Shown piece after piece: positions 1 to 64,000 of a stretch of 64,000 nt of DNA; the first letter of the stretch is position 1, and every line of letters begins with the position of its first letter. The DNA lies in assembly GCF_051622035.1 (NCBI RefSeq), contig NC_135359.1, positions 31,649,501-31,713,500 of the forward strand, in the 5' to 3' direction. Below the pieces are notes generated by a model. The model searched no databases, was not told the origin of the DNA, and saw only the letters and a list, made by a program, of their open reading frames with translations. The position numbers were made by a program, and so were the translations under genes. This DNA comes from Arctopsyche grandis. Its lineage: Eukaryota > Arthropoda > Insecta > Trichoptera > Hydropsychidae.

Positions 1-72
<72 letters not shown>
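1..72. repeat. (TA)n microsatellite
   Basis: Uninterrupted TA dinucleotides reach the window edge, so the true length is unknown. Confidence 0.97.
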
Positions 73-77
<5 letters not shown>

Positions 78-777
78 TATATAAATATAAAAATTCCTCT
101 TATAATTTAAGCTTTTTTTCGGAGAATGTAGATTTTTTTATTTGTCAAAAACATATACATATTCGTAGTGGTGTTAATTTTACCCGTACGTGCACAGCTT
201 TTACTATAATTATTCGCACGTTGGTAGATTCGTCATTGTATTATGATCTCTGCACTAATGTAATTCGCATAGACATTTGTAAGGTACGTACATACATGTT
301 TGTATAATATAAAAAATATGTATATTATAAAAGTATCGTTTCATTATAGGACTTTACTTGTAATCAGAGTCAATTTTAAACGCGGCGTTTAGTAACGCCC
401 CGTGTAGATATACATATATATATATTCAAAAGCAACCAGACATCTCCCCGCCTCGGGTCACTTGCAAAAAAGACTCGCAAACTTTGCACCGAGGCTTGAA
501 GTCAGATATGTGGTCTCAATTTGGCAGCGGATCCGATCCGCGAGTGAACTATTCAATTCGTGTTTTAAATTGTTTGGCAATTTGGTTGCACTTTGAATAT
601 TTTCCTGTTGAATAGTGTTTATAATATGATTTGCTCTATGTATTGCATTTTTTTTACGATAATGCTTGTGCAGAAAAAATACACTTACATGTACCTGAAA
701 AATCTGAACTTATATTGTTTAATCCACGAGTATTTTTTCATTAACAAAATGATAATAAAAAAAGCGCTTTAATATCT

Positions 778-780
<3 letters not shown>
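73..780. other. Unassigned AT-rich stretch
   Basis: No convincing reading frame, terminal repeat or RNA gene was seen. A locally GC-richer patch lies at about 380-560. I cannot link it to other parts of the window. Confidence 0.5.

Positions 781-852
<72 letters not shown>
781..852. repeat. (TA)n microsatellite
   Basis: About 36 TA units, followed by a short imperfect TATG/TACA tail. Confidence 0.97.
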
Positions 853-867
<15 letters not shown>

Positions 868-1459
868 GTATTATATTTTAAATAACAAATAAACTAAGGA
901 AACAGATCAATACTCCCCCTCCCTTATACAGTTATTTATTTTTTCTTCAAAAGATTATCGGACAGTAAAAAAAGGTTATGCTAAATTATCGCTTAATGTT
1001 CGTAACATGTACGAGTTGAAATATTAAATTGAAGTAATAATAAATAATATCAATATTTCTAAGATGGAGTTTTATTTATATAATCGAATCGAATGTGTGT
1101 TTCTTTATTATTTACATATGTTGAAGGTACCGACATATTTTCCTAATTGAATGTATTGTTTCGTAGGAGTGGGTGGAGGATCCAAATAAAAGGCCAAAGT
1201 CGCTTCACAGCATTTATTGGGTGATTAAGGAGGTCCACGCACTGCCAGTGCTCCGTCCAGAATGCCTTCACATGGCCTAAGTACCTGCTTATAAAAGGCA
1301 GGTCGCTCGCTGCATCTTCGACGTCCATTTACTTCCCCATTGTCTAGGCACGTACACGGATATGCAGTCCCACGCTTTCGGGCTGTCAGTTCTGAGAACT
1401 CTTTAACAGGAAGCCGTGCCGACCACTTAGTCCATTCGGGAGTCTCTATTGTTAGCCGA
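853..1459. other. Unassigned flank left of unit A
   Basis: AT-rich to about 1150, then moderately GC-rich sequence up to the point where identity with unit B begins. The last part, about 1340-1459, is in frame with the retrotransposon codons that follow but does not match the reverse transcriptase seen at the corresponding place in unit B. It is therefore foreign sequence fused at the junction. No family was recognised. Confidence 0.5.
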
Positions 1460-2988
1460 TCAACGATCGACGCCGTCAACCATGTCGTCGGAACAGTACG
1501 ATCGGCATGGGAAGGATCTGTGAAGCGGAGCAAGCATGTCGCTCTGGTGGCACTGGACATCCGAAACGCCTTCAACTCGGCTCGATGGGCTAATATCCTA
1601 AGAGCCGTCGGGGAGGACTATCTGGTGCCCCGCTACCTGACGAGACTGCTGGAGAGTTACTTTGAAGACCGACTGCTGGAGTACCGGTGCGGCACTACCG
1701 GTGATCTCTCCTCGCGGCGACTCTCGTCGGGCGTCCCGCAGGGCTCTGTCCTCGGATCTGTCCTGTGGAACGCTATGTATGACGGGTTACTGAGGGTGGA
1801 GCTCCCGGAGGGTGCCAGCGCCGTTGCTTTTGCTGACGATGTCGCAATCATGGTGGTTGCGAAATCCCTCAGAAGCGTGGAGATCTGCGGCAATGACGCG
1901 CTCTATCGGGTGAAGACATGGCTAGATCGCGCTGGGCTGGAATTAGCAGTCCAGAAGACGGAGGCGGTGTTCTTCACCAGACGAAGAGGTTTAGTCCCGC
2001 CGAAATTGGAGCTGGAGGGTTTTGAGGTGCCGTTCCGCGATTCGGTGCGATACCTCGGAATCCAGCTCGACCGAAAGCTCAGGTTCACGGAGCACGTGGA
2101 GCGAGCATCCGCCAGGGCGGACGTGACGGCCTGTCAGTTAGCCCGCCTCATGCCAAATGTGGGTGGACCTAAGAGTGTTAGGAGGAAACTCCTGAGCTCG
2201 GTGGTCCACTCCATACTCTTGTACGGCGCTCCCGTCTGGTGTGACTCCCTTAAAGTGGAGCGCACTAGGCGGAAAATGGCTGGAGTGCGACACACAGCGG
2301 GTTGAAAAGAAGCGAAGCGAGGGATGCCACCATGATACAGTGGCAGCAGCGGTGGGAGTCAGCTACTGGGGGGAGGTGGACGCAAAGGCTCGTCGATGAC
2401 CTGAAGCAATGGTGCGGAAGGACACACGGCGACCTGAGCTATCACCTCACCCAGTTGTTGACAGGACACGGTTGCTTCGGAACCTATCTGCACAAGATAG
2501 GGAAAGAAGCAACACCAAGCTGCCACCACTGTGAGGCAGCTGATGATGACGCGGAGCATACATTGCTTCACTGTCCTGCGTGGGATGCCCCGAGAGAGGC
2601 CCTCAAAGCCGCGATCGGGGAGGAAACGCTATGGACGGGGATGGTGATGGGTTCCATGCTCCGCGACAGAGGGAGCTGGTCGGCTTGGGAGGCCTTTGCT
2701 GCCTCCGTGATCGGGGAGAAGTTGCAGTCCGAAAGGGAAAGGAGACGCCAGGAGCCTGCTTCTGTGCCGTAGGACTCGATAAGAGCACCGCGACCTGAGG
2801 TGGGCCTCTGCCGTCTCCTGTGTGAGCGCATTGCGCAAGGCCAGCTGCTGCCTGGTAATGCTTAAGTGCGGGTCCGGCAGCAGCTGAAAGAGAGAGGGGT
2901 TTTTAGTGAGTAAGAATCTCACACTCCCCCTGGAATTCGGGCCGGGGAGGCCTATGCAAGGTTTTACCCTCTCACGGGAAAAAAAAAA
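1460..2988 (+). mobile_element. R1-clade-like non-LTR retrotransposon, 5'-truncated copy A
   Basis: The element body ends in a 3' untranslated region of about 210 bp and a run of ten A at 2979-2988, the same end as in copy B (16467-16476). Clade is inferred from the longer copy, which has three zinc knuckles in ORF1 and overlapping ORFs. Confidence 0.8.
1461..2772 (+). pseudogene. R1-like retrotransposon ORF2, 5'-truncated and internally deleted (unit A)
   Basis: Reverse transcriptase of a non-LTR retrotransposon, starting in the middle of the RT domain. Visible RT motifs are LVALDIRNAFNSARW, GVPQGSVLGS and the catalytic FADD box in VAFADDVAIMV. The C-terminal CCHC-type knuckle CHHCEAADDDAEHTLLHCP is near 2520-2580. 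The N-terminal endonuclease and the first RT blocks are absent: identity with the longer copy at 12740-16476 begins only at 1460. A 112-bp deletion at 2288/2289 relative to that copy, with GC microhomology at the ends, shifts the frame and gives the TGA at 2303. The C-terminal part continues in the frame 2302-2772. It cannot encode an active protein. Confidence 0.9.
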
Positions 2989-3699
2989 GGTGTTATTGAA
3001 TGCATGCTTGTGGAAGTTACTAATGTTTAAATATTGTAATAGTTAATGATGGTTTTATTGTAGTAACATACATATGTACATTTGCACTTTAATATAGTGT
3101 GTATAGCTAAATTTTTTTTTTTAATATGGCTTATATTTGTAATGCATTCGTTTTCGAAATTTCCAACGGCTCGAGAAGCTTTGGGATTTTAGGCCAAAAC
3201 AGATGCCTAAAAATAACTTTCTAGTAAGATGGAAATATTTCATAATTCATTACGTTTTCGGACATTTTTTCGACTTTTTTTTCAGTTGGTTTTTTGGAAC
3301 CCCTAGTTTGGTTTACTGTCAAGCGGAGTGTCCAATAAATAAAGTTAAAATTGATCCTTGTGGAAGTTACTAATATTTAAATATTGTAATAGTTAATGAT
3401 GGTTTTATTATAGTAACATACATTTGTAGTTTAATATAATGTGTGTAGCCAAATATTTTTTCTTAATATGGCTGTATTAGTTTGGTTTACTGTCACGCGG
3501 AATGTAGAATAAAATAAAACTTCAGTGCATGTACATATACATAAACTGTACAAAAATTGGTTGCCGACCGCTGCGTCCTTCCTTTTTTTTACCACTTTCC
3601 CGCTAGTTAAACCCCCCGCACCCCTCAGTTAATGGCGACAACATCTCCGACCAAAAATGTCCGTAAGGGCGCATCTATGTATATTATATATCTATGGTG
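2989..3699. repeat. Non-coding block with about 350-bp direct repeat
   Basis: Unit 1 (3007-3356) and shortened unit 2 (3357 to about 3530) share the start CTTGTGGAAGTTACTAAT and the phrase GTTTGGTTTACTGTCA near their ends. From about 3552 to 3690 there is a separate repeat containing CCGCTAGTTAAACCCCCC; it recurs at about 17051-17190 and 43410-43540. No coding potential was seen. Confidence 0.7.
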
Positions 3700-3711
3700 T
3701 GACGGGTGATC

Positions 3712-4782
3712 TAAGCCCGCTTTAAAGGTCACGGAATTTGACCCTGAAAGCCCTCAACATGAGGCCACCACACACCCCCCAACGAATACAGTCCAAGAGA
3801 CCCTTTCGTCGGAGAACGAGATGGTTGTTCATGAATATCGCACAAGAACAACCGCACATCACTGCTCTAATAAAAAAACCACACTGTACATAACCAAGTA
3901 CAAAATCAACAACAACGCATGAACACATAAAGCGCGCATGCGCTAGGAAACTACCCGAAATGTGCCGTGCGAATGCACGCACACCTCAAGTAAACATACA
4001 TGCACGCATGATTATGCGTGCATAAGCACGCACGCACACACACACACACACACATACACACATATAGCATCCAGGGGAACACAGCTTCCCAAAGCATTCC
4101 GCGAACTTTCTGAAAGCTCTAAACGATGCTTTACTCATTATTAGATCCCCATGATGTAAGGGGCCAATGAGAGAACCCCTGACGCTGTCCAGCAGAACCC
4201 TCCTCTCAGCCTCCATCCCAGGACAGGACCACAGAATATGATCTGCATCCTGCTCCGGAAAAGAACACGGACAAAATGACTCAGATACCAAGCCCATAGA
4301 TGCGAGCTTGCCGTTAAAGTGGCCATGACCATGAAGTAAAAATTGACTGGTCCAAAAACTAGGCGACAGCCAATCACGCTCAAGGCGCGAAGTGACCCTC
4401 GGAAAAAACAAATAGGTTTGTCTACCTTTAGAGGAACAATCCCATCTAAGTTGCCAAGCCGAAATAGCACAATTTAAAATAACAGACTTCACACTTCGCC
4501 AGAATCGAGGATTATCGCACTGTGACCGATTAGGAGCACGGAAAAGGACGCCTGAGACGGAAGCATCTAACCCACCACGAAGTTTTTCTCGAGCAGCTCT
4601 TATTTGGACGACCAAGTCAAGTGGCAATGTACCCGCAAGAATCTGTAGTGAGTCTGTAGACGCAGTGCGATAAGCCTGGGTAAGAGCGATCAGAGGAAAA
4701 CCCTGACCACTATTTAATGTACGACGGACCGTCTTTAATTCGAGACGATGACCCCAAATGCTAGATGCATACGTCAAAGAGT
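3712..4782 (-). mobile_element. R1-type retrotransposon 3' fragment with 12-bp target duplication (unit A)
   Basis: A 1071-bp minus-strand fragment bounded on both sides by TGACGGGTGATC (3700-3711 and 4783-4794), read as the target-site duplication. The same phrase occurs uninterrupted in the related repeat at 40741-40870, which serves as an empty site. An (AC)n tract lies at about 4033-4060 near the 3' side. Confidence 0.75.
3986..4777 (-). pseudogene. R1-type ORF2 C-terminal fragment (unit A)
   Basis: The translated fragment covers only the region after the RT domain. It contains the AYRTASTDSLQILAGTLPL segment and a terminal zinc-binding motif, CPCSFPEQDADHILWSCP, typical of R1/TRAS-like ORF2 C-termini. 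RT catalytic blocks are missing. The last 25 or so codons run through an (AC)n microsatellite and are not protein-derived. Compared with the unit B copy, this one has a 3-base difference near 4340 (FLLHGHG here, FLTGHG in B) but keeps one frame where B is shifted. Confidence 0.75.
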
Positions 4783-4832
4783 TGACGGGTGATCACGTGT
4801 GACCGATCTAGAGCGACCGGTTGTCCTGCGCC
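4783..4832. repeat. GTGACC-rich dispersed repeat (fragment)
   Basis: This carries the consensus run TGATCACGTGTGACCGAT, then CTAGAGCGACCGGTTGTCCT. The same unit is at 18271-18317, 40741-40870 and, inverted, 36251-36357; shorter pieces lie at 8299-8336 and 21405-21425. Confidence 0.75.
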
Positions 4833-4860
4833 GATCTGCACTAAGAGTGCGCTTGTATTA

Positions 4861-5782
4861 TGGTGCGTACGCACCAAGCCAACGAACGGCCCACAGGCCA
4901 ACTTTTAAAACCAGTAGCGTACAAAATATCGAAATAAAAATTAAATTTAAAAATTGAAATTAAATATCAAAATTAAAACTATTGTTATCATATTAAAATT
5001 AAATTCAAGTATCAAAATAAAATTATAATCATTATATTAAAATTAAAATAAAATATTGAAAGTTAAGACAGAACATGCACAATTTAAATAAATTTTCGAG
5101 ATTGACCTAAAATTAGATCATCAACAATCACATACAGGTAATCCTCGACTTATGATGTTTTGACTTACGAAGATACGCACTAAGATTGAAAAAAAAATCT
5201 AAGAATTATTATTTTTACTTCCCCGTAAAGCACAGTTACTGAGAATATATCATGTATTAGTATGGGTGATCCAACGATTTTTGCTAACCCGGGGTGTTGT
5301 CGGTCACATCAAACGGATTTTTTTATTCTTCAATTGTTTCTCTCGTCGAAATAAATCAAGTAATAAAATCATTTCAGAGGTAAAATTTATCGAATAATGT
5401 GTGATTATTAATTTTCTTTCGATGAAAGAAAAAAAAACCCTTTGACAAATCACCGACATCCGACACCGCGTTTTTTAATGAATTGTTTTTTTTATCGATC
5501 ATCGACGGTCGAATACAGTAACATATCGTGACGACTTTGAAGAAATAATAACAAGATGAAATTATAATATTTCTCTGGTTTTAAATGCGTATCGTCGTAA
5601 TTTAAAACATTGTTGTAATTCAAAACATCAACGATGATCTAATTTTAGCTCAATCTCGCTCTTTAGCTTAATTTTGATATTTAATTTCAATTTTTTAATT
5701 TAATTTTTATTTCAATATTTTGCTGGTTAAAAAGTTGGCCCAAAATCGTCGTTGGTTTAGTCCGTAAGCACGTAACCTGTAA
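4861..5782. mobile_element. MITE-like element with long terminal inverted repeats, unit A only
   Basis: About 922 bp present here and absent at 18350/18351 in unit B, where the flanks join directly. The left end (about 4868-5010) and right end (about 5640-5775) are inverted copies of each other, sharing phrases such as AAATTGAAATTAAATATCAA. The left tip holds the 14-bp palindrome GGTGCGTACGCACC. No transposase is encoded. The target duplication is unclear (at most about 2-3 bp), so I do not assign a superfamily. Confidence 0.75.
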
Positions 5783-5918
5783 GTGATGATGATGTAGTTG
5801 GCCGATGATGTGCTGCTCTCTCTCTAGCAACACCAGCCAGCGACAGAAGCACCATCGTGCGCACATCGTGACAGTGACGTGCGTCGTGGGGGATAGCTAG
5901 ATAGGGGGAATCGCTGGA

Positions 5919-7316
5919 CGATTCATCATCAACCAGCGATTTAAATTTACTTCATACTTTCAAAATAACATTTGATTATACTTCGACGATATAGTAAGAT
6001 TTAAATACACAATTTTAAACAGTTTCCGAATATAAAATCTATTCCTAATCTAGACACATCCATGTAAATAGAAATATAGGATAGGGGCCCCCTCCCCAAA
6101 ATCCCGATTTTCGAGTAACATTAATTCAAAATATTATGCATTTTTTTCAGGGACGTAATTTGGGGAGGTGGCATAGGGGGGCACTCGCCTCCCTAAATTA
6201 AGGAATATTGTGAATTTAGAAAATGTTATGAATTTAATGATTAATGAGATACTATGGATCTATGTACGTTCATTTCTTATGTAAGTTACTTTTGGGTAAC
6301 TAATAAAATAATCGCTGCTATGTGCTTTGAAAACAAATTATTATTTCAAAGCAAGTGTATTTTGGTTTTTAAGTAGTATGCCTTGGGTAAAATTCTTAGA
6401 AATTGTTCATACTATGGAGCAAATCGTTAGAAAAGTCCCCTTTACTTTATTTTGTCTCAAAAACAGATGTTTAGCGTTTATTTTTCCGAAAGTTCGTATA
6501 TTTCTTGTTTTCAAGAAAAGTTTTAAATTCATATTTTACGGAATCGGTTCAATCACAAATGGTTTTATTTCTCGTATTTTTATTTTATTTGCAGACGTCC
6601 ATTCTCTCACAAAACAAAGAATGAGATGGATTTAAACTTCATGTGTAACGAATTTGGTCCAAAAAAAGTTTTAGTTATTTAATAAAATTGCTTTCTGACC
6701 AAAACCTTATCAAATTTAGTACATAAAGAATACAAATATAAATTTTCAGCTTGATACGTTCAGGGGTGGGGTAAAATTTTTTTTTTACTTTTTTAAGAGG
6801 AAAAAATCCCACTTCTGGTTAATTATCTTTAATGATTTTTTAAATTATATTTTCATCACATTGATACAAGGAATTATACATAAAATCGTGAAGAGCAGAC
6901 ATATTTAAAGGGTCGATTAAAATAGTGGAAGAAAAATCCGGTAAACTTTCAACAGGAGTAAACTGTCACTTTCGGTTAACGGGTGTTCACGAAATTTTAC
7001 ACACACTCAGACACACAGCCACACACATTTTTCTATATTATGTAAACGTGATCAGTGATCGATTCTGAGTTCGAATTTTCGCATGATCACAAAACTTTAT
7101 CTATTGTTATTAGTTATTACGTACATATGTACATAGATAAAGTAAAAAGACAGTCGGTAGAAATTAAGTTAATTGATAGTTTTTTAGTGACTCAGTTTAA
7201 TGGTCGATTTTTTTTGACCATGTGAAGATTTTTGGAAAAAAATTTTCGCCTGCGGCGATTTTTTCCCTTTTCACATAATATTATTTTATAATTATTTTTT
7301 CAAAAATTATAAAAAA
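5919..7316. mobile_element. Internal fragment of non-autonomous hAT (unit A)
   Basis: Matches 19222-20620, the interior of the complete hAT element at 18832-20765, and in part 12181-12735. Both terminal repeats are missing here. A self-complementary stretch is present: CCCTCCCCAAAAT near 6091 against ATTTGGGGAGG near 6157. No reading frame resembles a transposase. Confidence 0.75.
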
Positions 7317-8568
<1,252 letters not shown>

Positions 8569-8808
8569 ATCCCGATTAAAGGTCTGTTCATACCTATCCA
8601 GCACGACCCGAATCTTGCAAGTATCCTGCAAGTACGGACAGTATTCTTTAATACATTCTATATGGACGCGCATGAATGCGTAAATGCGTATGCGCGAATG
8701 AAGTATGAATGCGTCCATATAATGTACCAAAGAATACTATACGCACTTGCAGGACACCTGCAGGATACGGGTCGTGCTGGATAGGTATGAACAAACCTTA
8801 ATCGGGAT
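8569..8808. repeat. 240-bp foldback element upstream of zinc-finger gene A
   Basis: Begins ATCCCGATTAA and ends TTAATCGGGAT. The arms of about 110 bp are inverted copies: TTCATACCTATCCAGCACGA on the left, its reverse complement on the right. It ends about 105 bp before the zinc-finger start codon and is equally present at 23797-24036 in unit B, but not upstream of the third zinc-finger copy. Confidence 0.85.
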
Positions 8809-8912
8809 GCCTGACAAGTTGTCAGTGACAACCCTAGGTATAACTAGTACCAAATTTAGACCAAAGAAAAGAGCAAGGCGTCTGGTTGCTGTCAGAGTAA
8901 AATACTGGGACG

Positions 8913-10624
8913 ATGGAGTGCAGGCTTTGTCTCGGATCAGCTCCGGCCGAGTCTTCCATCTCCATCTTCCAGAGACCAGGTCCTCATCCAGAGCGTCTGG
9001 AGGAACGCATTCGGACCGGCTGTCAGATTTATGTAGGTTACTGGTTACAGGTTACAATACTGTTGTGGACCCAATTGGTTCTCCCGACTCTTCTCACCGC
9101 TCAATCCTATTGTTTTTTTCATTTCATCTGCAGGTTAAAAGAGGCGATGGGTTGCCAGACACGGTGTGTCTTTCGTGTAAGACCAATCTCGAATCGTTGA
9201 TCAGCTTTCGAAAGGCTTGTTTTCGAAGCCACGAAACGTCTCAACTGAGGTTAGCTGATTGCTTGAACATCAAGACTGAAGAAGTTTTCTTAGAAGATCT
9301 AATATGGGACGACGAGCCTTCACAATCGACAATTCACCGAAAGGATAGTGACATTTGCTTGAAGCCATTTCCCAGTGAATCTGAACTTATTTTACACAAA
9401 AGATCTCATCCTGAAGAAAAGCGGTTTCAATGTGATATTTGTTTAAAATCATTTGGTTATAAAAATATACTTGTGGTACATTTAAAAACTCACACGGGGG
9501 AAAAGCCATACAAATGTGACATTTGTTTAAAATCTTTTACTTATAAATATAAACTTGTGATACATTTAAGAACTCACACGGGGGAAAAGCCATACCAGTG
9601 TGAAATTTGTCTAAAATCATTTACTCAAAAATCTAACCGCGAGACACATAAAAAAGTGCATGCTGGGTTAAAACCACACAAATGTGGGATTTGTTTAAAA
9701 TCATATGTTCGTAAAAATGAACTTGTGTCACATTTGAGAACTCACACGGGGGAAAAGCCTTACAAGTGTGAAATTTGTCTAAAATCATTTATTGAAAAAC
9801 GTAGGCTCAATAATCATAAAAAATTGCATGCTGGGATAAAACCACACAAATGTGACATTTGTTTAAAATCATATGTTCATAAAGATCAACTTGTGTCACA
9901 TTTAAGAACTCACACAGGGGAAAAGCCTTACAAGTGTGAAATCTGTCTAAAATCATTTATTGAAAAACGTAGGCTCAATAATCATAAAAAATTGCATGCT
10001 GGGATAAAACCACACAAATGTGACATTTGTTTAAAATCATATGTTCATAAAGATCAACTTGTGTCACATTTAAGAACTCACACAGGGGAAAAGCCTTACA
10101 AGTGTGAAATCTGTCCAAAATCATTTACTCAAAAATCTGACCTCGAGAGACATAAACGATTACATGCTGAGATAAAACCACACAAATGTGACATTTGTTT
10201 AAATTCGTATGTTCGTAAAGATGGACTTGTGATACATTTAAGAACTCACACGGGGGAAAAGCCTTATAGGTGTGAAATCTGTCTAAAATCATTTACTCTA
10301 AAATCTAGCCTCGGAAGACATAAAAAATTGCATGCTGGGATAAAACCACACAAATGTGAAATTTGTTTAAAATCATATGTTCGAAAAATTGAACTTGTGA
10401 CACATTTAATATCTCACACGGGGGTAAAGCTATACAAATGTGACATTTGTTTAAAATCATATGCTTGTAAAGATAAACTTGTTAAACATTTAAGAACTCA
10501 CACCGGGGAAAAGCCTTACAAGTGTGAAATTTGTCTGAAATCACTTACTCAAAAACCTAGCCTCGAGACACATAAAAAATTGCATGCTGGGATAAAACCA
10601 CACAAATGTGACATTTGTTTATAA
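8913..10624 (+). CDS. ZAD-C2H2 zinc-finger protein, copy A (two exons)
   Basis: Predicted nuclear DNA-binding protein. Exon 1, 8913-9032 (40 codons), starts MECRLCLG and holds the first two zinc-binding cysteines of a ZAD domain. The intron at 9033-9133 has a GTAGGT donor and a CTGCAG acceptor. Exon 2, 9134-10624, supplies the ZAD second half (CLSCKTNLESLISF), an acidic linker (EEVFLEDLIWDDEPS), one degenerate finger and 14 complete C2H2 fingers. Linkers alternate TGEKPYKC and AGIKPHKC, a two-finger repeat unit. Fingers at about 9759-9926 and 9927-10094 are a nearly perfect 168-bp tandem duplication. The frame ends at TAA 10622-10624 where sister units read AAA, and finger codons continue downstream. 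ZAD mediates dimerisation in known family members; target DNA is unknown. Start chosen because it begins the ZAD; the ORF open from 8747 is intronic and upstream sequence in another frame. Confidence 0.85.
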
Positions 10625-10765
10625 TCATTTATCCGAAAAGATAAACTTGTGACACATTTAATATCTCACCCCGGTGAAAAGCCTTACAAGTGTGAAATTT
10701 GTTTAAAATTATTTACTCGAAAATCTATCCTCTGGTCACATAATAAATTACATATAAAAAAATGA
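10625..10765 (+). pseudogene. Finger remnant after premature stop, copy A
   Basis: In frame with the gene above, 46 codons follow the TAA: rest of one finger ([15 protein letters not shown]) and one complete finger ([19 protein letters not shown]), then TGA at 10763-10765. The same TAA is present in the unit B remnant, so the stop predates the duplication. Confidence 0.8.
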
Positions 10766-11030
10766 TGAATATAAAAAAAATTGTTATTATTTAAATACTG
10801 TTATTATTCTTACATTTTGGCTGCATGCGTGCCATGATGTTTTTGGTGCCCCCTTCTCATGTCATTTCAGTTCATTTAAATAATTTTAAGAGAAATGATA
10901 ATTCAAAATTAAATGCACAGATCTATTATTTGGCTTACTTGTTTTATTTATTTTAAATGTAATAATTTTTATTTATTGGATGAAATTGTGGTAATTATGA
11001 TAAACATACTTCATCGTAAGCCAGGGGTCA
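10766..11030. other. Zinc-finger gene 3' flank (unit A)
   Basis: AT-rich sequence conserved in unit B (about 26302-26570) and, inverted, after the third zinc-finger copy (about 38220-38500). Probably the ancestral 3' UTR and flank. Confidence 0.6.
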
Positions 11031-11195
11031 AAGTGCTCTAAAATTGTGGCAATTTCAACAGACGGGGCGAAACGTATGACCGGCGTAAGAAAAGGGTTTG
11101 TTGCCATTTTGAAAGGAAAAATTAGTCATGAGGTAGTTGCTTACCATTGCGTAGTTCATCAAGAAGCGCTTTGTGTCCAGACATTTCCAGAAAAA
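11031..11195 (+). pseudogene. hAT-type transposase fragment (unit A)
   Basis: A short frame with STDGAKRMTGVRKGFVAIL and CVVHQEALC, which resembles the second catalytic region of hAT transposases of the ZBED5/GTF2IRD2 type (TDGA, then a HREAL-like motif). Everything else of the protein is missing. An RTE fragment adjoins it on the opposite strand. A counterpart is at 26572-26736. Confidence 0.6.
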
Positions 11196-11661
11196 AATTG
11201 CAAAGTTTCAGTCCCATTCGTACTTTACCAATGGCTGCTCGGAATAGTGCTCGGGTGCTGAGGCCGTACCACTGCTGAAGATTCTTTAGCCATGATGTTT
11301 TCCGCCTGCCCCGACTGCGTTGGCCTACGATTTTCCCCTGGATTATAAGGCGCAGGAGATCGTATTTTTCGTTCCGCATCACATGTCCGAAGTACTCCAA
11401 TGTACGCCTTTTCACACTTTTGAGCACTTCGACATATTTTCCCATCAGGGCAAGCACCTCGGCATTGGTACGACGCGCCATCCATGAGATTCTCAGCATC
11501 CTTCCGTATGTCCACATCTCAAATGCCTCTAGTTTCTTACATGTGGCATCCGTCGGGGTCCATGCTTCTGTTCCATACAGAAGGATGCTGAAAACGTAGC
11601 ATTGTAGAAGTCTCAGTCGGGGTGCTATACTGAGATCACGTGTGGTTAGGACTTTTTTCAT
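11196..11661 (-). pseudogene. RTE-clade reverse transcriptase C-terminal fragment (unit A)
   Basis: A minus-strand frame opening near 11661 shows the end of the RT (RLLQCYVFSILLYGTEAWT) and the following conserved stretch (KRRTLEYFGHVMRN, then GRRKTSWLKNL). These are standard near the C-terminus of RTE/BovB-like proteins. Endonuclease and RT catalytic blocks are absent. The open frame runs to 11122, but its last codons overlap the hAT fragment and are probably not RTE-derived. Confidence 0.75.
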
Positions 11662-11785
11662 ATCACTATGTGCTATTTATCAACATACACTAGGTACATG
11701 TTTACATTAATGATTTAAATATCACGCATTAATTATGAAAAAATATCCGAATTTATTTACAATTATTCTTGCATATAAACATATG

Positions 11786-12735
11786 CAGTGGCAGACTGGC
11801 CATACAAGCGAACATGCCCGATGGCATGTGGGCCCCACTATCTGTTAGAAAATATGGGCCCTCAGTAAAATTAAATAACTTTATAACTATTTATAGGATA
11901 TTGCAACTTTGGGACCTAAAGTTTGGGTATTACAACAAAACAAATTTCTAACGATATACACAAACAACTAATACCTGCACTAACAGCCCAAGGATCGGTT
12001 AACTTTTTTTATTAGGCTTGAAATGTAAGTTTCAACATTTGCGTGGGCCCTTTTGCCGGGCCCATTTCCAACGTCAATATTATGTATATACCAATACCTA
12101 TGTAATAACTAACTACTGAAATAAAAATGGGAATAAACAAATTTTCGTGAATAATATAAACAGAATTGCTTAAAACAATTTTGATAGGACGATTCATCAT
12201 CAACCAGCGATTTAAATTTACTTCATACTTTCAAAATAACATTTGATTATACTTCGACGATATAGTAAGATTTAAATACACAATTTTAAACCGTATATAA
12301 AATCTGTTCCTAATCTAGACACATCCATGTAAATAGAAATATAGGATAGGGGCCCCCTCCCCAAAATCCCGATTTCCGATTAACATTAATTGAAAATATT
12401 ATGCAATTTTTTCAGGGACGTAATTTGGGGGTCCATAGGGGGGCACTCGCCCCCCTAAACTAAGGAATAGTGTGAATTTAGAAAATATTATGAATTTAAT
12501 GATTAATGAGATACTATGGATCTATGAATGCTACGTTTATTTCTTATGTACATATGTTACTTTTGGGTAACTAATAAAATAATCGCTGCTATGTGCTTTG
12601 AAGAAAAACAAAACAAAACTTTATCTATTGTTATTACGTACATGTACATAGATAAAGTGAAAAGACAGTTGGTAGAAATTAAGTTAATGACTCAGTTTGA
12701 TGGTCGATTAATGTTGACCATGTGAAGATTTGTGG
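11786..12735. mobile_element. Non-autonomous hAT, left part only
   Basis: Starts CAGTGGCAGACTGGCC, the left terminus of the element at 18832-20765, and follows it to about 12600. It then skips about 750 bp of the interior and resumes from about 12612 until about 12735, where retrotransposon sequence begins. No right terminus is present. Confidence 0.75.
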
Positions 12736-12739
12736 AAAA

Positions 12740-13285
12740 AAATGGAAGGCTGCAGGAATGGCGGCGGATGTCCGACGGTCGCTCCCCACCCGCCAGTGTT
12801 TCATCAGGGACCTCTATGAGGGTCTCGAATCTCGCGACGTGGAGGATGCCCTCGTACGGGTCCTTGGCACCAATTGTCGTGAGCAGGTGCGAGTGCAGAG
12901 GCTGCGTCCAGCCTCCGGAGGTACGCTCACCTGCACGGTGACCTTGCCCTGCACCACCGAGACCGACGCGCTGCTCAAGAAGGGTCGCGTACGAGTCGGA
13001 CTCGTCAGGTGCAGGGTAAGAGAAAAAGTAGACCTGCAGCAGTGCTACCGCTGTCGAGCCTTTGGACACATTGCTGCTGGCTGTATGGGCGAAGATAGGT
13101 CTTTGCTCTGCAACTGCTGCGGCAAAACGGGGCACAAAGCGGCGGAGTGCAGCGACTCACCACACTGTGCTCTCTGCGCGAAGGTGGGCCGAAGTGCTAC
13201 CCATCGTCTCGGAAGCGCACGGTGTGAGGCATTTAGGCAGGCGTTACAACTAAAAAAGAAGGTAAGTTTGCACAAAAATGGCTAG
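12740..13285 (+). pseudogene. Retrotransposon ORF1 (gag-like), 5'-truncated
   Basis: Nucleic-acid-binding protein of the retrotransposon. The remaining 180 or so codons end in three CCHC-type knuckles: CYRCRAFGHIAAGC, CNCCGKTGHKAAEC and a third starting CALCAKVGRSATH. The upstream part of the usual 400-600 residue gag is missing. An open frame from ATG 12722 begins in hAT sequence, so that start is not original. The stop TAG at 13283-13285 overlaps the ORF2 start. Confidence 0.8.
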
Positions 13286-16260
13286 AATCCTTCAAATCAA
13301 CTTGGGACACTGCCGTGCCGCTCAGGATCTTCTGCTGCAGAAGTCGGTTGAGTTGGCGGTGGACATTGTTGTTGTGTCGGAGCAGTGGAGGAACAGAACT
13401 AGTTCCTGGTACTCTGATGCTTCGCCCACGGCAGCGATTTACGTTCCCTCAACCCAGCATCGAGTAATCGGTTCATCTGATCCGGCGGTGTGTGGGTTTG
13501 TTTGGGTTGAGCTGGCGGGTCTGCGGATCTATAGCTGCTACTTCTCCCCGAACTCGGACCTACCGCAGTTCGAAGACGATTTGGGTCGTCTTGATTTTGA
13601 TCTCAGAGGAGTCGAGAGAGGAACCTCTATCGTAGTGTCCGGAGACTTCAACGCCAAGTCAGCAAGTTGAGGGTCTTCGATCATGGATCGAAGGGGAATC
13701 CTCCTCAGTGAGCTGGCCGCTAGCCTCCAGTTGACCCCGGCAAACGTAGGCAATGAGCTCACGTTTCGCAGGGGAGCCGGCGGCTCCGTCGTTGACGTCA
13801 CCTTCGTTGACGACGGCATTGTGGGCAGAATCAACAACTGGAAGGTCTTGGACGACTACTCGCACAGCGACCACCAGTACATCTGGTATGAGATCGTGGG
13901 TGCCCCGGCTGGTCGCGGGGGCCCAATCGCCAACGAGATTGGCTGGTGCATCCGCAGTCTCGATGTCCTGGCACTCGAAGAGACGTTCTCTGCTGGCGGT
14001 GGCACAGTTTACTCTGCTTCCAGGGCCGAGGCAATGGTAGAGGCGCTCGGCGTGCTGACCAAACGCGCGTGTGACTCTGCAATGACTCGAAAAGGGAGGG
14101 GCACTATGAGGAGGCCGGTGTATTGGTGGAACGACACCATAGCTGGGCTCCGTAAGAGTTGCCTCGCCCTCAGAAGGCTTGCGCAGAGAGTAGGGCACAC
14201 CCTGGAGGCGGATGAACTGCACCGAAATGCGCGGAAGGCACTCAAGGGTGCCATCAAGGACAGTAAAAAGAAGTGCTGGCGGGAGCCGTGTGAGATGGTC
14301 GACACCGATCCGTGGGGACTGCCGTACAAAATAGTGCGACAGAAGCTGCGCGGTCGGTCGGCCGATCCCTATCTTGACGACCCGGAGAATCTGAAAACTG
14401 TGGTCGATGGGCTCTTTCCGGAACACCCGGAGCGAGCGCGAGTGCTCGACGTCCCAACTGATGTTGAGGAATGCCCGCTGTTCCAAAAGGGCGAACTGGA
14501 GCGGGCCCTGAAGGGCCTTAAGGCCCACAAAGCTCCGGGCACGGATGGAGTCCCGAACGAAATAGTCTCGGCGGTAGGGAGGGCCTTCCCCGATGTCCTA
14601 CTCGACGTCTACAATGCGTGCCTGCGGGAGGGGACCTTCGGCGGGGCTTGGAAGAGGCAAAAGCTCGTGCTTATACCTAAGAAGAGCCCTGCGGTGGGAC
14701 CGTCCTCTTACAGGCCGCTGTGTATGCTCGATGGATTCGGGAAGCTCCTGGAGAGACTGACTCTCCAGAGACTTCAGCCGTTCCTCGAAGATGACGCCAC
14801 GGGACTCTCCCCGCTTCAATACGGATTCAGGCGGGGCCAATCAACGATCGACGCCGTCAACCATGTCGTCGGAACAGTACGATCGGCATGGGAAGGATCT
14901 GTGAAGCGGAGCAAGCATGTCGCTCTGGTGGCACTGGACATCCGAAACGCCTTCAACTCGGCTCGATGGGATAATATCCTAAGAGCCGTCGGGGAGGACT
15001 ATCGGGTGCCCCGCTACTTGACGAGACTGCTGGAGAGTTACTTTGAAGACCGACTGCTGGAGTACCGGTGCGGCACTACCGGTGATCTCTCCTCGCGGCG
15101 ACTCTCGTCGGGCGTCCCGCAGGGCTCTGTCCTCGGATCTGTCCTGTGGAACGCTATGTATGACGGGTTACTGAGGGTGGAGCTCCCGGAGGGTGCCAGC
15201 GCCGTTGCTTTTGCTGACGATGTCGCAATCATGGTGGTTGCGAAATCCCTCAGAAGCGTGGAGATCTGCGGCAATGACGCGCTCTATCGGGTGAAGACAT
15301 GGCTAGATCGCGCTGGGCTGGAATTAGCAGTCCAGAAGACGGAGGCAGTGTTCTTCACCAGACGAAGAGGTTTCGGCCCGCCGAAATTGGAGCTGGAGGG
15401 TTTTGAGGTGCCGTTCCGCGATTCGGTGCGATACCTCGGAATCCAGCTCGACCAAAAGCTCAGGTTCACGGAGCACGTGGAGCGAGCATCCGCCAGGGCG
15501 GACGTGACGGCCTGTCAGTTAGCCCGCCTCATGCCAAATGTGGGTGGACCTAAGAGTGTTAGGAGGAAACTCCTGAGCTCGGTGGTCCACTCCATACTCT
15601 TGTACGGCGCTCCCGTCTGGTGTCCTTAAAGTGGAGCGCACTAGGCGGAAAATGGCTGGAGTGCAGAGACGGAGCGCTCTTAGGGTTGTTTCGGCGTACC
15701 ACACGGTATCGGAAGATGCCGCACTGGTGCTTGCTGGCACACTGCCTGTAGACCTGCTTGCGGTTGAGCGAAAGGCGACACACAGCGGGTTGAAAAGAAG
15801 CGAAGCGAGGGATGCCACCATGATACAGTGGCAGCAGCGGTGGGAGTCAGCTACTGGGGGGAGGTGGACGCAAAGGCTCGTCGATGACCTGAAGCAATGG
15901 TGCGGAAGGACACACGGCGACCTGAGCTATCACCTCACCCAGTTGTTGACAGGACACGGTTGCTTCGGAACCTATCTGCACAAGATAGGGAAAGAAGCAA
16001 CACCAAGCTGCCACCACTGTGAGGCAGCTGATGATGACGCGGAGCATACATTGCTTCACTGTCCTGCGTGGGATGCCCCGAGAGAGGCCCTCAAAGCCGC
16101 GATCGGGGAGGAAACGCTATGGACGGGGATGGTGATGGGTTCCATGCTCCGCGACAGAGGGAGCTGGTCGGCTTGGGAGGCCTTTGCTGCCTCCGTGATC
16201 GGGGAGAAGTTGCAGTCCGAAAGGGAAAGGAGACGCCAGGAGCCTGCTTCTGTGCCGTAG
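13278..16260 (+). pseudogene. Retrotransposon ORF2: endonuclease and reverse transcriptase, one nonsense and one frameshift
   Basis: The start ATG 13278 overlaps the ORF1 stop. The N-terminal AP endonuclease shows QINLGHCRAAQDLL, SEQW, SGDFNAK and YSHSDHQYIW (catalytic SDH). The stop TGA at 13668-13670 is in the same frame as the rest (the next ATG, 13683, lies 405 bases after the start), so a single codon change, probably of TGG, breaks it. RT blocks follow: KAPGTDGVPNEI, YRPLCMLDGFGKLLERL, GFRRGQST, DIRNAFNSARW, GVPQGSVLGS and FADD. At 15623/15624 five bases (GACTC in copy A, 2243-2247) are deleted, giving TAA at 15627. The C-terminal part, with knuckle CHHCEAADDDAEHTLLHCP, continues in 15631-16260. 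Confidence 0.88.
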
Positions 16261-16476
16261 GACTCGATAAGAGCACCGCGACCTGAGGTGGGCCTCTGCC
16301 GTCTCCTGTGTGAGCGCATTGCGCAAGGCCAGCTGCTGCCTGGTAATGCTTAAGTGCGGGTCCGGCAGCAGCTGAAAGAGAGAGGGGTTTTTAGTGAGTA
16401 AGAATCTCACACTCCCCCTGGAATTCGGGCCGGGGAGGCCTATGCAAGGTTTTACCCTCTCACGGGAAAAAAAAAA

Positions 16477-17197
16477 GGTGTTATTGAATGCATGCTTGTG
16501 GAAGTTACTAATGTTTAAATATTGTAATAGTTAATGATGGTTTTATTGTAGTAACATACATATGTACATTTGCACTTTAATATAGTGTGTATAGCTAAAT
16601 TTTTTTTTTTAATATGGCTTATATTTGTAATGCATTCGTTTTCGAAATTTCCAACGGCTCGAGAAGCTTTGGGATTTTAGGCCAAAACAGATGCCTAAAA
16701 ATAACTTTCTAGTAAGATGGAAATATTTCATAATTCATTACGTTTTCGGACATTTTTTCGACTTTTTTTTCAGTTGGTTTTTTGGAACCCCTAGTTTGGT
16801 TTACTGTCAAGCGGAGTGTCCAATAAATAAAGTTAAAATTGATCCTTGTGGAAGTTACTAATATTTAAATATTGTAATAGTTAATGATGGTTTTATTATA
16901 GTAACATACATTTGTAGTTTAATATAGTGTGTGTAGCCAAATATTTTTTCTTAATATGGCTGTATTAGTTTGGTTTACTGTCACGCGGAATGTATAATAA
17001 AATAAAACTTCAGTGCATGTACATATACATAAACTGTACAAAAATTGGTTGCCGACCACTGCCGATCGCTGCGTCCTTCCTTTTTTTTACCACTTTCCCG
17101 CTAGTTAAACCCCCCGCACCCCTCAGTTAATGGCGACAACATCTCCGACCAAAAATGTCCGTAAGGGCGCATCTATGTATATTATATATCTATGGTG
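16477..17197. repeat. Non-coding block, unit B copy
   Basis: Counterpart of 2989-3699 with the same internal 350-bp direct repeat and only scattered differences, including a small insertion near 17055. Confidence 0.75.
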
Positions 17198-17209
17198 TGA
17201 CGGGTGATC

Positions 17210-18270
17210 TAAGCCCGCTTTAAAAGTCACGAAATTTGACCCTTAAAGCCCTCAACATGAGGCCACCACACACCCCCCAACGAATACAGTCCAAGAGACC
17301 CTTTCGTCGGAGAACGAGACGGTTGCTCATGAATATCGCACAAGAACAACCGCACATCACTGCTCTAATAAAAAAACCACACTGTACATAACCAAGTACA
17401 AAATCAACAACAACGCATAAACACATAAAGCGCGCATGCGCTAGGAAACTACCCGAAATGTGCCGTGCGAATGCACGCACACCTCAAGTAAACATACATG
17501 TACGCATGATTATGCGTGCATAAGCACGCACGCACACACACACACACACACACATATAGCATCCAGGGGAACACAGCTTCCCAAAGCATTCCGCGAACTT
17601 TCTGAAAGCTCTAAACGATGCTTTACTCATTATTAGATCCCCATGATGTAAGGGGCCAATGAGAGAACCCCTGACGCTGTCCAGCAGAACCCTCCTCTCA
17701 GCCTCCATCCCAGGACAGGACCACAGAATATGATCTGCATCCTGCTCCGGAAAAGAACACGGACAAGAGGACTCCGATACCAAGCCCATAGATGCGAGCT
17801 TGCCGTTAAAGTGGCCATGACCAGTTAAAAATTGACTGGTCCAAAAACTAGGCGACAGCCAATCACGCTCAAGGCGCGAAGTGACCCTCGGAAAAAACAA
17901 ATAGGTTTGTCTACCTTTAGAGGAACAATCCCTTCTAAGTTGCCAAGCCGAAATAGCACAATTTAAAAAACAGACTTCACACTTCGCCAGAATCGAGGAT
18001 TATCGCACTGTGACCGATTAGGAGCTAGGAAAAGGACGCCTGAGACGGAAGCATCTAGCCCACCACGAAGTTTTTCTCGAGCAGCTCTTATTTGGACGAC
18101 CAAGTCAAGTGGCAATGTACCCGCAAGAATCTGTAGTGAGTCTGTAGACGCAGTGCGATAAGCCTGGGTAAGAGCGATCAGAGGAAAACGCTGACCACTA
18201 TTTAATGTACGACGGACCGTCTTTAATTCGAGACGATGACCCCAAATGCTAGATGCATACGTCAAAGAGT
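17210..18270 (-). mobile_element. R1-type retrotransposon 3' fragment with target duplication (unit B)
   Basis: Counterpart of 3712-4782, bounded by the same TGACGGGTGATC at 17198-17209 and 18271-18282. The coding part is now in two frames (17484-17900 and 17963-18265). A base is missing near 17967 compared with unit A. It retains the knuckle CPCSFPEQDADHILWSCP and the FLTGHG phrase. Confidence 0.75.
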
Positions 18271-18831
18271 TGACGGGTGATCACGTGTGACCGATCTAGA
18301 GCGACCGGTTGTCCTGTGCCGATCTGCACTAAGCGTGCTCTTGTATTAGTGATGATGATGTAGTTGGCCGATGATGTGCTGCTCTCTCTCTGGCAACACC
18401 AGCCAGCGACAGCAGCGCCATCGTGGCAGTGACGTGCGGCGTGGGGGATAGCGCAGGGGGGGAGGCTCTAAATTACATTGCACCTGTGGCCTCCGAAACG
18501 CTTAATCCGCCACTGAATATCATTATGGATGTACATAATAGGTTTTCAACTTAGTTAAGCAACTATTAGAATATAAACACTGTAGTCCCGAGTGTCCTGA
18601 TAAACATAAATGATAATATTCTCAAAGAAAAGATTAACAACATTTCTGAAAAATTTTCTATATTAATGAATATTGTAACGAACGGTTGGCGCGTGTTTAT
18701 ACTGCTCTCGCGGTGGGAGAGCAGGTGGCGGAAATCGTCGTCCTTCCAGGAAACGGTTATGAGGAAATAATTTTTATGTAGATATATCTAATGTATAATT
18801 TAGAAAGAGACTTTGTATACATGTATGTATG
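18271..18831. other. Repeat remnants between R1 fragment and hAT (unit B)
   Basis: GTGACC-rich repeat at 18271-18317. Around 18350 is the empty site of the element inserted at 4861-5782 in unit A. At 18505-18515 the run TAATCCGCCACTG looks like a hAT right terminus (reverse of CAGTGGCGGATTA) with no partner found. The rest is AT-rich and unassigned. Confidence 0.55.
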
Positions 18832-20765
18832 CAGTGGATGTCTGGCCATACAAGCGAACATGCCCGATGGCATGTGGGCCCCACTATCTGTTAGAAAATA
18901 TGGGCCCTCAGTAAAATTAAATAACTTTATAACTATTTATAGGATATTGCAACTTTGGGACCTAAAGTTTGGGTATTACAACAAAACAAATTTCTTACGA
19001 TATACACAAACAACTAATACCTGCATTAACAGCCCAAGGATCGGTTAACTTTTTTTATTAGGCTTGAAATGTAAGTTTCAACATTTGCGTGGGCCCTTTT
19101 GCCGGGCCCATTTCCAACGTCAATATTATGTATATACCAATACCTATGTAACAACTAACTACTGAAATAAAAATGGTAATAAACAAATAATATAAACTGA
19201 TTTGCCTAAAAAAATTTTGATAGGACGATTCATCATCAACCAGCAATTTAAATTTACTTCATACTTTCAAAATAACATTTGATTATACTTCGACGATATA
19301 GTAAGATTTAAATACACAATTTTAAACAGTTTCCGAATATAAAATCTATTCCTAATCTAGACACATCCATGTAAATAGAAATATAGGATAGGGGCCCCCT
19401 CCCCAAAATCCCGATTTTCGAGTAACATTAATTCAAAATATTATGCATTTTTTTTTCAGGCATGTAATTTGGGGAGGTGGCATAGGGGGGCACTCGCCTC
19501 CCTAAATTAAGGAATAGTGTGAATTTAGAAAATATTATGAATTTAATGATTAATGAGATACTATGGATCTATGAATGGTACGTTTATTTCTTATGTATGT
19601 TACTTTTGGCTAACTAATAAAATAATCGCTGCTATGTGCTTTGAAAAAAAAATATTATTTCAAAGCAAGTGTATTTTGGTTTTTAAGTGGTATGCCTTGG
19701 GTAAAATTCTTAGAAATTGTTCATCCAATGGAGCGAATCGTTAGAAAAGTCCCCTTTACTTTATTTTGTCTCAAAAACAGATGTTTAACGTTTATTTTTC
19801 CGAAAGTTCGTATATTTCTTGTTTTCAAGAAAAGTTTTAAATTAATATTTTACTGAATCGGTTCAATCACAAATGGTTTTATTTCTCGTATTTTTATTTT
19901 ATTTGCAGACGTCCATTCTCTCACAAAACAAAGAATGAGATGGATTTAAACTTCATGTGTAACGAATTCGGTCCAAAAAAAGTTTTAGTTATTTAATAAA
20001 ATTGCTTTCTGACCAAAACCTTATCAAATTTAGTACATAAAGAATACAAATATAAACTTTCAGCTTGATCCGTTCAGGGGTGGGGTAAATTTTTTTTTTT
20101 ACTTTTTTAAGAGGAAAAAATCCCACTTCTGGTTAATTACATTTAATGATTTTTTAAATTATATTTTCATCACATTGATACAAGGAATTATACATAAAAT
20201 CGTGAAGAGCAGACATATTTAAAGGGTCGATTAAAATAGTGGAAGAAAAATCCGGTAAACTTCCAACAGGAGTAAACTGTCACTTTCGGTTAACGGGTGT
20301 TCACGAAATTTTACACACACTCAGACACACAGCCACACACATTTTTCTATATTATGTAAACGTGATCAGTGATCGATTCCGAGTTCGAATTTTCGCATGA
20401 TCACAAAACTTTATCTATTGTTATTAGTTATTACGTACATATGTACATAGATAAAGTAAAAAGACAGTCGGTAGAAATTAAGTTAATTGATAGTTTTTTA
20501 GTGACTCAGATTGATGGTCGATTTTTTTTGACCATGTGAAGATTTTTAGAAAAAAATTTTGATTTTTTCCCTTTTCACATAATATAATTTTATAATTATT
20601 TTTTCAAAAATTATAAAAAATTTCTTGTACCTGATTGTTAGCGTGATGGATAGAAGAAAAATTTTGTTATATGGGTGGGGGGGGGGGGGGGACAAATTTT
20701 TTTAACCCTGGGTGGGCCCCCTTTGACTCCTGGCATGCACTGATTTCAGTCCCAGTCCGCCACTG
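18832..20765. mobile_element. Complete non-autonomous hAT element with 8-bp target duplication
   Basis: 1934 bp. The left end is CAGTGGATGTCTGG; the right end, read inverted, is CAGTGGCGGACTGGGACTGA. It is flanked by TATGTATG at 18824-18831 and 20766-20773, the 8-bp duplication expected of hAT elements. No transposase is encoded. The terminal 75 or so bases at the right end, including a long G run at about 20673-20691, match the terminus at 58134, next to an intact hAT transposase. Confidence 0.85.
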
Positions 20766-20778
20766 TATGTATGTATGT

Positions 20779-21667
<889 letters not shown>

Positions 21668-23790
21668 CAGTGGCGTAACGTGAATTCCAGGCGCCCCCCC
21701 GCAAAATATTTTACGCCCCCCCCCCCCCATATACACATAGTATATATATAAAATCATTTTTTCAAAATATCTGTTCTTCTGGACTTCGCATCGGCAAACA
21801 CTTCGATTATTTCGTTAAAATTCATTTTATTTGTTCTCTCATGTTCAATACTAATCAGCGCTAATCCTTTGAGTCGATGTTGTGACAAAGTTGACCTTAA
21901 GTAATTTTTAATAAGTTTCAACTTAGAGAACGAGCGCTCAGCAGTGGCTATAGTTACCGGAAGCGTAAGGAACAAGATGATTGCGGTGGCGATATCAGGA
22001 AATGAAGAATTTATAGTGTAAAAAACACAAACACTGTCGATCTTCTCTATTTTTTCTCTTAAGCACGAACGGAAATCAAGCACCTGGCTAGGTAGTGACT
22101 TGTCAAAGTCATTGACATATTGGTCGGTTAAAGATTTGGCTTCACGATATACATAAGTCGTCATCTGATACTTGAATGAGATTTTTACTTTGTAGGAAGG
22201 CGAACTTTGAAATTATATCGTTAAAAGATGTAAAACGAACCTTCAATTGCATCAAGGCTACGTCTAGTGCCGCATTAAAAAATGTTATTTCAAACTTTTT
22301 CAATAAATTTTGGAATCGTGTATCATTACTAAGTTCATCGAAGTGCTTTTTGACAAAAGATTGACTCCAAATGTCAATTTTGGCTCCAAACCCCATTTTG
22401 TTGCAATCGTTACAAATTCTTCAAATGTATTCCTAAAACGATTGAGATTGTCGTATGCATTTTTGATCATCGACTGAGCACTGATAACATCGACGTTTTT
22501 TGATTGTAGGAGCTTTGTTACAAAGTTGAGAGGCTGAAGAATGTTATCAAAAAGCACGAGTAGGAGAATAAATTCGAAACTTTCCATTTTCTTTTTTAGT
22601 CCCTTTGCTTCTAATTGTTCATCCTTTCTTTTACTTTTTAGAAATATTTCTGTAAGACATTTTAAAACATCTGTATATGAATATCGAAGTGCATTGATGG
22701 AATCAAGTCTTGAAGACCAACGAGTAGGGTTCAATCTTTTTAAAGTAACTGATGGTGAATTTTCCTTAAAAACTTCCCACCTGTTAATGCTGACAGCGAA
22801 AAATTTATAAATTTGTTCCAACCACATCAAAAAATCATTTGTGTATTGTCCTCGGTCAGTCGGATATTTTTCATGAAGAAGGAACCTTATAAATGAATCG
22901 ACCACTTCACCAGAAATGTTTGAGGAAGAAGAGCTAGGCTCAGTCGATTGAATTTCTGCAACAGTTATTTCTGCAACAGAATTTCGCCGTATTATCCGTA
23001 ACTGCTGGTTCGATTACATCGGTATTGCTCAAAGGAGAGCTAGGTTAATTTTCTGATAAAACTGCTGGAGGACTTAATTCCACTATGTCACTAGAGGCTT
23101 TGAGAAATTTGTTGATTTTAGTCAATTTCGATGAACTCGCGATTTGACTATTTTTTCGCTTTCGAGATTCTGCTCCACTGAACTTCTTCTTAAAACTACT
23201 CATATTAAAAAAATATATGTATCGCGAAAGATTTCTCAACTACAGGGATAACACAATGGTACACTTCACGTCACTTTACCCTGAGCAATGAGTTAGTTTT
23301 TATATACAATGATCAAACACGTTTCGGGAGCTAGTTTAATTATAATCAATCGCGATCCGATTCCAGAGCGTGTTCAAAATCAAATGAAGAAAAGTCTGAA
23401 CGAACACAATGATTTTATGAGTAAAGTTGTAAAATTGACATATTATGGTCGCGTTCTATGATTTATTCATGGAAAGACGTTATACTTATGTTGAAAAAAA
23501 GGTCGACCCATTATAAAACCGACATGCTTTTGACTTTATGACGGTCTGTAATGAAATAATTTTGGTCGGAGATTTCAATGCTATTCTCGAAAATAAATAC
23601 AAAGTTGTAAAATTTTATTGGTTTTCACGCCTCATTTAATTTTATGTTATTGTTTTAACACTAAAAATAATATATATATATACAAGAGTAGGAGAGAATT
23701 CTCAGAATTAAAAAAATAGTGAAAAAGACGCGCCGCTTAGCGGCGCCCCCCCGCATTGCGGGGTCTGCGGGCGCGGTAGTTACGCCACTG
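21668..23790 (-). mobile_element. hAT element with perfect terminal repeats and 8-bp target duplication
   Basis: 2123 bp. Perfect 12-bp terminal inverted repeats CAGTGGCGTAAC (21668-21679) and GTTACGCCACTG (23779-23790). GTGACAAT flanks both sides (21660-21667, 23791-23798) and is present once in unit A (8563-8570). This is a textbook filled/empty pair. The coding region is minus strand and defective. Confidence 0.95.
21754..23203 (-). pseudogene. hAT transposase, internally deleted and frameshifted
   Basis: Reading on the minus strand, the N-terminus MSSFKKKFSGAESRKRKNSQ starts at 23203. After about 50 residues the sequence jumps to the central part (VDSFIRFLLHEKYPTD), with the NPTRWSSRLDS motif, in 22300-22905. 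It then changes frame to 22142-22396 and again to 21754-22164. The last frame contains the hAT dimerisation region TIATAERSFSKLKLIKNYLR. The zinc finger and first catalytic acidic residues of ZMYM/TTF-type hAT transposases are missing. Confidence 0.8.
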
Positions 23791-23796
23791 GTGACA

Positions 23797-24036
23797 ATCC
23801 CGATTAAAGGTCTGTTCATACCTATCCAGCACGACCCGAATCTTGCAAGTATCCTGCAAGTACGGACAGTATTCTTTAATACATTCTATATGGACGCGCA
23901 TGAATGCGTAAATGCGTATGCGCGAATGGAGTATGAATGCGTCCATATAATGTACCAAAGAATACTATACGCACTTGCAGGACACCTGCAGGATACGGGT
24001 CGTGCTGCATAGGTATAAACAAACCTTAATCGGGAT
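23797..24036. repeat. 240-bp foldback element upstream of zinc-finger gene B
   Basis: Counterpart of 8569-8808 with the same ATCCCGATTAA ends and inverted arms. Confidence 0.85.
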
Positions 24037-24140
24037 GCCTGACAAGTTGTCAGTGACAACCCTAGGTATAACTAGTACCAAATTTAGACCAAAGAAAAGA
24101 GCAAGGCGTCTGGTTGCTGTCAGAGTAAAATACTGGGACG

Positions 24141-25837
24141 ATGGAGTGCAGGCTTTGTCTCGGATCAGCTCCGGCCGAGTCTTCCATCTCCATCTTCCAG
24201 AGACTAGGTCCTCATCCAGAGCGTCTGGAGGAACGCATTCGGACCGGCTGTCAGATTAATGTAGGTTACTGGTTACAGGTTACAATACTGTTGTGGACCC
24301 AATTGGTTCTCCCGACTCTTCTCACCGCTCAATCCTATTGTTTTTTTCATTTGATCTGCAGGTTAAAAGAGGCGATGGGTTGCCAGACACGGTGTGTCTT
24401 TCGTGTAAGACCAATCTCGAATCGTTGATCAGCTTTCGAAAGGCTTGTTTTCGAAGCCACGAAACGTCTCAACTGAGGTTAGCTGATTGCTTGAACATCA
24501 AGACTGAAGAAGTTTTCTTAGAAGATCTAATATGGGACGACGAGCCTTCACAATCGACAATTCACCGAAAGGATAGTGACATTTGCTTGAAGCCATTTCC
24601 CAGTGAATCTGAACTTATTTTACACAAAAGATCTCATCCTGAAGAAAAGCGGTTTCAATGTGAGATTTGTTTAAAATCATTTGGTTATAAAAATATACTT
24701 GTGGTACATTTAAAAACTCACACGGGGGAAAAGCCATACAAATGTGACATTTGTTTAAAATCTTTTATTTATAAATATAAACTTATGATACATTTAAGAA
24801 CTCACACGGGGGAAAAGCCATACCAGTGTGAAATTTGTCTAAAATCATTTACTCAAAAATCTAACCTCGAGAGACATAAACGATTACATGCTGGGATAAA
24901 ACCACACAAATGTGACATTTGTTTAAAATCATATGTTCATAAAGATCATCTTGTGTCACATTTAAGAACTCACACAGGGGAAAAGCCTTACAAGTGTGAA
25001 ATCTGTCTAAAATCATTTACTCAAAAATCTAACCTTGCGTCACATAAAAAATTGCATACTGGGATAAAACCACACAAATGTGACATTTGTTTAAAATCAT
25101 TTATTCGAAAAGATAAACTTGTGACACATTTGAGATGTCACACGGGGGAAAAGCCATACAAATGTGACATTTGTTTAAAATCATTTGTTCGAAAAATTGA
25201 ACTTGTGGCACATTTAATATCTCACACGGGGGTAAAGCTATACAAATGTGACATTTGTTTAAAATCATATGCTCGTAAAGTTCAACTTGTGTCACATTTA
25301 AGAACTCACACAGGGGAAAAGCCTTACAAGTGTGAAATCTGTCTAAAATCATTTACTCTAAAATCTAGCCTCGGAAGACATAAAAAATTGCATGCTGGGA
25401 TAAAACCACACAAATGTGACATTTGTTTAAAATCATATGTTCGAAAAATTGAACTTGTGACACATTTAATATCTCACATGGGGGTAAAGCTATACAAATG
25501 TGACATTTGTTTAAAATCATGTGTTCGTAAAGATCAACTTGTGTCACATTTAAGAACTCACACAGGGGAAAAGCCTTACAAGTGTGAAATCTGTCTAAAA
25601 TCATTTACTCAAAAATGTAGCCTCAATATGCATAAAAAATTGCATGCTGGGATAATACCACACAAATGTGACATTTGTTTAAAATCATATGTTCGTAAAG
25701 ATCAACTTGTGTCACATTTAAGAACTCACACAGGGGAAAAGCCTTACAAGTGTGAAATCTGTCTAAAATCATTTACTCAAAAATCTGACCTCGAGGGACA
25801 TAAACAATTGCATGCTCAGATAAAACCACACAAATGA
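24141..25837 (+). CDS. ZAD-C2H2 zinc-finger protein, copy B (two exons)
   Basis: Exon 1, 24141-24260, encodes MECRLCLG and the first ZAD half. The intron 24261-24361 (101 bp, GTAGGT donor, CTGCAG acceptor) has the same length as in copy A. Exon 2, 24362-25837, gives the ZAD second half, the acidic linker and 14 C2H2 fingers. The first three fingers align with copy A; from the middle on, finger order and helix residues differ (for example SYVHKDHLVSH then SFTQKSNLASH), so arrays have been reshuffled. The frame ends in TGA 25835-25837, right where a repeat has been inserted within a finger. Predicted nuclear DNA-binding protein; targets are unknown. Confidence 0.85.
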
Positions 25838-26022
25838 CGGCCTGAAAACCAGACTGGTACAATCGACAAAAAGATGAACGGGAGATAATCAAATATTTGT
25901 GTATATTTTTGAGGATTTGTATTATAAAATTACTAAAATAAATCTCAACATAGTCCTTACATTTAAAGTTCAGCACACTTCCAATTAACCTTTTTAAACG
26001 AAAACAAAAAATAGTGTGGTCA
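25838..26022. mobile_element. Repeat insertion in the zinc-finger array
   Basis: About 185 bp not found in copy A, breaking the finger array. Its right part (about 25966-26022, with CAGCACACTTCCAATTAACC and AATAGTGTGG) is an inverted match to 61955-62015, so it belongs to a dispersed repeat. Confidence 0.7.
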
Positions 26023-26301
26023 GAACATTTAATATCTCACACCGGGGAAAAGCCTTACAAGTGTGAAATTTGCCTGAAATCACTTACTCAAAAACCTAGC
26101 CTCGAGACACATAAAAAATTGCATGCTGGGATAAAACCACACAATGTGACATTTGTTTATAATCATTTATCCGAAAAGATAAACTTGTGACACATTTAAT
26201 ATCTCACCCCGGTGAAAAGCCTTACAAGTGTGAAATTTGTTTAAAATTATTTACTCGAAAATCTATCCTCTGGTCACATAATAAATTACATATAAAAAAA
26301 T
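26023..26301 (+). pseudogene. Downstream finger remnant, copy B
   Basis: Continues the finger array after the insertion: [19 protein letters not shown], then a one-base deletion in CACACAATG (copy A has CACACAAATG), the same TAA as in copy A, and a last finger ending in TGA. Not translatable as a unit. Confidence 0.75.
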
Positions 26302-26571
26302 GATGAATATAAAAAAAATTGTTATTATATAAATACTGTTATTATTCTTACATTTTGGCTGCATGCGTGCCATGATGTTTTTGGTGCCCCCTTCTCATGT
26401 CATTTCAGTTCATTTAAATAATTTTAAGAGAAATGATAATTCAAAATTAAATGCACAGATCTATTATTTGGCTTACTTGTTTTATTTATTTTAAATGTAA
26501 TAATTTTTATTTATTGGATGAAATTGTGGTAATTATGATAAACATACTTCATCATCGTAAGCCAGGGGTCA

Positions 26572-26736
26572 AAGTGCTCTAAAATTGTGGCAATTTCAAC
26601 AGACGGGACGAAACGTATGACCGGCGTAAGAAAAGGGTTTGTTGCCATTTTGAAAGGAAAAATTAGTCATGAGGTAGTTGCTTACCATTGCGTAGTTCAT
26701 CAAGAAGCGCTTTGTGTCCAGACATTTCCAGAAAAA
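26572..26736 (+). pseudogene. hAT-type transposase fragment (unit B)
   Basis: Counterpart of 11031-11195, with STDGTKRMTG where A has STDGAKRMTG. Confidence 0.6.
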
Positions 26737-27202
26737 AATTGCAAAGTTTCAGTCCCATTCGTACTTTACCAATGGCTGCTCGGAATAGTGCTCGGGTGCT
26801 GAGGCCGTACCACTGCCGAAGATTCTTTAGCCATGATGTTTTCCGCCTGCCCCGACTGCGTTGGCCTACGATTTTCCCCTGGTTTATAAGGCGCAGGAGA
26901 TCGTATTTTTCGTTCCGCATCACATGTCCGAAGTACTCCAATGTACGCCTTTTCACACTTTTGAGCACTTCGACATATTTTCCCATCAGGGCAAGCACCT
27001 CGGCATTGGTACGACGCGCCATCCATGAGATTCTCAGCATCCTTCCGTATGTCCACATCTCAAATGCCTCTCGTTTCTTACATGTGGCATCCGTCGGGGT
27101 CCATGCTTCTGTTCCATACAGAAGGATGCTGAAAACGTAGCATTGTAGAAGTCTCAGTCGGGGTGCTATACTGAGATCACGTGTGGTTAGGACTTTTTTC
27201 AT
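26737..27202 (-). pseudogene. RTE-clade C-terminal fragment (unit B)
   Basis: Counterpart of 11196-11661, with a few amino-acid differences. Only the end of the RT and the C-terminal tail (EYFGHVMRN, GRRKTSWLKNL) remain. Confidence 0.75.
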
Positions 27203-27257
27203 ATCACTATGTGCTAATTATCAACATACACTAGGTACATGTTTACATTAAAACAAT

Positions 27258-28099
27258 AAATGATTTAAATTAAAGTAGCCACTTGTACTCTCACAAACCA
27301 TTCTAGCGAGCAATCCATATTTTATGATCTTTGCTCCATTGTACACACGAAATGATAACCTTTCTCTCCAGGGAATGATGCTCTCATCGAGGGATAACTG
27401 CTGAACGGGTTTATACACATTTAAAAATTTTGGTATAAAGTAATCAAAAACGGGTTGTATGTACATACCTTGTGTAACTTTTGGTTTTCATCACCGAGTG
27501 TTTCATTGTTAGAAAAGTGACATGATTGCCATATTTGGCGAAATCTATCTCTGCTCATTACTTGAGCAAAAATAGGAGTGGCACAACCTGGATCCGTGCT
27601 CCTATATTCGTCTCTATTGTCTTTTTTTACTTTTCCCATCATCGATATCAGCCCCATGAATTTTTTCATTTTTCATCTCGATGTTCTTCCAAACTTCAAT
27701 AAATTTTGAATGTGATAACGATTAGATTCTTCCACAAAAAAATAAAATAAATCATCACCAACAAATAATTCCACAGCGTCCATGATATTCTTATGATCAG
27801 TTGGTAAGATTTTCACACCAGGATCACCAAGGAATCGTTCTAAATCAGGTGGTTTATCATTTTCAGACCACCCAAATTCGTCTTCACTTTTCGAATGACT
27901 ATCAGTTGAATTGGAGTCACTAGGGAGACGTAATGTCTGAAGATGGGCTCTCAGAGGAATAATTTCACTGTTATCGTCAGTCACTTTCAAAATCCATAAT
28001 ATTGTCACTGTCACTCCCAACACTTACCGAATAATTCGAATGTTTATCAGCGGTATATTCCTCATCGTCATCATAAGAGACGACGTCGTCGTAATCCAT
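27258..28099 (-). pseudogene. piggyBac-type transposase relic
   Basis: Minus strand. The N-terminus starts with ATG at 28099: MDYDDVVSYDDDEEYTADK, an acidic leader. After a stop and frame change come DSDSKSED-like acidic runs and KPPDLERFLGDPGVKI (27673-28023). The core follows in two further frames: MSRDRFRQIWQSCHFSNNE (27421-27669) and QLSLDESIIPWRERLSFRVY (27248-27466), where DESI carries a catalytic Asp of the piggyBac DDE domain. Sequence ends where unit B similarity starts, so the C-terminal half is missing. At least three frame breaks make it inactive. Confidence 0.8.
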
Positions 28100-28799
28100 T
28101 TTAATGGGTAATATCGTGGTGAAGAAACTATGTATATACTTATGGGGTCTGGCAAGAGTTGTGGAAGTTCACGTACCGGTTATGTTGTTGAAGTTGCGGC
28201 TGGATCGTTGTGTGTCGGATCTCTGAAATCGGTGCAGCTATGATGTTCTCAATGCAACTACGTTGAAGGAGTTCTCCGAAACGGCGGTGTTCTTGAGGCA
28301 GATTGACTGATTTTATATGATTGATTTTTTGATTTTTAAATGCTTTTTATTATTTCGAAATTATGTTCACAATACATCTTATATCTGGTGACACGACAAC
28401 ACGTTCACAGAATTTCCGTTAACCGAGGACGCGCTCCAGGCATTACGTCTACGGCCATCTCTTTCAAAGACCGTCCGTTCACCGATATCTCGTTTACTGA
28501 CGCGTGTCTGGCGCGTGACATTGTGGCTGGAGATGCGACGCGGAGTTGATGATCACGCGTTTGGCGCAAGGCATATGTGCGTGTCGATACAACGCATGGT
28601 TGATGATCAACGCATGGTTGATGTCTAGTGCGAGGTTGAACTGCCCTGTTTTTTTTACGTTCTTGGTGAGGGCGTCTGGAGGTTGAGTTCGAGAGCGCAC
28701 ATGGCGGTTTGATCATCGTGATGTTGTACAATATACTTTATTTATTTATTGTATATGCTTCTTCCCTGTACGTTAGCGATGTTTGTCATTTTTTAGGAA
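28100..28799. other. Unassigned, possibly LTR-derived
   Basis: Mixed-composition sequence without a recognisable protein. The phrase TCTGGTGACACGAC near 28385 looks like a retroelement primer-binding site following an LTR end, but no matching second LTR or TG...CA boundaries could be fixed. Confidence 0.3.
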
Positions 28800-29059
28800 T
28801 CTTGATGTGTTGGCGTCGGTTAAAAAAATTTCACTTTAAAAATTTTGTTGTATAAAAAAAAGTTGTCTGTCTGAAAAATTCCTGTACTGTTATTTTACAA
28901 CTAGTGTTAGACCCGTTGATTTCAACGGGTGGTTTCGAAAAGGAATTGAAACTCGAATAAAAATAACGTTAAAGATATTGAATCGACTGGTTTCGGAAAG
29001 AAATTGATGCACGAATTACGAATGACAAATTACGAAGTGATTACGAATTACGAATTACA

Positions 29060-29470
29060 TTTTGTGTATCGCCGACGCCTCCGGCACCCCGGGGCCTTCG
29101 CCCCCGGCGCTTCCGTCGCTCCGGGGCCTTCGGCCCCAGCGCTGCCGACGCCTCCGGCGCCCGCAGCGCACCCAGCGCCCCCGATGCCTTCGGCACCCCG
29201 GGGGCTTCGCCCCCAGCGCCGCCGACGCCTCCGGCGCCCCCAATGCTTTCGGCACCCCGGGGGCTTCGCCCCCAGCGCCCCCGATGCCTCCGGCACCCCG
29301 GGGGCTTCGCCCCCAGCGCCGCCGGCGCCCCCAGTGCCCCCGATGCCTCTGGCACCCCGGGGGCTTCGCCCCCAGCGCCGCCGACGCCTCCGGCGCCCCC
29401 AGCGACCCCAATGCCTTCGGCACCCCGGGGGCATCGCCCCCAGCGCCCCCGATGCCTTCTGCACCCCGCG
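29060..29470. repeat. GC-rich palindromic minisatellite inside Helitron
   Basis: Repeats of CCCCGGGGGCTTCGCCCCC and GCCGACGCCTCCGGCGCC. GGGCTTCG starts at 29202, 29261, 29302 and 29361, spacings of 59, 41 and 59 bases. Each unit is self-complementary (GGGGGC TTC GCCCCC). Open in many frames but with no protein signature. Related sequence occurs inverted at 34580-34720 and 42162-42200. Confidence 0.85.
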
Positions 29471-29474
29471 GCCT

Positions 29475-29715
29475 GAAAAAACTGGGAAACTGAAAAACTG
29501 AAAAAATGAAAAAAATGAAAAAACTGAAAATATGAAAAAAATGAAAAAAATGAAAAAATTGAAAAAATGAAAAAACTGAAAAAATGAAAAAAATTAAAAA
29601 ACTGAAAAAATGAAAAAAATGAAAAAACTGAAAAACTGAAAAAAATGAAAAAACTGAAAAAATGAAAAAAATGAAAAAACTGAAAAAATGAAAAATGTGA
29701 AAAAAAAAAATTTGT
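29475..29715. repeat. TGAAAAAA-type simple repeat inside Helitron
   Basis: Degenerate (C)TGAAAAAATGAAAAAA repeats; the corresponding tract in the Helitron fragment at 34420-34580 is the reverse complement. Confidence 0.85.
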
Positions 29716-31204
29716 TCCCCATACTGGTTGATTCATCATGTTCGGCGAGAGTTAGGACACACACACACACACAGATTACCGTCTTTATATATATGATAAT
29801 TGATGTATAGCATAAAGACTATAAAAAGTTTTTGAGATTTTATTCTCATTTTGGAAATTTAGTGTATGAAAATGCTGGCTACCCCTGTCCAAAAATTATT
29901 ATGTTGTAAATTTTGCAATCATTTATAACATAAAGACGATGGTAATATTTTTAGATATTTTCCGCTCATTAAAAATTTATTTGAATAAAAAAAGATTGGT
30001 TATCCCTGTTCAAAAATTATTATCAGAGTACGGATAGCCAAGTTGCCTCTCATTGTTCAATTGTTATAAATGCTTTGTAAAAAAGGTTCGGCAAACCTTT
30101 AACAATGGATTTACAACATTTGAACAATGAACGGCACCTTGGTTATCCGGGCTTTAATTATTATATTTTAAATTTTGCAACCATTTATATCATCAAGACA
30201 ATGGGAATATTTTTAGATTTTTTCCTCACTTTAAAAACTTTGTTGTATAAAAAAAAGTTGGTTACCCCTGTCCAAAAATTATTATGTTTTAAATTTTGCA
30301 ATCATTTATATAATAAAGACAGTGGGAATATTTTTAGATTTTTTCCTCACTAATAAAATCTCTTTGTATAAAAAAAGGTTAGTTACCCCTGTCCAAAAAT
30401 TATTATATTTTAAATTTGGCTATAATTTATATCATTAAGGTGATAAGAATATTTAAAATTTTTCCTAACTTAAAAAAATGGTTGGTAACCACTTTTTAGG
30501 AATACTAATCGAGTGATTATAAGGTTCTTAACTATCATCAGAATTTTAATTTTAATTTTATTTGAATCAGTCGATGGGTTTGAAAGCTATGTTCAATTTA
30601 AAAACATTTATAAAATTTTGCGAGTAGAAATAAATATTTTTTTCGTCAATCACTGCTTCAAATGTCTTTTTTGGAATTTGAAGTCGGCGCTTTTTTTTGA
30701 TAAGACGCATTATCTACCACCACAACAGAATTCGGTTCCAAATTTGGAATCAATTTCTCGATTAACCATACTACACTATATATAAAAACGGACTGTCGCT
30801 AAATATATATATACTAGTGAATAGCCCGATGAAACATCATCGCATGGGTATAAAATTATTATATACTCGTATAAAACTAAAAAAAAAAATCCGGAACCGG
30901 AACCGTTATTTTCGTAGACTCTCATAGATAGTTTTCAATTCTTTATTTGTAATAATTTTCAATTCTTAAAAATACGCAGACTCCCATAGAGAGTTTTCAA
31001 TTATTTATTTAAAGTTCTATTTTTTTCTATTATTATTAGCTATCGCCCCGAGCGATACTGCAAATCGAAATCGATTCACTCGATCCATGACACCCGACTT
31101 CTCCCGACAACTACCGAAGATATGACTCCGTTTTGATTGGTTGTCCATACGTTCTGTACGATTATTGAATATTAACGTTATTTAGAGCAGCCTTTATATC
31201 CGTA

Positions 31205-31262
31205 TCATGGTGTACTGGTCAGTGTATATTGATCTGGGCGCGATGGGGGTAGGTTCGAGTCG
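31205..31262 (+). other. tRNA-like sequence in Helitron (first)
   Basis: Box A-like TGGTGTACTGGTCAGTG followed by box B-like GGTTCGAGTCG. No complete cloverleaf with an acceptor stem was found, so this is a tRNA-derived relic rather than a gene. Confidence 0.4.
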
Positions 31263-31496
31263 GCGTCCTGGAATTGATTTTATTTTTTCAAATATCGCTA
31301 AAATATAAATTAATTTCAATTTCAATAATTTCAATTAAAAATATATATTTAATTGTTTTATATGAAAAGAAAAAAAAATGGTTCAAAACTTCGATAAATG
31401 AAATTATTAAAATTACGTATTTTTATATGGCGAGAAGGAATATTTCAATTAATGTTTAAAAAAAAAAGGCGAAGTGAAAAATTGGATTTGGCACGA

Positions 31497-31582
31497 TGTC
31501 AGAGACGATCAGCTCATTTAGACCCATATTCAGGCTATTTGGGGTGATCGGTTCGAGTCGCGACAAAGTCGTCTCGTCGAAA
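31497..31582 (+). other. tRNA-like sequence in Helitron (second)
   Basis: AGACGA near the start can pair with TCGTCT near the end, and GGTTCGAGTC resembles box B. Likely tRNA-derived relic or part of a degraded SINE. Confidence 0.35.
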
Positions 31583-31719
31583 AATTAATAAATCGATTTT
31601 TATCGATTCGTTCATTATGTTCGGCGAGAGTTAGGACACACACACACACACACACACCCACACACCCACACACCCACACACCCACACACCCACACACACA
31701 CACACACACACAGATTACC

Positions 31720-34374
<2,655 letters not shown>

Positions 34375-34379
34375 TGTAT

Positions 34380-34808
34380 GTGACGGACGATCAACCATCA
34401 ACCAGTATGGGGAACAATTTTTTTTTTTCATCTTTTTCATATTTTTCATTTTTTTCAGTTTTTTTTCAGTTTTTTTCAGCTTTTTTCATATTATTTTCAT
34501 TTTTTTAAGTTTTTTAATTTTTTTCATATTTTTCATTTTTTTTTCCATATTTTTCATTTTTTTTCATATTTTTCATTTTTGTGCTCCGGGCGCCGGGGGC
34601 GAAGCCCCCGGGGTGCCGAAAGCATCAGGGGCGCCGGAGGCGTCGGCGGTGCTGGGGCCGAAGGCCCCGGAGCGACGGAGGCATCGGGGGCGCTGGGGGC
34701 AAAGGCGTCGGGGCGTCGGCGATGCATAAAACGTAATTCGTAATCACTTCGTAATTTGTCATTCGTGCATCAATGTTTTCCCGAAACCAGGCGATTCAAT
34801 ATCTTTCG
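34380..34808 (+). mobile_element. Helitron-family fragment (third)
   Basis: Shares CAACCAGTATGGGGAACAA, the poly-pyrimidine TTTTTCAT tract, the GC-rich minisatellite and ATTACG repeats with the Helitron at 28901-29796, but on the plus strand. It stops at GATTCAATATCTTT before the 3' hairpin and CTAG. The 5' start differs (GTGACGGACGATCAACC). Confidence 0.7.
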
Positions 34809-35033
34809 TCGCTTTCATTAAAGGATCTCGGTTATTCCGATGATAAACGGATTTTTGTAAATGACCACCCAACCGTTTCTAACAAAATGCTGCTGACCAA
34901 GGTGAAGTCCCTGGCTAAGGAAAAAGGTTTTTTGTATGTTTGGGTGAAACACTCGAAAATCCTATTACGAAATAACGATACCTCACCGATCACAGCTATC
35001 TACTCAGAACGAGATTTAAAGAATATTCAGTGA
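34809..35033 (+). pseudogene. FP-type C-terminal domain fragment (retrotransposon ORF1-like)
   Basis: About 75 codons ending in TGA 35031-35033. The pattern IFVNDHPTVSNKMLLTKVK, YVWVKHSKILLRNN and ERDLKNI is the FP C-terminal domain seen in many insect proteins and in ORF1 of some non-LTR retrotransposons. The apparent ATG at 34773 lies in Helitron sequence, so the true N-terminus is lost. Confidence 0.65.
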
Positions 35034-35069
35034 AGTACTCAATATCGTTTTTCTATTGAATGTGGCTAT

Positions 35070-36210
35070 TTGTACATAGTACATAAGAAGATTATAAGAA
35101 TATTAAAAAAAATGTTGTATTCGCAGACACCCGAAGAGTGTGATGTAAATAAAACTATTTTTTTGCAGGATACAAGAATGGTGGAGATATTTTCCAAAAA
35201 TAAAAAAGTTTCTCTTGTAGAATATTTTAGTAAAGATTGGGATTCGTGCAGGGAAATGTGGGTACATTGTTTTCGAAAGTATCTCCCAATGATCGGTGAT
35301 TCTACAACAAATAGAATTGAAAGGTCCTTTTGGACGCTCAAAAGCCATATTAAAACCGAGCTTCATTCCGTTCCGTCTATTGGAATTTGTATTATTGAAC
35401 TTAACTACATCACACTAAGAATTAAAAATTCAAATGCAATGATGGAACAAAAAGTTTATCGAATAATGTATCCAGTTCCTGAAACAAGGCAATTACTAGA
35501 TGTTGCATCATACAAATTAACAGTAGGAGGTATGCAATTATATCACAAATCTTTAAAATTACTTTTTATTTATAAAGCAAACATGTCAATAAAGGAAAAT
35601 GCCAAAGTCAGGGAAAATTTCAAAGATGGTAGCAGTAAAAAATATTATACATCTCCAGAAAATTCCACATGCAGTTTTTGGAAATCATACATTGTTCCTT
35701 GTCGCCATTTTTTATTTGTGCGGGAGGAACAAAAAATCGATGCATTTCCAGAGGAATGTTTTCATCAAATATACAAAAATCAAGATATTGAAGTCGAATC
35801 ACGAATTGATTCGTATTCACAATGAAGAATTTATCAGTAGTGATAGTGAAAATCAGAAACCTTTTAAGGACAATGAAAAATTTTATATGGCATTCTATGC
35901 CATAAAAAATTTAGCCGACCTTAGCTCACATCACGGTACGCCGTCATTCTTAAATTATATGGAAGAGTTAAAAATGATAGAGAATCACTCACTCTTCAAC
36001 CAAACTCAACATAGCTCAAAAACCAGCGTACAAAATCAATCACAGATAGAAATCGATCGAGACACGGTAATGGAAAATACCCAAGAACTTAAAGAAAAGA
36101 AATGCGTTTTATATGACACCATCAATAAACTCAATATAAATTTAAAATTTAAGAACAAAATCAAAAGCAAGGGTCGTCCCAAAAAAAAAAAAAACCAAGC
36201 AAAAATTTAA
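35070..36210 (+). pseudogene. MULE/ZSWIM-type transposase-derived fragment, frameshifted
   Basis: The first frame (35070-35825) begins after the presumed DDE core with EYFSKDWDSCREMWVHCF and contains a SWIM-type zinc motif, CSFWKSYIVPCRH. Sequence then continues in another frame (to 36210) with an acidic/Ser-rich linker and a basic end, KSKGRPKKKK, resembling an AT-hook. The order (post-DDE region, SWIM, basic tail) matches ZSWIM1/3-like and MULE proteins. The catalytic domain is absent and the frame is broken near 35800. Confidence 0.6.
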
Positions 36211-36250
36211 TCGAAAATTAAAAAATAAAAAGGTAAAATTGCCATTTTTT

Positions 36251-36357
36251 GGTAAACGGACTACTAGTCATATGTCACAGGACAACTGGTCGCTCTAGAT
36301 CGGTCACACGTGATCATCCGTCACACTAAAACTGGTCACGAGAAAACTGGTCACACC
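36251..36357 (-). repeat. GTGACC-rich dispersed repeat (inverted copy)
   Basis: Reverse complement of the unit at 40741-40870: GTGTGACCAGTTTTCTCGTG, TGATCACGTGTGACCGAT, then ACTAGTAGTCCGTTTACC. Confidence 0.8.
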
Positions 36358-36694
36358 CTAATCTAATAATTTACTAGTTGTATTACTCGGCTTCGCTCGG
36401 TATGTGTAATATAAACCGCTTAAACATGACTAATCTAATAGTAACCATTTTATTAAATTCATTTGAATACTCATTTGTTTTTTTTTTTATTAAATTGACT
36501 CTCACTGCGCCCCCGGAGACTTCAAATCCTGTGAATCGAAAAAAATCGAATGTGTTCTTCCGAATCAACCAATGTTACATAAATACAAAGTCTCTTTCGA
36601 AATTATATATTAGACTAGCTATTTGTAATATAAAGTAGGATAATTACAAAAAGCAAAAAAATAAAAATAACTCCAATAAAAATAAAAATATATT

Positions 36695-36900
36695 GTCTCT
36701 TTCGAAATTATATGTATATACCAGAATCCGGCGGCTGCGAATTCTCGTATATATGTTACACCGAATCCGTGAAATTGTCTATGACACGCATTCGGCAAGA
36801 GAATTGCCGAATGCGTGAAAAATGCAAGCACGTTGCCCAGTTCACGGTTTCGGCAAATTCTTTGCCGAATGCGTGAACTGGACAGCGTGTAATATTATAA
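36695..36900. repeat. Hairpin-rich repeat (copy 1)
   Basis: Contains a perfect 14-bp hairpin CACGCATTCGGCAA/TTGCCGAATGCGTG (36785-36798 and 36804-36817) and an 18-bp hairpin with two mismatches (36840-36857 and 36861-36878). An inverted copy of the block lies at about 37750-37870. Confidence 0.8.
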
Positions 36901-37749
36901 CCAAGTGTCAAAGTGACAGCTGAATGAGGATGTTTAATTTACATATTATTATGTATAATATGACTACATACATATGTTTCGATCATCTCATATGACTTGT
37001 ACATAAATTAATGCTATTTTTATACATTTTGATCAATATTTTAAGTCGGAATTTTATACCTTTTGAAGAATCAGTATTATATTATAAATATTTTATTTCA
37101 TTACACATGTCCCAGAACATAGCTCTCGGCTTCACCGACCAGACCAAATGTATAAAAACGTGAACGACTAAGAAATCACCGGGTGTGAAACGCTTAATCT
37201 AACTGCATATATCTCTCCGGAGTCCGGAGATACATTTTCCGAAGGACCAAAACAGCCCTGCGTGACCTGAGCCATAGAACACTTTGTATTTTAACAAGCT
37301 CATAGTCACCTCTCACTCATTGGTTTAACTTAAAAACATTTTTTGGACAGGGGACTATTACAGACAAACACTCTTTGAAGTCTTTGAGAATGGGCTAAAA
37401 ATGTACCTTAAATTTAAACAATAAGTCACTATTAATAGTTTTTTGGGCTTTTATTATTTCTTTTACACAAAAATACAATGGAGCTGACTGTGTGTTCATA
37501 CATAGTAAATAATTTTTACATGATATAAATTAATATTAAAAATTTTAACAACTTTTCTCACCGTCACAGATAGAATTTGCTCATATTTAAATTTAGCGCA
37601 TTTCACAGGAGTTGTGACCACTAGAAATTATGTACTATATGCATTTCAATTATAATTGATAGTAGTAGTAGATTTATGTAAAGTTCTAAAAAACAACACC
37701 GGAGCGCTGCTGTCTATTTGCCGACTCCATGCTTTGAGCAGACAAATTC
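36901..37749. other. Unassigned AT-rich stretch
   Basis: No gene or clear repeat boundary seen; a TCCGGAG-type inverted phrase occurs near 37215-37230. Confidence 0.4.
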
Positions 37750-37870
37750 GCCAAAAAATTTGCCAAATCCGTGAACTGGGCAACATGCTTGCATTTTTCA
37801 CGTATTCGGCAATTCTCTTGCCGAATGCGTGTAATAGACAATTTCACGGATTCGGTGTAACATATACATA
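37750..37870. repeat. Hairpin-rich repeat (copy 2, inverted)
   Basis: Reverse-complement relation to 36695-36900, with the same hairpin (CACGTATTCGGCAA/TTGCCGAATGCGTG) carrying one mismatch. The following 37875-38010 is instead a direct repeat of about 36505-36615. Confidence 0.75.
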
Positions 37871-38105
37871 TAATTTCGGACTTCAAATCCTTTGAATCGA
37901 AAATAATCGAATCGGAAAAAAAAATAAATTGAATTTTGTGTTCCCAACCAACAAACAACCAATGTTACACACATACATATATGCAAAGTCTCTTTCCAAA
38001 TTATATATCAGATTAATCTGAAATCCTAATTCTTATAATCTTCTTATGTACTATGTATGTACAAATAACCAATAAATCGTCGATACTGTATGTACAAATA
38101 GCCAC

Positions 38106-38568
38106 ATCCTTAAAAATTTGGGCCCTTCGAGAATGGTCCGTGATGCTTTGCATCAATCTGTGCAATGGTAGCTACGCCGCCGGCCAAAGAACCGCGGTTT
38201 GCCGACCCCAGGCTTAGAATGAGTTTTATATTTACCATAATTACATATATCAATTTTATTCAATAAATAAAATTATTACATTTAAAATAAATAAAACAAG
38301 TAAGCCAAATAATAGATGTGTATTCAATTTTCAATTGTCATTTCATTTAAAATTATTTAAATAAACTGCAATGAGAAGAAATGACATGAAAGGGGGGCAC
38401 CAGAAACATCATGGCACGTATGCAGCCAAAATGTAAGAATATTTATATATTAACAGTATTTATAACAATAACAATTTTTTTTTTATATTTATCCCAGTAT
38501 GCATTTTATTGTGACCTGAGGGTAGATTTTAGAGTAAATGATTTTAAACAAATTTCACACTTAGGCTT
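38106..38568. other. Zinc-finger gene 3' flank (copy C, inverted)
   Basis: 38220-38500 is the inverted match of the flank at 10766-11030. It includes finger-like remnant sequence immediately after the stop of copy C at about 38520-38568. Confidence 0.6.
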
Positions 38569-40082
38569 TTACCCGGTGTGAGTTCTGAAATGTCCCACAA
38601 GTGCATTTTTTCGAATAAATGATTTTAAACAAATATCACATTTGTATGGTTTTATGTCAGCATGCGATTTTTTATGTGTCTCAAGGCTATATTTGTGAAT
38701 AAATGATTTTCGGCAAATTTCACACCTGTAAGGCTTTTCCCCCGTGTGAGATCTCAAATGAGATACAAGCTTTTTTTTATAAATAAATGATTTTAAACAA
38801 ATTTCACATTTGTGTGGTTTTATCCCAGCATGCAATTTTTTATGTCTCTCGAGGCTAGATTTTAGAGTAAATGATTTTAGACAAATTTCACACTTGTAAT
38901 GCTTTTCACCCGTGTGAGATATCAAATGTGACACAAGTTCATCTTTACGAACATATGATTTTAAACAAATGTCACATGTATGTGGTTTTATCCCAGAATG
39001 CAATTTTTCATGTGACACCAGGGTAGATTTTCGAGAAAATAATTTGAAACAAATTTTACATTTGTGTGGTTTTATCTGAGCATGCAATTGTTTATGTCTC
39101 TCGAGGTAATGTTTTTGAGTAAATGATTTTAGACAGATTTCACACCTGTAAGGCTTTTCCCCCGTGTGAGTTCTCAAATGTGACACAACTTGATCTTTAC
39201 GAACATATGATTTTAAACAAATGTCACATTTGTGTGGTTTTATTCCAGCATGCGATTTTTTATGTGTATCGAGGATAAATTTTCGAGTAAATGATTTTAG
39301 ACAAATTTCACATTTGTAAGGCTTTTCCCCCGTGTGAGATCTTAAATGAGTTACAAGTGTACCTTTTCGAATAAATGATTTTAAACAAATGTCACATTTG
39401 TGTGGTTTAATTCCAGTATGCAATTTTTTATGTGTCTCCAGGTTAGATTTTTCAGTAAATGATTTTAGACAAATTTCGCACATGTATGGCTTTTTCCCCA
39501 TGTGAGATCTCAAATGATTCACAAGTGCATTTTTTCGAATATATGATTTTAAACAAATGTCACATGGAAACCGCTTTTCTCCAGGGTGAGATCTTTTGTG
39601 TAAAATAAGTTCAGATTCACTGGGAAATGGCTTTAAGCAAATTTCACTATTCTTTCGGTGAATTGTTGGTAGTGAAGGCTCATCGTCCCATATTAGATCT
39701 TCCAAGAAAACTTCTTCAGTCTTGATGTTCAAGCAATCAGCTAACCTCAGTTGAGACGTTTCGTGGCTTCGAAAACAAGCCTTTCGAAAGCTGATCAACG
39801 ATTCGAGATTGGTGTTACACGAAAGACACACCGTGTCTGGCAACCCATCGCCTCTTTTAACCTGCAGATGAAATGAAAAAAACAATAGGATTGAGCGGTG
39901 AGAAGAGTTGGGAGAACCAATTGGGTCCACAACAGTATTGTAACCTGTAACCAGTAACCTACATAAATCTGACAGCCGGTCCGAATGCGTTGCTCCAGAC
40001 GCTCTGGATGAGGACCTGGTCTCTGGAAGATGGAGACGGAAGACTCGGCCGGAGCTGATCCAAGACAAAGCCTGCACTCCAT
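38569..40082 (-). CDS. ZAD-C2H2 zinc-finger protein, copy C (two exons)
   Basis: Minus strand. Exon 1 is 40082-39963 (MECRLCLG, first ZAD half, 40 codons); the intron 39962-39862 is again 101 bp with GTAGGT donor and CTGCAG acceptor. Exon 2 is 39861-38569: ZAD second half, where CLSCNTNLESL replaces CLSCKTNLESL, the acidic linker and 12 C2H2 fingers with alternating TGEKPYKC and AGIKPHKC linkers. The last finger ends at HTG followed by TAA where the linker normally reads GAA (TGEKP), so it is a nonsense change; finger sequence continues beyond. Finger helices differ widely from copies A and B. Predicted nuclear DNA-binding protein; targets are unknown. The 240-bp foldback upstream of A and B is absent here. 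Confidence 0.85.
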
Positions 40083-40740
40083 CGTGGCTGTATTTAACTG
40101 TGACAGCAATTTCCGCGTTCACACAAAAGACATCAACGAATGTTATTTAGTGGATCTAGAAATATCGTGAATCGTACGCATGAGAGCGTTTGCACCCGCG
40201 ATATATACCTGGTTTACAGCCAGTACATGTTTCACAACAATAGCAAAGTCTTACGATGGCATAATCATCGCTCTTGTACAAACATGCAGAATGAATCTCA
40301 ACAACGTCCCATTTGGCTATTCCAGAAAAAAGAATTCATCGCTCCGAAGCTGAGGAACGAGCTTCTTTGTACATATATGCTAATTACTATTGTAACAAGT
40401 GAACATAAATAAAGGATCCTCTTACTAACACAATCAGTGTTTTCATAGACCTTCCCGCGGCACATTTACCGCCGCGGTGAATTAAGATTAAACTGTGATT
40501 TGACATTCGAACTGTCAAAGTGAAATGAACGCAAAAGCGATTGCCAACCTTCAGCGTCAGATGAGCTGACTCTGACTCTGATGAGATGCCCGCGAACTCC
40601 TCGTGAAGACCACAACCAACGGCCACGAGGGCTTTTGGCTCGAACATATGTCGAGTCGATAATAATAAAAATTTCGTAAATAAAAAGAATATTTTTGTTT
40701 GTGTGACCAGTTATCATACGATCAATTTTAATTTTTTGGG
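40083..40740. other. LTR-like remnant and unassigned sequence
   Basis: 40370-40470 has TTGTAACAAGTGAACATAAA, an AATAAA signal and GGATCCTCTT, paralleling the end region of the solo LTR at 42557-43023 (AACGATCCTCTTTC). The start of this LTR could not be set. CCGCGGCACATTTACCGCCG near 40457 is partly self-complementary. Confidence 0.4.
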
Positions 40741-40870
40741 TGTGACCGATTTTAGGGTGTGACCAGTTTTCTCGTGACCAGTCTTAATGTGACGGGTGAT
40801 CACGTGAGATCGATCTAGAGCTACCGGTTGTCCTGTGACCGGTTTAAATTTGACTAGTAGTCCGTTTACC
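40741..40870 (+). repeat. GTGACC-rich dispersed repeat (longest copy)
   Basis: Built from degenerate GTGACCRGT phrases. It includes TGTGACGGGTGATCACGTG without interruption, i.e. the empty version of the site that holds R1-type fragments at 3712-4782 and 17210-18270. Confidence 0.8.
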
Positions 40871-40991
40871 CTATATATGGCACGGTTCGGTGATTACTGG
40901 TCACAAATTACTCGTCAAAAAGTCACTAAAATCTCTATAACGGAACATCTGGCAGCCGAAAAGTCCATCATACTAACAATAACTATCATAG

Positions 40992-42056
40992 TGTAGGAAT
41001 CTCGCCGTCGTCATCGTCATCGAAACCTTCGAGAATATTCCGCAACAACAAAATACATCGAGCGGAACAGCATCAAGCATTCCAGAAAATACTACGCCTC
41101 GACGAAAGCAAATTCCCCTTGTACGCATCAATAACTAAATGCTCGTACAACCACTTCCATCAAGCATTCCAGAAAATTCGACGCCTCGACGAAAACAAAA
41201 TTCCTTTCGTACGCATCAATAAACTAAATGCTCGTACGACCACTTCCATCAAGCATTCCAGAAAATTCGACGCCTCGACGAAAACAAAATTCCTTTCGTA
41301 CGCATCAATAAACTAAATGCTCGTACGACCACTTCCATCAAGCATTCCAGAAAATTCGACGCCTCGACGAAAACAAAATTCCTCTCGTACGCGTCAATAA
41401 CCACTTCCATCAAGCATTCCAGAAAATTCGACGCCTCGACGAAAACAAAATTCCTTTCGTACGCGTCAATAACCACTTCCACCAAGCATTCCAAAAACAC
41501 TATAAAAGGAGGTACAACCCAAACAACGTCAGTCGACCCACAACAGCAAGCGTCGACACACAGCACCAGACCAGTCGACCCAGAGCAGCAAGCGTCGACA
41601 CACAGCAGCAGACCAGTCAACATACAGCTCCTGACCAGCCACCACTACACTACGCGGACTTGGAAGATCAACCAGCCGGACGAGCCAGCAACACACTGCC
41701 GTATCCAGAGACCTTCCGTACATAGCTGAATGCTGAGCCAGCGACACTCTACCATATCCAGAGACCGCTGAACGACATACTTTTGCCCACAAATACCATA
41801 CCTTTGTACAACCATAGGCAAACAATAAAACTTTATAAAACTAGCACAACAGTGTTTCGTTAGGCCGGGATACGGTCAACACACATGTAACCCGCCTACA
41901 TTGGTACTACCCCGACGTGATCTACGCAACCTTCTGATCATCCAACAGCGCTGTCAACACATCGCTACCCCGCCTACATTGGTGACCCCATCTTTGAACC
42001 ACACAACAGTGTTTCGTTAGGCCGGGATACGGTCAACACATCGTACCCCGCCTACA
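40992..42056 (+). mobile_element. LTR retrotransposon remnant with 4-bp target duplication
   Basis: The LTR starts TGTAGGAATC and ends CCCGCCTACA at 41900, with TGTAGG/CCTACA inverted termini. A TATA box (TATAAAAGG, about 41500) and AATAAA near 41826 give U3-R-U5 order. A primer-binding-like TTGGTACTACCCCGACGTGA follows. Two more CCCGCCTACA U5 ends occur, the last at 42056. Flanks are ATAG on both sides (40988-40991, 42057-42060). No gag or pol remains, so it is a heavily deleted, probably gypsy-type, element. Confidence 0.75.
41071..41500. repeat. Minisatellite in LTR U3
   Basis: CATCAAGCATTCCAGAAAAT recurs at 41071, 41158, 41247, 41336, 41408 and, altered, 41480. Spacings are 87-89 then 72 bases; the shorter units lack an AACTAAATGCTCGTACG segment. 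Confidence 0.9.
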
Positions 42057-42161
42057 ATAGTAACGAGAACTTGAGTGCCAAATATTGTGTATTCGCGATT
42101 TTCATGACAAAAATTGTCTTTGTGACCACCTCAATGTGACGAATAGTCCAATTACCGAAGA

Positions 42162-42370
42162 CATCGGGGGCGCTGGGGACAAAGGCGTCGGGGCGTCGGC
42201 GATGCACAAAACGTAATTCGTAATCACTATGTAATTCGTCATTCGTAATTTGTAATTCGTGCATCAATTTCTTTCCGAAACCAGTCGATTCAATATCTTT
42301 AACTTTATTTTTATTCGAGTTTCAATTGCTTTTCGAAACAACCCGTTGAAATCAACGGGCCCAACACTAG
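42162..42370 (+). mobile_element. Helitron-family 3' fragment (fourth)
   Basis: Plus strand. Begins within the GC-rich part (CATCGGGGGCGCTGGGG), then ATTACG-type repeats, the hairpin CCCGTTGAAATCAACGGG and the terminal CTAG (42367-42370) followed by T. The 5' half is missing. Confidence 0.8.
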
Positions 42371-42386
42371 TTTTTCATAGTTGCAG

Positions 42387-43744
42387 CTTCCCCTCGCATT
42401 TGATCGTCCTAATGGCGTGCAGCGAATTCTTTGGCAAACACGAAGATCGAGTGGAGGAAATTATCGAAGCAATTTGACTTTGAAGTCATCGAAGCAATCC
42501 TGAAGTATTGTTACACAGGAGAAATAAGTACGAGTTCATAAACATTCAAAATAATCTGTAGGCATATAGTACAACTGAAATGATCTCATCAGGTCACTGC
42601 GACACATATCCAGGAAAGTAATTAACGCATGGCACACGCTCGCCTCGTCAAAAGGTCGACACGTGTTTCTATACACGTGTCTTGGAAACAAAGGAAGAAC
42701 TCACTGAACCCATAAAAACCACGAACTACGTCCAGGCGTATGAACCCATAAAACTCTCGTCCTGAGAACACGTGCCCTGGAGAACAAAGAGATCTTTTGC
42801 ACACGCCACGCTTAGAACTTCCATATATAAAGCAACGCAGCAACCTCCACCGGCAGAGTGAGCCTCTGGAGTTCAAACAGATCACTTCTCCGAAGAAACC
42901 TCTTCGTACATACAATAACCATTGTACCAATTGAACGAAAATAAACGATCCTCTTTCAAACTCAACTGAATTTCCATAGGCCGGGAAACGGTCGAAACCT
43001 TTCACTCGACCACCTGTTCTATAAATCAATTCAAAATGCGCTTTTTCTTTTCTTTTTTAAATATAATTTTAGACATAGGAGAAAAACACCGCAGAAAATT
43101 GTTGGAGCTAGCCAATCTACTCGAAGTGATAATTCCACCGCAATTTAAAACAGTCAATATGTCCAATTGTCTGAAAGTTTTGAAACAAACTGAAGATCTC
43201 GAATTGAAGACGAGGGCAATGGATTTGAATCTGGATAATTTCGAGACGGTGAGTGTTGATTATATAAAAAAAAATATGTCACTTTGTTATTTTTCAATTC
43301 CACTTCTGATTCATTTGTACAAAACCATAGATCTAGAATATACTAGATCCGCCCTCACGTGTTATACTTGTCTCCCTTTTGGCGCATGCACAGTCCCTCT
43401 TAGTAGGTAGGTAGGTACCGCTGCGTCGTAGGGAAAAAAACCCAACTTCCCCGCTAGTTAAACCCCCCGCACCCCTCAGTTAGTGAAGACAAGATATCCG
43501 ACCAAAATAACACGTCTGGGCCAATGTATTATACATCAATGTACAAAACACAAGATTTTCTCAAGCTGACAGTCTCCAACGTGATCGAAATCTTGAAATC
43601 GGACTATTTGGTCGTGCCTTCCGAAGAAGACGTATTCTATGCTGTGAAATGGTGGGTAAAAATTATAACGATGCAAACCGTAAAAATGAATTGGCACGGC
43701 TGATGAGATCCTTGAGGTTATCCTTGCTCTCGGTGGAGGAATGA
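42387..43744 (+). pseudogene. Kelch-like BTB-BACK gene fragment, broken
   Basis: Three exon-like pieces. Piece 1 (42387-42527): BTB residues SHLIVLMACSEFFGKHED then, after a frame change, FEVIEAILKYCYTGEI, ending at a GTACG donor. Piece 2 (43073-43248): GEKHRRKLLELANLLEVI, then MSNCLKVL and AMDLNLDNFET (BTB end and BACK start), bounded by a TTTTAG acceptor and GTGAGT donor. Piece 3 (about 43540-43744): DFLKLTVSNVIEILKSDYL and VPSEEDVFYAVKWW, then a shift to NDANRKNELARLMRSL. KLHL proteins are usually Cullin-3 adaptors with C-terminal kelch repeats; the BTB start and all kelch repeats are absent here. Two frame changes and a stop after LLSVEE make it a pseudogene. A Helitron end lies 17 bp upstream and a solo LTR fills intron 1. 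Confidence 0.7.
42557..43023 (+). mobile_element. Solo LTR with 4-bp target duplication
   Basis: 467 bp, starting TGTAGGCATATAGTACAACT and ending TTCTATA, flanked by AATC (42553-42556, 43024-43027). TATATAAAG near 42825 and a polyadenylation-like AAATAAACGATC near 42940 fit an LTR. The start matches the LTR on the minus strand at 52846 (TGTAGGGATATAGCACAACT). It occupies most of an intron of the kelch-like pseudogene. Confidence 0.75.
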
Positions 43745-45168
43745 ATGTTTCGAATAATGTGTTTTATTTTCAGTTTCTCGTCAGTAAAGTAATGCCGTTC
43801 TGTAATTCGTGTGCACAGTGTATGACCACCATTGGCCAAGAAATTGTAGACAAGGATAATAAATCTTCCATCTGAAAAGAGACCCCTCGTGGAAAAAAAT
43901 AGCACTGGTTGGAAAATAAATGTAGTACTCTTTGTAATATTCGAATTTTTAATGCATCTGCCTTGTATGTAAATGTTTGAATAAATACATATGCAACTTT
44001 TCAAAATATATTTTTTTCTGTGAATATTTAATGTATTTTTATCGTTTCATTATTAGCCATTCAGCTACTTTTTACATAAATAAATACTATTATCCAAGTG
44101 AGCTGATCAATAAGTGAATGGCCAAAGTCAAAAACATACATACATACATATATTTCATATCTTTAAATCATAATTGTACAAAATTAATACAAAAGTGTAT
44201 TCAATTCAATTGAATTCAGGAATTTTTGTATTTCATTTCTTGTAAAATAAAACGATTTTAAATATTTTTCAATAATAAAAAATAAAGAAAAACACATACT
44301 CCATTGTAAGTTATCAAAAATTGTATTGTATACATATTTCTGAAGATTTAAGCGGCATTAAAATTGAACATTAACGTCAAACCAGTGCCTCTCAAATATT
44401 TTTCACACGTTTCGTCAGTTAAATAATACTTTTCATCGAATTCTCAATTATCCGTTATTTTCCATTATTCATTAACTGATAGTTACTGAATTATTTTAAC
44501 AAATTACTCTGAAAATTTTTATTTAATTTTGAAATTTGATTTCGAACAAAATAGCGTTAATTTATATATAAAGTAACCCATGTATGTATATGTTTTTTTT
44601 TGCGATTTGCTACATTCCAACGGTTCTCGAATGGTTTTTACGACGGTTTCTTAAACATTTTTACATTTTTCTTGTTATATAATGGTTTTTATTGAATCGT
44701 CAAATTTTCTAGTATTGTTAACTTTTTTGAGAAATTATCAATATTTTAATGGCTCTGAAACTTTTATTTTATTAGATTATTGATTAAATTAAAAACATTT
44801 TATTCTAAAATTCGTTTGCAAATAATCTAACTTCGTAAATACAAATGATTTTATAGACTTCCGCCCGTTTATTAAATTCCAGTCATCCCCAAACGGTTTG
44901 TAAAATTGTTTTTCACGCTGCCTCTGGCGAAGTAAACGTTTATTTTTCTCGTAAATAAACAATGTTTAAATCCTTCATGACATTTTTGACACCAGTGACT
45001 CAGCGATAAATACATTTTGTGTTTTCAACGATTTTCGACTGATTTTAAGATTGTTTTTCACACTTTTATTTAGTTTAATGATATTTTTATGGGATAATTC
45101 TATTGGATGTGGTTTTAACCTATTCATCTACGTTTCTCAATTATTTAGACCTTTTTTTTATTTTTATA
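43745..45168. other. Unassigned AT-rich stretch
   Basis: Very AT-rich; scattered CATACATA runs. No open frame with a recognisable domain. Confidence 0.5.
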
Positions 45169-45355
45169 CTAGCAGGCATCGAACACATTTGAAATTATTG
45201 CGTTGCATTGACACTCATTCCCGTTTCCGTTCCCCTTTTTTTTTCACAGTAATCTTCCCGGACATGCATACAACAAATCCTGAAAGTTCCATCGTAATCG
45301 GTTCAGTGGTTTAGGAGCCTATTCGAGACACACACACACACAGACATTCATTTTT
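45169..45355 (-). mobile_element. Possible Helitron remnant
   Basis: Minus strand ends in CTAG (45172-45169) followed by T. The opposite end has GTCTGTGTGTGTGTG and the phrase CACTGAACCGATTACGATGG commonly found near insect Helitron 5' ends. The hairpin and the TC start are not clear. Confidence 0.35.
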
Positions 45356-45841
45356 ATATTTTCTTTATTATTTATTCAGTCAATATTTCTTTCATATTGT
45401 GAATTTCTGGAATTAGCTTTATATAATGGTGTACATACATACATATGTCTTTAAATACATTTTTTCACATACAAATTTGAATTCTGTGGATTTTCATTAA
45501 AATAATTGGTATTACTTTTATCGATTTTTTCATTTTTTTTACCACTCTTTTTACGCACGGTAGAGTGAATTGGTTTTGTACGGCTGAACATGTCATGCAA
45601 TTTTGCAAAACTGTAACGTTGCACGAAATTGGAGTGAGATGCGGTTTATATTTGTACCTTCTTTCTTTCTTTGTTTAAAGATACTGTTGTAAGCGTAATT
45701 ACGTATGTTGTTTTATGAAGGAAATGAAATTCAAGGTTTTTGTATCGATTTTTCCGCCTAGTAACGAAACGATTGTAAAAGCATTGAAAAATATGGTAGA
45801 GAATAGAATATAATCAAGAATGGTAGAGAATAGACGCTTTT
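45356..45841. other. Unassigned AT-rich stretch
   Basis: Nothing recognised. Confidence 0.4.
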
Positions 45842-46233
45842 GAACGTGGTGTCGGATGTTTAGAATCCTCTGGATAGTGAGAAGAAACAATGCTTCCATC
45901 TTGCAAGAGCTGCTGGTTGGCAATAGGCTATCATCTATTTGTCTTAGGCGTATCCTCCAGTTCTTTATGAGACGAGATCAGGACAACCTGGAAAAATTGA
46001 TCGTTCTGGGAAGTGTTGAGGGAAGCAGAGGAAGAGGACGATTCCCAACAAGATGGAGTGACCAGGTCAGGACTGCTACTAGGAAATCTGTAGTTGAGTC
46101 AATGCAAGCTGCGGAGTGTCAACAGAGCTGGAGGACCACAACGACCCGCATTATGGAAGTTAGAAGAAGGGAAAGTCACGACCTTCAAACACGAGGAAAG
46201 AAAGGAAACATTGAAAACTGTAGATTTGTATAG
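45842..46233 (+). pseudogene. RTE-clade C-terminal fragment
   Basis: About 120 codons: RRNNASILQELLVGNRL, MRRDQDNLEKLIVLGSVEGS and RGRFPTRWSDQVR, the region after the RT in RTE-type proteins. It is a different subfamily from the copies at 32725 and 54438. RT and endonuclease are missing. Confidence 0.7.
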
Positions 46234-46628
46234 AGTTGACACACAAACATTCATCTTCACATTATAAATAAAGTAAAAAGACTTGTTGTTTTCAAATTAT
46301 TTTTATTATTATTATATAATTAACAATTACTTTACAATAACATTCACTCTGTTGGTTAAACATCATCAGTAGCACCCAAAATTACTCAAGACGTAATAAA
46401 TTCCTAAAATTTAGTATATAATAATAATAAGCGGTTATAATTTACAGTGAGACGTGATAGTTTGGGCTCTTTCGCTATCTAATTAAGTACGTACAAATTT
46501 AACTTAATAGTTCTTTCATATAAAAATATGTATGTATTATAAAATAATAAAAAAATTCATACAGTGATTAATTAAAAATATTAACGTGGCTCAAACCGTG
46601 TACACTGCAGTCAAAATGCAGCAGTTAA
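46234..46628. other. Unassigned AT-rich stretch
   Basis: No gene found. TTAA at 46625-46628 is the left target site of the following element. Confidence 0.4.
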
Positions 46629-47134
46629 CCATTTGCCCGCGGCCGTCTTCTATGGAAGCTTTGCGCGACAAGTCTGTAGCGCGGCTGTCTTCCATAGAAT
46701 TTCTGGACTTTGCACGAGATTTTGAGCCTTATATGCGCCTATTTCAACTGTTTTAAGGTTCAAAATTGGTTGAATATATTACTGAGAGTTGAATACCATC
46801 TATTCAATTTGCTTAAAATGAATATATACCAGTCAAAATTAGTTTTTTATGGAACCATATTGAAACCTCATTTATGTGACGTCACGTCTGTTGAACAATG
46901 GCGACGATACGTCTCAATTGTATGAAGAATGACTATTTGACAATTAAGCGAAGACTACGAGATATATTATGTATTTTATTGTTTAAAATAATACTTTATG
47001 TGTTAATTAACATATCTGGTTACTTGAGTAAATATTAATATCTGTATTTAAGGTCGAAAAATTCGTTGCCAAATTCGCGAAAAAGGTACCGCATACAGGG
47101 CTTGTTCGCTATATTTACTGCCGCGGGCAAAGGG
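46629..47134. mobile_element. piggyBac-type MITE with TTAA target duplications
   Basis: 506 bp with near-identical terminal inverted repeats CCATTTGCCCGCGGC and CCCTTTGCCCGCGGC (one mismatch), each directly next to TTAA (46625-46628, 47135-47138). TTAA duplication is diagnostic of piggyBac. No transposase inside; a 71-codon open frame has no family resemblance. Confidence 0.85.
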
Positions 47135-47138
47135 TTAA

Positions 47139-47882
47139 CAATTGACTCGGGACTATCAAATTTTATCTAGGAAAGCATTACATACACATAATCAAATCAA
47201 TCTAAAATATATAACTAATTTAAATACAATAAAGTGGAATTGTCCTTAAAATACTATTATAATATAATTATGAATAGACCGCTGCGAGGTTGAAGCCGAA
47301 CATACGAACATTCATAGGCTACACTCGGATCGCGCCGGGGTATAATAATATAAATATAATTTCTATGTGCAATACTGTTGAGGGACGCACTTCATTGCAG
47401 ATTAAAAAATATATTCGCATCATCTGCGTTAAAGCGAGAGTTGTTGAATAATCTTATTGAAAACAAAATTTAATACAAACATATACAGGTTTTGGTGCAA
47501 ACGATCGACAAGCGCCAGACAGACTGAACCACAGATTAACTGGATGGCTGCTTTAAACGCAATTCTCGACTTCACGAATGATAGATTGCAAATCAGATGA
47601 CGAGTAACCTTTCGATGTGCACAGATGCAATTATTAAAATTGAGTTGGATCTTTCTGGCGAGTTTAATGAGGCAAAATTCGGAACTAAAGTATCAGAAGC
47701 ACAGAACGTTTACAGGGTAGGTGTATGTCGGGACTTTGGGTAGATTTCGCTTAGTGTAAGTGCGAGCAGTGCGCACGCATAAGGTAAACGTGTCGTTAAT
47801 CTGTTGTTCAGTCTGTCTGGCGCTTGTCGATCGTTTGCACCGCATCGACATATACATATACAAATACGAAACGGAATGTGAT
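47139..47882 (-). other. Region downstream of AP-1 mu, likely 3' UTR, with strong inverted repeat
   Basis: Follows the AP-1 mu stop codon on the minus strand. It contains a 47-nt inverted repeat (see the separate entry). No AATAAA could be chosen with confidence; AATAAG near 47450 is a weak candidate. Confidence 0.45.
47494..47841. repeat. 47-nt inverted repeat in AP-1 mu 3' region
   Basis: Arms 47494-47540 and 47795-47841 are reverse complements at 46 of 47 positions, with a 254-nt spacer. Each arm contains CGATCGACAAGCGCCAGACA or its complement. If both arms are in the AP-1 mu transcript they would form a long near-perfect RNA duplex. Confidence 0.9.
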
Positions 47883-49151
47883 TCAATTGGTGCGAAGCTG
47901 ATAGTCTCCGTTCTGCGTGATGTACCGGACCCACGGCAGCGCTTGATACCCGCTCTTTTCAATGATCTTCAAATACCGCACTTGAATGCCCGACGTTGTG
48001 AAGTACGGTATCTCGAACTTGACCTGTATCGGTGGCTTGCCGTCCGAGTCCTCGCACTCGACCGACGGCAGTCCGAAGTGCGCCTTCATGAGGTACTCCT
48101 TTCCGCCCTGGAACGACTTGATCAGCCACGTGATGGCGTTCTGCTCCGGCGTATACTTGACGCTGCCTATCGTCGTCTTGAACTTGGGAGAGTCTGCGTC
48201 AGCCGGCACCGGTATCACGATCTCGACGTTGTTCGCCGTCGACCTCTTCTTGAACTGCGACTTGGCTCGGATCATGTATTCGACTCGGGAGTGAGCGTGG
48301 CGGTCGATCACCGACTCGATCCAAATCAACGGCTTGACGTGTGTGTTCAGACGGTACGACATCAGCTCGAATTCGCCGTCTGGCGGGATGAACGAGATCG
48401 TCCGGTCGTTTTCGAATCTAGATAGTCGGACGCACTGATGGAATTTGACGTCCTCTAATTCCACCGACTTTGACTTGCCTCGGCCGGTGCTCTCGAACAG
48501 GACCTTATCGTTCAGACCGAGACGCAGCTCCGGCATACCCGAAAGGTACACCCTCATTTTGATAGCGCCGACTATTTCGCTCCGTAAGACGTTGCCGTTG
48601 GAATTGGCGAGTAGATTCACCGATTCAATGACGTCGAGGAAGACCTCGTTCTTGCGATACTTGATGCCTTCGGACCGCCACGACACGGCGTTGGTGACCG
48701 CCATCGGTATCCTCGGTTGTATCTCGAGTTTGTGACCCTCCTGCGTGATGTACTCTTGCAGGATTTTACTATCGGTCGTTTGAGGATATCCAAAGTCTAA
48801 CAGCTCGTCCAAAAGTTCGTAGATCACGACGAAATTGTCCCGTATGCTCTCCTCTTCCAATTCTTTAAAATATTCAGTCATTACTTCTACTATTTTATAT
48901 AAAAATACAAATACCAAGGCGATGTTGGCGTTCTTCTTCGTCGTCGACACTATGTATAGATTGTTTGTTTTGATGTAGGAGAAGGTGCACTCGTTGGTTT
49001 GCAACAGAGGTGTTACGAGACCCTCTTCCTCCTTTTCCATGAGCAACGGCATGAATTTGTCGATCACTCCCAACTCGATATCGCCGCGGTATGTACGCGA
49101 TATCAACACCTTTCCCTTCACGTCCAATATATATATCGCCGAAGACGACAT
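47883..49151 (-). CDS. AP-1mu: AP-1 complex subunit mu (medium adaptin)
   Basis: Medium chain of the heterotetrameric AP-1 clathrin adaptor, which sorts cargo at the trans-Golgi network and endosomes. 422 residues, full length compared with metazoan mu1 (about 423). The N-terminal longin-like domain covers residues 1 to about 140, with MSSSAIYILDVKGKVLISR at the start; the linker has YITQEG at 134-139. The mu homology domain runs from about 165 to the end. F171 and D173 (VFLDVIE), W407 and R409 (LPWVRY) match the tyrosine-signal pocket of mu2. No stops or frameshifts, and GC-richer codons than the surroundings. The start has AACAATG context. The coding sequence is in one exon; a GTTCCAG acceptor 16 bp before the ATG suggests a 5' UTR intron, arguing against a retrocopy. 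Very confident in the identity. Confidence 0.98.
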   Translation of the reverse strand: MSSSAIYILDVKGKVLISRTYRGDIELGVIDKFMPLLMEKEEEGLVTPLLQTNECTFSYIKTNNLYIVSTTKKNANIALVFVFLYKIVEVMTEYFKELEEESIRDNFVVIYELLDELLDFGYPQTTDSKILQEYITQEGHKLEIQPRIPMAVTNAVSWRSEGIKYRKNEVFLDVIESVNLLANSNGNVLRSEIVGAIKMRVYLSGMPELRLGLNDKVLFESTGRGKSKSVELEDVKFHQCVRLSRFENDRTISFIPPDGEFELMSYRLNTHVKPLIWIESVIDRHAHSRVEYMIRAKSQFKKRSTANNVEIVIPVPADADSPKFKTTIGSVKYTPEQNAITWLIKSFQGGKEYLMKAHFGLPSVECEDSDGKPPIQVKFEIPYFTTSGIQVRYLKIIEKSGYQALPWVRYITQNGDYQLRTN

Positions 49152-49167
49152 TGTTGAGAATATTCAC

Positions 49168-50330
49168 CTGGAACATTGATAAAAGTAATGATTATTCATG
49201 TATTGAGAGCTTCAAAGCAGTTATAGAAGAAGACAAATCCTTTATGACTGTTTTGTTGACACAAGCGTGTGTTAAAAGCCAGAAATAATAGTTGCTTTAT
49301 ATGATATCCGTATGCGGTATAAACCCACATACCGTCTTATCTTCTCAACCGTTTGTATGTACGTTTCAATTGAAACACTATTGATGCTCAGCTCTTAAAT
49401 ATCGTTTATCTGTTGGGGTTTTCAACATCTTTATTATTTCAGAACAATAAAGTAACAAATCTTGTTTTACTTAAAATAATGTCTATTAGGATTTTGAATG
49501 CGTTCAATATTTTATTTTTTATTTTACATAGATATATACCAGGAAGGCCAAAATGCGCCTTCCTGGACAATTAATTACAAACAATGCAGCATTTTATTAT
49601 TACATAAATCACTGTATTTCGAGAATTTGAAGAACACGAAATAACAATTAATTAAATAAATAATAAATCCATTGAGACATCTATGGATTTACATAGATTT
49701 GAACATAATTTTTACAAATTGTACACACAATAAATACAGAAGATTTGTGACAACAGGAAAGATGATTTTTTGCCAATTTTCGAGGAACCGTTTCAACAAT
49801 GATCAGATAAAATTGGTAAACTCTGATAAGAAACGATCGATTTATAGTCACAAATACCCCAAATCTAACCAGCAGCATAGCGGATCGAATCCACTGATCA
49901 CTTGGTGCTAAACATACACGCTACCATCGAGCCATACTGCTGGCTATATGTTACAGATGACAATCACACCATTTCGCACTTAAGTATCATCTTTCATAAT
50001 AATTATTGCTGCATTTGTCTCGCGACCCGTGCAAAGTGAAGCAATATTTTTTAGCATAAGTGAACACTCACAGGGTGAAGATAATACGGAATATTGTATG
50101 AACGAAATGGAATTGACAAACGTCAAAAAAGGAATAGAAGTATATTTTTGTGAGGAGTATTTGACGTTAGGTGCAATTAGGCAAAGTTTGACGTTTACTA
50201 ATAAGTGGGTGTACTGAAGTGACATAACCTACAATGACGTGGACCGCAGAAGTGAAGTGGCGATTGTGGGGAACGGGGGTGGGGGTGGGGGTGGGGGTGG
50301 GGCGGGGCGGGGGGCGAAGGCTGTACTCAC
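49168..50330 (-). other. Candidate 5' UTR intron of AP-1 mu
   Basis: On the minus strand GGAA|GTGAGTAC (donor at 50330) and ATCAATGTTCCAG (acceptor at 49168) give a 1163-nt intron between a GC-rich first exon and the coding exon. It contains a tRNA-derived SINE. Inferred from splice signals only. Confidence 0.5.
49497..49945 (-). mobile_element. tRNA-derived SINE
   Basis: The minus-strand head (49945 to about 49868) folds like a tRNA: 7-bp acceptor stem CCAGCAG/CTGCTGG, a TTCGA-containing T arm (GTGGATTCGATCCGC), box A-like TGGCTCGATGGTAGCG, and a 7-nt anticodon-type loop with GTT. The body ends near 49497 in an A/T-rich tail with a hairpin CCAGGAAGGC/GCCTTCCTGG. The body recurs at about 53873-54060 without the head. 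Confidence 0.7.
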
Positions 50331-50420
50331 TTCCGGTGGGGGCGCTCGCAGGGGGGGTGAGGGGATGAAATGGGGCGCAGCCGCCGCCCGCCTAACATAT
50401 CCCAACTCGACTTGCACTCT
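50228..50420 (-). promoter_or_regulatory. GC-rich candidate promoter and first exon of AP-1 mu
   Basis: A short GC-rich island with GGGGGT repeats (50274-50300) and GGGGCGGGGCGG, Sp1/KLF-like sites, in otherwise AT-rich DNA. On the minus strand it contains the GTGAGTAC donor at 50330. Position about 1.2 kb upstream of the AP-1 mu start fits a housekeeping promoter. The transcription start is not determined. Confidence 0.5.
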
Positions 50421-50611
50421 ACTCTACTCACTCTACTCTATATCGCACTTGCCCTTGTACAATATTTGTCTTGTAGCCACACACCAACAATCAGCCGAAA
50501 CGTACCCCGATTCGACCATATCTGTTGACTTGAAATTTACCATTTTTTACAATTTATATTTACCCTTTAAGGTCTGTTCATTCAAAGAATTCGGTAAAAT
50601 ATTTACAAAAT

Positions 50612-51568
50612 TTGCACTTTTCGCGACTAGAACTTACCGAAAAAGTCGCTATAAAAGCATTAGGCTGCCTCACGCCCAATTTAATTATTTCACAGCCTGC
50701 AACTAGTAGATCTTTTAGTTACTCGCGAAAATTTAATCCAGACATTTATAAAAAATACAATTGGTTAACGGGATGTACAGAAAAAAACGCGTTATTTTGT
50801 TATCCGTGTCTTTTGTTTGGAGGCGAGTCGAAGCATCTTGGACGAAAACAGGAGTTATTGACATTTAAACGATAAAATTAAAAAAACACTTGTCGAACAC
50901 TTAAAAAATGTGTGTAATCTCACGATTTTGGGATCGGCTAACATAAAAACCCATTTGACAAGCGAAGCTTGTCGGCGGGAAATAGATAAGCATAACAAAA
51001 ACGTCAAAAAAAATCGGGATGTTTTATTTAAAATTATTGATTGCGTTAAATTTTGCGAAAATAGAAGGAAAAAAATGGATTGGCAGGAAAAAGTTATCTT
51101 GGCTTCGAAACATGCGCATGTGGACCGATATGAGCGCCGAAGAGCTGTTCCGAGCCGCTGAAGACCGATGCGGATATATTCAAATAATCGACGAGGTGGT
51201 CGCCAACGTCCGGATGCGGACAAGGCATTAACAAGAAGAAGAAATTTTGCGGTAAATTTGAAATGCCAATGAGGGGACACGATGAAACAGATAATTCAAA
51301 AAATCCAGGAGTTTTTCGGGGGCTTCTAGAATATTCACAAAATTTCGACGATTCTTTAAAAAAACATTTTCAAACTTCTTCGGTTTTTAAAGGTACATCA
51401 AAAACTATTCAAAATGAACTTTTAGATTGTATTTTGAACGTGTGTAGGGAACAAATAAGTGCTGAAATAAAAAAAGCAACTTATCTAGCTGTTATTGCAG
51501 ATGAAACAACCGATGTATCGATGCATTGTCAACAGGTTAATGTTTTTCGTTACGAATTAGGGAATTAA
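50612..51568 (+). pseudogene. hAT (TTF/ZMYM-type) transposase, N-terminal half, interrupted
   Basis: The first part has IKALGCLTPNLIISQPATS and the TTF-type zinc finger phrase NALFCYPCLLFGGESKH. After a frameshift comes LTSEACRREIDKHNKNVKK. It is split by an RTE insertion at 51058-51241 and resumes as FEMPMRGHDETDNSKNPG, ending with YLAVIADETTDVSMHCQQ, the region of the first catalytic Asp. It stops at YELGN (TAA 51566); the C-terminal half is lost. Confidence 0.75.
51058..51241 (+). mobile_element. 5'-truncated RTE insertion with 10-bp target duplication
   Basis: 184 bp inside a hAT gene, flanked by AAATTTTGCG at 51048-51057 and 51242-51251. It encodes the extreme C-terminus of an RTE protein (LSWLRNMRMWTDMSAEELFR, then AEDRCGY) and ends in a (GAA)n-like tail. 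Removing it rejoins the hAT reading frame around the KFCGKFE phrase. Confidence 0.85.
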
Positions 51569-52140
51569 GTTTTTGAAAGGTTTTGGGGTTTTTTTAATCC
51601 GCGTCGCGAAACCAGCAAGCACGATTTTTTTTTAGCAATCTTACTGGAGTACCAGCGTATTTTTCGAAATCTTCATCGCGTTTGGACGCACCCCTTTAAT
51701 GGGTGGTGAATTTTGCTAGTTTTTTTTTCAATAATACTTAAATCCACATGTAAGTGGTCGTACACGAAAAATTGTGCTTATTTTGTCCTGTTATGACATG
51801 ATAGAATAATTATGGTGACATTTTTTAGACATCTTTTCAATGCAGCCCCGCCACTAAAAATTATCACGAGCCGCCACTGATTCTGACGCGTAGCTACGAA
51901 TGCACGTGTATGCATTCATATTATAAGTACTCGACAATACGACGTAAGCAATATTGAGCCGTATCGTCATGGCCTGCAATGTATAAGTAAGCCGATGTTG
52001 CCTTGCACTCGGCCAAAGTGCTGTGAACGTGACGTGACCGCGACGTGTAGGTAAACATGAATAGAAATGTAATAAAATGACATATTTGAAACGGAGTCGT
52101 GCAGTGCTGAAGCCGTGCAGTGCTGTTAAGTATGAACAGA

Positions 52141-52257
52141 CCTTTACTGTCAAACGAAGATCGTTATTTATATTCTAGCTCAATATAGGTACGGTTCATA
52201 ACTCTTGATCAGAGCATGTCAATGGCTGTGGTCGAGCTGTTCCTTTGATTCCACGGG
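52141..52257. repeat. Direct repeat flanking LTR (left copy)
   Basis: Begins CCTTTACTGTCAAACGAAGA and ends GATTCCACGGG. The second copy at 52870-52975 lacks about 12 bases. Together they bracket the LTR at 52331-52846. Confidence 0.75.
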
Positions 52258-52846
52258 TCTTCTAATTTATATCTGCAGACATTAATCGGAATTTTTTTAT
52301 TTGAATTTAATTCACGTCGGGTTCACCAGTTATAAGGCGGGTTAAAGGTTTTGACTGTTTCCCAGTCTATGGAAATTCAGTTGAATTTTGAAGAGGATCT
52401 TTATTACTCGATTAATACAGGTGTATTTGTATGTACAGCGAAGTAGGTAGGGGATTCGCTGGAACGAGCCAGGTCGAGTTCCTGAAGCTCACTGGCATCT
52501 GGGGACGATGCGCTGGTTTATAAAGGTGTTGTTTGAGCGACGTGTAGCCGGGCTGGTGAGACCACGTCCTGGAAGATTCCAACGGGTCGAGGTCTTCCTT
52601 TGTGTTCTATGTTTGATGCGTAGTTGCGTAGCTCCTTGGGATTTCCCGTGTACTCGTGATTGCGTATCTGAAGCGAGTTTAATCGCCTTTATGGGTAAGC
52701 TGGACGAAGTATTTCGGCAACGGCTGACTTTCGTGTACGAGAACAGGACGCGATGATGTCATTTGTACAGATTAAGTTCAATGAGGGAAATAGGTGATAT
52801 CATCGACCAAGTTTCGTATGGTACAAGTTGTGCTATATCCCTACAG
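52258..52846 (-). mobile_element. LTR with primer-binding site, minus strand
   Basis: The LTR is 52846-52331: it starts TGTAGGGATATAGCACAACT and ends CCCGCCTTATA. TGGTGAACCCGACGTGA follows at once as a primer-binding-like sequence, plus about 55 bp of leader to 52258. TTATAAA near 52515 on the plus strand (TTTATAA on the minus) could be the TATA box. Related to the solo LTR at 42557-43023. No coding sequence. Confidence 0.7.
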
Positions 52847-52869
52847 CATTTTTTATAATTTATATTTAC

Positions 52870-52975
52870 CCTTTACTGTCAAACGAAGATCGTTATTTTA
52901 TATTTTAGCTCAATATAGGTACGGCTCATAACTCTCGATCAGAGCATGTCGAGCTGTTACTTTGATTCCACGGGG
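52870..52975. repeat. Direct repeat flanking LTR (right copy)
   Basis: Partner of 52141-52257. Confidence 0.75.
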
Positions 52976-54352
52976 GTATTGGAGTAAATTTTTGTGAAGA
53001 GCACCATCGAGATCACAAATAACTGTTCGGTGATTATTGGTCACAAAGTGCTCGCCCAAAAGTCGCTACCGCACTCCGTCTCTGGCTTCCATAATAAAAA
53101 TACGCGAATCAACATGCCAGTCGTCTCATTCGTCCATCCCCTATAATATTGACATTAACTATTGTAGCATTTGCTAAAAAGAGTCGCCGTTATAATTGGT
53201 TTTAGAGGATTATCTCCAGGTTTAAGTACTATCGGTTATCAATGGAAACCCCCGAATAGACGTAGTGGTCGGTAACGGCACCCACGATCGCAACGTGATT
53301 AATAATCCAATTACCCAAATAACATTCCATAATGTCAGAGATTTTATTTTTGACATAAAATTCAAGACAATGACTACTGTTTCAACCACCCGATGATTTA
53401 CTCAATTTCTTTATTTTAAATTCCAGTGGTCCAATGCAATTCCCAATATCCCAAACTAAGCGATCTGCGTTCTCAATGTACAATTTTAAAGTAGTTTTGA
53501 AAAGGAATTGCAATATATGTATATAAAATCCGCATTTAATATGACGGGTGAAAAGGAAGTAAAGTAGTAGCCACCAACGTGATCAAATCGGTTCCGACTT
53601 ACAGGATGGTGACCCGAACTCGATTATGTCGTACTATGCGCTAAATAAAATTAAAAAACAATGAAATTGATGATCAAATTTTAGTCTAAATGTATGCAAG
53701 TTTCACCACCACCACCCTCCCCCATAAAGGTACACACAATTACAATTTTAAAATTAAATGCACAACATATTTCTTTATAAATATTTTAATAAATAAACAT
53801 TACAAAGCATTAATTTAACAAAGTATTAATTCTTTTTTTAAATTTAACACTATGTATAGTCAAACTATACAAATTATTTATTTATTTTACATACATATAT
53901 ACCAGGAAAACACCAATGCACCTTCCTGGCAAATTACAAACGATGCAGCATTTTTATTACACAAATCGCCGAATTACGAGACACTGAAAAACTCGAAATT
54001 AACGAGACATCTATGAATTTTATATATAAACTTGTTAAAAAATTGCAGTCAACTCAGGAATGACAGCCAAAAGGCTGGGAAAAGTTGTTATTTTCATTAA
54101 GAGCTAGGAGCCACCAAACATCTATAAAATCGCCTCGTTTTTACACCCACGAAAAGAGTCCAGCGTGCTAATTTATTGGTTGATTTTTAAAAAAATACGA
54201 AGACACAAATATAGAAAATATCTTTCTCATACTGATGATGATTTTTTTTTTAAATTGGTCCAGTTTCGGAGGAGAAAACTGGAGAATACGAAACCTAGAT
54301 TTTGTCGATTTAAAATAGGTATTATCTGGTCGAGGCGCAACTATCGTATTCA

Positions 54353-54354
<2 letters not shown>
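52976..54354. other. Unassigned stretch with SINE body copy
   Basis: About 53020-53060 resembles 40885-40925 (TTCGGTGATTA and GGTCACAAA). 53873-54060 repeats the SINE body of 49497-49720. The remainder is AT-rich, with no supported gene. Confidence 0.5.

Positions 54355-54426
<72 letters not shown>
54355..54426. repeat. (TA)n microsatellite at RTE 3' end
   Basis: 72 bp of TA directly abutting the (CAT)n tail of the minus-strand RTE. Confidence 0.97.
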
Positions 54427-54428
<2 letters not shown>

Positions 54429-57400
54429 TCATCATCATCATTTACAGCCATTCGCCATCCACTGCTGGATGAAGGCCTCTCCAACACGCTTCCACTCGTC
54501 TCTGTTTTGCGCAACACTCATCCATCTCATTCCGCACATTTTCCTAATTTCGTTCACCCATCTTCCTTGCGGTCTTCCTTTTACTCTTTTGCCTTCTCTC
54601 GGGTACCATTCAAGCACTTCTTTTGTCCACCTTTCGTCCATCCTCCTAGCTACGTGACCCGCCCATTGCCATTTCAATCTCTTCACTCTATCCACTATGT
54701 CCACTACCCTTGTCATATTTCTCACCCACGTGTTCCGCTTCCTGTCTTTCCTCGTTATGCCAAGCATACAGCGTTCCATACTTCTTTGAGTGCATTGGAT
54801 TTTATTTTGCATCTTGGCGTTCAGTGTCCAAGTTTCACATCCATACGTCATCACTGGCAAAACGCATTGATCAAAGATCCTTTTCTTCAGGCAGAGTGGC
54901 ATTTTTGATTTAAAAACAGCATTCATCCGTCCAAATGCACTCCACCCCAATTTCATACGTCTCTTTATCTCTTCATTTTTACTACCAGACATGTCAATTA
55001 TTTGACCTAAATATAAATAATTATTTACTACTTCTACTGGTTTATCATCTAAGGGGATGCTATCAGGCATGCAATAACTATTGAACATTAGTTTAGTCTT
55101 ATCTACGTTAATTTTTAATCCTACTTTTCTACTTTCCCTGTCCAGCTGTGTTAGTCTGATAAGTAGGTCAGCTGAATCACGAGCTACTAAAACTATATCG
55201 TCTGCGAACCGAAGGTGACTCAAAAAGCGACCATTGATGCTTACTCCGGCTGTATCCCAATCCAATTTCCTGAAAACTCCCTCAAGCACCGCATTGAATA
55301 ACTTGGGCGAGATTGTATCTCCTTGTCTTACTCCTTTTCCTATGCTAAATCTATCTGTACCTGAAAAAATTTTAACTGAAGCTGTGGCATTCTTATATAT
55401 TGTAGCTAACAGTCCCACATAGGGTTCCGGCACTCCCTGTGTTTTTAGAGCGTTAAGTACTGCATTATGACTAACTGTATCGAAGGCTTTCTCATAATCG
55501 ACGAAACCTAGGCACAGTGGCCGTTGATATTCGTTGGCGCGCTCGATTAGTTCGCCAACTACTTGGAGGTGGTCCATTGTGCTGAAATTTGCCCTAAACC
55601 CTGCCTGCTCTATAGGTTGGTTCTCGTCGAGGATATTCTTCAGCCTTTCTGTAATAACCTTCGTGAAGAGCTTGTAGACCGCTGAAAGTAGACTAATGGG
55701 TCGGTAGTTCTTGATATCGCTTTTGTCGCCTTTTTTGTGTATTAAAATGATAGTTGCGTTATTCCATCCTTCTGGTATAGCTTGGTTCTGGATGCATTTG
55801 CTGAAAAGCCTAGCTAAGATATTAATTAGGGGGGGGCCGCCACATTTTAGTAAGTCGATGGGAATATTATCTTCCCCTGGGGTTTTACCATTCTTTGCAG
55901 TTTTTAGCGCGGCCTCTACTTCGCTAGGCAATACTGCAGGAACCCTTTGGCCGTGTGTCGATTCCAGAGTGGGGAATTGGCCGTTGTCGTTCTCGTATAG
56001 TTTTGCATAGAACGTGTAAACTCTGTCTATGATTTCTTCTCTATTCCTAATTATTACTCCGCTCTCTGATCTGATTGCGATCATTTGGTTTTTGCCTAAG
56101 AAAAGATCCTGTTTGCACTTTTTCAGGCTACGGTTATTCTTAATGGTATTTTCTATTAGCTTGCTGTTAAAATCCCTGACATCCCTGACTATTCTCTTCT
56201 TAATTTCCTTATTTACTAGATTGTATTCTTGCTTATTATTATCCCTATCTAAATTCCTTTTATGCTTAATTAGGTTTTTTGTTTCCGCTGAAATTTTGCT
56301 TAATTTAATCTGTTTCCTGAAACCACCTAATTTCTTACCTGTTGAGGTTAGAACCGAACTAATTACAGTGTTCAATTCCTCGATGTCTGCTTCTGGGTTT
56401 AATTTCCCGTATCGATTTCCAAGTTCGAGTTCGAATTCCTTTTTCCTAGACCTTAGTTGAGCGAAATCTGGAGAGTTACTGCATCCTTTTATTAATTTCC
56501 TACGTTCGCAATTTATATTAATGGCCATCTTGGCACGGACTAATCTGTGATCGCTGCCTATATCTACTTTACTTAAAACACTAACGTCTTTAACGGAGTG
56601 CAGGGCATTTGTTAGGATGAAATCGATCTCGTTTCTGTCTCCTTTAGGACTCTCCCAAGTCCACTTATTGTTGGTGTTTTTCCTGAAAAATGAATTAGTG
56701 ATGAAGAGCCTGTTGTGTTCTGCGAATTCTATGAGGCGATCGCCTCTGTCGTTTCTTTGGCCGGTACCAAAATTGCCTACTGCTCTTTCTGTGTTTGCCT
56801 TTTGTCCTATTTTTGCGTTAAAGTCGCCCATGATTATTTTAAAGTGGTGGCGGCTATTATCGTATGCGCCCTGTAGTTTTTCGTAGAAGTCTTCTATTTC
56901 CTCGTCTGGGTGGCTAGATGTGGGGGCGTACACTTGGAAGATTTGACAAGTGTACCTGCTCGAGATTCTTAATACTACATAGCATATACGTTCCGATATG
57001 TCGTTTATTTCTATAATATTTCTTTCTATTCTCTTATTGATAAGAAACCCTACTCCTCCTATTCTACCATTTGGTAGCCCTCTCCAGTAGAGACAGTTAC
57101 CACTTTTTAGGATTATTTGGTTTTCCTGTTTTCGTCTTACTTCGCTAAGTCCTACTAAATCCCATTTGATACTTTCTAGTTCATTCTCTAATGCAAGCAC
57201 ACTTCCTTCACTCGATAACGTTCTTACATTGTACGTGGCTAAATACAGGTTTCTATTAGCTAAGCTATCATCCATCGTCACTCTTACCTTGTTGGAGGTT
57301 TGGATATTATTTTTCTCGCATTTATCCAAGATGTGTTGAGAAAAAGGCGGTACTTGAGAGAGATTTCCATTCAAGGAGTGAGTTCTTACCGCCATAAACT

Positions 57401-57600
57401 CTTCTCTGTGGTCAGCTTTGACATATAGTCATCCTAGGTATCACTTGGATCACTTATGAGTTATTACATGCCATTTAACAGGGTTACTTTGTAAGTGAAA
57501 GTAGTTAGTTATGATAATAATAGATTAGCAATTGTTATACTACTTTTTTACAGATCTTTATCGTGAGACGCCTCTTTGGAGACAACGGATTTATATATGT
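54427..57600 (-). mobile_element. RTE element copy 2, apparently full-length coding
   Basis: Ends (minus strand) in five TGA units next to (TA)n, as in copy 1. The 5' end is not fixed; sequence upstream of the start codon at 57395 is taken tentatively to about 57600. Confidence 0.7.
54438..57395 (-). CDS. RTE-clade endonuclease-reverse transcriptase, intact
   Basis: 985 residues without interruption, a usual length for an RTE ORF. The N-terminal AP endonuclease (about residues 50-290) has LATYNVRTL, LSEVRRKQ, QVYAPTSSHPDEE, IMGDFNAKIG, NEIDFILTN and IGSDHRLV. The RT domain (about 480-760) has AKNGKTPGEDNIPIDLL, FVDYEKAFDTVSHNAV, GVRQGDTISPKLF and the catalytic FADD in LRFADDIVLVA. The C-terminal region ends WAGHVARRMDERWTKEVLEW then KGRPQGRWVNEIRK. 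All catalytic motifs are present, so it may be mobile. Nicks target DNA and reverse-transcribes its own RNA in known relatives. The stop TGA (54440-54438) is the first unit of the 3' TGA repeat, leaving no separate 3' UTR. Start ATG 57395 is the first in frame; a later start is possible. Confidence 0.9.
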   Translation of the reverse strand: MAVRTHSLNGNLSQVPPFSQHILDKCEKNNIQTSNKVRVTMDDSLANRNLYLATYNVRTLSSEGSVLALENELESIKWDLVGLSEVRRKQENQIILKSGNCLYWRGLPNGRIGGVGFLINKRIERNIIEINDISERICYVVLRISSRYTCQIFQVYAPTSSHPDEEIEDFYEKLQGAYDNSRHHFKIIMGDFNAKIGQKANTERAVGNFGTGQRNDRGDRLIEFAEHNRLFITNSFFRKNTNNKWTWESPKGDRNEIDFILTNALHSVKDVSVLSKVDIGSDHRLVRAKMAININCERRKLIKGCSNSPDFAQLRSRKKEFELELGNRYGKLNPEADIEELNTVISSVLTSTGKKLGGFRKQIKLSKISAETKNLIKHKRNLDRDNNKQEYNLVNKEIKKRIVRDVRDFNSKLIENTIKNNRSLKKCKQDLFLGKNQMIAIRSESGVIIRNREEIIDRVYTFYAKLYENDNGQFPTLESTHGQRVPAVLPSEVEAALKTAKNGKTPGEDNIPIDLLKCGGPPLINILARLFSKCIQNQAIPEGWNNATIILIHKKGDKSDIKNYRPISLLSAVYKLFTKVITERLKNILDENQPIEQAGFRANFSTMDHLQVVGELIERANEYQRPLCLGFVDYEKAFDTVSHNAVLNALKTQGVPEPYVGLLATIYKNATASVKIFSGTDRFSIGKGVRQGDTISPKLFNAVLEGVFRKLDWDTAGVSINGRFLSHLRFADDIVLVARDSADLLIRLTQLDRESRKVGLKINVDKTKLMFNSYCMPDSIPLDDKPVEVVNNYLYLGQIIDMSGSKNEEIKRRMKLGWSAFGRMNAVFKSKMPLCLKKRIFDQCVLPVMTYGCETWTLNAKMQNKIQCTQRSMERCMLGITRKDRKRNTWVRNMTRVVDIVDRVKRLKWQWAGHVARRMDERWTKEVLEWYPREGKRVKGRPQGRWVNEIRKMCGMRWMSVAQNRDEWKRVGEAFIQQWMANGCK

Positions 57601-58100
57601 GAGTGCGGTTTGCAATTTAATATTTTAATAATAACTTTAGTAAAGTATATAAAATTACACGAATTACTTTAATATAATTTAAATATGAAAAAGAACTGAT
57701 AGACAGTTGGGAAACACCGTTTCTGTTTGCTATTATTCTATTAAGTAAAGTTCGTTAAAGATTTTTGGCTGGAAGCAATTATGTGGAAGATTTATTGCTT
57801 CTGTGGGACCGACTTGGCTGGCGAAGGACCCTTTTTTTGTATTCAGGTAGGGAGATGTATCTCGTTTGACACCGATTTGACACAAAAATTAGCACAAAAT
57901 TTTTCGAAATAACTGATATAAAACCGCTTTTTACGACCGATTTGCTGTTTATTTTTACACTTAAATTATACTAGGATGCAATTAGTAAAATAAGTGATTA
58001 GATGGTTAAGTTAAATTTCGTGCAATAGCCGGGTTTAAGCGAGTAATAGCGGGAGGAACGCAGAAGCACGTCCTCCTCACATGACACGAAAGACCGAACT

Positions 58101-58102
<2 letters not shown>
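57601..58102. other. Unassigned stretch
   Basis: No gene recognised between the RTE 5' side and the hAT 3' end. Confidence 0.4.

Positions 58103-58133
<31 letters not shown>
58103..58133. repeat. (TA)n microsatellite at hAT terminus
   Basis: Short TA run interrupted by the hAT terminal repeat at 58134. Confidence 0.9.
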
Positions 58134-58136
<3 letters not shown>

Positions 58137-61100
58137 TGGCGGACTGGGACTGAAATTAGTACATGCCAGGAGTCAAAGGGGGCCCCCAGGGTTAAAAAAA
58201 ATTTTTCCTCCCCCCCCCCCCCCATATATAAAAAAAAAAATCTTTTTTTTTTATCACGCTAAAAATCTAGGGTAAAAAATAAATCAAATTTTCAAAAATG
58301 CACGAATCAAAAATAAAAATTGCAATTATATTTTGCAATTTTTATTTTTATTTTTATTAATTAGAATATACACATACTACACGTCTTACTGGCAATTAAC
58401 AGAAATACAAAATGTATATAGGAAACTTTATTTACAAGATAGGACTGAACCGAGATTCAACAAGGACATACACATAAAATACATAATTATAAAAGAATAA
58501 TAAAAAATCTAAAAGAAAAATTGGAAAATTAAGAGTATATTAGCAAACGTTTGAGTCCTTTCGACGCTTGTGCATATCTGTTAATAATTTCTTCTGCATC
58601 CAAATCATCTAACATTTGCTTCTCAATAGAAAGGAACATAAAATTTTCTAAATTTTCTTCAGACAACGTATTTCTCAGTCTGTTCTTAATTATTTTTAAT
58701 TTTGAAAACGTCCTCTCACATTGCACTTGTGTAACTGAGAGTGTGGAGACGATTTTGTATAATTCATATAGGTTATCATACGCTTTGTCGTGTAGTCTGT
58801 TCGACGATAAAATTTTTAAAACGCACGATGGACATGTTCTGCAAGTTTTACAGCTGCTGCTGTCATCCTCACTCTCACTAATTTGAAGTAATAGCTTCAA
58901 TATATCAAAATTTGAGGCAAATGAAACCAATTCTAATTTTACATTGCCTCTTTTGATTAGTGGAAAGAACTTCACAACACCATCCAATGCAATATCATCA
59001 AGGCCTTTTTCTGCAATAATTTTAAAATTAGCTGGGTCCAACCAAGATAAATCTTTATACAACTGCTTGTGATGTATAAATCGTGATTGTAGCGATTGGA
59101 CAATGCGATCCATTATAAGGTTAAATACAGTTATTCGAAAATCAGCCAGAGGATCCGAAGAATTTCCTTCATCATTAGTTACTTCATCTGCCATTCTTTT
59201 CTTCTTCCTTTGTCTTTTAACAGGCAACGCTGTTTCTATAGAATCAATTTCCAATGTTTGATTTTCATCCATATTAATCATTGAAATCATATCATTACAT
59301 ATTGTTACGAATTCGAAAGCCTTACTGTGAACATTATGGAATGTTCTTTTCTGTTCCATCAACTTTGTTGTTGCTGTATCTACCAAACTCCATGCAGTAA
59401 ACATATCTAAACAATTTGTTTGTAAATAACTAGACAAGGGGGCTGTGGTTTCAAATATGTACAAGTAAGTAAATGCTGTCAATATGGTTTCAAACTTTTG
59501 AAGACTCTGGAGTAAATAAGTGGCTTCGTGCTTCGTTTTTGCATCAAACTTGTCTGAATCCTGTATCATTGATAAGCATGTAAGTAGATTTACGAAAGTA
59601 CTAGCAGTGGGATCATTAAAATGTCCAAATATTGTTGTTGCTGCATTAGATTTTCCCGACCACCTGGTTTCACCAATTAGTTTTAATCTTTTCATCTTTT
59701 CTTGCCCCAGTTGTTTTTCAACAACTCCTATCCACACAGACATTCTCTTATATGATCCATTTATAAAAGTTGCTAAATTTTGAAGCAAATTAAAAAAAGA
59801 AACTGCAGACACACAACATTTTGTGGTTTCAGTTACTACCAAATTTAAGACATGGGCATAACACCATATATGAACATGTTGATCTGCCATGTTAGCAAGT
59901 TTACTCTGCAAACCATTATACTCTCCATGGTAGCTTGCAGCACCATCGGTGCTATCAGATATACAATTTTTAGGGTCAATATTAAGATGTTGCAACTTTT
60001 CAGTCAATAAATTAAAAAGTCCCTGTCCTGTACCATCATTACACGGCACAATTGAAAGTAGGCGCTCATAGACAATGCTTTTATGCACATACCGAATAAT
60101 GATGCTAAATTGATCGATGATTGTATTATCCTGTGTTGAATCAACCTGGATAGAATAATATTTTGCTTCAAAAACTTCATGACTAATTCTTTCTTGAATC
60201 ATAGTTTTCATAATATGGATTAACCTATTAACAGTTGTTTTGCTCAAGTAGGTAATTAGTCCACCACGGCCTTTATTTCCCGCCTTTCCTTGGTGCTTAA
60301 GTCGTTTCATTCTTTGATATGACTTTTTTTGCACTGCAGAAACGTGAGCTGCTATAATGGTGTCATATTTTGCCATCAACTGCACTGAAGCCAAAAAATT
60401 ACCATGATTCGAAGCTTCATCATCCAGAGTATAGGCCGATTCATTTCTGTGACTTCGAAAAGAAACTGCTTGCTTGCCTAACATCTTTATGATGTCTATA
60501 ATCCTCATGACAATACTTCTTTGCTTTAGTACCTTTTCTTTCTTTTGAATTAATGATGACGCAAAAAAATTATCTAATGTTCCATTATTAACCACACTGA
60601 TATATTGATGAACATTTCGCACATGGGTTGTTGTCGATTCGTGCACAGCCAAGTTCTGGCTAATACGTCTGTAGTCACTAAAGCCATGTACAAATGATGA
60701 TGAATCCGATTTGGGACACTCAAACGCTAAGCAATATGAACAATATAAGCACTTATTTTCTATGTTATATGTTAGCCAATTTCTTGGGACTGAATCATTC
60801 ATAGTGTTTCTCTCATATAATCGAGCATCAAATGGTAGATCACTTACAGGCTGAAATGGATGTTCAGCAAAAAATTGTTTCAGATTGTCTCGCGATGGAT
60901 ATTGAAATATTCCAGTAGTACATTTTTTTTCTTGTGTAGGTTCAATAACATCATGTGCCTCAGAATTTATGTCTGAAGTAATATCTAATTCCTTGTCACT
61001 AGTTGAAACTATAGGTATATGCGCGGATGTTGCAACTATAGGAAATATAGTCTGTACAGATACCGGAATAATGAAGCCTGAAGTACTGGGCCTGGGTTGA

Positions 61101-61414
61101 TTAATATAGGATGCACTTATTCTTGTCTCTATATCCAAAGAATTTCTTTCTTGTTCTTGCAACTCACTTGTCAATACATCATCGCCATGAGTATTGTTTC
61201 TTGTTTCTTGATTATTTGTTGCGCAACTGGACATTGATGCGGGAAGTGGTTGTGGTACTATAAAATCTGTAATAGATCTGCAATACTTGGCTGACTTCTG
61301 TTTTTTTGTTTCTTGGCGTTCTTTGCGTTTTAGTGATCCAGATTTATACCTTCTCTTTTCCATGTTAATAGGGGTAATATATCTGAAAATCAAAACCGAT
61401 TTATATTTTTGCAA
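58134..61414 (-). mobile_element. hAT element with intact transposase; one terminus found
   Basis: The terminus CAGTGGCGGACTGGGACTGA (58134-58153) and the following bases, including the C run at about 58206-58223, match the inverted right end of the non-autonomous hAT at 18832-20765. No matching terminus was seen upstream of the transposase start to the end of the window, so the 5' end is missing, diverged or outside. The upper coordinate is only the end of the open frame. Confidence 0.7.
58529..61363 (-). CDS. hAT transposase (TTF zinc finger, ZMYM-like), intact frame
   Basis: DDE-type transposase of the hAT superfamily, 944 residues from MEKRRYKSGSLKRKER at 61363 (the open frame begins 17 codons earlier). 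A basic N-terminus is followed by the TTF-type zinc finger region (PRNWLTYNIENKCLYCSYCL, then HESTTTHVRNVH). The RNase H-like core has YYSIQVDSTQD (first Asp) and CISDSTDGAASYHGEYNG (second Asp), then the ETRWSGKSNA motif. The C-terminal dimerisation region with VQCERTFSKLKIIKNRLR contains the catalytic Glu. No stop or frameshift. It could mobilise the matching non-autonomous element in this window. A domesticated host gene is the alternative, but the adjoining terminal repeat favours a transposon. Confidence 0.9.
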   Translation of the reverse strand: MEKRRYKSGSLKRKERQETKKQKSAKYCRSITDFIVPQPLPASMSSCATNNQETRNNTHGDDVLTSELQEQERNSLDIETRISASYINQPRPSTSGFIIPVSVQTIFPIVATSAHIPIVSTSDKELDITSDINSEAHDVIEPTQEKKCTTGIFQYPSRDNLKQFFAEHPFQPVSDLPFDARLYERNTMNDSVPRNWLTYNIENKCLYCSYCLAFECPKSDSSSFVHGFSDYRRISQNLAVHESTTTHVRNVHQYISVVNNGTLDNFFASSLIQKKEKVLKQRSIVMRIIDIIKMLGKQAVSFRSHRNESAYTLDDEASNHGNFLASVQLMAKYDTIIAAHVSAVQKKSYQRMKRLKHQGKAGNKGRGGLITYLSKTTVNRLIHIMKTMIQERISHEVFEAKYYSIQVDSTQDNTIIDQFSIIIRYVHKSIVYERLLSIVPCNDGTGQGLFNLLTEKLQHLNIDPKNCISDSTDGAASYHGEYNGLQSKLANMADQHVHIWCYAHVLNLVVTETTKCCVSAVSFFNLLQNLATFINGSYKRMSVWIGVVEKQLGQEKMKRLKLIGETRWSGKSNAATTIFGHFNDPTASTFVNLLTCLSMIQDSDKFDAKTKHEATYLLQSLQKFETILTAFTYLYIFETTAPLSSYLQTNCLDMFTAWSLVDTATTKLMEQKRTFHNVHSKAFEFVTICNDMISMINMDENQTLEIDSIETALPVKRQRKKKRMADEVTNDEGNSSDPLADFRITVFNLIMDRIVQSLQSRFIHHKQLYKDLSWLDPANFKIIAEKGLDDIALDGVVKFFPLIKRGNVKLELVSFASNFDILKLLLQISESEDDSSSCKTCRTCPSCVLKILSSNRLHDKAYDNLYELYKIVSTLSVTQVQCERTFSKLKIIKNRLRNTLSEENLENFMFLSIEKQMLDDLDAEEIINRYAQASKGLKRLLIYS

Positions 61415-61566
61415 AGCAGTTTCTTCTCTTTTTGTTTTTACAGGGTTTATTATACGATTTTTTTAATTCTTCGTATTAATAAGGATTTTCATTCAATTAT
61501 AATTATATTTTTAATCGATGCTAATTACAAATTCTTTATATGTAAAATAACACTGCTCTACACGAA
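61415..61566. other. Short AT-rich spacer
   Basis: No hAT terminus or gene recognised. Confidence 0.4.
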
Positions 61567-62202
61567 AAATGGTTCAGAGACCAGATATGAATTTTCTTAT
61601 AGATATATTTACAGTGAACCCGAATCTGGTAATAAAAAATGTTGGTTGGCCCGAGATTCGGAGATACATACATATGTATATGTGTTTTTTAAATCGCGCG
61701 ATTTTTCTATATCTTGGTGTTGTTCGGTCGATGTCTCAAAATCTGTCAATTTACTGTTCAAAATGAATATTGGAATCTATAGTCGGGTATTTTATCTTTC
61801 ATTTGTAGTACTTTTCAGCTTTCAAATCTCTCTAAATAGTCGTCCAGTTCAAATCAAAAGTCAAAAGTACGTATTTTCATTTGGGATTTTTTCCCATTGT
61901 TAATACTATTTTATATTGAGTATTTTCTATTGAAACATGTTTATTGAGATAGTGTTCTGGCCACACTATTTTTTTTTTCGTTTAAAAGGGTTAATCGGAA
62001 GTGTGCTGAATTTTAAATCATTTTGAACAGGAAATTGACAGATTTTGAGACATCGACCGAACAACACCAAGATATAGAAAAATCGCGTGATTTAAAAAAC
62101 ACATATATCTCCGAATCTCTAGCCAATCAACATTTTTTATTACCAGATTCGTGTTCATTGGGCATAGATCTATAAGAAAACTCATATCTCGTCTCTGAAC
62201 CA
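61567..62202. repeat. Long inverted repeat, arms about 190 bp
   Basis: Left arm 61567-61765 and right arm 62019-62202 are inverted copies with scattered differences: TGGTTCAGAGACCAGATATG opposite its near reverse complement, and GTTGTTCGGTCGATGTCTCA in full. The spacer contains, at 61955-62015, the repeat also inserted in zinc-finger copy B (25966-26022, inverted). Possibly a foldback transposon; no terminal target duplication identified. Confidence 0.85.
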
Positions 62203-64000
62203 AAAAAAAGTCGTCATTTGTCGAACATTGTAATCAACGGGACTATATAATATTATGTTTTTGTAGTTAATATATGTTCAATTCATCATCCAAGACTATT
62301 ATAAAACGATTGAATCCACAATTAAATCGACTACCATGGCAGGTGTTGTCAATTGACTTTTAAATATTTAAATTATTATGGTATAGTAAGAAGATTATAA
62401 ATGATGTTCAATCGAACACCTCGTATCTGAATCAAAGAACTACATAATTTTATATGCAAAAGTTACCAATATTTGAAACGAATTCAATGAATATAACGAG
62501 CCTATCCCTTTAATTGTTTGGTTTTCGGGATTAAGGATTTCGTATGGTTACAATTATTTTTTTAACTGATGCTAATTGTAAATGCCTCTAAATGTAATTT
62601 TATATTCCCCATGGGTTTTACCAAACTTTTAAAAAAAAGGGAATATACCAAAATGTATTATGGATGATCCTACTATGATGCTATCAGTTTATTTTTAAAT
62701 GGCCAACATTTGCATCGATTTACCTGCTTACACAATAAGGGTGTCTCGATACCTGGAAAACATCATGTAATACATTTTTTTACGCAGCGAACAATCAACA
62801 ATTAACTATAATTATTATTTAATTGTCATGTCTATAGAAAAATTTATGTTATGAATAGATGATCTTGCAATTGACAATAATACCCATGTCAAAATAACAA
62901 TTTTAGCAAGTTTCATATTTATGCACCGGAAGACAAAAATGATTAGTAAAAATACGTTTTAGCAAAAGTGGACTTTTCGCTACCTTTTCGAAATAAAGGA
63001 AAAACCACAATTTCGTTTTTTACGAGATATGATAGGTAAAGTACATTTAGTCTTACTTCAACTTTCGTTGGAGACATTCATCCATTATCTGATCAAATTT
63101 CATCCGATCTGTTTTTTTATTTATTAATTCGCGACTCCTAACTATTGAACCAACTGCTACGTATACATAATAACTACGACCTGGCCGTCCTTGGATTTAT
63201 CACTTCACGACTTATCTACATACATACTGGACTTCCCACTACACATCTAAAGCCTGGACCGCCCTTGGATTCATTCTTAGAGAGTGCAGTTTTTAAATAA
63301 ATGTATATATGTATGTATGTATATAATTTTTCTTCTCATTTTATTATTTTGAGATTTTTTATAGTGCTTTGGTGAAATCTTAAAATTAAATCGTATTGGG
63401 TAGGATACCCAATATTAAGAGAAGCAGACTTACTTAATCGCTTTCTATTTTCAGTTTATTGAGTTTATAAATATTACAATAAATATTTCCTTTCTTTTCC
63501 CTAAAAATATTGCAAAAATGTATTACAAATGTGACGTGAGGAAATAGTTCATTAACTAAATAGAAACTTAAATCGAAAAAATGCGGCAAATAAATTTTCA
63601 ATATAAAGAATTATCAAAAAAACTAAAATTAAAATTCGATCTCCGGCTCAATTTCACCGGATACGATTTGCCTTTGAAATCGAATTGAGATTATGTCCAA
63701 AAATCGATAAATAATTAAACTTTGCAGTTGAAATAGCATATCGTAGAGAAAACATAACAGTTAAATTTTTTTCAAATTAAGTTAAAGTATTGATCGATAA
63801 AATATTACTAAAAATTACTATCGTGAAGGCAATGTTTTTTTTTATTAAATTTGCTTTTCTCTAGTAAGTTGACCAAATAAATGTCAGTTAACAACACTTG
63901 CCACGATATTCGATTCCACTGCGGAGAATTTATTCAAGCATTACAATTTTTCATATTCACAAAAAAATTTGAGGCATAGCGTGGGTTGTGCAACACTTCC
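62203..64000. other. Unassigned AT-rich stretch to window end
   Basis: No supported gene. Around 63180-63290 two related phrases, CTGGCCGTCCTTGGATTTAT and CTGGACCGCCCTTGGATTCA, lie about 75 bp apart and precede an AATAAA-like site, perhaps a retroelement end. Confidence 0.4.

Follow-up and report, generated by a model that had tools for sequence, protein, structure and literature searches.

Why does a near-perfect inverted repeat lie directly behind the AP-1 mu gene of Arctopsyche grandis? The initial annotation of the 64-kb stretch of DNA analysed here (the window) had offered two answers, a substrate for RNA-level processing in the 3' UTR or a recent inverted duplication without a role, and both of these miss the cause. 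The repeat is almost certainly the pair of terminal repeats of a young, non-autonomous transposon of the MITE type, which would have moved in trans and inserted 35 nt past the AP-1 mu stop codon, before gene and element were together duplicated in inverted orientation. The locus serves as a caution, because what appears as a striking inverted repeat beside a conserved gene consists of the ends of a dispersed transposon, and it contributes a further MITE family, which has young copies, target sites of 9 bp and outer tips that do not pair.

The inverted repeat and its position

The repeat was re-found as first described, with two arms of 47 nt each that are complementary at 46 of 47 positions and separated by a spacer of 254 nt (Table 1). 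An independent-base estimate with loops of up to 3 kb gives a chance expectation of about 2e-17 for such a repeat in the window, which is rich in inverted repeats (29 pairs of at least 24 nt within 3 kb). Arms and spacer together are richer in G + C than their flanks (155/348 vs 95/281, p 0.007), in keeping with an inserted element. No further copies besides the two arms were found inside the 64-kb window, no Rfam family matched the repeat at E values of up to 1, and patterns of the arms had 0 matches in the viral and genome contig collections; a phage search returned 23 records with short matches only, all at E 1 or worse. A sub-threshold Rfam match to SNORD24 at 47386-47428 on the minus strand (25.3 bits, where the gathering score is 41; E 0.33) is probably due to chance.

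The 422-aa product of the gene has AP-1 mu-1 as its best solved match (E 8e-238), and pattern matches to AP-1 mu in the viral and genome contig collections included none that was confirmed. Since the coding sequence lies on the minus strand, the repeat is located downstream of the stop codon, which agrees with its original placement after AP-1 mu; in mRNA sense, the element begins 35 nt and the first arm 41 nt past the stop codon. Read-through of the stop codon into the first arm was considered and set aside: the frame remains open over 24 codons, but the hairpin is 41 nt off, and the end of AP-1 mu also agrees with the solved AP-1 mu-1. At the other end of the gene, a sequence resembling a 3' splice site, TTTTATCAATGTTCCAG, occurs 16 nt before the ATG (region 49152-49260, minus strand) and would be compatible with a possible intron in the 5' UTR.

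Table 1. Features of the AP-1 mu locus and the adjacent element (positions in the window).
Feature	Position	Strand	Remarks
Possible poly(A) signal ATTAAA	47469..47474	-	19 nt beyond second arm in mRNA sense; consensus match only
Left target-site duplication ACATATACA	47479..47487	+	Exact match to 47848-47856; limit agrees with genome copies
MITE copy, 360 bp	47488..47847		Tips GGTTTT (GGGTTT in the consensus) and GCATCG, enclosing terminal inverted repeats of 47 bp; limits from matches of genome copies
Left inverted-repeat arm	47494..47540	+
Possible poly(A) signal ATTAAA, inside spacer	47663..47668	-	Consensus match only
Right inverted-repeat arm	47795..47841	-	With lineage-specific G-to-T change (plus strand)
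Right target-site duplication ACATATACA	47848..47856	+	Exact match to left duplication
AP-1 mu coding sequence	47883..49151	-	One uninterrupted frame, TGA at 47885-47883

Limits of the element

The natural unit is larger than the repeat first reported and comprises the 360-bp element and the 9-bp direct repeats that flank it. This direct repeat sits six bases beyond each arm, and none was found that abuts the arms themselves. Matches of at least 9 bp at equal offsets were obtained for 16 of 20,000 randomly drawn pairs of window sites (sites with long TA runs excluded), 1 of 1500 pairs in the neighbourhood and 0.2% of Markov flanks; when any offset was allowed, the corresponding values were 9 of 3000, 13 of 1500 and 2%. 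At these rates, the 9-bp duplication is suggestive on the evidence of the window alone, and falls short of proof. Ten other inverted repeats chosen from the window never had a flanking direct repeat of more than 6 bp; one of them starts at base 2 and is untestable on its left, and another has TTAA inside its arms, where it is invisible to the scan.

The duplication was proposed from the window first, and the limits of the genome copies later agreed with a 360-bp insertion. The outermost six bases of the consensus are unpaired (GGGTTT vs CGATGC, 2 of 6 alike), which is odd for the tips of a transposon and a point against the MITE reading.

Copies across the genome

A search of the animal's own genome (475.7 Mb) yielded 1543 first-look candidates, of which the best 40, including the window copy, were scored. 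All 40 are full-length or nearly so and 96-100% identical. The match starts at query position 9 (window position 47488) in 33 of these copies, and it spans exactly positions 9-368 (47488-47847) in 17 and positions 9-369 in 15; the ends of the rest lie mostly at 368 or 369 or slightly beyond. The flanks of the 39 other copies were fetched and considered together with those of the window copy. Exact 9-bp target-site duplications were present in 27 of the 40 (23 distinct sequences), 8-bp duplications in 4 and 9-bp duplications with one mismatch in 4, while 5 copies had none that was clear. One flank is common to three copies and another to two, and the window copy has the same one as its gene duplicate; copies with their own target sites are spread over many contigs.

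The consensus of the 40 copies is 358 bp long, and its arms pair at 47 of 47 positions. Among the individual copies, 47 positions pair in 14, 46 in 19, 45 in 4 and 44 in 3. Median identity to the consensus is 98.9%, and the window copy, with 98.0%, has the lowest value of the 40. The single mismatch had been taken as a sign that the repeat is young or maintained. Its youth is borne out, but nothing points to maintenance, since pairing at 44-47 of 47 positions is found throughout the family, as a consequence of the arms being the ends of a transposon. Older copies are under-represented, as the 40 scored are the best matches of 1543, and youth would therefore apply to these 40 copies, without being established for the whole family.

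The element resembles MITEs in its small size (approx. 360 bp, too short for a transposase), its terminal inverted repeats, its target-site duplication of fixed length and its many homogeneous, near-identical copies (best 40 scored); it differs from them in the unpaired outer six bases of its two ends, and no parent was found in the loci examined. We infer that some transposase moved the MITE in trans; on insertion downstream of AP-1 mu, 9 bp of the target would have been duplicated.

The proposal of a recent local inverted duplication does not survive these results. Template switching is described as a source of near-perfect inverted repeats, and the templated lengths given for a great-ape set have a median of 12 and a maximum of 128 (PMC7954356), so that 47 nt would be long for this process, yet within its range. 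Such an event leaves the 40 scored copies and their 23 different 9-bp duplications unexplained and is an extremely improbable origin; the repeat belongs instead to one copy of a dispersed MITE family. Hairpin repair was likewise rejected on the genome copies. That the repeat is an artefact of assembly, a suspicion which the neighbouring inverted gene duplicate could raise, is hardly credible, given that many contigs have copies with target sites of their own and that the gene duplicate differs by substitutions.

The duplicated AP-1 mu locus

A second AP-1 mu gene was located in inverted orientation at C5:31719520-31720785 (L048, L086), with approx. 21 kb between the two genes. Both encode identical 422-aa proteins in coding sequences without introns. 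The AP-1 mu protein had six matches in the genome, two intact ones on C5 and four weaker ones on C12 (38-58% identity), and the latter pieces are, by inference, probably AP-2 mu. The idea that AP-1 mu arose by retrocopying from a parent gene with introns was considered and rejected, as no second AP-1 mu parent was among the six matches.

The copies of the element in the two AP-1 mu loci (that of the duplicate is L009) lie approx. 24 kb apart and represent one common insertion. Between the two loci, differences were counted at 3 of 1269 coding sites, all synonymous, at 4 of 360 sites of the MITE, at 11 of 3275 sites of other aligned non-coding sequence, which also has 68 gap columns, and at 0 of 514 sites of the neighbouring TTAA element.

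The sole mismatch of the arms, an A opposite a G when read in mRNA sense, is caused by a G-to-T change that is present in 2 of the 40 copies, namely the window copy and that of the gene duplicate; the other 38 have the other base. The mismatch thus arose within the lineage of the window copy, because the consensus of the 40 pairs throughout. Because both loci share the target site and the mismatch, the insertion predates the duplication of AP-1 mu, and the order of events can be read from the locus: MITE insertion first, inverted duplication second. In that second step, gene and element were copied together, in inverted orientation, to a place approx. 24 kb away.

Possible RNA hairpin and polyadenylation signals

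A hairpin in the 3' UTR is plausible, because the element starts so close behind the stop codon of the minus-strand gene. The RNA fold of the stretch has a predicted energy of -134.1 kcal/mol (100 shuffled versions average -91.7; z -6.94), and the predicted fold in a 1035-nt context forms 46 of the 47 arm pairs. If transcription continued past the element, the 3' UTR would fold into a 47-bp hairpin open to ADAR or Dicer-2. Whether this hairpin is part of the mature mRNA depends on which of two possible ATTAAA signals is used (Table 1); with the one in the spacer (47663-47668), the second arm would drop out of the mRNA. Weaker variants of the poly(A) signal are also scattered nearby and further on. 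What stands of the suggested RNA duplex is thus its position just past the stop codon and, given transcription through the element, its strong predicted fold, while its placement in the UTR is plausible only.

Contact with ADAR or Dicer-2 would be as with other young repeats and is expected to be incidental. Inverted-repeat hairpins in 3' UTRs that are edited by ADAR have examples in C. elegans and human; here, too, the DNA has a repeat after a stop codon that would form a hairpin. In the bumblebee, a nearby reverse-complement match was present for 916 of 4510 hyper-edited regions and for 147 of 4510 controls (PMC6453909), and a second study names young repeats as the main target of editing in animals (PMC9989829). 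Editing of this hairpin, whose arms contain 24 adenosines in mRNA sense, would be unsurprising, because editing in the bumblebee and other animals is concentrated on repeats and nearby inverted pairs.

These reports, the position directly past the stop codon, the predicted fold and the presence of the MITE at each of the two AP-1 mu copies detected would also suit a hairpin recruited as a control element of the AP-1 mu 3' UTR, acting through editing, dicing, nuclear retention or Staufen-type decay. We consider such recruitment very unlikely, since the pairing is a property of the family and local selection is not needed to account for it, and a possible poly(A) signal lies within the spacer. 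Nor is the element specially conserved between the two gene copies, as shown by the comparison of its 4 differences in 360 sites with 11 in 3275 for other non-coding sequence and 0 in 514 for the TTAA element. It is highly improbable that AP-1 mu has a regulatory 3' UTR hairpin which is switched by the choice between the poly(A) signal in the loop and that just past the hairpin and has been kept in both gene copies. To judge from the sequence, any RNA hairpin would most likely be a by-product of the landing of the MITE rather than something peculiar to AP-1 mu. If it is read through, the locus would provide a natural test of how ADAR and Dicer handle a single young repeat when it lies in the 3' UTR of a trafficking gene with a housekeeping role.

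Superfamily

The family is filed as a MITE without superfamily assignment; the length of its target-site duplications would fit Merlin or Mutator-like elements. Mutator-like transposons (MULEs) have 9-bp target-site duplications, within a general range of 8-11 bp, and longish inverted repeats. The MITE resembles them in its 9-bp duplications, which lie within that range, and in the length of its inverted repeats; no common ends were found at 4 of the 60 genome matches to the MULE transposase family, each examined with approx. 1.5 kb on either side. One MULE match (C1:39483434-39483703) is located approx. 0.6 kb from a copy of the MITE (C1:39482503-39482862, L047), which is a separate insertion because it has its own intact 9-bp duplication.

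Merlin elements are characterized by 8-9-bp target-site duplications, terminal GG and inverted repeats of 24-462 bp, and very unlike ends are described for one Merlin family (PMC8101967). The MITE shares with Merlin and IS1595-type elements the 8- or 9-bp duplications, the length range of the inverted repeats and a left end that begins with GG (GGG). Unlike them, its right end (reverse complement CGATGC) begins with CG, and Merlin membership is not claimed because a terminal GG is present at the left end and absent from the right.

The IS1595-type transposase family has 41 matches in the genome, many of which cover part of the domain. In the 20 of these loci that were examined (5-9 kb each; the first 12 matches also as loci of 3.2-3.4 kb), no IS1595-type transposase was found between MITE ends. 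Parts of the MITE are present at two of the 20 (L069, L080), neither of which encloses the transposase match. An autonomous element with these ends was not found among 20 of 41 IS1595-type and 4 of 60 MULE loci, which may count against the MITE reading. The MITE copy in L080 (1-2727) appears to be split at consensus positions 64-69 by approx. 2.6 kb, with the six bases on both sides, as would be expected from the insertion of another element.

Other features of the window

A second candidate element, 0.35 kb away at 46625-47138, has the ends TTAACCATTTGCCCGCGG and TTAACCCTTTGCCCGCGG in inverted order and is likely a second MITE, which resembles a TTAA-targeting, piggyBac-like element. It contains a canonical AATAAA at 46980-46975. 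Long inverted ends at 61570-62202 (100 nt with 88% and 90 nt with 98% identity) and at 36750-37866 (121 nt, 94%) possibly mark other DNA transposons. At 31722-32725, a (TA)n microsatellite forms a perfect palindrome with arms of 502 nt. Three long frames (8723-10624, 24260-25837 and 38569-40146), which belong to blocks with more than one copy in the window, contain arrays that resemble C2H2 zinc fingers.
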